Below are positions 1 through 34,776 of a stretch of DNA of 34,776 nucleotides, one piece after another (the first letter of the stretch is position 1; every line of letters begins with the position of its first letter). Source of the stretch: a virus; IMG/VR virus record IMGVR_UViG_3300048987_000006, positions 1-34,776 of that record; one strand, 5' to 3'. The notes beneath the pieces are model-generated. The model was not told the DNA's origin. It saw only the letters and a program-made list of their open reading frames with translations, and searched no databases. The position numbers and the translations under genes are program-made.

Positions 1-26
1 TTTGCCCCAGGTACAAAACGGACATT

Positions 27-54
27 TTGGGATAAATCGCCACCGTGGTACAGT
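27..54 (+). promoter_or_regulatory. sigma70-like promoter, copy 1
   Basis: TTGGGA at 27-32 and TACAGT at 49-54 are separated by 16 bp. The block from TTTTGGGATAAA onward recurs at 1263-1292 with the same spacing, and the -10 part with its downstream GTTGTAAG recurs near 690. Repetition in front of separate transcription units supports a promoter. It would drive the gene at 127. Confidence 0.5.
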
Positions 55-89
55 TCGGTTGTAAGTCGCCCAGCAGCCCCAGGGCATCG

Positions 90-119
90 GACCAGGAAAC
101 TGGTCAATAACGGAAGGTG
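90..119 (+). promoter_or_regulatory. leader hairpin plus ribosome binding site
   Basis: A perfect 6-bp stem with a GAAA tetraloop (GACCAG, GAAA, CTGGTC, 90-105) is followed directly by AATAACGGAAGGTGG, the ribosome binding site for the gene at 127. The same order, hairpin then ATAACGGAAGG, occurs before the gene at 775 with a different stem sequence. A role in mRNA stability or translation is inferred. Confidence 0.45.
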
Positions 120-126
120 GAAACCT

Positions 127-552
127 ATGTCAGGTGACACTGACTTAGGCGGATTCCACGAAGTCAGGGGTCTTACCAACCTGTTTGGTAATGCACCTGC
201 CCGACTGGAGCAACCACCTACTAGGAAGGCTGTCAAGCCTGCTAAGAACCCCGTAAGGGTTGCAGCAGGTAAGAAAGCCGCTAGGACTAGGGTACCCTAT
301 GTGCGAGGGCATGTAGTGCTCAAGTCTGACCCTAGCAGGTACGCTCTATCCGCCGAAAAGTCTGCCAAGTTCTTCCAGCGACTGGGCATGGATGAGGTAT
401 TTATCCAGAATGTCCAGAAAGTGGAAAGAGTTACCAACCTGGGTTATTTAGGGCCTATGTCCGACAATGACCCCAATGCCCGAATTGCGGCGGCTTATGA
501 CCGAAAGGTCAACGCCCGCAGGACTAAAGGTTGGCGTAAAGCGGACAAATAG
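127..552 (+). CDS. hypothetical basic early protein
   Basis: A 141-residue protein with no family I recognise. Residues 30-60 are strongly basic and rich in Lys, Arg and Pro (for example KKAARTRVPYVRG), and the C-terminus is also basic (NARRTKGWRKADK). This fits nucleic-acid or host-protein binding, but no domain is identifiable. The ATG follows a GGAAGGTGG ribosome binding site and a hairpin leader. It is the first gene behind its own promoter and is closed by a strong hairpin at 562-589, so it appears to be a separately transcribed early gene, a common arrangement for phage host-takeover proteins. That role is inferred only. Confidence 0.7.
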   Translation: MSGDTDLGGFHEVRGLTNLFGNAPARLEQPPTRKAVKPAKNPVRVAAGKKAARTRVPYVRGHVVLKSDPSRYALSAEKSAKFFQRLGMDEVFIQNVQKVERVTNLGYLGPMSDNDPNARIAAAYDRKVNARRTKGWRKADK

Positions 553-561
553 GACATACCG

Positions 562-589
562 GAGCAGGGGGTGACAAACCCCCCTGCTC
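562..589 (+). terminator. GC-rich hairpin, probable terminator
   Basis: GAGCAGGGGG (562-571) pairs perfectly with CCCCCTGCTC (580-589) around an 8-nt loop, 10 nt after the preceding stop codon. There is no clear U-tract, so it may be a weak intrinsic terminator or an mRNA 3'-end stabiliser. Confidence 0.5.
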
Positions 590-665
590 TGGGTCAAATT
601 CACCTTTCGCGAAGACATATTGGGCATTTATTCCATAAGCGCATTAGTTGGACGAAAGGGACAAT

Positions 666-695
666 TTCAGACAAACTGCTTCGGTGTGGTACGGT
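666..695 (+). promoter_or_regulatory. possible promoter, copy 2
   Basis: GTGGTACGGT (-10 candidate TACGGT, 690-695) followed by GTTGTAAG closely parallels GTGGTACAGT followed by GTTGTAAG at copy 1. The -35 candidate, TTCAGA at 666-671 with an 18-bp spacer, is weak. It sits upstream of the gene at 775. Confidence 0.35.
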
Positions 696-718
696 GTTGT
701 TGTAAGGCCAACTGAATC

Positions 719-773
719 GCTACAAACAAGTTTGTAGCTCATTGAAGCTACAGCTTCATAACGGAAGGGAGAC
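719..773 (+). promoter_or_regulatory. tandem inverted repeats and ribosome binding site
   Basis: Two perfect inverted repeats lie back to back: GCTACAAAC, aa, GTTTGTAGC (719-738) and TGAAGC, taca, GCTTCA (743-758). They are followed by TAACGGAAGGGAGACA and the ATG at 775. The second hairpin with ATAACGGAAGG repeats the architecture before the gene at 127. The first could be an operator or an extra RNA hairpin. Confidence 0.45.
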
Positions 774-774
774 A

Positions 775-981
775 ATGCATAAGACCTTAGCTCTATGGGT
801 CATGGTGCTAGTCATGTTCCTAGGCCTACTGGTGACAGCGGCACATAGTCACAGTAGGACGCCTACCCTGCGGCAACGTACCGATGCAGCCGTCTGGCAG
901 GTATGCAGGAACATCCGCATAGCCAAGCATGACACAGTTGCCAAGTTCTGGAAGAATGTTCGGAAGGGCTGCCAAGCCTAA
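775..981 (+). CDS. small secreted or membrane-anchored protein
   Basis: A 68-residue protein. The ATG at 775 was preferred over an in-frame GTG-type start at 742 because GGAAGGGAG lies at proper spacing before it and the leader hairpins end just upstream. Residues 5-23 (LALWVMVLVMFLGLLVTAA) form one hydrophobic segment after a Lys, followed by a His/Ser/Arg-rich and then basic region holding two Cys (CRNIR and GCQA). It is either a signal peptide with a short cationic mature part or a single-pass inner-membrane protein. Its own promoter-like and hairpin leader suggests early expression, perhaps acting at the host envelope. No homologue recognised. Confidence 0.6.
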   Translation: MHKTLALWVMVLVMFLGLLVTAAHSHSRTPTLRQRTDAAVWQVCRNIRIAKHDTVAKFWKNVRKGCQA

Positions 982-988
982 GCCGATA

Positions 989-1032
989 GCCCAGGATGGT
1001 TCTAACTCAAGGTTCAATTCCTTGACTGGGCA
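989..1032 (+). other. tRNA-like acceptor/T-arm fragment
   Basis: CAAGG (1008-1012) and CCTTG (1020-1024) enclose TTCAATT, a 7-nt loop matching the tRNA T-loop pattern TTCRANN. They are followed by ACTGGGC and A, like an acceptor 3' strand. GCCCAG (989-994) pairs with CTGGGC (1026-1031). Only 13 nt separate the 5' strand from the T-arm, too little for D and anticodon arms. It looks like a degenerate tRNA or a tRNA-mimic hairpin. Confidence 0.3.
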
Positions 1033-1060
1033 CGAAATTGGAAGAAAATAGGAGGGTGTA

Positions 1061-1111
1061 ATGTGGTATTACATTTTCTGGAAATTGTGGGTTGACCTAC
1101 CAGGGAGGTAA
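1061..1111 (+). CDS. possible 16-residue leader peptide
   Basis: ATG at 1061 follows GGAGGG at 1051-1056. The reading frame encodes an aromatic-rich peptide (starting MWYYIFWKLW) and ends in TAA one base before the TTG start of the next small gene, suggesting coupled translation. It may be a leader peptide or chance; very short frames are weak evidence. Confidence 0.25.
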   Translation: MWYYIFWKLWVDLPGR

Positions 1112-1112
1112 A

Positions 1113-1220
1113 TTGGACAAAGCGGTAATTCTGGCCCAATTGACTGAAAACGGTCATTGGGTGGTCAAATCGGTCAAAGGTGACGGTTCGGGACAATTCT
1201 CCATAACCCTCACCAAGTAG
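1113..1220 (+). CDS. small hypothetical protein, TTG start
   Basis: A 35-residue frame beginning at TTG, 4 nt after GGGAGG, and ending in TAG just before two tandem hairpins. The sequence (LDKAVILAQLTENGHW, then VVKSVKGDGSGQFSI) alternates charged and hydrophobic residues, like a small helix-strand fold rather than random translation. TTG starts are also used here by the polymerase and the nuclease at 13011. Function unknown. Confidence 0.45.
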   Translation: MDKAVILAQLTENGHWVVKSVKGDGSGQFSITLTK

Positions 1221-1226
1221 GACATT

Positions 1227-1266
1227 GCACACGAAGTGTGCTAATAGCACCTGAAAGGTGCGTTTT
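1227..1266 (+). terminator. tandem hairpin terminator
   Basis: GCACAC, gaa, GTGTGC (1227-1241) is followed by GCACCT, gaa, AGGTGC (1247-1261) and GTTTT. The second hairpin with its T-run reads as an intrinsic terminator. Its T-run is also the start of the promoter block at 1263, making a compact terminator-promoter unit. Confidence 0.55.
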
Positions 1267-1292
1267 GGGATAAACTCCCAACGTGCTATGCT
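1265..1292 (+). promoter_or_regulatory. sigma70-like promoter, copy 3
   Basis: TTGGGA (1265-1270), a 16-bp spacer, then TATGCT (1287-1292). About 24 of 40 positions match copy 1 at 25-66, with identical element spacing. It would transcribe the structured leader and the genes from 1522 into the amidoligase cluster. Confidence 0.55.
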
Positions 1293-1299
1293 TCTGGTG

Positions 1300-1510
1300 T
1301 AGCACAAACCGAATAACGATTTCTAGGCTGTTAGCTAGGCCAGCTAAGATAACTGGCTAGCTTGCTAGTCACTAGACTTGGACTGGATATTTATAGATTT
1401 GGTTTTACAAACCAGTCAGGACTAGTCAATGAGTCCTAGCTTCTCGCCTAGTTATGTTACCTGGCATGGTGGCCTGAGGCTATGTGAGCAGGTCACCTGC
1501 TAGGTTCATA
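1300..1510 (+). other. structured untranslated leader, CTAG-rich
   Basis: No convincing gene lies here. Perfect pairings include TTAGCT with AGCTAA (1331-1347), GACTGG (1381) with CCAGTC (1412) stacked on TTTG with CAAA, AGGACT with AGTCCT (1418-1437), and a 15-bp palindrome AGCAGGT, c, ACCTGCT (1487-1501) just before the next ribosome binding site. Nine CTAG tetramers occur between 1323 and 1503. It could be a cis-acting RNA leader or an operator region. Confidence 0.4.
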
Positions 1511-1521
1511 AAGGAGGTAAC

Positions 1522-1692
1522 ATGGCACTACGTACAAGGGTTGAACAAGTAACCGAACCGATGGGAGGTTGGACAGACACAAGCCCAGTAGTTTTCCTCT
1601 CGACTGTGGTAAAGTATACATGGGACAGCGCCTATCCTTACGAGGATATGGTGAAAGTGGAAGTGTTGGACAGCTATTTGGACAGGCTGTAA
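1522..1692 (+). CDS. small hypothetical protein
   Basis: A 56-residue protein with a near-ideal ribosome binding site (AAAGGAGGT, 9 nt before the ATG). The sequence begins MALRTRVEQVTE and ends with an acidic helix-like stretch (EDMVKVEVLDSYLDRL). It is the first gene after the structured leader and lies 32 nt before the amidoligase, so it is probably co-transcribed with the amidoligase/amidotransferase pair. No family recognised; a partner or substrate role is only a possibility from position. Confidence 0.6.
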   Translation: MALRTRVEQVTEPMGGWTDTSPVVFLSTVVKYTWDSAYPYEDMVKVEVLDSYLDRL

Positions 1693-1724
1693 GCCTGCCA
1701 AAATGAGAGGAGGTAAACAGGTAG

Positions 1725-2915
1725 ATGCCCGATAAGTTCGGAATTGAGATTGAGTTCGTAGGTGACCGTGAGCGTGTTGCATCGGCCCTAACAGCCGCTG
1801 GAATACCTAACAACCACGGTTCTTACTCTCAATACAACGATGAATACTGGACGGTGAAAACCGATGGGTCGGTTTACAATGGCGGTGAGATTGCAAGTCC
1901 ACCCATTGAGTTTGATTCGGCTAGACGTGCAGAGGTAAGCAAGGTGGTCGAAGTCATGCGTAATGCAGGGTGTGTTACTTCTGAGCAGGCCGGTATCCAC
2001 GTCCACGTCAACGCCACTGACCTAACAGAAAAGCACGTAGCGGCTGTGGCACAGGGTACGGTGCAATATGAAGATTTCCTCTACAGGCTAGCTAGTTCTG
2101 GTTGGCCCCACATGAGGGAGAACGCTGAACAGTACGCCCATCCCATTAGCAGGACTAACAAAGCCTTGTTGGTGGCATCTGAGTTCTCAGACATTCAGTG
2201 TCTGAGTGACCGCTACAACCTGGTAAACTTTGGTAACTTCCTTGCCAGGAGCGATACGAAAAAGACCCTTGAGTTCAGGCTATTCAACACAAGCATGAAC
2301 AAAGAGAGGGTACAGGCGTTCATAGCTGCATCGGTTGGGTTCGTTCGTGCCGCCCACAAGGGTAGGCTAGGCCACAAGAAACTGGATAAGTATGCCAGCT
2401 ACCCGCTAGGCGGGATGGTCGAAGGATTCCGTACCGAACGTGCAACATTCGCCAGCGTAATGCGAATCCTGAATACCGAAGTCCTATCTGAGGCTGACCG
2501 CTTGGCCATAAAGCACTTCTGGCGTGGTGCTAGGCCCCAGCCTTGCTTCGGTACGCAATACCGTCTCCCTGGATGGTATGGCCCGGATGCCATTCGGGGG
2601 GGCGGTGATGCCGACCCTTTCGACGTAGCCGCTATGGAGACAATGTTAGATGACCACAACATAGCGGATAGCGGGGACTACGATGAGGAAGATGGTGACT
2701 TCTACTGTAATAGTGGGGGTCACTATGTAAATTCCGACTACGTGGATTGCTGCTGGGGCTGTGATAGCTGCTCAAACTGTGGCTGTACTTGTCATGAGAT
2801 GTGTGACTTCTGTGAAGATTGCGGCTCGGACCTGAGTTGTTATGTGGTAGCCTGTGGTGGTAGCTGCAACCGATGCACCCACTGCTGCAATTGTGAGCCT
2901 GACATAGATGAATAA
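1725..2915 (+). CDS. amidoligase (COOH-NH2 ligase) with cysteine-rich tail
   Basis: A 396-residue protein. Residues 1-200 carry the marks of the Amidoligase_2 family (glutamine-synthetase/GCS2-like fold): FGIEIEF (5-11, Glu8/Glu10), WTVKTDGS (42-49), GGEIASPP (53-60), GIHVHVN (90-96) and LEFRLFNTS (182-190). Such enzymes use ATP to join a carboxylate to an amine, forming amide or peptide-like bonds. The last 71 residues (326-396) hold 18 Cys, many as CxxC, CxC or CC, suggesting a multi-zinc module or a substrate-like tail. Ribosome binding site GAGGAGGT precedes the ATG. The next gene is a class II glutamine amidotransferase, a known type of neighbour that can supply ammonia. The target, whether peptide, cell wall or metabolite, is unknown. 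Confidence 0.8.
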   Translation: MPDKFGIEIEFVGDRERVASALTAAGIPNNHGSYSQYNDEYWTVKTDGSVYNGGEIASPPIEFDSARRAEVSKVVEVMRNAGCVTSEQAGIHVHVNATDLTEKHVAAVAQGTVQYEDFLYRLASSGWPHMRENAEQYAHPISRTNKALLVASEFSDIQCLSDRYNLVNFGNFLARSDTKKTLEFRLFNTSMNKERVQAFIAASVGFVRAAHKGRLGHKKLDKYASYPLGGMVEGFRTERATFASVMRILNTEVLSEADRLAIKHFWRGARPQPCFGTQYRLPGWYGPDAIRGGGDADPFDVAAMETMLDDHNIADSGDYDEEDGDFYCNSGGHYVNSDYVDCCWGCDSCSNCGCTCHEMCDFCEDCGSDLSCYVVACGGSCNRCTHCCNCEPDIDE

Positions 2916-2935
2916 CAAGGAGGTAGTATAGATTT

Positions 2936-4198
2936 ATGTGCGGGATTGTCGGTGTAGTATACGGCCCCGATGGGCCTGGTGTAGAAAAGTGGACACCCAG
3001 CGAGGCGGCTGAGTTGATGTTCCCTAACGTGGTACATCGTGGTCGTCATGCTTGGGGTTGGGTTCACAATCTGGATAATGAGAAGTTCCAGCTACGCAAG
3101 TGGGGCGAAGAAGCAACAGATGAGAACATCAAGAAACTTAGGAATGACCACGAACTGGGGATACCGGACGATTCATTGTTCTGGATAGGCCACGTTCGTC
3201 ATGCAACACATGGCCCTGAGACTGTGATGGTGAACAACCACCCCATCATCCATGGTGACTGGGTTGGAGTGCATAACGGTATTGTCTACAACTACCGTGA
3301 GATTCTCAAGAAAACTGGACGACAACATAAGAAAGCGGAGGTTGACAGCGAGGCTATCTTCGCAGCCATAGATAAGTATGGCCTAGATGATGGGCTGAAA
3401 CAGCTAGATGCTTTAGCTGCATTCGTGACCTTCGACCGCAAAGACCCCGAGACTGTGTACTTCGGTACTACTAACCCAGCGAACCCGCTCATCATAGCCC
3501 AGTCTAAGGGTGGTGCGTGGTACTTCGCAAGCGAGCTACATATCCTTGAGTTCCTGGATATGGAATGGGCTGAGCAACCGTTCATCCTGAAAGACAGCGA
3601 GCTATTCATCCTGAATAAGGGTTTGGAGTATGACTACCGGAAATACGAAGGGTACAAGCACACCTACTACAACAGTAGCTTCAATTCTGGTAGCCTGTAC
3701 AACCGCAAGCTGTGGTGGATGGAAGATGATGATGAGGTTCTGTTTGAGTCTGAGTCGGATGCCGCAGCCGCAGCTAATGAGTACCTAAAGAACCACGCCG
3801 AACTACAATGTTGCCTCTGTGCTTGGGAAGGTGACGACGGTGACCTAGGTTTAGGCGGCGATTGTCCACAATGCCAAGCGCCGTTCGAGTGTCTCATTGA
3901 CATAAGCAGTAACCGCTTGCTACTTGATGAGATAGAAGAAAAGGAAGATAGGCCGGATGGGGTTGAACACCTAGAACATGAGGGGCTAAAGTTCTCTAAG
4001 GTTATAGAGAACGGTAAGGTTTATTTCTTGGCTGACTCCGGCGAGCTGATGGATGAGGCTAGGTTCAAGACATACCTAGAGGTCAGGGCTTTGTTCGAGC
4101 GTAGCCCTGACACCGATGATGAAAGCATACGAATAACAGCGAGTAAAGCCATAGAGGGATATAAAGGGGGTGATGATGAGCTTGTTGTCTCAGACTGA
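2936..4198 (+). CDS. class II glutamine amidotransferase
   Basis: A 420-residue Ntn-hydrolase amidotransferase. The catalytic Cys is Cys2 (MCGIVGVV). Further family motifs are HRGRHAWGW (34-42), GHVRHATHG (85-93), NNHP (100-103) and HNGIVYN (113-119). It hydrolyses glutamine to glutamate and ammonia. The glutaminase part ends near residue 230. There is no asparagine-synthetase or sugar-isomerase domain after it, so it probably supplies ammonia to a partner, and the amidoligase 20 nt upstream is the obvious candidate. The C-terminal half is unusual: an acidic stretch, a four-Cys zinc-ribbon-like region around 291-319 (CCLC and CPQC), then a helical tail of unknown role. AAGGAGGTAG lies upstream of the ATG. 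Confidence 0.8.
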   Translation: MCGIVGVVYGPDGPGVEKWTPSEAAELMFPNVVHRGRHAWGWVHNLDNEKFQLRKWGEEATDENIKKLRNDHELGIPDDSLFWIGHVRHATHGPETVMVNNHPIIHGDWVGVHNGIVYNYREILKKTGRQHKKAEVDSEAIFAAIDKYGLDDGLKQLDALAAFVTFDRKDPETVYFGTTNPANPLIIAQSKGGAWYFASELHILEFLDMEWAEQPFILKDSELFILNKGLEYDYRKYEGYKHTYYNSSFNSGSLYNRKLWWMEDDDEVLFESESDAAAAANEYLKNHAELQCCLCAWEGDDGDLGLGGDCPQCQAPFECLIDISSNRLLLDEIEEKEDRPDGVEHLEHEGLKFSKVIENGKVYFLADSGELMDEARFKTYLEVRALFERSPDTDDESIRITASKAIEGYKGGDDELVVSD

Positions 4199-4550
4199 GG
4201 TAGCTATATACATACCATGGGACTCAGACGCTATTGACTATACCGAGCGAGGGCTAGTCATTATAGCTAGTGCCCCGAGTTGGTTGAAGCTGTTGCTCCC
4301 TGAGAACTGTCAAGAGAACTACTCGCCATGCTGTGCGGTCACAAGCATGAGGATTATGCAACATGACAAGGCATTAGGCGAGGCTACATCTACAGTACAA
4401 GATGGTAAAGTGGCGGCGGTAACTGACGTGAAGAAAGCACCGGCTTGCCACGGCACCAAGAAAACATGCGGGTGCCGCATGGGTGTAGGATGCAAGGCGG
4501 CAACAGATAAGCCCGATGTGCTAGACGGCCTAGCCTGTGGGTACATTTAG
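4176..4550 (+). CDS. hypothetical Cys-containing protein
   Basis: A 124-residue protein overlapping the amidotransferase gene by 23 nt, so translation is probably coupled. GTG-ATG-ATG at 4170-4178 offers three starts. The ATG at 4176 sits best behind AGGGGG. The N-terminal half is hydrophobic and mixed. The C-terminal third carries clustered Cys (ACHGTKKTCGCRMGVGC, near 98-114), a possible metal site. No family recognised. Being last in the amidoligase operon, it could be a partner or substrate of that pair, which is inference from position only. Confidence 0.55.
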   Translation: MSLLSQTEVAIYIPWDSDAIDYTERGLVIIASAPSWLKLLLPENCQENYSPCCAVTSMRIMQHDKALGEATSTVQDGKVAAVTDVKKAPACHGTKKTCGCRMGVGCKAATDKPDVLDGLACGYI

Positions 4551-4765
4551 TGCGTAACGTCAGGCTGTGGTTCGTTAGTGACATACCTTTAGGCAATAGT
4601 CGGAAGGGTGACCTGTTCATAGAAGAACGTCCTGGGGGCCGTGACTATGGTAAACTGTTCATACGTGTTACCAATGAGCATACTGGAAGAACTTGGGGTG
4701 ATGCGTGGCATCAAATAGCAAGGCTTACCCCGGCTCAGATAGAGAGGTTGAGGAATGGCCGTTGA
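4550..4765 (+). CDS. small hypothetical protein
   Basis: A 71-residue protein starting at GTG within the overlap TAGTG of the previous stop, and ending 11 nt inside the next gene. It has a beta-rich start (VRLWFVSDIPLG) and a basic helical end (LTPAQIERLRNGR). No domain recognised. The tight overlaps place it in the same transcript as the amidoligase genes. Confidence 0.55.
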   Translation: MRNVRLWFVSDIPLGNSRKGDLFIEERPGGRDYGKLFIRVTNEHTGRTWGDAWHQIARLTPAQIERLRNGR

Positions 4766-5000
4766 CGGTATTGTTATAGACCTGCTCAAGTTGTATGACT
4801 ACATTGACCATCGAGTCAATGAGTACAAGAAGGTAGGTGCTTGGCTGGATACCGGCTGGGCCACCGAGGCGATAGACTCATACACCGATATGAAACAACG
4901 CCTTGCTGACTTGTTAGAAAGCCACGCAATCTCGGATGCTAAGCTAGCTGATAGCATCCACAAGAAGTTGTCCGCATCCAGCCATGCCAGCCAGGCATAG
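4755..5000 (+). CDS. small helical hypothetical protein
   Basis: An 81-residue, mostly helical protein: a hydrophobic start (AVDGIVIDLLKLYDYID) followed by charged helices (SYTDMKQRLADLLES). The ATG at 4755 overlaps the previous gene by 11 nt, with AGAGAGG as a modest ribosome binding site. There are no Cys or membrane segments. Function unknown. Confidence 0.55.
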   Translation: MAVDGIVIDLLKLYDYIDHRVNEYKKVGAWLDTGWATEAIDSYTDMKQRLADLLESHAISDAKLADSIHKKLSASSHASQA

Positions 5001-5005
5001 TTGTC

Positions 5006-5038
5006 GGGCAGCAACGGGCTACTGCCCAGGAAGGGAGG
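5006..5038 (+). promoter_or_regulatory. hairpin abutting a strong ribosome binding site
   Basis: GGGCAG (5006-5011) pairs with CTGCCC (5022-5027), directly followed by AGGAAGGGAGGT. This is the third case in the left arm of a 6-bp hairpin placed immediately 5' of a ribosome binding site. Confidence 0.4.
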
Positions 5039-5047
5039 TAATACCAT

Positions 5048-5242
5048 ATGGCGTACAAGCTCACCACCCGCTGTGACCAGATTCAGGCGGAGCTTGACAA
5101 GGCCAAGGCCGAGTTCGCTCGGTCGCCTGGTTCCCGTGACCTGGCAAAGGCCATTGGGCACCTGCGTACTGTGCAGGCTATGACCCGCAAGGTCAAGGAC
5201 TTCGTGCAGGGGCAGGTTGTTTCTGCCAACCGTTCTGCGTAG
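5048..5242 (+). CDS. small charged helical protein
   Basis: A 64-residue, highly helical protein rich in Lys, Arg, Gln and Ala (CDQIQAELDKAKAEFAR, then RTVQAMTRKVKDFVQG). It may form a helical hairpin or coiled coil. It has the strong ribosome binding site AAGGGAGGT and a hairpin just upstream, so it is probably well translated. Codon use looks more biased than in the neighbours (AAG, GTC, CTG, GCC), which fits high expression. No family recognised. Confidence 0.65.
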   Translation: MAYKLTTRCDQIQAELDKAKAEFARSPGSRDLAKAIGHLRTVQAMTRKVKDFVQGQVVSANRSA

Positions 5243-5374
5243 TAGCCTCTGCTACTGCTAGCAGTTAGTGCTGACTTTTAGGTTAGCGCAGGGGCTGTCC
5301 TATAGGGATACAGGCGTCATAGCCCACAGCCCCACTACAGTACAAGTGTTGACAGTTGAACCGAAGGATTCAAA
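5243..5374 (+). other. intergenic region with long stem-loop
   Basis: GGGGCTGT (5291-5298) pairs with ACAGCCCC (5326-5333) around a 27-nt loop. A 10-bp palindrome CTGCTAGCAG lies at 5255-5264. TTGACA at 5349-5354 has no fitting -10 before the ATG at 5375. It probably separates two expression units. Confidence 0.3.
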
Positions 5375-5659
5375 ATGAGAAAATACATGGAAGATGATTA
5401 TGAGATAGCGGCTAAGCCTGAGTCAAGCAGACTCAGGGATGTTGGCCGTGACGAGAGGGGCGTCAGTCGGGACTTGATATTACAAGCCCCGCCTACCTTC
5501 TGGAACTGCCCGAACTGTGGGTCAGACCCAACTAGATGGGAAGAATGTGCTCAACTTCACGCAGGTAGCGGCACCGAACACTACTACTGTGTTAGATGCA
5601 TGAGCTTCATTAGTGCAACCGGATACTCTGGGGGTTGTGAGGATTTAAGCTATGGGTAA
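5375..5659 (+). CDS. DDY-motif zinc-ribbon protein 1
   Basis: A 94-residue protein, first of five in this region that share an N-terminal DDY motif (here MEDDYEIAAK, residues 5-14). A zinc-ribbon-like array follows: CPNCG near 45-49 and CVRC near 72-75, with spare Cys and His between. Ribosome binding site GAAGGATT precedes the ATG. The last 8 nt overlap the next family member. The motif with the AAK extension is almost the same as in the next protein (DDYNMAAK), which suggests duplication or shuffling of 5' ends. Function unknown; a nucleic-acid or protein adaptor role is plausible for zinc ribbons. Confidence 0.7.
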   Translation: MRKYMEDDYEIAAKPESSRLRDVGRDERGVSRDLILQAPPTFWNCPNCGSDPTRWEECAQLHAGSGTEHYYCVRCMSFISATGYSGGCEDLSYG

Positions 5660-6110
5660 AAAGAAAAACAAACCAATGCTTGATGACTACAACATGGCGG
5701 CTAAGACCGACAACCGTAGGCGTGAATGGCTACAGGTTTGGTGTGGCAACTGCGGGCACCGAGGCAACACCCGCCGTGATGAGTACACCTGCCTTGAGTG
5801 CAACTACACCGAGGATACTCTGTATGCCAACGGACGGCATAGGTTCTATAGCTACAATGATTATGTGCCTGACCAAGGCGAGTTGAATACCTGGCATAGG
5901 CTGGGTACCGCACCACCCTGGGAGTTGGTGGAACGGGAGCCAGCGAGAATGGTACAAGACAGCATACTGCTTGATGTTAGTGGCGACCCTGCCCTAATAC
6001 CCGCTTGGTCAAACCTGCCACCCAACAGCTATACAGCAGGGCCGCCCAGTAGTTGGGCACCACCGCCTCAACCCACCGACTTCTCCGACTGGGGAGTAGA
6101 TGATGAGTAA
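5652..6110 (+). CDS. DDY-motif zinc-ribbon protein 2
   Basis: A 152-residue protein with a Lys-rich start (MGKKKNKP), then LDDYNMAAK (10-18) and a clean four-Cys zinc ribbon (CGNCG near 31-35, CLEC near 47-50). A long Pro/Trp-rich tail (PPSSWAPPPQPTDFSDW near 130-147) is probably disordered and could bind partners. It overlaps both neighbours in the family (8 nt each side), so the group is one coupled operon. The zinc ribbon resembles those of transcription factors in spacing, but no specific family is recognised. Confidence 0.7.
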   Translation: MGKKKNKPMLDDYNMAAKTDNRRREWLQVWCGNCGHRGNTRRDEYTCLECNYTEDTLYANGRHRFYSYNDYVPDQGELNTWHRLGTAPPWELVEREPARMVQDSILLDVSGDPALIPAWSNLPPNSYTAGPPSSWAPPPQPTDFSDWGVDDE

Positions 6111-6441
6111 AGTGTTGTTAGATGATTACGAGCTTATGCAGTTCCATGCTACTGTTGTGGCTGAGCTAGCTAGACAACTATGGACTAATCCAACCAGTAA
6201 CCCCAGCCGCACACACGGCTGTCTTATTTGCCATACCCAAACCCTACACCCATATAGGTACAGCATACTTGGTCGGTTCCGTAGCCGAGGTTATGCCTCA
6301 CGTGCTTATGTTTGCTCGGAGTGCCACGCCCACTACAGGTCTGCTGGGTATGGTGGCATTTACTGCTGGACTTCACAGACTAGACGAGCAAGGGCGGGCC
6401 AAGTTCGACCCGACCAGGTTAGGTGGGGTTGGCGTGACTAG
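6103..6441 (+). CDS. DDY-motif zinc-ribbon protein 3
   Basis: A 112-residue protein with LLDDYEL at residues 5-11, then a helical segment (VVAELARQLW) and a Cys pair array CLICH and CSECH, a zinc-ribbon or zinc-finger pattern. The C-terminus is basic (TRRARAGQVRP), compatible with nucleic-acid binding. Two ATGs are adjacent at 6100 and 6103; the second is better spaced from GGGGAG. The gene overlaps its neighbours at both ends. Function unknown. Confidence 0.65.
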   Translation: MSKVLLDDYELMQFHATVVAELARQLWTNPTSNPSRTHGCLICHTQTLHPYRYSILGRFRSRGYASRAYVCSECHAHYRSAGYGGIYCWTSQTRRARAGQVRPDQVRWGWRD

Positions 6442-6928
6442 ATTAATGGATGATGATTACCAGTTGGCACTAAATCACCTAGCTATTCAGCCTGAGCCTA
6501 TGGAGTGGCAGTACGACGACATAGAGTTACCCGACTGTGACCTATGTGAAATGGCAACCGAGCTAGCCTTCTGGCAGTTAGACTCCGAAGGCTATTACCC
6601 TCGGGATGCAAGCGCGGCTTGGTGTGTGGCTTGGTGTGAGTCATGCCATAGGTACACTATTCCAGAAGTGCAAGCTCCGCCTGGGTGGTTCTCTGCGCTA
6701 GATATGAGTACCCATGCAAACCGTAGAACACCGTGCAGTTGTGGTATTCGCAGCCCACAAGAATACAGGCATTGGCTAATTGAAAGAGATGACCCACGCC
6801 CTGCAAGCGAAAGGACTGGATATGTTTCTGATAGGCTTTATAACGGGAGCAGTACTAACCTACATAGCCACGTGGTTGGAGGGACTATATCTAGTTCGCA
6901 CACTCACGGAACAACAGGACGAGGTTAG
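6434..6928 (+). CDS. DDY-motif zinc-binding protein 4
   Basis: A protein of 164 residues from the GTG at 6434, which overlaps the previous stop; an ATG at 6446 starting MDDDYQL is the alternative. The DDY motif is at residues 6-9, followed by three Cys-rich knots (CDLCE, CVAWCESCH and CSCG). The last 36 codons overlap the membrane-peptide gene at 6822 in another frame and have odd composition (Ser/His/Gly/Thr), so that tail may not be conserved. Member of the DDY family; function unknown. Confidence 0.6.
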   Translation: MTRLMDDDYQLALNHLAIQPEPMEWQYDDIELPDCDLCEMATELAFWQLDSEGYYPRDASAAWCVAWCESCHRYTIPEVQAPPGWFSALDMSTHANRRTPCSCGIRSPQEYRHWLIERDDPRPASERTGYVSDRLYNGSSTNLHSHVVGGTISSSHTHGTTGRG

Positions 6929-6965
6929 CTTTGAGCCAGATGACTGGGATGAGCTTTACCCCTAG
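6822..6965 (+). CDS. small single-pass membrane protein
   Basis: A 47-residue protein with one hydrophobic span (residues 2-18, FLIGFITGAVLTYIATW) and an acidic cytoplasmic-like tail (FEPDDWDELYP). The ATG at 6822 lies 6 nt after AAGGA, better than the ATG at 6789. It overlaps the 3' end of the preceding gene by 107 nt in a different frame. The hydrophobic-then-acidic design looks selected rather than accidental. Function unknown; it may act at the host membrane early in infection. Confidence 0.5.
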   Translation: MFLIGFITGAVLTYIATWLEGLYLVRTLTEQQDEVSFEPDDWDELYP

Positions 6966-7181
6966 CTTCCAGTGGTTCAATACCGGCACATTCGCCCTAC
7001 TTTACTAGGAGCTAGCGAGCGTTTGTGCAGCTTGACCTGGGCTTTCGCCGGTCAAGCGGACCGACTGTCCCGAGCAGATTGCATAAGGTATTCAGTCGTA
7101 GCCGTGGGTACGTAACCGGCGTTCTACACACCAGGTACTTACAAATAGAATAGTATACAACAGTCCCTGAATGGAGACATT
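6966..7181 (+). other. gene-free structured region
   Basis: No gene is visible. GCTTGACC (7030-7037) pairs with GGTCAAGC (7050-7057) and encloses GGC, tttc, GCC. GGAC, cgact, GTCC (7058-7070) stacks directly after. No U-tract follows, so this is not a simple terminator. TTCTAC (7111) and TAGAAT (7146) are at poor spacing for a promoter. It may be a structured RNA leader of the gene at 7182. Confidence 0.35.
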
Positions 7182-7508
7182 GTGGTAGAAGAATTTGATG
7201 ACTACAAGTTGGCGCAGACAGCGCCACGCAGAGAACGCAGGCTTAACGAAAGCATAGATGCTGATAATTGGGATAGGCTAGTCCAATCAGCAGCAAATTG
7301 GCAGCGGCATACAAGGACTGGGGACCAACTACGTGCCATGTTTAGGGAGCAAGCCCTATATGGCGTCGGTGCAATACAAGCCCCAGAAGATGTACCACCC
7401 CAGCCGTCTATTCCAGTAGACTATAGAGGCCCTAATGGGGACTACTCATTTTCCTGTGACTGTCCGACCTGTCAACGGATAAGAAACAATAGGCACAGAG
7501 GGGGTTAA
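7182..7508 (+). CDS. DDY-motif protein 5
   Basis: A 108-residue protein starting at GTG, 5 nt after GGAG. EEFDDYKLAQ (3-12) matches the family motif. The middle is helical and charged, and the C-terminus holds a compact Cys cluster (CDCPTCQRIRNNRHRGG), a reduced form of the zinc-binding part in the other members. It is separated from them by a 216-bp structured gap. It is the last plus-strand gene before the convergent polymerase operon. Confidence 0.65.
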   Translation: MVEEFDDYKLAQTAPRRERRLNESIDADNWDRLVQSAANWQRHTRTGDQLRAMFREQALYGVGAIQAPEDVPPQPSIPVDYRGPNGDYSFSCDCPTCQRIRNNRHRGG

Positions 7509-7542
7509 TTTGCTTGTATTGCTTATAATCTTTCTTTATTTT

Positions 7543-7962
7543 CTACTGAGGCGACTCACTTTCAAGCTGGTCAAGTTCATCTTCCCACCAAAACCGTACA
7601 AAAGCCCTGAGTTCGTTCGTAGTCATCCCTACCCATTTAATGGGGCCGTCTTTGATGACACGGCCAACGCTGAGATGTTCGGGGTCGGCATCAACTACTA
7701 CGAAAACGGCAAAGCCTGGGAGTCCGGCAAGAGCGGTGAGAGTAATCCACTGGCCTCTAGGGACGTACTTACTGGGCTTGTACTCCATGACAAGGAACCT
7801 ACCCGACGAGTGCTGTTCAAGCACAAAGTCAAGGTCAGTGGCCGAGACACGGCCAGGAAGAACATCGAATAACCAGGTTGAGTAGTCCCGTAGGCCGATG
7901 CTGTGGCCTAATTCCTGGTCACAGGTCGGGCATTTGCGTAATGCATCGTCTTTAGTTCTCAT
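7543..7962 (-). CDS. possible PD-(D/E)XK-fold protein
   Basis: A 139-residue protein, downstream of and co-oriented with the polymerase, 29 nt away with GGAGAC before its ATG. It begins with a CPTC knuckle (11-14). TDLDFVLEQ (42-50) followed by FLVMEYKP (56-63) reads as D-x14-E-x-K, the layout of a PD-(D/E)XK nuclease core (Asp45, Glu60, Lys62), and a Gln follows (RGQW, 69-72). If so it may process replication or recombination intermediates. The fold call is inferred from a short motif. A plus-strand frame over the same bases looks like a shadow. Confidence 0.6.
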   Translation of the reverse strand: MRTKDDALRKCPTCDQELGHSIGLRDYSTWLFDVLPGRVSATDLDFVLEQHSSGRFLVMEYKPSKYVPRGQWITLTALAGLPGFAVFVVVDADPEHLSVGRVIKDGPIKWVGMTTNELRAFVRFWWEDELDQLESESPQ

Positions 7963-7991
7963 TTTGTCTCCAATTCGAGCAAACGTCGAAT

Positions 7992-10388
7992 CTACGATTC
8001 ATCTTCGTAGTTCTCCGGTAGCTCAATCACGTTAACCCCCTTTTCCGCCCAGGTAGAGCACCAGGACGGCTCAAACGACAGTGGTACGGCTAGTTCATAG
8101 CCAGGGTTCTCACAAGTCTTCCTGAGCCTTCTCAGAAGCTCTGTGTCGGTGTTCCAGACACCCTCTGGGGCCTCGAAGACCAATTCGTCGTGGACCTGGT
8201 TGATTAGAGTCAGGGTGTCGGCGTAAGAGCGGCAATCTAGCATGTTCCTACGCATAATGTCGCCAGCCGAACCCTGAATGATGCTATTTACTGCTTGTCG
8301 CTCCCCCTTACTACGTATTTTCCATGATGCATCTCCAAATGCGTAGCGCAGTCGGCGGTAGCGACCCCCGATGGTGCGGACGTAACCCTGCCCTCGGGCC
8401 ATGTGTATAACTGCATCTTTCCATTGGAAGAAGGTGCTGTATATGCTTGCAAGGTGTTCAAGATAGCCTTGGGCATCGTCAATGGTGGTGGGGAATCCGT
8501 TGAGTGCAAGGATTTGAGCCAGTTTCTTAGCTCCTGCTCCGTAGCCAAGGGCAAGGATGAGTGTTTTACAGAGTTGTCTTTCCGGCTCATGTTTTTCAAC
8601 CTTCCGGCCAAAGATGTATTCGGCTGTGGTGATATAGATATCTTTCCGTGTGCGATATATGTCAAGTAGTACTGCATCGCCAGAAAAGTGAGCCATAAGT
8701 CGAGGCTCCAGTTGAGAATGGTCGCCCACAACAAGATTGCCGCAGAAAAGTGAACGAACAGCCTCACCAATAGCACCGTGAGCAGGCTGGTTTTCCATAT
8801 TAGGGCTGCGACTAGAGAGTCGGCCCGTAACCGTACCAGTTTGGTCGAATCTGCCATACAGCCTCCCTTCGTGGCTATACTGGGGATAGGTTCTGAGATA
8901 TGTGGTGATGACCTTGTTCAATTTGCGCCACGCAACTAAGTCCGTGACCCATTCATTGGTGCCGTGATAGAACAGCAAGTCCGGGGTGCTGGTACTGGGT
9001 GCCTTGGTCTTGGCCGAGGGCGGGGTTTTCTTAAGCCCAAAGCCTTTACGGGTCCAGTACCCATGCACAAGTTCTCTACCGATTTTCTCTACTACAAAGC
9101 TAGGAGGAATAAGATGGACACTGTTGTTGCTTGGATTATCATTGGCGTCTTCTGGCTGGTTATCATCCTTGCTATCTGGGGTGCTACTGGCGGCGGTCCG
9201 TAGAGCTTTGATTTGCTCTTTGTCAAATCTCAGCTTATCCGGCTGAGTCCAGACCTTGGAGAACAACACAGCGCCTAGTTGCTGCCAGCTATTGAGATTG
9301 ATTTCATAGCCCAGGCTTTCATATAATTTTTGCTCCTGGCTTGCTGCATCAACCTCAAAGCGGGCCTGCAGGTGTCTAGCACAACAGGCTAGTTCGGACA
9401 AACCGCCTGTATTTTGTCGTGGACTACCTTCGGGAGAACGCACAAGTTCTCTGGTCTGTTGTCCATCGGATTCCCGTTGACGTGGTGTACCACTTCCTCC
9501 GGTTTCAGGAATCTCCCTAACTTCTTCTCGGCTAACCACCGATGCAGAAGGAGTCGTCCATCGGGTGAGGCTGCGGGATGTGTCGGCAAGAAGATTCTCA
9601 GGCACCGACCACCCTTCGTAACTGACCCTACCTGTGGCGCTGGCCTGCCTTTCGGCCCATAGCAAGCCATGCTGCAATATTTCTGTGGTTGGTGGGATGG
9701 GTGATACTCTTTCCCACATTTGGTACATGTTCTCAATTCCCTTAAACGTCCCATACAGCTTATCCTTTCCACAATCAAGCGAAATACCCATTCCGGCACA
9801 CTCCATATTGAGCAGGACTTCGGTGAAATCCACATGCTCAGAGGCCCAAGAGTTCTCCCAGAGGCGCTCTTTCAGTACCTCTCGGAGTTTAAGATATAAT
9901 GCATTCGTGGCTTCTACATCCCTGCGGTTGTACTCCATGAGTTGCTGGTAGTATTCATGGCCATAGGGCATGGTTTCAAAGTCCCGTAATGGGGTACGCT
10001 TACCGTCATCGGACTTGAAGTAGACCACCTTGGCTTCCCGGTCGATGCGCTTGTCCATGACGATGTTGCAGTACCTATTGGCAAGATATTCCAGGGACAT
10101 TTCAGTGTTCTCATTAATCAGATGAGCCATGACCATAGTGTTATGGTATGGACCCCTAATGCTATAGCCAGCGAGCTTGAACCAGCGAGGGTCGTGGTCA
10201 CCATGAGAAACTATAGCTGCATCAGAGGCTAGAGGCTTCTTGTAAGAGGGTTTATCAAGACCAGGCTCTCTGCGACCGGGGCACACAATAGCAGGGAAAC
10301 CTGCTACTTGATAGCCCACACAGAGCAACTTACCGTTCCACGGCGAATCACCAGTATTCTCTATATCTATGACTATATATGGGTCCAA
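7992..10388 (-). CDS. family A DNA polymerase with internal insert
   Basis: A 798-residue replicative polymerase. The 3'-5' exonuclease domain shows VIDIENTG (Asp8, Glu10), HDPRWF near 55-60 and YNRRDVEA (153-160). Polymerase motif A is GDHSQLEPR (555-563), motif B is RQLCKTLILALGYG (604-617) and motif C is QVHDE (731-735). The position equivalent to E. coli Phe762 is Leu (612). Residues about 206-332 do not fit the family: GISLD (201-205) should run directly into LACCARHL (333-340), so about 127 codons are inserted, carrying an HNH gene in another frame. Without the insert the length would be about 671. The start is TTG, 8 nt after GGAGGG, and it has its own promoter-like motif. Confidence 0.9.
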   Translation of the reverse strand: MDPYIVIDIENTGDSPWNGKLLCVGYQVAGFPAIVCPGRREPGLDKPSYKKPLASDAAIVSHGDHDPRWFKLAGYSIRGPYHNTMVMAHLINENTEMSLEYLANRYCNIVMDKRIDREAKVVYFKSDDGKRTPLRDFETMPYGHEYYQQLMEYNRRDVEATNALYLKLREVLKERLWENSWASEHVDFTEVLLNMECAGMGISLDCGKDKLYGTFKGIENMYQMWERVSPIPPTTEILQHGLLWAERQASATGRVSYEGWSVPENLLADTSRSLTRWTTPSASVVSREEVREIPETGGSGTPRQRESDGQQTRELVRSPEGSPRQNTGGLSELACCARHLQARFEVDAASQEQKLYESLGYEINLNSWQQLGAVLFSKVWTQPDKLRFDKEQIKALRTAASSTPDSKDDNQPEDANDNPSNNSVHLIPPSFVVEKIGRELVHGYWTRKGFGLKKTPPSAKTKAPSTSTPDLLFYHGTNEWVTDLVAWRKLNKVITTYLRTYPQYSHEGRLYGRFDQTGTVTGRLSSRSPNMENQPAHGAIGEAVRSLFCGNLVVGDHSQLEPRLMAHFSGDAVLLDIYRTRKDIYITTAEYIFGRKVEKHEPERQLCKTLILALGYGAGAKKLAQILALNGFPTTIDDAQGYLEHLASIYSTFFQWKDAVIHMARGQGYVRTIGGRYRRLRYAFGDASWKIRSKGERQAVNSIIQGSAGDIMRRNMLDCRSYADTLTLINQVHDELVFEAPEGVWNTDTELLRRLRKTCENPGYELAVPLSFEPSWCSTWAEKGVNVIELPENYEDES
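9389..9754 (-). CDS. HNH homing endonuclease nested in polymerase gene
   Basis: A 121-residue protein read in a different frame inside the polymerase gene. A treble-clef-like knuckle (Cys10, Cys13, Cys27, Cys31) is followed by an HNH_3-type core: LLLHRWLAEKKLG (68-80) and VVHHVNGNPMDNRPENL (88-104). GGAAAGGAT lies before the ATG at 9754, inside the inserted segment. The frame ends in TAG right at the point where normal polymerase sequence resumes. Homing endonucleases cut insert-free alleles to spread their own gene. No room is left for a group I intron core, and the host frame stays open, so it is neither a normal intron nor an intein. Confidence 0.85.
   Translation of the reverse strand: MGRLRELRTCTKCGKEYHPSHQPQKYCSMACYGPKGRPAPQVGSVTKGGRCLRIFLPTHPAASPDGRLLLHRWLAEKKLGRFLKPEEVVHHVNGNPMDNRPENLCVLPKVVHDKIQAVCPN
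9393..9773 (-). mobile_element. 381-bp HNH insertion in polymerase
   Basis: Boundaries are inferred by aligning the polymerase with the E. coli Pol I pattern: codons 206-332 are extra. The insert is close to a multiple of three and contains no stop in the polymerase frame. It lies at the start of the polymerase (thumb) region after the exonuclease domain. The exact edges could shift by a few bases. Confidence 0.65.
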
Positions 10389-10396
10389 AAGAAATG

Positions 10397-10427
10397 CCCT
10401 CCTACTTATAATAGGCGGGTAGGGTAC
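10397..10427 (-). promoter_or_regulatory. 30-bp control motif, copy R
   Basis: On the minus strand this reads TACCCTA, 8 nt, TATTATAAGT, AGGAGGG. It matches two plus-strand copies (10456 and 12509). The TTATAA part resembles a -10 element, with AAA-containing sequence 16 nt upstream. Its GGAGGG end also serves as the polymerase ribosome binding site, so a transcript from it would be nearly leaderless. Confidence 0.55.
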
Positions 10428-10455
10428 GTTTCCAGAGTTACCCCTAACACTAAAA

Positions 10456-10486
10456 GTATACCCTACCTACCTGTTATAGGTGAGGG
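10456..10486 (+). promoter_or_regulatory. 30-bp control motif, copy A
   Basis: TATACCCTACC, TACCTGTTATAGGT, GAGGG. It is divergent from copy R: GGTAGGGTA (10418-10426) and TACCCTACC (10459-10467) form a 9-bp inverted repeat across the divergent region. It lies upstream of the sigma-like gene at 10517. CTAAAA sits 18 nt before TTATAG as a possible -35. Confidence 0.55.
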
Positions 10487-10516
10487 TCCGAATGCATAAC
10501 GAATGGAGTATGCCCA

Positions 10517-10834
10517 ATGGAAGAAATGCTCTGGCTGTCCGACGAGATGATGGAACACTCAAGCCCGATGTGGGATTCCCGGCCTCGGTCAGAGGCTGAG
10601 ATAAAAATGGCGTACCGAGTGCAGGCTGTCTTGGCCTCTATGAACCCCAGGCAGGCTGAGCTACTCCGCAAGCACTTCTTTGAGGGCTTGGGAGCCACCG
10701 AGCTAGCCCGTACTGAGGGAGTAGGTGCCAGGACTATGCGCTACAATATAAGCCGAGCCAAAGCCGCCTTTGTGCGAGCGATGGAGAAATGGGGTGGCGA
10801 ATTTGCAACCCCAGCAGGAGGTACCAGTGTCTAA
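10517..10834 (+). CDS. sigma-70 region 4-like regulator
   Basis: A 105-residue protein. Residues 37-90 match the region 4 helix-turn-helix of sigma factors: MNPRQAELLRKHFFEGLG, then ATELARTEGVGARTMRYN and ISRAKAAFVRAME. It lacks region 2, so it cannot be a full sigma factor. It could redirect host RNA polymerase at -35 elements or act as an activator. It starts the plus-strand replication operon, directly behind copy A of the repeated control motif and divergent from the polymerase, so it may read those motifs. The acidic N-terminus (EEMLWLSDEMMEHSSP) is unexplained. Confidence 0.75.
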   Translation: MEEMLWLSDEMMEHSSPMWDSRPRSEAEIKMAYRVQAVLASMNPRQAELLRKHFFEGLGATELARTEGVGARTMRYNISRAKAAFVRAMEKWGGEFATPAGGTSV

Positions 10835-11060
10835 CGCAGAAGAAGTACTGGAAAGTTGGCAGGAGGCCGACAAGAACCTGAAAAGGCCCCCCGGCCAGGC
10901 ACCTGACCACTTCGACTCAGAGGTTAGGCTGCATAATACGAACCCAGAACCTGGTCCTGTCACTATTAGGCACCTAGACGGTTCTGCGGTCACTGAGAGG
11001 CCCTTAACGGCCTCTGAGAAGGCTCTGATAGCAGCCACAGACTTGGGGAGAGATGAGTAA
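10827..11060 (+). CDS. hypothetical acidic protein
   Basis: A 77-residue protein starting at GTG 8 nt inside the sigma-like gene, behind AGCAGGAGG. The first 20 residues look like an amphipathic helix (AEEVLESWQEADKNL), then a Pro-rich linker (KRPPGQAPDHF) and a beta-like stretch (VTIRHLDGSAV). No family recognised. It ends with TAA overlapping the next ATG. Confidence 0.6.
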   Translation: MSNAEEVLESWQEADKNLKRPPGQAPDHFDSEVRLHNTNPEPGPVTIRHLDGSAVTERPLTASEKALIAATDLGRDE

Positions 11061-11400
11061 TGGACAAACAGCCCGCAAAGAGCGGTACAACTACCAAGGA
11101 ACAGACCACAGAAAGTGGGCCGCAGGAGTCAAAGCCGCAAACGGGACAAAAGGGTGCTGGGCTTGCCGACGAGGCGCTGACCGCTCTACTAGACGAGCAA
11201 GGCTCCATTCGCATAGCGTTTACGGACACGCCTCGGGGAATGAGCTTGGAGTGGTGCTCTGTGCGACCTGTCATGAGCTTGTCACGATTCTTACAGGCCG
11301 TGGCTACCGAGCGTTCAGCAACCAAGGTGCTTGGAGACGCCTTATCCACCTTGTCCGGCTATACCGACAAGGACCAACCGATGAGATGCCCAAGCTGTAA
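11053..11400 (+). CDS. possible HNH endonuclease, overlapping frame
   Basis: A 115-residue frame with an HNH-like order: CWAC (near 35-38), LHSHSVYGHASGNELG and VVLCATCHELV, that is CxxC, HxH and LCxxCH. This spacing is typical of small phage HNH nucleases. It overlaps the alternative frame starting at 11060 for almost its whole length. Against it: its start lies only 2-3 nt after GGGGAG and lacks the TAATG junction used by its rival. Either one frame is a shadow or both are used. Confidence 0.45.
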   Translation: MSNGQTARKERYNYQGTDHRKWAAGVKAANGTKGCWACRRGADRSTRRARLHSHSVYGHASGNELGVVLCATCHELVTILTGRGYRAFSNQGAWRRLIHLVRLYRQGPTDEMPKL

Positions 11401-11494
11401 TGAAGTGCTAGCCAAGGGCTATGAGGCAGAGCATCTGTTCATGTGCCCGAAGTACCTCAAAGGTGGTAACATCAAAGACTATAAGGGGAACTAG
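11060..11494 (+). CDS. zinc-finger protein
   Basis: A 144-residue protein from the ATG in the TAATG overlap with the previous stop, the junction style seen throughout this genome. The first 30 residues are a disordered Thr/Gln/Ser/Lys-rich segment. The C-terminus has a certain zinc-finger pattern: CPSCN (109-113), then HLFMCPKY (125-132). An internal ATG at 11381 behind AAGGA could give only the 37-residue finger, which would be right if the overlapping HNH-like frame is the real gene. It is followed by primase through TAGTG. Confidence 0.55.
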   Translation: MDKQPAKSGTTTKEQTTESGPQESKPQTGQKGAGLADEALTALLDEQGSIRIAFTDTPRGMSLEWCSVRPVMSLSRFLQAVATERSATKVLGDALSTLSGYTDKDQPMRCPSCNEVLAKGYEAEHLFMCPKYLKGGNIKDYKGN

Positions 11495-12519
11495 TGCCTA
11501 AGCCAACAATATTTCACCTACAATACCTTATAGGTAACCCCAACGCTTATGCTATACAGCATCCCGATGGGTCATATTACCCAGTAGAGGAACCACCCAC
11601 CCCCAAGATTCTGGGTATGCACCATCGAGGCAAAGTAACTATTGGGACTTATTTAGTGTATGGCGACAAGGCCCGGACCCTAGTACTAGACTTTGACTCA
11701 GGGGATGCAGCTAAGCAGGAAGCTCTGCTTGCGGCAGAGGCTTTGCGAAAGCTGGGAGTCCCGGAACGTAGTATAGGTATAGAGTTTTCTGGCAACAAAG
11801 GCTACCATGTATGGGTAGTAATAGGTCAACTAGTACAAGCCGAGGCCATTCGTAGATTGGGCTACGCCGCCCTGAGCCTGGCCGAGGTCGAGGCTGAGGT
11901 CTACCCTAAACAGAATGCAACTACCAACCTGGGTAATCTTATTAAGCTACCTGGCGGAATCCACAGAGTTACTGGTAAGCCTAATGATTTCATAAGCAGG
12001 ATTCCTACGCCCATGGCAGCCGAAGTTTTTGAGAATCTTATGCAGGACATACCAGAGCTAAAGACTAGGACGAAAGGCAACTACGATGGGCCGGTCGCAA
12101 TCGAATGTCTCGGCAGGATACAGGACGGCGTTGGCGCAGGTGCTAGGAATACCGCCCTCTTTCATCTTGCAACTATGTTACGACGAGCAGGTCTTAACGA
12201 CGCCAATACAGAGTCGGTCATACGGACTGTGGCAGATAAATGCGACCCCCCGTACACCGACGAACCGGAACTCTCCAACCTCATAGAATCCAGCAAGAAT
12301 AGCGGTCCTATTTGTGCCCAACTGCCCTCCGAACTCCAATGTGAACTCTGTCCAGTCCGGCAAGCCAAGGGACTGAGTTTAAGAACCGGGCAGGTAAAAC
12401 ATGGCAGTCCTGGGGAGCTTGTAGTGGTGGAGATAGGCAGGTCAGAGCGTGGATTGACCGAAATCAAGCACCCAGATATTGGAAAAGGGTTAGTGAATAC
12501 CCTGAAAAACATACCCTAG
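11494..12519 (+). CDS. archaeo-eukaryotic-type (AEP) DNA primase
   Basis: A 341-residue primase. LVLDFDSGD (63-71) holds the metal-binding DxD; SGNKGYHVW (99-107) is the Ser-Gly/His motif; EVYPKQ and GNLIKLPGGIHRVTG (near 146-160) close the catalytic core. This is the AEP/PrimPol layout rather than the DnaG type. Residues about 215-270 (GARNTALFHLATMLRRAG onward) resemble a primase C-terminal PriCT helical domain, followed by CELCP, a partial zinc site. The GTG start overlaps the previous stop (TAGTG). It makes primers for the family A polymerase with the helicase at 14308. Its last codons contain copy B of the control motif. Confidence 0.8.
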   Translation: MPKPTIFHLQYLIGNPNAYAIQHPDGSYYPVEEPPTPKILGMHHRGKVTIGTYLVYGDKARTLVLDFDSGDAAKQEALLAAEALRKLGVPERSIGIEFSGNKGYHVWVVIGQLVQAEAIRRLGYAALSLAEVEAEVYPKQNATTNLGNLIKLPGGIHRVTGKPNDFISRIPTPMAAEVFENLMQDIPELKTRTKGNYDGPVAIECLGRIQDGVGAGARNTALFHLATMLRRAGLNDANTESVIRTVADKCDPPYTDEPELSNLIESSKNSGPICAQLPSELQCELCPVRQAKGLSLRTGQVKHGSPGELVVVEIGRSERGLTEIKHPDIGKGLVNTLKNIP

Positions 12520-12540
12520 TGCCCTGTTATAAGTAGAGGG
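12509..12540 (+). promoter_or_regulatory. 30-bp control motif, copy B
   Basis: ATACCCTAGTG, then CCCTGTTATAAGT and AGAGGG. GAAAAA lies exactly 17 nt before TTATAA, a plausible -35/-10 spacing. It overlaps the primase stop codon and sits 30 nt before the gene at 12570, probably as an internal promoter for nuclease and helicase genes. Confidence 0.55.
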
Positions 12541-12569
12541 ACTAAATCCTACGGATAGAGAGGCAAAGT

Positions 12570-12872
12570 ATGTCAGTTGTTCTAGGCCAGCACTACAAAG
12601 AAGTGCTTGGTATTGAGGAAGAAGCCCTCAACAAGCGTGTCCAGCGGCTAGAAGGGTTAGACGAGCAGATTTCTAAGTGTGCTGAGGCACTAGCCGATGG
12701 TTGGTGCATGACCGAGGGGCTTATATTCTCATCGGGCCGAGAGCTTGGCTATCTTGTAGCGAATGCAGTAAAAGTCTCTCTTGCTATTATGATGGAGAAT
12801 GGCCACCTAGCGAAAACCCTGCCCAAGCAGAAGCCCGAACCCGAGGAAAAATCCAAGAAGGGCTACCTTTAA
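12570..12872 (+). CDS. hypothetical protein
   Basis: A 100-residue protein, helical and charged (EALNKRVQRLEGLDEQIS), with a more hydrophobic middle (VANAVKVSLAIMM) and a Lys/Glu/Pro-rich tail. It has GAGAGGCAAAG before the ATG and is the first gene after control motif copy B. No family recognised. It ends in TAATG with the next gene. Confidence 0.65.
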   Translation: MSVVLGQHYKEVLGIEEEALNKRVQRLEGLDEQISKCAEALADGWCMTEGLIFSSGRELGYLVANAVKVSLAIMMENGHLAKTLPKQKPEPEEKSKKGYL

Positions 12873-13009
12873 TGAGGCGCTTCACGGTACTGGTAGACGT
12901 GCCAGAGCTATTTCTGGATGAGTCTGACTGGTACAGTAGCCTCATACGAACTGTCCTGGAAGATGTTGGAATCCAGGTAGTGAACATAGTAGAACCGAAA
13001 GGATTATAA
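12872..13009 (+). CDS. small hypothetical protein
   Basis: A 45-residue protein coupled to its neighbour by TAATG. The sequence (RRFTVLVDVPELFLDES, then LIRTVLEDVGIQVVNIVEP) reads as a beta-alpha-beta unit, a well-folded small domain. No family recognised. It lies directly before the Cas4/RecB-like nuclease. Confidence 0.6.
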   Translation: MRRFTVLVDVPELFLDESDWYSSLIRTVLEDVGIQVVNIVEPKGL

Positions 13010-13010
13010 G

Positions 13011-13901
13011 TTGCCCTTAATTGGCATCGTTGACCCAAGCCACACCCAGCGTCGTGGCGACCCCTGGACACCGCCCAAGTGGTACCCGGTGGACGACATA
13101 CTAGAGCAGGCATACCGAGCCGACCCCCGCTGGTCGCCGTGGTCATACGAGCTTCTTAATGTCGCAGTTTCTGAGATACAGGAACGTGGCGACCATATAA
13201 GCACTACCGCTCTGGTCAGTCCCTGCCCCCGCTCAGTAGTCCTAGAGCGCAAGGCAGACTACGTGGGCGACATAGATGCCCTGTGGCGGGCCTTCCGTGG
13301 TACGATGGTTCATGCTGTGCTGGAACGTGCCCAACGCCCTAACTCTGTGGCCGAGGTCAGGTTCATCATGGAGTTCGATGATGATGAGCTTAGCTGCAAG
13401 CCCGACCTGGTGACTGAGGCTGGCGACTTGTGGGACTACAAGAACACAGAGAACCCACCGGCGTATGACTACCCCTACACTGAGCACACCCAGCAGTTGC
13501 AGATTAACCGCTTCGTAGTCAACCACGCCGACAAATGGGAGGCCGATGAACTGCCGTTCAATCCGAGGTCCCTGACCTTTAGGCACCTGAGCATCATGTA
13601 CCTTGGCCCGAAGTGGCCGAAGGCGTTGGAGACTCTCAAGACTGAGAGGGTTCCCACCAAGGATGGTACAGGCACCAAGCCCCGCAGGGTACCCGATATC
13701 TGGTCGGACGACAAGGTTACTGACCTAATATTGCCCAGGTTCAGAGCACTACGGGCTGCGTTGGAGTCCTATCCAGAGTGGCCGTACGGGGTAGAGGAAG
13801 TGTGGGGCGGGGAGCCTAGCTGGAAGTGTCCAGGGTTCCCACACTGCCCACTGAAAGGTATGTGTTTGGCTAGTCGATATCCAGAAGGGATGGTTTGGTA
13901 A
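13011..13901 (+). CDS. Cas4/RecB-like PD-(D/E)XK nuclease
   Basis: A 296-residue nuclease. RGTMVHAVLE (96-105) gives the RecB-type His; CKPDLVTE (129-136) and LWDYKNTE (140-147) give Asp132, Asp142 and Lys144 of the active site; TQQLQINR follows as the Q motif. Cys72 (SPCPRS) together with three C-terminal Cys (CPGFPHCPLKGMC, near 274-286) matches the Fe-S cluster layout of Cas4 and AddB-type nucleases. It would trim DNA ends in phage replication or recombination. No CRISPR array or cas1 is nearby. Start TTG behind AAAGGAT. It overlaps the next gene by TAATG. Confidence 0.8.
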   Translation: MPLIGIVDPSHTQRRGDPWTPPKWYPVDDILEQAYRADPRWSPWSYELLNVAVSEIQERGDHISTTALVSPCPRSVVLERKADYVGDIDALWRAFRGTMVHAVLERAQRPNSVAEVRFIMEFDDDELSCKPDLVTEAGDLWDYKNTENPPAYDYPYTEHTQQLQINRFVVNHADKWEADELPFNPRSLTFRHLSIMYLGPKWPKALETLKTERVPTKDGTGTKPRRVPDIWSDDKVTDLILPRFRALRAALESYPEWPYGVEEVWGGEPSWKCPGFPHCPLKGMCLASRYPEGMVW

Positions 13902-14308
13902 TGGCATATAACGCAAGCAAGGCATCACTGAAACAAACCAGCTACAACGTAACTGGTCCCATTGTAGCTGCGTTCGTTAACATCGGGGTCATAGCAGACC
14001 CAGAGGCCGCAGTTACGAACCTAGACAGCATGGCTGCGAAAGTCTTTGCTAACTTGGAGGAAACTTTTAATGCCGAACAGACGTCGCCGTCTACGGGAAC
14101 TGCTGAGAAGACTCCGGCTCAGGATATTTCCGACCCCGGCCAGTTCGTAGTGAACTTCGGTAAGCACAAAGGCAACACCATCGAGCAGATTGCTACCGAC
14201 GACCTTGGTTGGTTGGAGTGGCTCACCCAAAAAGACTCCAAGCCGGTGCGCAACTTCGCTCGTAAGTACGCCCAGGCTTACCTTGACACACGCAAGGCCG
14301 CTGTATAG
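13901..14308 (+). CDS. protein with C-terminal DUF3820-like domain
   Basis: A 135-residue protein. Residues 83-108 (VVNFGKHKGNTIEQIA, then WLEWL) match the small 'FGKYKG ... WLEWL' domain found fused to exonucleases and alone in phages (DUF3820-like, from memory). The N-terminal 55 residues are helical, joined by a Thr/Ser/Pro linker. It lies between the nuclease and the helicase, which suggests a helper role in DNA processing. The ATG at 13901 uses TAATG; a TTG two codons upstream is less likely. Confidence 0.65.
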   Translation: MAYNASKASLKQTSYNVTGPIVAAFVNIGVIADPEAAVTNLDSMAAKVFANLEETFNAEQTSPSTGTAEKTPAQDISDPGQFVVNFGKHKGNTIEQIATDDLGWLEWLTQKDSKPVRNFARKYAQAYLDTRKAAV

Positions 14309-15300
14309 TGAACTCTGCTATGCAGATAGCAGACCAGCTTAACGTTTTCGATGCCTATGTCAATGATGACAGAGGTACTATTCCCACCGGCTACGGGGGG
14401 CTAGACGGCCTGCTCCGCCGGGGAGGGCTGGCGCCACAAACGCTGGCCCTCCTGGGCGGCAGGCTATCTACCCGCAAGACCACCACGGTTATGAACATAG
14501 CCGCCAACATGTTAGACGGCGGCGCTATGGTGGGCCTGGTGGGGCTGGACGGCAGCCTCAGCAACAACTACATAAGCAGGCTGTACTCCACGTGGTCGGG
14601 TTTCACCGTTGACCACATCGAGGAAACCTGGAACACCCAAGAGGCCGAGGAACACAAGCAACGCTTCATGGACTGGGCCAAGAACTTCATCTTCTACAAC
14701 GGCCCACGGCGTCCTGATATGCCCGACCTGACGAACTGGCTGCTAGAGACTGAGGTTTCTACAGGACAACGCATAAGTGTTGTGCTTATAGACTACGTAG
14801 GGCTTATGCGGCGGGGTAAGTATGATGGTAACGACCAGGTACGCATACCCCGGCTCATCGAAGACATAAAGATTTGGACCGACCAGGAAGACCTTATTAC
14901 CATAGCCCTGCACCAGGTCGCTCGTATGGACGAAGGTTCCGGTGTGCGCTACCACGGCCACCACCCGATGACTGTGGCCGGGATGAAGTTCGGCGGTGAG
15001 GATGTGGCCGATATAGTGTTGGCTACCTACCGCCCGACCCTCAACCCGGTGGGGCATATGGACTTTGAAATGGCCCAGGAGCGAGAGGGCAGCCGGTTCA
15101 CCCACGAAGATTGGGAAAAAGTGGTAGCCCTGTGCGAGCGGACCAAAGACCTGACGTACCTGCAACTGTTGAAGAACAGGCCGGGTACCAAGATAGACGA
15201 GCGAGGCATCTGTCTGCGCTCGTTGGGAGAAACTATGAAGATGCGAGAGGTAAGTGCCTTCGACGCTCTTGACCAGGACCAGGTAATGGCTTATGGCTAG
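14308..15300 (+). CDS. DnaB-like replicative helicase (RecA-fold ATPase)
   Basis: A 330-residue RecA-fold ATPase with the single-domain size of phage DnaB/gp4-type helicases. The P-loop region is LLGGRLSTRKTTT (48-60), Walker B is VVLIDYVGLM (159-168), and IALHQVAR and GEDVADIVL follow as later helicase motifs. The P-loop departs from GxxxxGKT: the Gly before Lys57 is Arg56. Cys and zinc sites are absent. It would unwind DNA for the family A polymerase with the AEP primase; no helicase-primase fusion is seen. GTG start inside TAGTG. Confidence 0.75.
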   Translation: MNSAMQIADQLNVFDAYVNDDRGTIPTGYGGLDGLLRRGGLAPQTLALLGGRLSTRKTTTVMNIAANMLDGGAMVGLVGLDGSLSNNYISRLYSTWSGFTVDHIEETWNTQEAEEHKQRFMDWAKNFIFYNGPRRPDMPDLTNWLLETEVSTGQRISVVLIDYVGLMRRGKYDGNDQVRIPRLIEDIKIWTDQEDLITIALHQVARMDEGSGVRYHGHHPMTVAGMKFGGEDVADIVLATYRPTLNPVGHMDFEMAQEREGSRFTHEDWEKVVALCERTKDLTYLQLLKNRPGTKIDERGICLRSLGETMKMREVSAFDALDQDQVMAYG

Positions 15301-15487
15301 AGGGCTGAGCAAAGAGTATGCCAAGTTCAGGCGTTCCATAATGCATCGCATCACTAGACGAGTGCATAACCACCCTAGCCCTGCTCTCAAAGACTGCTGG
15401 GGTAAACTGCACGACATTGTGCAGGAAGAAATCACTGTCACCTTCAAGGAAGCTGAGGAAGATGCCTTATATCCGCAGGGCCAATAG
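15293..15487 (+). CDS. small basic hypothetical protein
   Basis: A 64-residue protein overlapping the helicase end by 8 nt. The basic first half (KEYAKFRRSIMHRITRRVH) and acidic end (EAEEDALYPQ) are mostly helical. It overlaps the next gene by 26 nt. No family recognised; the basic helix could touch DNA. Confidence 0.6.
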   Translation: MARGLSKEYAKFRRSIMHRITRRVHNHPSPALKDCWGKLHDIVQEEITVTFKEAEEDALYPQGQ

Positions 15488-15698
15488 ACCTACTGCTCGG
15501 CATACTCCTAAATCTGCTGGCGAACTCAATTATGCTTTTACTCGCCTCATCGTGGGATATCTGGACTATGCGGGGCTTAATTATCAGACCATAAATGATA
15601 TACTTGGCGCTCTTGAGGGAGCTAAGATGGAATTTGACCGCCGCAAAGTGCGGGCATATGAGGCAGCAAAGAGGGTGGCTAATGGCGACGTATATTAA
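15462..15698 (+). CDS. conserved-type phage protein ending NGDVY
   Basis: A 78-residue protein. Its main part (LNYQTINDILGALEGAK, then DRRKVRAYEAAKR and NGDVY) matches, from memory, a small family of unknown function common in phages, with a helical hairpin and the same NGDVY end. The ATG at 15462 starts the family-like length; the region upstream in frame is overlap with the previous gene. GAGGAAG directly precedes the ATG. It often occurs near nucleotide or replication genes, as here. Confidence 0.65.
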   Translation: MPYIRRANRPTARHTPKSAGELNYAFTRLIVGYLDYAGLNYQTINDILGALEGAKMEFDRRKVRAYEAAKRVANGDVY

Positions 15699-16068
15699 GC
15701 CGCTTTGTTACATCGCTGGGCCGTACACTCACCCTGACCCAGTGGAGAACACGCATGACGCGTCCCAGCTAACCATCCGAATGATTGACGATGGGTATGT
15801 GACACCCATATGCCCCCATGCTACGCTTATCCTGCAGCTTGTCTCGCCACACTCTGATGTAGATTACTGGTATGCTTATGACAATGAGGTTTTAGCTCAT
15901 TGTGATGCCGTGTTTCGGATGCCTGGTGAAAGCAAAGGCGCTAACGATGAATGTAGGTTTGCTGGCAGGTTAGGTAAGCCTGTGTTCTACAGCCTAGAGG
16001 CTCTCTATGAGTGGGCCGACCAGCACACTACATGGCAAGGATTGCGTGATTATGCCCGACAACTTTAA
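15682..16068 (+). CDS. nucleoside 2-deoxyribosyltransferase-like protein
   Basis: A 128-residue protein. CYIAGPYTHPDPVENTH (9-25) is the nucleotide-binding start of the nucleoside 2-deoxyribosyltransferase/DUF4406 fold; HCDAVFRMPG (near 74-83), ESKGANDE and GKPVFYS follow in the expected order. Members cleave or exchange the base on deoxynucleosides or deoxynucleotides, so a role in adjusting nucleotide pools is likely. The start overlaps the previous gene by 17 nt. A second AGPYT string appears in the next gene's tail. Confidence 0.75.
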   Translation: MATYIKPLCYIAGPYTHPDPVENTHDASQLTIRMIDDGYVTPICPHATLILQLVSPHSDVDYWYAYDNEVLAHCDAVFRMPGESKGANDECRFAGRLGKPVFYSLEALYEWADQHTTWQGLRDYARQL

Positions 16069-16546
16069 CATGGAACAGGGCGGGGTACGCTACGACCAGG
16101 ACAAGCCCCGTTACGAGCTTATCCCGCCGTGGCCCCTGGAACAGTTAGCCCGTGTCTATACGATGGGCGCAGCCAAGTACAACGACTACAACTGGATGAA
16201 GGGTATGCGGTGGGGCAGGCACTTCGCTGCTATGATGCGCCACTGTTGGGCATTCTGGCGGGGAGAGACATACGACCCAGAGAGTGGACTACATCACCTG
16301 GCTCATGCTGCCTTCGCCTGCTTCGCTCTTATGCAGTACACTCTGGACCACCCAGAACTAGACGATAGGCCAAAGGATAATGGGACACAAGATAAAGATG
16401 TACACCAAGAGGCAGGTCAAGGCACACCGCAAGCTAAAGAGACAAGCCCAATTAGAGGCGTTAGCGAGCCGGTCTTCTTGGCTGGCCCCTACACCCCACC
16501 CAGCGGACGAAATGTTGCAGGGGGTGGACACCTATGGCCCATGTAA
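16052..16546 (+). CDS. dATP/dGTP diphosphohydrolase-type protein
   Basis: A 164-residue protein. Residues 8-92 match the phage dATP/dGTP diphosphohydrolase N-terminal family: GVRYDQDKPRYELIPPWP, MGAAKYNDYNWMKGMRWG and GLHHLAHAAFACFALM. The fold is all-helical, MazG-like, and the reaction would be dNTP to dNMP plus pyrophosphate, pairing with the preceding enzyme. Related enzymes serve in phages that replace adenine, but no PurZ-like gene is in the window. The tail after residue 100 is disordered and then shows PVFLAGPYTPPSG, similar to the start of a deoxyribosyltransferase. Confidence 0.75.
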   Translation: MPDNFNMEQGGVRYDQDKPRYELIPPWPLEQLARVYTMGAAKYNDYNWMKGMRWGRHFAAMMRHCWAFWRGETYDPESGLHHLAHAAFACFALMQYTLDHPELDDRPKDNGTQDKDVHQEAGQGTPQAKETSPIRGVSEPVFLAGPYTPPSGRNVAGGGHLWPM

Positions 16547-16809
16547 CCGATAAGCGGCGCAGGCCAGCGGCCTATACAATAGGAGTGCCTAAAGAGAAGC
16601 CTGCCCCCAAGATAGACACATCCCCACCTAACCCTGACCCACTGAATCTGCTATTACGCAAGACTATAGAGTTCATCTACAACCAGCCGGAATACTACGA
16701 GGTACTCCGACTTCCCCGCCCGGTACGCAAGCAGTTTGAAACCGCTGTCGGCAAGGCCATGAGCCGTTTCCCGCAGCTTAACAAAGTGAGTGTGCGAGTT
16801 GATAGCTAA
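16534..16809 (+). CDS. hypothetical protein
   Basis: A 91-residue protein overlapping the previous gene by 13 nt. It has a Lys/Arg/Pro-rich, probably disordered first 38 residues, then a helical domain (LNLLLRKTIEFIYNQPEYY and RKQFETAVGKAMSRF). No family recognised. It lies between the nucleotide enzymes and the small metalloprotease. Confidence 0.6.
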   Translation: MAHVTDKRRRPAAYTIGVPKEKPAPKIDTSPPNPDPLNLLLRKTIEFIYNQPEYYEVLRLPRPVRKQFETAVGKAMSRFPQLNKVSVRVDS

Positions 16810-16810
16810 G

Positions 16811-17119
16811 ATGAAAGGAAAGAAGATTTATCTTGGTGGTACTGTGATTGAGGTAGATACCAAGGAATTTGAAATGGGTGACGGTGAAGGAATGGGTGTA
16901 GCTGGGTACTATGAGAACGGCGAAGATGGTCGTACCATCGTAGTAGACACCAAGCACCTAGATGATTCTACCTTTGCTCACGAACTTGGGCACCAGGTTT
17001 GTGAGACAACTGGGGTCTACATGAGTGAGTACCAAATGGCGGCGTGGGAGATGTTCTTCGTCATGTGCCGGGACCCCCGCAACAAGTGGCTGAAACAATA
17101 CTACTTTGGAGACGCGTAA
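16811..17119 (+). CDS. small HExxH zinc metalloprotease-like protein
   Basis: A 102-residue protein. STFAHELGHQVCETTG (53-68) contains HELGH, the zincin signature (His57, Glu58, His61). A following helix (EYQMAAWEMFFVM) resembles the segment after HExxH in ImmA/IrrE-type peptidases, where a Glu can be the third ligand. The first 45 residues are beta-rich. ImmA-like enzymes cut repressors, so a role against a repressor or host factor is possible but unproven. The start is uncertain: ATG 16811 has no clear ribosome binding site; TTG 16799 and GTG 16790 are alternatives. Confidence 0.65.
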   Translation: MKGKKIYLGGTVIEVDTKEFEMGDGEGMGVAGYYENGEDGRTIVVDTKHLDDSTFAHELGHQVCETTGVYMSEYQMAAWEMFFVMCRDPRNKWLKQYYFGDA

Positions 17120-17286
17120 TGCGAGTTATATTAGTACGGGTGTTATTCTGGGTTTCGCTTGGTCTAGGAAACGCTGCGGTTTGGGTAGGAAACCTAACCC
17201 TAACCGATAAACTGGGGTTAACGGCAACACTGTTTGGTATAGGCGCTCTTGTTTGTGCCATTACTTGGCTAATAATGGAGCTTTAG
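17119..17286 (+). CDS. small two-pass membrane protein
   Basis: A 55-residue protein with two hydrophobic spans (VRVLFWVSLGLGNAAVWVG and LTATLFGIGALVCAITWLI) and few charges. It starts in TAATG with the preceding gene. It could be a holin-like or superinfection-exclusion-type protein; nothing decides. It is on the replication strand, away from the lysis genes. Confidence 0.6.
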   Translation: MRVILVRVLFWVSLGLGNAAVWVGNLTLTDKLGLTATLFGIGALVCAITWLIMEL

Positions 17287-17766
17287 GTGAAACAACCTAA
17301 GTTCTGCATGTGTATGGTGTGCGGGGATGTGCTGTACGCAGGCCCCAGCATCTACCCCATACCCCGAGACTGTTCCTGTCAAGCTACCCGTGTTGTCCCT
17401 ACAGAGGAAAGAGGCCATGTTCAGTGGGATGTGGAAAGGTATAAAGCGGCTGCTCTGGTGGATGCTGAAACTCAACGTGACCAACTGCTGCGCCAAGCTG
17501 GTAGTGAAGAAGCTGACAAGCTCAAGTCTCTCGGCTTCTCACAGCAGGAGGTTATTGAGGGGGCTAAGGATGCAATACGCAAGGCCCAGCCACTAGCCCA
17601 GAAGTTGTACCAAGAGGTCTTGGACAACGCACCCAAAGAGCCAGAGGTCGAATACACCGACGAGAGCCTGGACCCGACTGCGATGGTCAAGCTAGAGCGT
17701 AGCCCCAGTATTGACGAGTTCTACGAATATGAAATGTCCAAGCTAGAGCGAGGAGAGCAGGTCTAG
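17287..17766 (+). CDS. hypothetical zinc-binding, helical protein
   Basis: A 159-residue protein from the GTG that directly follows the previous stop. CMCMVCGD (7-14) and CSC (29-31) form an N-terminal zinc knuckle. The rest is a long, charged helical region (ETQRDQLLRQAGSEEADK, QQEVIEGAKDAIRKAQ) and an acidic end. No family recognised. It ends in TAGTG with the next small gene. Confidence 0.6.
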   Translation: MKQPKFCMCMVCGDVLYAGPSIYPIPRDCSCQATRVVPTEERGHVQWDVERYKAAALVDAETQRDQLLRQAGSEEADKLKSLGFSQQEVIEGAKDAIRKAQPLAQKLYQEVLDNAPKEPEVEYTDESLDPTAMVKLERSPSIDEFYEYEMSKLERGEQV

Positions 17767-17915
17767 TGCCTAAGCATGGTGTGTGGCTCATATGCCCCGA
17801 GTGCAAACGGCGTGACTGGTCTATAGACCCTAACGCCATAGGGTGGTGCTCTAACAAGGACAAGCATACAGGTAAGACGGTGAAGATGTTGGAGCTTGGT
17901 AAAGCTGTGAAATAG
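17766..17915 (+). CDS. small zinc-ribbon protein
   Basis: A 49-residue protein. It starts at GTG within TAGTG. ICPECKRRDW (9-18) and GWCSNKDKH (26-34) give a CxxC ... CxxxxxH zinc site. The remainder is Lys-rich. It is the last plus-strand gene before the structured RNA at 17916 and the bidirectional terminator. The stop codon abuts the first base of that element. Confidence 0.65.
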   Translation: MPKHGVWLICPECKRRDWSIDPNAIGWCSNKDKHTGKTVKMLELGKAVK

Positions 17916-18019
17916 TTTAGGCTCTGTGAAGGAGAACCGACTCGCTATCGGTGTTGGAATCATGGGGTAGCGTACCCTGATGTGCTGCCAGTGTGGGCAA
18001 CCTGGCCATAGAGCCTAAA
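17916..18019 (+). ncRNA. candidate cloverleaf-like structured RNA
   Basis: TTTAGGCTCT (17916-17925) pairs perfectly over 10 bp with AGAGCCTAAA (18010-18019). Between them are three independent hairpins: ACCGA with TCGGT (17936-17952, 7-nt loop), ATCA..GGGTA with TACCC..TGAT (17959-17981, loop GCG) and GCCAG with CTGGC (17987-18006). This makes a four-way junction of 104 nt. It is not a tRNA: there is no T-loop and the arm spacing is wrong. It sits between the last plus gene and the terminator, so it would form the 3' end of the replication transcript. Confidence 0.4.
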
Positions 18020-18024
18020 AGAAA

Positions 18025-18048
18025 AGGCCCCGGTGAAAGCCGGGGCCT
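18025..18048. terminator. bidirectional intrinsic terminator
   Basis: AGGCCCCGG, TGAAAG, CCGGGGCCT is a perfect 9-bp stem. AAAAGAAA lies on its left (a U-run for minus-strand transcripts) and TATCTTTATAT on its right (T-rich for plus-strand transcripts). It separates the converging replication and structural/lysis units. Confidence 0.85.
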
Positions 18049-18066
18049 ATCTTTATATCTGGTCAG

Positions 18067-18546
18067 CTACACAGCGGGCTGAGTACCCCTATTCGGGTCA
18101 GTCCCTTCGGCAGCAGGCTCGACCACGTTGTCGTCATCCGCTACCTCGTCTGTGCTCTGCGGGACCGACGCCTCACCTGAGTCGTCTTTGAAGCTCGGCC
18201 CTGTCTCACCAGCGGAGGGTGTCTGGTAGGGGGCCTTCTCCGCAACGTCTGGCGAGTCGCCAGGTCCCGCAGTTCCTCCGGGATACTTAGGCTCTACGGG
18301 CGCTGGTGCCCCGAAGTCCTGGAATGCATTATCCCTGTTAGCGGCGGCAGCACTAGGTACCCGAGGTACCCCAGCGTCTCCGGTTACTTCCTGTCGTGCC
18401 TGTGCGGTAGCTTGTGCCCGCTCAAAGTAAGGTATTGCAGGAGAACCACCGAAGTCAATGGTGCTGGTGTCAGTAACACCGTTGGTACGCTCCATCTTGG
18501 TGGACTGGTCTTCGTCCAGCGCAGGAGCACTTGAAGTCTCTGGCAT
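18067..18546 (-). CDS. acidic disordered hypothetical protein
   Basis: A 159-residue protein, low-complexity and acidic, rich in Pro, Ala, Gly, Asp, Ser and Thr, with no predicted core fold (for example PAPVEPKYPGGTAGPGD). It is last in the late transcript, next to the terminator. It resembles the style of the 58-residue protein upstream (18556). Possibly a minor virion or assembly protein; no family recognised. Confidence 0.65.
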   Translation of the reverse strand: MPETSSAPALDEDQSTKMERTNGVTDTSTIDFGGSPAIPYFERAQATAQARQEVTGDAGVPRVPSAAAANRDNAFQDFGAPAPVEPKYPGGTAGPGDSPDVAEKAPYQTPSAGETGPSFKDDSGEASVPQSTDEVADDDNVVEPAAEGTDPNRGTQPAV

Positions 18547-18555
18547 AACTATCTC

Positions 18556-18732
18556 CTAACTAGGGTTGCCCGAAGGCCACCCGCTAGATGCGTCTCGTCC
18601 GTCTGCTTTGCCTGCCTTGTTGTACTCACCGGCAAGCCCGCTGTTGGCAACAGTGGTTTCCTCCTGAGTACCGGCAGTCATGCTATTGCGAGTACCCCAT
18701 TCATCTTCCAGAACGTCTTTACCTTCGGCCAT
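18556..18732 (-). CDS. small hydrophilic hypothetical protein
   Basis: A 58-residue hydrophilic, Gly/Ser/Ala/Glu-rich protein (MAEGKDVLEDEWGTRNS at the start, ASSGWPSGNPS at the end). GGGGG lies before the ATG, which is 1 nt after the stop of the 23-residue membrane peptide. No family recognised. Confidence 0.55.
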   Translation of the reverse strand: MAEGKDVLEDEWGTRNSMTAGTQEETTVANSGLAGEYNKAGKADGRDASSGWPSGNPS

Positions 18733-18733
18733 T

Positions 18734-18805
18734 TTATAGAACCCCCAATACTTTCAATGCTATGACTAGTAATATGATTCCTACAACTGCGCCTACGAAA
18801 GTCAT
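18734..18805 (-). CDS. 23-residue membrane peptide
   Basis: A complete small frame behind AAAGGGG. The peptide is almost wholly one transmembrane helix: VGAVVGIILLVIALKVLGVL. It has one Lys and no signal cleavage site. Placed in the lysis cluster beside two holin-like proteins, it may modulate lysis. Such short genes are easily missed; the ribosome binding site and exact packing between genes support it. Confidence 0.5.
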   Translation of the reverse strand: MTFVGAVVGIILLVIALKVLGVL

Positions 18806-18815
18806 ATGCCCCTTT

Positions 18816-19004
18816 CTACTCGCTGTCGGCTGACCATCCTGCGGCGTGTGATGCTATGTTAGCGTACATACTTATGAACACAAGGTAGGGGATGCTCTTG
18901 TACCAACCCAGCAATAGGGTCGGCACGATGAGTAACACCCAGAAGACAAGCAGGGCACCATGCATGTGCTTGCGCTGCTTGGCTCTGTCCTTGCTCTTAC
19001 TCAA
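18816..19004 (-). CDS. two-pass membrane protein, lysis region
   Basis: A 62-residue protein with a basic N-terminus (KSKDRAKQRKHMHG) and two hydrophobic spans (ALLVFWVLLIVPTLLLGW and LVFISMYANIASHAAGW). This is class II holin-like topology. It overlaps the upstream gene by 8 nt and lies in a cluster of membrane proteins with the amidase. A holin or antiholin role is inferred. Confidence 0.6.
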   Translation of the reverse strand: MSKSKDRAKQRKHMHGALLVFWVLLIVPTLLLGWYKSIPYLVFISMYANIASHAAGWSADSE

Positions 19005-19170
19005 CTGGGCTTACCTTGCTACGAGCAAAGAGGCCCAGCAAGAGAGGTACTACAGCGTCGATAGAGGCTACGATAGCCTGTACCTGAGCGTCCTTGATTA
19101 GTCCGAATGCAGCTATCGCTCCTACGATGGAGGTAATAGCTGCGGCAACCATGACTGGTTCTGTCTTCAT
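18997..19170 (-). CDS. holin-like membrane protein
   Basis: A 57-residue protein from the ATG at 19170 behind GGAG. The spans VMVAAAITSIVGAIAAFGL and IVASIDAVVPLLLGLFA flank a short polar turn with DAQVQA, ending in RSKVSPVE. The 'DxQ ... LVP ... ARSKVTPV' ending resembles small holin-like proteins known from phages of Gram-positive bacteria, from memory. With the amidase nearby it is the best single holin candidate. Confidence 0.6.
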   Translation of the reverse strand: MKTEPVMVAAAITSIVGAIAAFGLIKDAQVQAIVASIDAVVPLLLGLFARSKVSPVE

Positions 19171-19177
19171 GTTTCTC

Positions 19178-19594
19178 CTATCTGTTCTGCTGGGCGTCGA
19201 GCACAATCTCTTGGGCAGCGACTATACCAGCTTGCTTTTCTCTGTCCTCTAAAGCACTACCCAGCTTCACGATTTTCTGCTTAGCGGCATCTGTTGCGGC
19301 AAGCAAATCCGTCGGTGGTTCTTTTCCATCCTCTTGTTCGTTCTTAATAAGCTGCTCTAGTAGGATTACCTCTCGCTTGCTTCCATCATACTCGCCTTGT
19401 ATGGCGGCGGTCATGTTAGAGTTGACAAGTGTGTGGATAATGTCTAGCTTACCGTTGGTCTTGGAATTTGCCAGCAAAAGCCGTGCAGCTACCTCATCTT
19501 GTCTTCGGTAGTCTTCTTTCTTGGACCGGCTCTGGAAGAAGTAGTTTGTTATCAACATCAATAGTGGTACTATGGCTAGAAGTATGGTTTCCAC
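19178..19594 (-). CDS. membrane-anchored coiled-coil protein, lysis region
   Basis: A 138-residue protein. GTG start 4 nt after AAGGAG. One N-terminal membrane span (TILLAIVPLLMLITNYFF) is followed by a basic stop-transfer (QSRSKKEDYRRQD) and a long helical region with KTNGKLDIIHTLVNSNMT, a pattern I recall from lysis-region proteins of other phages. It is probably anchored in the inner membrane. Function unknown; it may regulate holin or act as a spanin-like partner. Confidence 0.6.
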   Translation of the reverse strand: METILLAIVPLLMLITNYFFQSRSKKEDYRRQDEVAARLLLANSKTNGKLDIIHTLVNSNMTAAIQGEYDGSKREVILLEQLIKNEQEDGKEPPTDLLAATDAAKQKIVKLGSALEDREKQAGIVAAQEIVLDAQQNR

Positions 19595-19602
19595 ACGGCT
19601 CC

Positions 19603-19770
19603 TTATGTGCAGACTTTGCGCCCAGCTACTGTTATACAGACCAATGGTGAGGGGCTGTTAGAAGACCCAGGACGCGGCTTAGGACTAGGGTGGTTACTTG
19701 GCTTAGGGTTTGGGGTGTTCGTGTCTCCTGGCGGCTTAGGGCTTGTCTGTGGCGGCGTTGAGCCGCCCCC
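19603..19770 (-). pseudogene. proline-rich frame without a start codon
   Basis: This frame is open from after a TAG at 19885-19887 to TAA at 19603-19605. Its coding-like part has three [SN]PKP units (TSPKPPG, PNPKPSN, PSPKPRPG) and ends PLVCITVAGRKVCT. It contains no ATG or GTG, and its only TTG is near the 3' end. It is +1 relative to the spanin-like gene ending at 19772. It may be reached by +1 frameshifting at CGA-TAG-C, be an embedded spanin subunit with a non-canonical start, or reflect a sequencing or mutational indel. Confidence 0.4.
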
Positions 19771-19771
19771 G

Positions 19772-20122
19772 CTATCGCTGGCCCGATGAGGGCTGTGGCG
19801 AACCTCCCCTCTGGGGGAATGGGAGCCGCACCTGGCAAGCTTTAGCAGTAAGATTTTGGTCGTGCTGTGTGAGCGGGAATCCTGCTAGCTGCTGTAGTCG
19901 GTCCAGCTTCTGGGCTGTAGCGCAGCTTCGCTGCCCCGACGCCTCGGCGTGAATATCTAAGGCGCTCTGAATATTCTTAGCCAAGTGTGTCACCTTGTTG
20001 TTGGACTCAGTAATTGCAGTTCGGGCGCTAGTGGTAAGCAGCCAAGCTAATCCTAAGATGAGGCCGGTAGTTATAAGTGCTGTCATAAACATCATCAAGA
20101 ACCGCTGTAGTGTTAGACTCAT
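19772..20122 (-). CDS. i-spanin-like membrane protein
   Basis: A 116-residue protein with one N-terminal membrane span (MMFMTALITTGLILGLAWLL), then a helical periplasmic-type region with a Cys pair (SCATAQKLDRLQQL and KACQ) and a Gln/Pro/Ser end. The size and topology resemble an Rz-type inner-membrane spanin. The C-terminal VRLPFPQRGG and PQPSSGQR leads naturally into the proline-rich frame that continues beyond its stop, so the full product may be longer. It lies next to the amidase and holin-like genes. Confidence 0.55.
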   Translation of the reverse strand: MSLTLQRFLMMFMTALITTGLILGLAWLLTTSARTAITESNNKVTHLAKNIQSALDIHAEASGQRSCATAQKLDRLQQLAGFPLTQHDQNLTAKACQVRLPFPQRGGSPQPSSGQR

Positions 20123-20123
20123 A

Positions 20124-20378
20124 CTACTTACCCCCTACGTGGGACAGTATAAGATAGATAGCCCCAAGTATGGAGGCCAATGTCCCAAGTAAACCACCTA
20201 CAAGTCCAAAGAATTTCACGTCTAGCCTGCTTAGACGATTCTCTATGTTCTCCATGCGGTCATCTGTCGCCTTGCCTAGTGAGTCGAACTTAGTTCGTAC
20301 TTCTCCCTCAAAGCTACGTAGCTCGCTGTAGATATCTTTGTTGGTTATGCGAACTCCGTCGCCATTGGAGTCAGTCAT
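20124..20378 (-). CDS. holin / XhlA-like tail-anchored membrane protein
   Basis: An 84-residue protein. A charged helical N-terminal region forms a coiled coil (ELRSFEGEVRTKFDSLG, ENIENRLSRLD). It is followed by a C-terminal hydrophobic span (FFGLVGGLLGTLASILG, AIYLILSHV). This tail-anchored design matches hemolysin XhlA-type phage lysis proteins. It is coupled to the amidase by TAATG. A role in getting the endolysin across the membrane is likely by family and context. Confidence 0.65.
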   Translation of the reverse strand: MTDSNGDGVRITNKDIYSELRSFEGEVRTKFDSLGKATDDRMENIENRLSRLDVKFFGLVGGLLGTLASILGAIYLILSHVGGK

Positions 20379-20935
20379 TACTTCCCCGCTCGAATCCGCT
20401 TGACCTGCTTCTTGACCATCCTCATAAAGGTGCGCTTAGGGAAGTTCTGTCCAGGGTCGGTGTGCGTGGACTCATGGAATGCATAAGAAACCACGTAGTG
20501 AAACGTGATGCCCTTCTGCATGTGCTGTAGCTGCGTTGGGTCAGTTAAGTACACCAGCGGTATACTGTCTTCTAAGGCCCATCGAGCCACTATAATAGCG
20601 CCCTTTTTCAGCATACGCCGGTGGGTAGGATTCATCCATGACAACTTGGTCCATGCGGCGTGGGCCGCAAACTCCAAGCCACGGCCATACATATTACCGT
20701 GGGGGCCTGCCTGATATGCCTCTACGTTAGTCGGAAGACAGTGGTAGCATTCGTTAGCATCGGTGATTCCGTGTGTCGAAACCTGCGCCACTGGGTTCTC
20801 AAACGTGGCCTTTGCCCCCGCAGCGGTGTCACCCTCGGTCGAATGTAGGATAATCCACAGACGATGCTCGGGAGGTCTAGCCCCACCGTGGTTGCTGGCT
20901 GGTATGTTGGCTGGCTTACAATCTAGCGTTGGCAT
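20378..20935 (-). CDS. N-acetylmuramoyl-L-alanine amidase endolysin
   Basis: A 185-residue Amidase_2-type enzyme. It cuts the bond between MurNAc and L-Ala in peptidoglycan to lyse the host. LWIILHSTEGD (26-36) provides the first zinc His (31), YHCLPTNVEAYQAGP and GRGLEF the central core, and STHTDPGQNFP (156-166) the final His/Asp ligands. No separate wall-binding domain is seen; the basic C-terminus (RMVKKQVKRIRAGK) may bind the wall or membrane. No signal peptide, so it needs the nearby holin. GGGGGG precedes the ATG. Confidence 0.85.
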   Translation of the reverse strand: MPTLDCKPANIPASNHGGARPPEHRLWIILHSTEGDTAAGAKATFENPVAQVSTHGITDANECYHCLPTNVEAYQAGPHGNMYGRGLEFAAHAAWTKLSWMNPTHRRMLKKGAIIVARWALEDSIPLVYLTDPTQLQHMQKGITFHYVVSYAFHESTHTDPGQNFPKRTFMRMVKKQVKRIRAGK

Positions 20936-20946
20936 GTTCCCCCCTA

Positions 20947-23900
20947 TTACTGTATAGCATTCTGGAATATGGCTTGCTGCTGCTCTGGGAGCGGGTTGGT
21001 ATTCAGTGTTGCGGGCTGTGGGAAGCCTAGGTAATTATAGAGCGACGGACTAAGCTGAGCAGGGTCCGGCAGGGTGATGCCCCGCTGCTTGTAATTGTCC
21101 AGCACCGGCTTGATGTGGTCGTAGTAGAAAGCCAACTCATTGCTGTTAAGACTCTGGTTGTCGATGGTGGTGGTGCCCTGGCCTAACAGCCACGACACTA
21201 TGTTACCTGTACGCCTTTTGGTTGCGTTAGGCTCCCCGGTCACCCAGTCATGGAACCTGGCGAAGATGGGGATACCCGATAGGATATTCTGCACCTGGTC
21301 GGTAATCATCGGGTTACCCTTAACATCGTGCTGCACAAAGGGGCTTATAACCTGCGCAATACCAGGCAGCTTGGCCCAGCCCGCTAGTGGCACCAGCTTA
21401 CCCTCAAGGGGTGCCCCGCTAAAGATGTTCTTCTTGAACACGGTGGACTCAAGTATAGGCATAATTATCGGCAGCGCCGAAGTCACATACTCGTTAGCGC
21501 CCTTGTAGAGGTCTGACATAGGGAGGCTCATGGTCATTAGTTGCAGTCCCTGGTCACCTTTGTGCTTGACGAATGGCAGCGGGAACATGGTTTCGTCCCG
21601 CATCCACTCGGGTAGGTCCCTGCGGATTTTGTCTGGGTCTACCCCAGTGGCACCAAGAGCCGCATTAGACAGTTTCATAATAGCGAGTTGTCGTGCGGGG
21701 TTCTCCAATATCTGGTGAATCTGGAAGGGTATGTTGGTCCGCATGAACTTGTAGAACGGCACCACGTCACGGATGAACCGTTCGGCATCGGTGAGGTCGG
21801 TGTAGTCACCATGCCGCATCATCACGTAGGCCCTGGCTCCCATAATGTCGCCCTCTGTCTGGCGCATACCGGCAGCCATAGCCGCATAACGGTGGAAGGT
21901 AAGCTCATTGTCCATAGCGTGAGAGGCTTTTTCCTCAACCCAATGGTAGGGCTTGCCGGGGAAGAACTCTCCCGCCCGCTTCACCTGACCGGGTATGCCA
22001 GAGTGGTCTATGACCCCACGACCTATGCGGGCAGCTTCTTCATTTGCTGTTATGATATCTCGCACCGTCTGGGTGTTGGTCGAGTTGACCCCCGCCCTAG
22101 ACCACAGGTTACCCACGTCCCGCCAGCGTACCGCCTGGTCGGGCGGGAAGTGCTGGGCTAGGTGCAGGTCATCTATGATTTTCTGTGGCACCAAGGAAGT
22201 CTCTCGGGCCACATCATTGAACTTGTTAGTCCCTAGCTGCATCGCCCTGCTAATGGGTATGGCTACCTCATCGTAGTCGTGGATGATGTTCTGAGAGTCA
22301 CCGATGAAGTTGTTGAAGAAGTGGCCGATGTTGATGCGTCCGTGGAACCCAGGGTTCATCACGGTAGCCCACTTCTTCCACGGCCCCAACAGGAACCTGC
22401 GCCACAGTTGACGCATCTCGCCCACGTCCTTGTAGAACATGCCGGTGTTGTTGACTTCTCTGGCGATGTAGGCAGGCATAGACCAGCCCTCAAACCCTCG
22501 CAGCATGAGAGGCTCAAAGCCTGTGCGGTTCTCAGCAGCTTTGACGAAGGCAGGCTGTATGTCGTGCATCTTCGTAGTGAATGCAGTAACCACCTTGTTG
22601 TGCTCGTCTATAGCGCCCTGCACTTTGGACTTGAGCAGGTCAAGGTGGGAAAGTTGAGCCTCCGAGAAGGCGTCCCGGTGGTCGTCTATCTGGGCTATGG
22701 TCTTGCCGAACCGCTCGGCATGGTCCTGCATGAGAGCGTCCTGGTACTGCCACGACTTCTCCATAGACTTGCGGTACTCGTAGCCCCGCTCAGAAACCTC
22801 TTTACCCAGGCTGTTTATAGCTGCATCATCTGACGTGAAGGGCAACCACTTGAACTGGTGGCCTTGCACGAACCCACCCGCTGGGTTAATACCCAGGTCG
22901 GACAGGTAAGCCAGTCGGCGGTTAGACATTCCAAGGGCTTCTTCTCTAATACCCTGAGCTATGCGCTCGGTGTTCGCCACGTGAGCTTTAATAGGGTCGT
23001 GCTGGAAAACATTGAGTTCATCGGGGAGGTTGAAGGTCTGTCCGTTCAAGCCTCGCTCACGCAGGTCTTGCTTGATGAGCTTCTCTGCAGTAAGGATATC
23101 CATATCACGGTACTTGCGTTCCATCTGGTAGGCCCGTACCGGGGTGCGGTAAATCATAGGGTCACCGTCACCACGCACAGCGGAGTGGAACTCCGGGGTG
23201 CTTATGCGGGCATCATAGCCGTGGGTCTGTATGACGTGATTAGCGTTCTCGTCAATGACCTTGACCCGCTGGCCCAGGTGGTTGCCTAGTGCCTTCTCCT
23301 TCTCGCTAGCGTCAAGCATCACACCCGAGATGCTACCATCTTCGTTACGTATGATGATGCTGTCCTTGCCAGCGTTGTGCGCTGCAGCAGTCACACCTTC
23401 TTGAATCTTCTCCTGACGAACATGCTCCCAGCCGGTGTCGCCAATGGCATAGGGATGGTCCGCAAGGATGCGGTCCCTGGCAGCGTCTACTGATTCGGTG
23501 GCATCTTTGACCCATTGCTCGTATATGGCTTGGTCGTTACCGATAGCCCCTGCTGTCTTGTTGATGTACAGCGGGTTGAGCGGGCGCACTCCCATAGGCA
23601 CAGGCTTACCAATGGGGCTGGACCTGAATACCTCTGAGGGCCGAAGGTCTGCATTAACGTGGTCTTCCCACTCGACAGCAGGAACAGACACACCCTTACC
23701 GCCCTGCTCGCCAGCAACTCGGCTTACCCGAACAGGGAGGTTCTCAAATTGGTGGTGGCCTTCGGAGACAAGCTGCTCTGCGGCAGCGAGGCGGTGGTTA
23801 CCTTCTTCAAGTAGCACCGAACTCTTGGTCGGATTGTAGGTCAGAATGAGTGGTTCTTTAATACCGTTCTGCAGAATGTCATCTTTGAGGGGCTGTAGGT

Positions 23901-26289
23901 CCGTCATAGGCTTGGCAGCCCGGTCATACTCTCGGTACTTCTTGAGGGTAGATATAGGCATAGGCTCTGCTATGTCTCCATAGCTGTCCTTAACCCAATC
24001 ACCGGGGGGTCGAATACCGGGCGGTGTCAGCGGTAGTTCTTGGCGAACCGATGAGAAGTGGATACCCGCTGCGTTAATGTCTTCCCCGCCACGAATATCT
24101 TGCGGACCAAAACCGGATTTGTGCAGACCCTCGTAGCGAGCACCGCCAGGGCTGTACCAGAATACCTGGTTGCGAGTGTCCTTGAGAGTACCGACCTGCC
24201 AGTCTTTGGTCTGGTCGAAGGTCAGCTTAATGGCACCGTCATAGTCGGTGGTAATGTCGGCTATGTTCATCCCCGCCTTGAGGCCCTCAAGACGCAGCTT
24301 GTTGGCTATAGTGCCTTGCTCCCACAGACTGGTCTTCTCGCCGGGGGTAAGCTCGGCATCCAGGCGCTTCACATCCGCTATTTGCTTCTGTACCCTGGCT
24401 AGGCCGTGGGCCGCAACCTCATCGGTTGGGTCCTTGGCTACAAGAGATGCATAACGTTCTAGCTCAGGAGCGAAGTACTGCTCTGGGTTGGCGGTTAAGG
24501 CCCCGGTGCGGTCAAGTAGCTTAGGAGGAACCTGGCCTTTGAATAGGCTGTACAGCTTCTGCCTCTCGGGGTCAGGAGAAAACTCTTTCTGCCAACCTTT
24601 AAGCAGTTCCTCTTTGCCTTTGAGTAGAACATCTGACTCAGGCTCGTACAGCTTGTAGCCGTAGTTCTCTATAACGTGGTCGTACAGCCCGTTGGTAGCT
24701 CTCTCGGTCTGTGCGGCAATCTTACCGGCAAGCCCACCAGCCCGCCATGCGGCAGCGTGGCTAGACAGGCTAGAGGTAATCTGCCCCATTTGGTCGGCAG
24801 CCCGGTAGTACATAGAGCCGAAGCCCAGCTTACTGCCACCCAGGTAGTTAGCGAGTTGGGAATTGGTGTCCTTGATGCCTTGGAAACCATCTGTGAGGGC
24901 GGTCTGCCAGTCCTTCATGGTGGCCATGCCGCCGTTCTTTAGAGCCACACTACCAACCTCAGCCAAGGCTGGGTCGTCTAGTATGGAGCTAACACGGACA
25001 GCAGCAGAGGTACCAGCAAAGAAATTCTTGAATGCAGTAAAGCCCAGCTTCTCCGTCCAGGGTATACTGGGGGAGACGTACCGGAAGGTAGTGAAGGGGA
25101 AGGCTACTCGCAGCCGTACCCCACGCAAGGCACCGGATGCGGCCTTGCCCATCTCGTAGTCTGTACGACCGAAGAAACTGAGATGGTTGCCTTGGGTACG
25201 CAGCTTGTTTAGTGCATCCTCTACTGTGCTTTTGCTGAGGGTCGAACCGTCAGCCAGAGGAATCTCCGCTGGGAGGTTATAAAGGTGGCCGGATGCAGCA
25301 GCTTTGTACACGGTGTCGTAGGCGCTAAGAGAGGCTTTCTGCGCTTCTTCTGAAACCAGGTTGGTGGTAAGAGTAGCTGCACCCCCAGCCATATCCTCAT
25401 CCATGAACCTAACGCCCCGGAAGTGGTCAAGTAACTTGCCTGCTGTTTCTGCGGCACTTCTGCCGCCGAGTTCTTCAAGGGACTTGGTAGCAAGTTCCTT
25501 GCCCAGAACCTCGGTGCCTGCGGTACGTGCGGCAGTCTCGGCCACAGTAGCCGACCCCACGCCCGCTGCGCCAACAGTGAGCCAGGTCAGAGGGTCGTCT
25601 ACAATGTCCATCCCCAGACCCAGGACAGACTTCATAATACTGTTGTGAATGCCCCACTTCTCCATCACGTCAGCGCCGGTGGCGTCTGACTGACCGGAGA
25701 GAGCCTGCCAAGTGTCTCGGAAGAACCCACCCCCCGGAGTCTTGTTGGTTATAAGCTCGGGGATGATGTGCATAGGGCGGGAGATAATGTCCACGACCTT
25801 AGCGCCTATGCTACCCGCAGCGCCCAGCACATCACCTACAACATGCTTAACGCTGTCCCAGAAGCTGTGGTGCTCGGGCGGAGCCTGCGAAGCATCGGCT
25901 GGCTGCCCGGTCATCTGCTGTGCAATCTGTGCCGCAGCCTCGGGGTTATAGGTAGCAATCTTGGCTATAGCCGAGTAGTTCGCAGCAAGCTGGTCATTGG
26001 GGTTGGCATACAGAGTAGGGTTCTGGCCCGCCACCGGCAACTGTTGGAACACCGACATAGGCACACCAAGGGTGTCAGCCACGGTGGAGTTCTGTGATTG
26101 CAACGCAGTCTGGGTTGTGGTGGTGCTTGCGCCCCCAGGCCCATACTGTAGCTGTGCTGGGGTCACCTGCTGGGTAGAGCTTGGGAACACACTCTGAGGT
26201 AATGAAGCCGGGAACACACTCCCCGACAGCGCACTACCAGTAGTCGGAAAAACCGACTGTTGGGCTAGTGCATCTTGCGTCATTACCAT
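20947..26289 (-). CDS. giant polyvalent / putative ejected virion protein
   Basis: A 1780-residue protein, the largest gene. The N-terminus is low-complexity Gln/Ser/Pro with repeats (SVFPTTG, SVFPASL, SVFPSST). Helical membrane-like stretches follow near 130-260. Around 705-750 (VFWYSPGGARYEGLHKSG, then GIHFSS) and 895-990 (MGVRPLNPLYIN, DSIIIRNEDG) are pieces resembling an ART-like toxin domain, and a ParB-like domain lies between them (NGIKEPLILTYN, LLEEGNHRLAAAEQL, near 795-835). The C-terminal third (DVVPFYKFMRTNIPFQ near 1510) resembles large polyvalent phage proteins. It is probably packaged and injected with the DNA. Coupled to the next gene by TAATG. Confidence 0.7.
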   Translation of the reverse strand: MVMTQDALAQQSVFPTTGSALSGSVFPASLPQSVFPSSTQQVTPAQLQYGPGGASTTTTQTALQSQNSTVADTLGVPMSVFQQLPVAGQNPTLYANPNDQLAANYSAIAKIATYNPEAAAQIAQQMTGQPADASQAPPEHHSFWDSVKHVVGDVLGAAGSIGAKVVDIISRPMHIIPELITNKTPGGGFFRDTWQALSGQSDATGADVMEKWGIHNSIMKSVLGLGMDIVDDPLTWLTVGAAGVGSATVAETAARTAGTEVLGKELATKSLEELGGRSAAETAGKLLDHFRGVRFMDEDMAGGAATLTTNLVSEEAQKASLSAYDTVYKAAASGHLYNLPAEIPLADGSTLSKSTVEDALNKLRTQGNHLSFFGRTDYEMGKAASGALRGVRLRVAFPFTTFRYVSPSIPWTEKLGFTAFKNFFAGTSAAVRVSSILDDPALAEVGSVALKNGGMATMKDWQTALTDGFQGIKDTNSQLANYLGGSKLGFGSMYYRAADQMGQITSSLSSHAAAWRAGGLAGKIAAQTERATNGLYDHVIENYGYKLYEPESDVLLKGKEELLKGWQKEFSPDPERQKLYSLFKGQVPPKLLDRTGALTANPEQYFAPELERYASLVAKDPTDEVAAHGLARVQKQIADVKRLDAELTPGEKTSLWEQGTIANKLRLEGLKAGMNIADITTDYDGAIKLTFDQTKDWQVGTLKDTRNQVFWYSPGGARYEGLHKSGFGPQDIRGGEDINAAGIHFSSVRQELPLTPPGIRPPGDWVKDSYGDIAEPMPISTLKKYREYDRAAKPMTDLQPLKDDILQNGIKEPLILTYNPTKSSVLLEEGNHRLAAAEQLVSEGHHQFENLPVRVSRVAGEQGGKGVSVPAVEWEDHVNADLRPSEVFRSSPIGKPVPMGVRPLNPLYINKTAGAIGNDQAIYEQWVKDATESVDAARDRILADHPYAIGDTGWEHVRQEKIQEGVTAAAHNAGKDSIIIRNEDGSISGVMLDASEKEKALGNHLGQRVKVIDENANHVIQTHGYDARISTPEFHSAVRGDGDPMIYRTPVRAYQMERKYRDMDILTAEKLIKQDLRERGLNGQTFNLPDELNVFQHDPIKAHVANTERIAQGIREEALGMSNRRLAYLSDLGINPAGGFVQGHQFKWLPFTSDDAAINSLGKEVSERGYEYRKSMEKSWQYQDALMQDHAERFGKTIAQIDDHRDAFSEAQLSHLDLLKSKVQGAIDEHNKVVTAFTTKMHDIQPAFVKAAENRTGFEPLMLRGFEGWSMPAYIAREVNNTGMFYKDVGEMRQLWRRFLLGPWKKWATVMNPGFHGRINIGHFFNNFIGDSQNIIHDYDEVAIPISRAMQLGTNKFNDVARETSLVPQKIIDDLHLAQHFPPDQAVRWRDVGNLWSRAGVNSTNTQTVRDIITANEEAARIGRGVIDHSGIPGQVKRAGEFFPGKPYHWVEEKASHAMDNELTFHRYAAMAAGMRQTEGDIMGARAYVMMRHGDYTDLTDAERFIRDVVPFYKFMRTNIPFQIHQILENPARQLAIMKLSNAALGATGVDPDKIRRDLPEWMRDETMFPLPFVKHKGDQGLQLMTMSLPMSDLYKGANEYVTSALPIIMPILESTVFKKNIFSGAPLEGKLVPLAGWAKLPGIAQVISPFVQHDVKGNPMITDQVQNILSGIPIFARFHDWVTGEPNATKRRTGNIVSWLLGQGTTTIDNQSLNSNELAFYYDHIKPVLDNYKQRGITLPDPAQLSPSLYNYLGFPQPATLNTNPLPEQQQAIFQNAIQ

Positions 26290-27635
26290 TAAACTTGTGC
26301 CCCCGAATTATCTGGATATCTCAGGTCTGCCATACGTTCTGCATCTGGCCGAGAATATCCTAGTTGTAGCGCCTGCTTGATGAAAGCGGCTCTTGCCGAC
26401 TCTAGGCCCGAAGAAGCCTGTTGCGTACGTCGCTGTTCCTGTGCGGGCGTAAGTCCGCTGGGAGTGGTTATCCCTACTTTCCTATTAGCAACCGAGTCAC
26501 CACCACCTGTGTCGGACTGGTGCTTCAAGCGGTCGGCGTCGGCCTGGCTTTGTGCAGATTGAATCTGTGCCTGAATCATCTCTTTAAGATGGTCTTTCTT
26601 ACCCTGGCCTAGCGTGGCCCATTGAGGAATGGTAGTACGAAGCGCATCTACAATGTCCTTGCTCCAAGAGTCAGCACCCGGCTGAGTGTTGTGGGTCAGG
26701 TTGTAGATGAGTTTCATAATAGGAGCACTTTGGGCGTCGGTCTGTGAGACAAGCCCCTGCGAAACCAAGTAGCTTGCAATAGTCGTGGCGTCTGCACCGG
26801 GATTATCTTGGATATATTTCATAATCTCGGGGGCCGCAGAAATCATGCTGTTGACAGCCGGACGCACTTGCTGCATTCCGGCACTACCGATTTGGCCGGT
26901 CGCCAGCTTCTGCTGGAACACGGCATTCTTGCGGTCAAGCTCAGCCTGGTACTGTGCCATAGCGAAGTCGTGTTGCATCTGGGCATTGGTCTGCTGGGCC
27001 GACAGGTTCATCTGGGCCTGCTGCAGTTTGAGGTTGGCTGTGAATTGGGCGTTAGCCGACTTGTTCTCAGCGGTCAGCACATCGGTAATACTCTGGGTCT
27101 GCCGCTGGGCGGAGTCAGCCTTCTTGCCTGCGCCCTTGGTGAACTTGTCGACCGCTTTTATATCCGCTCGGTTTTGCTTAGCAGAAACCTGCGCTGTGCC
27201 TTGGGACAGCCTGGCACCGGCCATAGCCTGTGGCAGCCTGGCTCCCTGAATAAGGCGGTCGCCCTTGGCGCTACGGACAATCTGCTTGGTGAAGGAGGCA
27301 CTACGCATATTGTCATGCACAAGCCCTGCCTCGATGCGGCTAGCAGACTTGTCGTAGAAACGGCCCTGCTTGGCTAGGCCACGGTTGAGGTTCATATAGA
27401 TGCCAGCCATTTGGCTAGTGACAGCCCTACGGCCTGCACGTTGACCCTGCTGTAGCTCTCGCCTGGTTTGGCCTATGTGCAGGTTGGGTGCGCTAATGGG
27501 GTTGACGCTGGGCGGACGTGGAATACCGCGGCCTCCACCACCACCGGGTACGTCCCTATGCTGTGGCCCACCCCCTCTGGGGCCAGACCGAACAGTTGGT
27601 GTGTTGTGGGCGCCACTCGGGTCTACGTTAGGCAT
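26289..27635 (-). CDS. Ala/Gln-rich structural or internal virion protein
   Basis: A 448-residue protein with a Gly/Pro-rich start (GPRGGGPQHRDVPGGGGG), then long Gln/Ala/Asn/Lys-rich helices (LKLQQAQMNLSAQQTNAQ, MAQYQAELDRKNAVFQQ) from about 190 to 250. A folded-looking stretch (IQDNPGADATTIASYLVSQ) follows, then another Gln-rich end. Composition and position between the giant protein and the virion hydrolase, with TAATG junctions to both, suggest one of the internal or ejected proteins of a short-tailed phage. No catalytic motif seen. Confidence 0.6.
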   Translation of the reverse strand: MPNVDPSGAHNTPTVRSGPRGGGPQHRDVPGGGGGRGIPRPPSVNPISAPNLHIGQTRRELQQGQRAGRRAVTSQMAGIYMNLNRGLAKQGRFYDKSASRIEAGLVHDNMRSASFTKQIVRSAKGDRLIQGARLPQAMAGARLSQGTAQVSAKQNRADIKAVDKFTKGAGKKADSAQRQTQSITDVLTAENKSANAQFTANLKLQQAQMNLSAQQTNAQMQHDFAMAQYQAELDRKNAVFQQKLATGQIGSAGMQQVRPAVNSMISAAPEIMKYIQDNPGADATTIASYLVSQGLVSQTDAQSAPIMKLIYNLTHNTQPGADSWSKDIVDALRTTIPQWATLGQGKKDHLKEMIQAQIQSAQSQADADRLKHQSDTGGGDSVANRKVGITTPSGLTPAQEQRRTQQASSGLESARAAFIKQALQLGYSRPDAERMADLRYPDNSGAQV

Positions 27636-28975
27636 TAGTATCCAGTCTTTCCATTAAGGTTCCCTCCGTAGTAGCCATGCCACGCTGTTTTAGGGTCGGT
27701 GTAGCGGTTTGAGATGTACTTGAAGGTGTCCAGAATCTGCTTGTATGGGTTAGAGGTTTTCTGTGCCCCCACCTTGGCCCAAGTAGAGTCAAGGAATTGC
27801 CCAATGCCATAAGCTGTTGAGTGATTATTCTGAGCAGTTGGGTCCCACCCGGACTCATGGCCGATAAGTTGGTTAATAGCGTGGCGCTCGCCTTGCCAGC
27901 CCATCTGACGAGCGAGTCGGTAAGCGAAGTGCTGGTAGTCTTGAATGTTGTTTCCACCAGTTCGCACTCCACCAACTCGGTTACCACCACCCCCGCCACC
28001 AGAGCCAGGAGGCAGACCAGGTGGTGCCCAATGTTTGTCAGCGAAGCCAACGTGCAAGTGGTCCATGTGGTCTGCGGACAGGCTAGAGTCAGAGAACTGG
28101 TTACCATATTGAGTAAGGCGGTTGCGGTAGAACAGTTCCTCTGGGCTATAAATCTTAAGCAGCCGGTTGTACAGCCAGTTCAGAGCATGCTGCTCGTCCT
28201 TCCAGGGGCCACCGCCATTGTAGTTAATGTCCAGCGCCCGACCAGAGTAGTGCAGAGAGCCTTGCGTGTGTACTGGGTCCACGCCCCCGAAGTGCGGGTT
28301 CTGTCCAACCGAGAAGCCCTTGGCCTCTAACTCTTTACCTAGTTGAACTATACCGTGAGCGTTTGCCAGCTTTCCGTGAAAAGGGGCACCACCACCACCA
28401 TAGTTCCCCTGGCCAACGTGAACCGAACCTGGTCCTGTGGAGCCGTACCCATATGGGTCTTTGCCCTGGCCACCGTAGGCACTCAAGCCTAGAGCAGCCT
28501 GCTGCTGTGCTTTCTGAAACATGAGGGTCATAAGCCCGGTACGCAGGGTGTCACCTGCATCGAGCTTGCCGGTGCGTAGTTGGTCAAGCTGCTCTTGTAG
28601 CTGCTGGTTCTGCTGCATAAGCATCTGGTCCCGCTGCATGGCTACTTCTTCCATGCCCTGAGCCTCGACCGACGAGCCGCCCAGCCCACGGTCTTCGGCA
28701 GCACTAGCTGCATCCCCTAGGCCTACATTACCCTGCTGCCTAATACCTTGCATCGCAAACTGGGTGTTGAGGCGGGACTGTTGGGACTGTGCCCGCAGGT
28801 CGGCCATTGTGGTCTGGTAGGTCTTCTTGAGGCCCAGCGCCTGCATAGCGAACTGGCCGTAGTCCTGCGGCGACAGGGGGAACGGGTCAGCAGACCGCTT
28901 GCTATTCTTATTGACCTGGGTATTCCGCATCCGGTTGGAGTTGCCGGTTGAGGGAGTACCGTCATTGTTTGCCAT
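27635..28975 (-). CDS. virion peptidoglycan hydrolase: M15-like plus lytic transglycosylase
   Basis: A 446-residue two-enzyme protein. Residues 50-160 form a Gln-rich helical region. Residues 205-312 match an M15/VanY-type zinc peptidase: SLHYSGRALDIN (240-251; His242, Asp249) and DHMDHLHVGF (302-311; His306, His308). After a Gly linker, residues 350-446 are a lytic transglycosylase: IGHESGWDP (371-379; Glu374) and AYGIGQFLDSTW (388-399). It could cut both peptide and sugar bonds to make the entry hole for DNA. It sits among the tail and ejection genes rather than the lysis genes. Confidence 0.75.
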   Translation of the reverse strand: MANNDGTPSTGNSNRMRNTQVNKNSKRSADPFPLSPQDYGQFAMQALGLKKTYQTTMADLRAQSQQSRLNTQFAMQGIRQQGNVGLGDAASAAEDRGLGGSSVEAQGMEEVAMQRDQMLMQQNQQLQEQLDQLRTGKLDAGDTLRTGLMTLMFQKAQQQAALGLSAYGGQGKDPYGYGSTGPGSVHVGQGNYGGGGAPFHGKLANAHGIVQLGKELEAKGFSVGQNPHFGGVDPVHTQGSLHYSGRALDINYNGGGPWKDEQHALNWLYNRLLKIYSPEELFYRNRLTQYGNQFSDSSLSADHMDHLHVGFADKHWAPPGLPPGSGGGGGGNRVGGVRTGGNNIQDYQHFAYRLARQMGWQGERHAINQLIGHESGWDPTAQNNHSTAYGIGQFLDSTWAKVGAQKTSNPYKQILDTFKYISNRYTDPKTAWHGYYGGNLNGKTGY

Positions 28976-28983
28976 GTGTGCTC

Positions 28984-31497
28984 CTACGGCCTATGATATC
29001 TTGCTCGGCGGTAACGGGTATCTACTGAAATTCCAAGTATGGTTGCAGGGGCCTGCTTGCCTTCGAGTCCTATACTGACTGCATAAGAGTCGGGGATGTA
29101 GACTCCCTCCACGTAGCTTGCGGGGAATTCGTGGGTCATTTGTCTTATGACTTCGGTACTGAGAGTAGTTGCAAAGTTTCTGTAGAGACGCAAGCCTACT
29201 GGTATGTCTTCGCCACGAACGGTTCCCCATACCCGCCTAATCTGGCGGTCCTCCCTAGAGGTTGCGAATGGGAACCAGGCCGATTGCATGAACCAGGGTA
29301 TGTCAACACCATTGTCCTGGGTCACACCATCATAGATGTTGAGTATCCCGCTCTCTCCGCCAGTGACACCATCGTCCACATTGTCACCACCGTTGCCGTC
29401 AAACCAAGGCGCAAGAGCACCCTCGACCATTAGAGCTTGGTCTATGTAAACAGCGGTATTTGGTGCGGTGAGAATCCCATGTGGTCGGGGTGTAAGACTA
29501 CCGATGTAACTAGCCGAAACCCTCCACCAGCCGTCACCGATATCCTTGAACGTAGGAGTATAGAGAGAGGTTCCTACCCACAACTGTACTTTTGGCTTCT
29601 GTTTGTCAGAGTTGAACTTACGCCTTACTGCGAAAGCTATGGTGTGAGAGCCGGTGCTGAAATCCGAAGCCTGCTGTGCTACACCGCCATAGAGAGAGTC
29701 TTGTAGGTTCTGTATTTCTAGGCCATGCTTTTTGTGGCGGGCGGCAGCCTTGGTCTTTGTGCGTTTGACTTTGGTAACGTCTACCCCTGAGTTGTTCGCA
29801 ATGGTCCAATATTGCAGCGCAGCGGTGTCACCGAATATCGCAGCGTTAGGGTTGTACTCAAAGTCGGGGTCAACAAAACCATTCCGCTCTACCACCCCGC
29901 CTATAGTGCGAGTAGATTGAGATATGTTCGCAGTTCCCGCCCACGCATAAGCTGCTGTGCCTGGGGTGCCAACTCGGGTGGGAGGAGAGAAATACATCTG
30001 CTCAACCCCGCTTACCGGGCTAAGGGCCACCGCTTGCACCTGCAAGTCCTGGGGCCAAAAGCTCTGCGAGAGCGGGTCATACACAAGAGTCTTGCTTGGT
30101 AGCCCGCTTCCCCCAGTAGGGAGGGAAATCCACAGCAGATTCTTGTAGGCCCACATAGTCACATTAGCGGGGGCCGCATCCCAGTTGGTGGCGTCTCGGA
30201 GCCAGTCCCTAATGGCCTCTGCTCCTGGTACCTCATCAACCATCGTGCCGTCTGTGAAATGCATCCCCTGGTCGGAGACGAAGTAGACCTTGCCGTTTAG
30301 CTCAGCTACTGCCCGCTTGCCTAGAGCGCCATAGTCGCTTAGCTTGCGCTTGGTCCACGACAACGGGCTGTACCCACTGAGCACGAAGGTAGACCGCTTC
30401 TTGAAGATAATCAAGTAGTTGTCGAAGTCCCACAGGGCAGTAATAGGGTCACCCTCTTGGGTGGTTATGGGAATAACTGCAGCGGAGTCTTTGCGTAGGG
30501 TGGTGCGCCAGTCAGAAGGGTCCCACACATTACCTATAGCAACATCATCAAGTTGCGCTTGGCGAGACGAGATAAGGCGGTCTTTTGAAACTGTGTCGTC
30601 TCTGGCGAACAGCCGGTCAGCATGCCATACAGCCACATCGGTAGTAGGTGCTGTGATTACTTCTTTCCAATCATCGACTGTTTTACCATCGTCGTCAAGC
30701 GGGGCTGTGGTATTTTCAACCCGCCAGTAGCTTTTCCATAGAGCACCGACGCCTGGCTCAACAGTTGAGGTTGGGTTCCCAACCATAGTGTGGGTTCGGA
30801 CACAAGTGAACCGCTTGTAGTAGGTGCCGCCAGCTTTCCATAGTACTTCGTTGCCTCTTGTATATGTGGTACCAGTGACATTTTGCCATTTCTCCACACG
30901 AAGCCCAGAGTCCTCGTCAACTTGGAAATCAGTGAGAGCAGAATAGACTTTGCTGCTGTAGGTCACTCGGTCCCTGCGGCGGTAAGCCTGGTCAGTAACA
31001 AAGGCGTCGGGGGCCGGGCTTACGTCTCCTACGTTGTTCTTCCAACCTCCGGTAGGGTCCCAGGAATACATCTTGTCCTGTGCCCCGCCCCCATAGAAAA
31101 TGTCATTGACCACAACCCCGTAATGCCGTCCTGAACCTTCGTTCCAGTTCTTGGTGTTGGGAGACACCTGGGTAGAGGTATTTGCGGTTAGGTCGTAGGC
31201 CCACACCTGCACCTTATTGACCCCAGAAAGGTCAGAGCCAAATATCAGCATGAGGTAGTTATGCCCACCGGCTGGGTTATATGGGTGTATAGTCCGAAGC
31301 GAGTAGCCCGCTACACTAATGTTTGGTAGCTGTGTGTAGCCAGCCCTAACCTGGGGCTGGCCTGTCACTATGTCAGGTACAAGGTTGATAGCGTCGAGTA
31401 AGCCGTTCGGTGGAACCGAAGACGGCTCTAGGTCAGGGACCCAGCCTAAGCTGAAATCCGACTGCTCTATCTTACTCGGGGCTGTCGTTAGGGGCAT
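28984..31497 (-). CDS. tail nozzle-like beta-propeller protein
   Basis: An 837-residue, beta-rich protein. It begins with a typical opening (IEQSDFSLGWVPDLEP, NGLLDAINLVPD), then repeated beta blades with Trp and Gly (VVVNDIFYGGGAQDKMYSW, LIIFKKRSTFVLSGYSP, ALGKRAVAELNGKVYFVS). This resembles the tail tube or nozzle (T7 gp12-like) of short-tailed phages. The later part (SHTIAFAVRRKF, PKVQLWVGTSLY) looks like an added carbohydrate-binding-type beta-sandwich. It lies next to the adaptor and fibre genes, as expected. Confidence 0.65.
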   Translation of the reverse strand: MPLTTAPSKIEQSDFSLGWVPDLEPSSVPPNGLLDAINLVPDIVTGQPQVRAGYTQLPNISVAGYSLRTIHPYNPAGGHNYLMLIFGSDLSGVNKVQVWAYDLTANTSTQVSPNTKNWNEGSGRHYGVVVNDIFYGGGAQDKMYSWDPTGGWKNNVGDVSPAPDAFVTDQAYRRRDRVTYSSKVYSALTDFQVDEDSGLRVEKWQNVTGTTYTRGNEVLWKAGGTYYKRFTCVRTHTMVGNPTSTVEPGVGALWKSYWRVENTTAPLDDDGKTVDDWKEVITAPTTDVAVWHADRLFARDDTVSKDRLISSRQAQLDDVAIGNVWDPSDWRTTLRKDSAAVIPITTQEGDPITALWDFDNYLIIFKKRSTFVLSGYSPLSWTKRKLSDYGALGKRAVAELNGKVYFVSDQGMHFTDGTMVDEVPGAEAIRDWLRDATNWDAAPANVTMWAYKNLLWISLPTGGSGLPSKTLVYDPLSQSFWPQDLQVQAVALSPVSGVEQMYFSPPTRVGTPGTAAYAWAGTANISQSTRTIGGVVERNGFVDPDFEYNPNAAIFGDTAALQYWTIANNSGVDVTKVKRTKTKAAARHKKHGLEIQNLQDSLYGGVAQQASDFSTGSHTIAFAVRRKFNSDKQKPKVQLWVGTSLYTPTFKDIGDGWWRVSASYIGSLTPRPHGILTAPNTAVYIDQALMVEGALAPWFDGNGGDNVDDGVTGGESGILNIYDGVTQDNGVDIPWFMQSAWFPFATSREDRQIRRVWGTVRGEDIPVGLRLYRNFATTLSTEVIRQMTHEFPASYVEGVYIPDSYAVSIGLEGKQAPATILGISVDTRYRRARYHRP

Positions 31498-31504
31498 TCA
31501 GACA

Positions 31505-31768
31505 CTACTCCGTAGCTGTCTCAGTAGACCCTTCTGGGTCTTCTACTTCTTCGACTTCCTCAGCTTCTTCCTCAGAAGTCTCTGGCTCATACTCATTCAC
31601 CTTCTGCTTAAGTTCGGTGATGGTCTGTTCTAGGGTTTGGATGTAGTCATCTCTTGCGCTAACTTCCCCGTTAAGGGCGGTGAGTTGCTCAAATGCTTGT
31701 GCTAACTGTAGTTGTTGCAAACCAATCTGCTTGAGTGCAACATCCGGTATCTGGACTACGTTCTCCAT
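31505..31768 (-). CDS. coiled-coil protein with acidic tail
   Basis: An 87-residue protein. Residues 12-60 form a clear coiled coil (LQQLQLAQAFEQLTALNG, YIQTLEQTITELKQK), followed by an acidic tail (EEEAEEVEEVED). GGAGGGAT precedes the ATG. It may be a chaperone or scaffold for tail or fibre assembly, or an antitermination-type small protein; no family recognised. Confidence 0.65.
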   Translation of the reverse strand: MENVVQIPDVALKQIGLQQLQLAQAFEQLTALNGEVSARDDYIQTLEQTITELKQKVNEYEPETSEEEAEEVEEVEDPEGSTETATE

Positions 31769-31787
31769 ACTATCCCTCCTATATTAC

Positions 31788-31979
31788 CTATTGCTCTGCT
31801 TTAGCAGAGTGGAGCACCAAACGGTCAACAGCTTTAAATCCTTTTTCTGCGAACCACAACCCACCAGCTAGGTGGAAACTGAGGTCAAGTGCCACCAACG
31901 GAACTGCATGAAATGTGTTGGTGACAATAACTACAGTGGTAGCTGCAGTCACTACTAGAGCTTTTAAGAAAGTCTCCAT
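31788..31979 (-). CDS. small membrane protein
   Basis: A 63-residue protein with one long or two short hydrophobic spans (LKALVVTAATTVVIVTN, VPLVALDLSFHLAGGLWF) and a basic end. A strong GGAGGAAAG ribosome binding site precedes the ATG. It lies between the fibre and the coiled-coil gene, away from the lysis cluster, so it could be a second holin-type protein or a virion-associated membrane protein. No family recognised. Confidence 0.6.
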   Translation of the reverse strand: METFLKALVVTAATTVVIVTNTFHAVPLVALDLSFHLAGGLWFAEKGFKAVDRLVLHSAKAEQ

Positions 31980-31987
31980 CTTTCCTC

Positions 31988-33883
31988 CTATATCTCTGTG
32001 CCTGTGCTGCTAGACCCTGGTGTAATCGTTATACTTGCCGATGCCGAGTCTGTATTTGGTGTTGATTGTGCCTGAGAGTTTGTGTCTGTGACGGTGTTAG
32101 CTGCACCTGTGCTTGCATCTCTACGACCACCAACAGGAACATATGTGGTTGTAACCGTAATCCCAAGCATCTTTGCAATCATTCCGCTTGCAGTACCACC
32201 TTCTGTATTGCCCGATGTGTCAAGTATCTGTCCATGTGCGTGAACCCCACCAGAAACAAATCCGTGGTCGTGTCCACCTGCACTTGCAAAGCTATGCATG
32301 TGAGAATCATTGTCTGTTGTGTAGCTTCCAGCGCCGTGAGTATGGGCTGTACCCGTAGAAGCGCCGCCAGAGGTACCACTTACGCCGTGGCTGTGGTCGT
32401 GACTAGTAAAGCTGTGACTGTGACCAAATTCCTGTCCAAAACTGTGTCCATGACCAGGATGTTGGACGAACTTATGAACATGGTCAGCATCGTGTTTGTG
32501 TTCTGTGTCGTGCCAATGCCCGTGGTGGTGCCCGTGGGGATGCACATGCCCACCATCAGAACCGCTAAAAGAAGGTAAACCATGTACATGGGTTGCACCG
32601 CTACCGGCAGTCTGGGTGTTGGTTCCCGACCACGCAGATGAGTGATTATGCTTAGCGTCTGCCTTAACCCTGGCCGCACAAGAATCCCCAGGCTCTATGC
32701 CATGGAACATCATCTCATAAGACCACGGGGGGCTGGTGTCTTTGTCTATGTGGAAGGTGTGGTGGCGATGGTCGCCATTCACCGCCAAGTCTATAACAAT
32801 ACCTTCTATGTCGTCGTCATTGTAGGTCGGGTTGTATGTCCCGTTAACCTTGGCCTTCATCTTTGCCTTACCCTGCTGGGTAATAAACATAGAAGGCGTA
32901 CTAGGCGTAGGCGGGTCAGAGCGAGTTACTGCCCCTGAACCTATCCAGGCGCTTATGTTCCCCGATGCATCTACGTTGCGAACCCAGCCGTAGTAACTCC
33001 CTGCGCCAGGCTTGAATGCAGGCCAGTTCTTGTGGTGAGCATGAACGTAACGGTCGAAATAGGTGACCCCATTAACCACCATCGGAGACGCAGACGAGCT
33101 ACTGCTGGTGGTTATCTTAGTTTGTGCATAAGCTATGTCGGGGTGGATAAGGTTGCTGTCGTCGGGGTCGTTAGGTTGGTCCCAGTTCTGGTGGAAATGG
33201 TGCTGGCGAACTATTAACCGGCTGGCTGTTGGGTCCGGCGGCGGGTTGGTGTCGCTGGGAGTACCGGGAGCAGTCCAGTAGTGGCCGCTTATAAGGTCTG
33301 TGCCCGACCACGGACCTTTGTGTCCATGCTTGGTAATCGCTCGTACAGATGCCCGGTAGAAGGAACGAAACCGGATATGAACAAAGACGTGCTTGGCGAT
33401 AGTATCTGCATCATCATCATGGGCATGAACAAAGCACCTACGGGCGGGCATGAACGTGCCCCACTTAGACGAGTCCGAAGTATTTGCAGCGGTGTAAATC
33501 TTGAAATCGTTTGTAGCTGGGTCCCAGGGGCGTAGCTTGAATTCGTAGGTCTTTATCTGATATATGTCATCTTCGTTCTGCTCGTCACACCTGACAATAG
33601 CGTGCCAGTGAGTTGCGTGGTGGCGATGCCCAGAACCCTTATCGAAGTCGAGAGTAACCCCAGTGAGAAAGAGCGGGTCATTCTCGTCGTCTTCGTGCTC
33701 TTGCGCTGGGGGCTTCTTGCGCCGCTTGACCTTTTTCAACAAACTGAATAGTCTATTGTGGTGCCCAGCTAGAACATCGAAGTTACGTTGAACCGCTTTA
33801 CGGAATTCTTCCTCCCGCATAACAGTAGTTATGTGGTAAGGAAGCTCTAGTTCCTCTGGTCCCAGCTTCTCAAACTCATCCAT
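31988..33883 (-). CDS. His-rich tail fibre with HxH metal-binding tip
   Basis: A 631-residue receptor-binding-type protein. The ATG at 33883 (TAATG with the adaptor) is preferred over a GTG 14 codons upstream. Residues 1-60 are an attachment-like region. A beta-sandwich with FN3-like features follows near 300-440 (GSYYGWVRNVDASGNISAW, then WSYEMMFHGIEPGD). From about 440 to 570 the sequence is crowded with HxH units (GHVHPHGHHHGHWHD, HKHDADHVHK, GHGHSF, GHSHSF, HDHSHG, GGHDHG, VHAHG). In T4-type fibres such motifs bind iron along a trimeric needle. The Ser/Thr-rich end may be the distal tip. Confidence 0.7.
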   Translation of the reverse strand: MDEFEKLGPEELELPYHITTVMREEEFRKAVQRNFDVLAGHHNRLFSLLKKVKRRKKPPAQEHEDDENDPLFLTGVTLDFDKGSGHRHHATHWHAIVRCDEQNEDDIYQIKTYEFKLRPWDPATNDFKIYTAANTSDSSKWGTFMPARRCFVHAHDDDADTIAKHVFVHIRFRSFYRASVRAITKHGHKGPWSGTDLISGHYWTAPGTPSDTNPPPDPTASRLIVRQHHFHQNWDQPNDPDDSNLIHPDIAYAQTKITTSSSSSASPMVVNGVTYFDRYVHAHHKNWPAFKPGAGSYYGWVRNVDASGNISAWIGSGAVTRSDPPTPSTPSMFITQQGKAKMKAKVNGTYNPTYNDDDIEGIVIDLAVNGDHRHHTFHIDKDTSPPWSYEMMFHGIEPGDSCAARVKADAKHNHSSAWSGTNTQTAGSGATHVHGLPSFSGSDGGHVHPHGHHHGHWHDTEHKHDADHVHKFVQHPGHGHSFGQEFGHSHSFTSHDHSHGVSGTSGGASTGTAHTHGAGSYTTDNDSHMHSFASAGGHDHGFVSGGVHAHGQILDTSGNTEGGTASGMIAKMLGITVTTTYVPVGGRRDASTGAANTVTDTNSQAQSTPNTDSASASITITPGSSSTGTEI

Positions 33884-34647
33884 TATTGTGGCGGTATGGT
33901 GGTAGGTATGTGCGCCCGAACCCACTCATCGGTGGTCATAGGCCACTGAGGCTCTGGGTCCTGCTTACCCCACACTATGGACTCATCATCCGCCAGGCCC
34001 CTGAACTCTCTTAGGGCGTCGGCAACCACTTTGTTGTAGGTGGAGAGTTGCTCGCCCGCCTTGGGTCCGCTAACGGTCGCATCCACTTCATGTTTCCATA
34101 GCTCGTACGTGGCCCAAGCGATAACCGCTTCTTGGTATTGGGGTGGGACTTCGGGTTCGGTGGTGCTTGTAAGTGCGGCTGGTTCCCGGTAGTAGTGGTA
34201 CTCTGCGGTGTATGCCACATCGGGAGTTGGAACAAGCGTAATGATTTGTGCAACATCTGGACCATCTCCATCTATGTAAGTATTGTTGACTGTCTTGGCT
34301 GAATACCAGAACCGTGGTTCTGCATTCGTATTGAACACTGTCCGCATCCGCACACCGTCGCTGGGGGTTACCTTGGATGGGATTATGACCCTGCTGTCTG
34401 AGTTACGCACAAGTACAACAGCAAGATGACGAGTAAGGTCCACATCATCAATAGCCTCAATGTCGGGGTTACCCGCCACGACAGGGATATTTTTCTGAAC
34501 TGTGAATAGCCAGGGCCACCGGGCTTCGTGGCAGAACCGGCGCACGCCCTCATCGAGCATACGCTTAACCTGGTCGTCGGACCAATAATCTGCGGTTGTC
34601 TCTGCCAGCCTAGAACGTACCTCGGCTATAAGTTCAGTCTGTGTCAT
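33883..34647 (-). CDS. head-tail adaptor protein
   Basis: A 254-residue protein. The opening TELIAEVRSRLAETTADYW, then SDDQVKRMLDEGVRRFCHE and ARWPWLFT, is typical of tail adaptor proteins (T7 gp11/P22 gp4-like class) of short-tailed phages, which join the portal to the nozzle. The middle holds a beta domain (DLTRHLAVVLVRNSDSR), and a helical end has YQEAVIAWATYELWKHE. Ribosome binding site AAGGATATAG precedes the ATG. Its place between a truncated upstream structural gene and the fibre/nozzle genes fits. Confidence 0.7.
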   Translation of the reverse strand: MTQTELIAEVRSRLAETTADYWSDDQVKRMLDEGVRRFCHEARWPWLFTVQKNIPVVAGNPDIEAIDDVDLTRHLAVVLVRNSDSRVIIPSKVTPSDGVRMRTVFNTNAEPRFWYSAKTVNNTYIDGDGPDVAQIITLVPTPDVAYTAEYHYYREPAALTSTTEPEVPPQYQEAVIAWATYELWKHEVDATVSGPKAGEQLSTYNKVVADALREFRGLADDESIVWGKQDPEPQWPMTTDEWVRAHIPTTIPPQ

Positions 34648-34655
34648 CTATATCC

Positions 34656-34776
34656 TTACACTGTTAACTGGATAATGGTGCCAACGGAACCATCTACACC
34701 ATTGGTTCCTGTTCCAGCCCCGTTACCATGAACTCCACCATTAACAGTAGGAGCATTTCCGGTCCAAGAGCGGGTG
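34656..34776 (-). CDS. C-terminal end of a Gly-rich structural protein (partial)
   Basis: The frame runs in from beyond the right edge and ends in TAA at 34656. The visible 39 residues are Gly/Asn/Thr-rich (NAPTVNGGVHGNGAGTGT, NGVDGSVGTIIQLTV), like the end of a decoration, fibre or collar protein. The 5' part is outside the window. Confidence 0.55.
   Translation of the reverse strand, partial: TRSWTGNAPTVNGGVHGNGAGTGTNGVDGSVGTIIQLTV

Follow-up and report, generated by a model that had tools for sequence, protein, structure and literature searches.

Five neighboring genes on the plus strand of the window, by which we mean the whole 34,776-base IMG/VR virus record analyzed here, encode small Cys-rich proteins that share a short N-terminal peptide, hereafter the DDY tag. 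Gene 1 (5375–5659) encodes a 94-aa protein beginning with MRKYMEDDYEIAAK and containing the Cys pairs CPNC and CVRC, gene 2 (5652–6110) a 152-aa protein beginning with MGKKKNKPMLDDYNMAAK and containing CGNC and CLEC, and gene 3 (6103–6441) a 112-aa protein beginning with MSKVLLDDYELMQ and containing CLIC and CSEC. Gene 4 (6434–6928; 164 aa; GTG start) contains CDLC, CESC, and CSC, and gene 5 (7182–7508; 108 aa; GTG start) begins with MVEEFDDYKLAQ and contains a lone CDCPTC near its C-terminus. The tags of genes 1 to 5 occupy positions 5387–5413, 5676–5702, 6115–6141, 6446–6472, and 7191–7217, respectively. Because successive genes from 1 to 4 overlap by 8 nt (5652–5659, 6103–6110, and 6434–6441), their starts are well supported as those of one translationally coupled unit. 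Positions 6100 and 6103 are both possible starts of gene 3; for gene 4 the most likely start is the GTG at 6434, which gives a protein beginning with MTRLMDDDYQLAL. A small protein with a hydrophobic stretch (6822–6965; plus strand), likely a membrane protein, overlaps the end of gene 4 and found no match in the family search.

The window probably represents part of a phage genome, with early and replication genes on a rightward arm and virion genes on a leftward arm. The matches of the leftward arm to head proteins and to internal virion proteins were weak, and genes for a head protease, a scaffold, or a major capsid protein were not recognized in the 34.8 kb fragment. Relatives of the two large virion proteins tried were not found in 50,697 phage records, an IMG/VR search with a 1780-aa protein gave no match, and a 645-aa protein of the virion arm with long His-rich stretches (31988–33925; minus strand) had no PHROGs family. 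The polymerase of the window showed a match of approximately 34% over part of its length in the 50,697 phage records. An HNH_3 endonuclease ORF (9389–9835; minus strand; E 9e-12) lies in another frame within the family A DNA polymerase ORF (7992–10388); it may be a homing gene that is overlapping or carried by an intron, and Rfam detected no intron. The window also contains a small protein with a match to sigma-70 region 4 (10517–10834; plus strand; E 4e-8), a possible phage transcription factor judging from this match, and an AEP-TOTE type primase (11494–12519; plus strand; E 6e-16).

The earlier note on this DNA had described DDY near the N-terminus of five adjoining genes, and all five were present. 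DDYx[ILM] fell at residues 6–13 of the proteins starting at 5375, 5652, 6103, 6434, and 7182; from the supported starts, DDY occupied residues 7–9 in genes 1, 3, and 4, residues 11–13 in gene 2, and residues 6–8 in gene 5. In each protein a short leader precedes DDY-x-[I/M/L]-[A/M], and the consensus of the tag, with variants, is M-x-[KR]-x-[ML]-x-D-D-Y-x-[ILM]-A. Translation of the 34.8 kb window in all six frames contained DDY eight times, with a credible gene start only for these five. The product of the composition-based probabilities put the occurrence of all five tags by chance at 1.6e-13. Compared with random phage proteins, the tag was commoner here: DDY lay within the first 15 residues in 6 of 2,831 control phage ORFs (0.2%) with a Shine-Dalgarno-like start, and the tag profile scored at least 12 bits in none of 4,211 control ORF N-termini, compared with 23.6–26.0 bits for the five tags (14.1–19.0 bits when each was left out in turn). 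The five-gene observation is thus confirmed.

A scan of the window with the tag profile returned the five tags, followed by a sixth copy (MLDDHNIAD; 17.3 bits) and a next-best score of 11.5 bits. Control frames reaching at least 15 bits were absent both from 366,000 control residues, a set from which sites chosen by means of the tag pattern had been removed, and from 49 window-equivalents of other phage DNA. The sixth copy (2643–2669; plus strand) is the best match to the gene 2 tag in the window, with 22 of 27 nt identical, and carries His in place of Tyr. It lies at residues 307–315 of a 396-aa Amidoligase_2 protein (1725–2915; plus strand), extends the set beyond the earlier note, and is new here. 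The match of this protein to Pfam PF12224 covers residues 4–200 (E 3e-19; 70 bits against a cut-off of 22). The catalytic part spans approximately residues 1–275, and an extra tail (residues 276–396) contains the tag and, shortly after it, 18 Cys residues between positions 328 and 390. The closest amidoligases found, from IMG/VR contigs L095 and L096, are 40–44% identical in the alignment and end at approximately residue 275 in a three-way alignment, those of Arthrobacter phages end somewhat before this position, and a comparable Cys-rich tail was found in none of 75 other phage amidoligases. The tag and a Cys-rich body thus form a module, found on its own in five genes and attached to an enzyme in one; the peptide copy and the Cys-rich tail place the amidoligase itself in the tagged set.

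The sixth copy is internal and carries His for Tyr, so that either the tag does not require its N-terminus to be exposed or this copy has decayed. In-frame ATG codons at 2643 and 2634, with a poor upstream signal, might conceivably allow the tail to be made on its own, as a sixth free tagged protein of 90–93 aa. Structural prediction of the tail gave no usable model (pLDDT approximately 30 or below). The adjoining gene encodes a class II glutamine amidotransferase (2936–4198; plus strand) with a Cys-pair insert of its own (CCLC and CPQC), preceded by MEDDDEVLF at 3719. This peptide was rejected as a second enzyme-borne tag, its 9.2 bits being a non-significant score at which several chance cases are expected per window. 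A dATP/dGTP pyrophosphohydrolase-like gene (16046–16546; plus strand) begins with the weakly tag-like MIMPDNFNMEQ, possibly a decayed seventh copy; it scored 10.7 bits, a value reached or exceeded by 0.05% of control N-termini.

We next consider the level at which the tag is conserved. The motif is conserved in the DNA, and its longer form occurred at only six sites in the window, all of them tag copies, as would be expected if a DNA- or RNA-level element close to the gene starts, such as a translation signal or an operator, were translated incidentally. Against this explanation, every tag copy is in frame and the changes are mainly synonymous or property-keeping: bases 1 and 2 of the D-D-Y codons are invariant and base 3 varies, and the second residue after Tyr is Ile, Met, or Leu through different codons. 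The distance from the start codon, moreover, varies between 15 and 30 nt, and one copy lies deep within a gene. A translation or operator signal is very improbable on these grounds, and these features showed the tag to be a protein-level element.

The tag ends abruptly. Mean DNA identity among the five genes fell from 62% across the 24-nt tag to 26.5% across the 60 nt that follow, against a random-pair background of 25%, which bore out the description of a constant N-terminal peptide on variable bodies. Body similarity was insignificant in 9 of the 10 gene pairs, and the tagged bodies appear to be essentially unrelated or diverged beyond alignment. The exception, genes 1 and 3, gave P 0.012, or 0.049 with the Cys residues kept in place, which is borderline with ten pairs tested and leaves room for old paralogy of at least two members. 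The earlier statement that all five proteins carry CxxC clusters was correct, with a single one (CDCPTC) in gene 5. Their zinc-ribbon-like label held for the CxxC spacing and failed for a match to a curated family: no Pfam zinc-ribbon model was reached by the tagged proteins, all matches being below cut-off. The best Pfam match for the set was C1_2 (E 0.0027; under cut-off) and the best PHROGs match was weak (E 0.0099); gene 1 reached no curated family. Zinc binding is suggested by the CxxC spacing. A poor structure model of gene 1 built with its paralogues (pLDDT 57) contained a helix at residues 8–12, in weak agreement with a helical tag.

These data bear on the main rival explanation, in which a single small Cys-rich protein was duplicated in tandem long ago to give all five genes, and their N-termini simply mark the best-conserved stretch of one fold and have no docking role of their own. 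The genes lie side by side, four of them translationally coupled, all five have Cys pairs, genes 1, 3, and 4 have in common a 34-nt segment that includes the start codon, and the borderline similarity of genes 1 and 3 points the same way. Descent from one protein accords poorly with the sharp stop of both DNA and protein similarity past the tag, with the absence of the two-pair layout from gene 5, and with the copy that precedes the quite different 18-Cys tail of the amidoligase. We consider duplication with a conserved fold part rather unlikely.

The earlier note had also named the amidoligase–amidotransferase pair as a candidate modifying system for the tagged proteins. As a leader or recognition peptide, the tag would direct their modification by this pair, and the internal copy in the amidoligase would act as a pseudo-substrate or as a site of self-docking. 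In favor of this, the amidoligase is itself tagged, and the two enzyme genes share the strand of the first tagged gene and precede it by 1.2–3.7 kb. However, none of approximately 120 other phage amidoligase loci (1.7 Mb) had a tagged cluster near Amidoligase_2 or any other shared N-terminal peptide, including those of the closest relatives beside the same amidotransferase, so the proposed co-occurrence of tag hits with Amidoligase_2 did not appear. The tag DNA motif was likewise absent from the whole contigs of L095 and L096, the two nearest relatives. Since Amidoligase_2 genes of other phages come without tagged clusters, the tag does not mark amidoligase substrates in general. What survives of the proposed link is the amidoligase with its own peptide copy and Cys-rich tail; a general modifying system is not borne out, and we regard the modification leader as improbable. 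L095 (290–3335) and L096 (10001–13513), two high-GC phages, contain the same pair as adjoining genes; a third gene, beginning MRLHLAFRN or MRYHLHFKN, looks common to both, and in L096 it is followed by a protein resembling gamma-glutamyl cyclotransferase.

We also searched for the tag elsewhere. Neither blastn of the region nor tblastn of the genes detected homologues of the five genes in 50,697 phage records, and gene 2, for which no relatives were found, gave no match in IMG/VR. A blind, DDY-free test for at least three short ORFs sharing any N-terminal 8-mer in front of dissimilar bodies recovered the five genes of the window and no second case in approximately 130 other phage loci, and the design itself is accordingly rare. 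A scan of 2.9 million IMG/VR contigs for M-x-DDY-x-[hydrophobic]-A, with both codons of the first Asp and covering the M-x-DDY-x-x-A geometry, yielded 83 and 68 stretches, nearly all within unrelated genes or tiny frames, and no tagged-gene cluster among them. In L231, another, unrelated phage, a lone protein of approximately 86 aa (2312–2569; plus strand; MLDDYQIACGAPTCEFYGDTFELVL) has an N-terminal DDY and two Cys residues; it begins with MLDDYQIACGAPTC, provided that an internal ATG is the start. Among 84,980 bacterial and archaeal genomes, the tag pattern together with a Shine-Dalgarno site gave 41 matches, many apparently in a YggS-like C-terminal part, which we take to be that of the PLP-binding YggS family, and others in single genes. 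The YggS-like occurrences suggest that DDYxIA is also simply a good helix start. A literature search yielded no description of a DDY motif in phages, and the known occurrence of the tagged gene set is one contig.

A constant tag on variable bodies supports the idea, raised in the earlier note, that the proteins share a partner, which would be the most economical reading. We propose that the DDY peptide serves as a short linear motif through which the proteins dock on, or are targeted to, one common partner, an explanation that we regard as evenly poised. The N-terminal segment would form a short amphipathic helix that binds this partner, of phage or host origin, and would thereby bring the amidoligase and a variety of Cys-rich bodies, which probably bind Zn, into a single complex. 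The set may have arisen as a 5′ gene segment was copied several times, the copies being placed in front of different bodies and, in one case, attached to the amidoligase gene at its 3′ end. The fused copy suggests that the amidoligase is brought to where the small proteins go and does not merely modify them. More tentatively, and with considerable doubt, the tag may be a home-made modular address by which the Cys-rich bodies and the amidoligase gather early in infection at a single hub of phage or host origin; such a tag system would be previously undescribed and unrelated to the T4 capsid-targeting sequence. If the tag is a docking motif, one synthetic 15-residue bait would recover the common partner of six phage proteins together, and a phage amidoligase would be linked to a set of candidate partners.

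Comparison with known systems showed partial likenesses. The tagged proteins resemble phage zinc-ribbon-like hypothetical proteins in their CxxC pairs and ribbon-like spacing, and are unlike them in reaching no Pfam cut-off and in the weakness of their PHROGs matches. The actinobacterial form of the ssrA degradation tag ends in DYALAA; the likeness (DYxLAA) is superficial, and the ssrA tag works at the C-terminus, whereas the DDY tag is N-terminal in five proteins and internal in one. The Amidoligase_2 and class II amidotransferase cassettes of Arthrobacter phages Kovu, Ottawa, and Waltz and of L095 and L096 have the same two adjoining genes. In these cassettes, however, the amidoligase consists of the catalytic part only, with neither a Cys-rich tail nor DDY, and, unlike the window, they have no DDY-tagged cluster nearby.

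The cleavage consensus of the T4-type prohead protease is L/I-x-E, and none of the five tags is directly followed by such a site in the sequence. The set differs in this respect from the T-even internal proteins, and also in its different peptide, its Cys-rich bodies, its one copy internal to an enzyme, and the location of its genes, which are not beside virion genes. A tag that packs small proteins into the phage head for injection with the DNA, as in T4, would share the design of those proteins (PMC3012670; PMC9391042). Such a capsid-targeting role has little likelihood: the genes lie in the replication and early arm, the cleavage site is absent after the tag, and a tagged amidoligase inside the head would be odd. 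Because the site is missing and the genes are away from virion genes, we did not class the DDY set as T4-type capsid-targeted. The T-even internal protein set is nevertheless the nearest known design: IPI, IPII, and IPIII are diverse and have only a short N-terminal capsid-targeting sequence in common (PMC3012670), which is carried by T-even internal proteins (PMC9391042), and the likeness lies in small, diverse proteins behind one short N-terminal peptide. If the DDY tag is a docking motif, it would join the T4 capsid-targeting sequence as a second example of unrelated phage effectors evolving behind a fixed address peptide.
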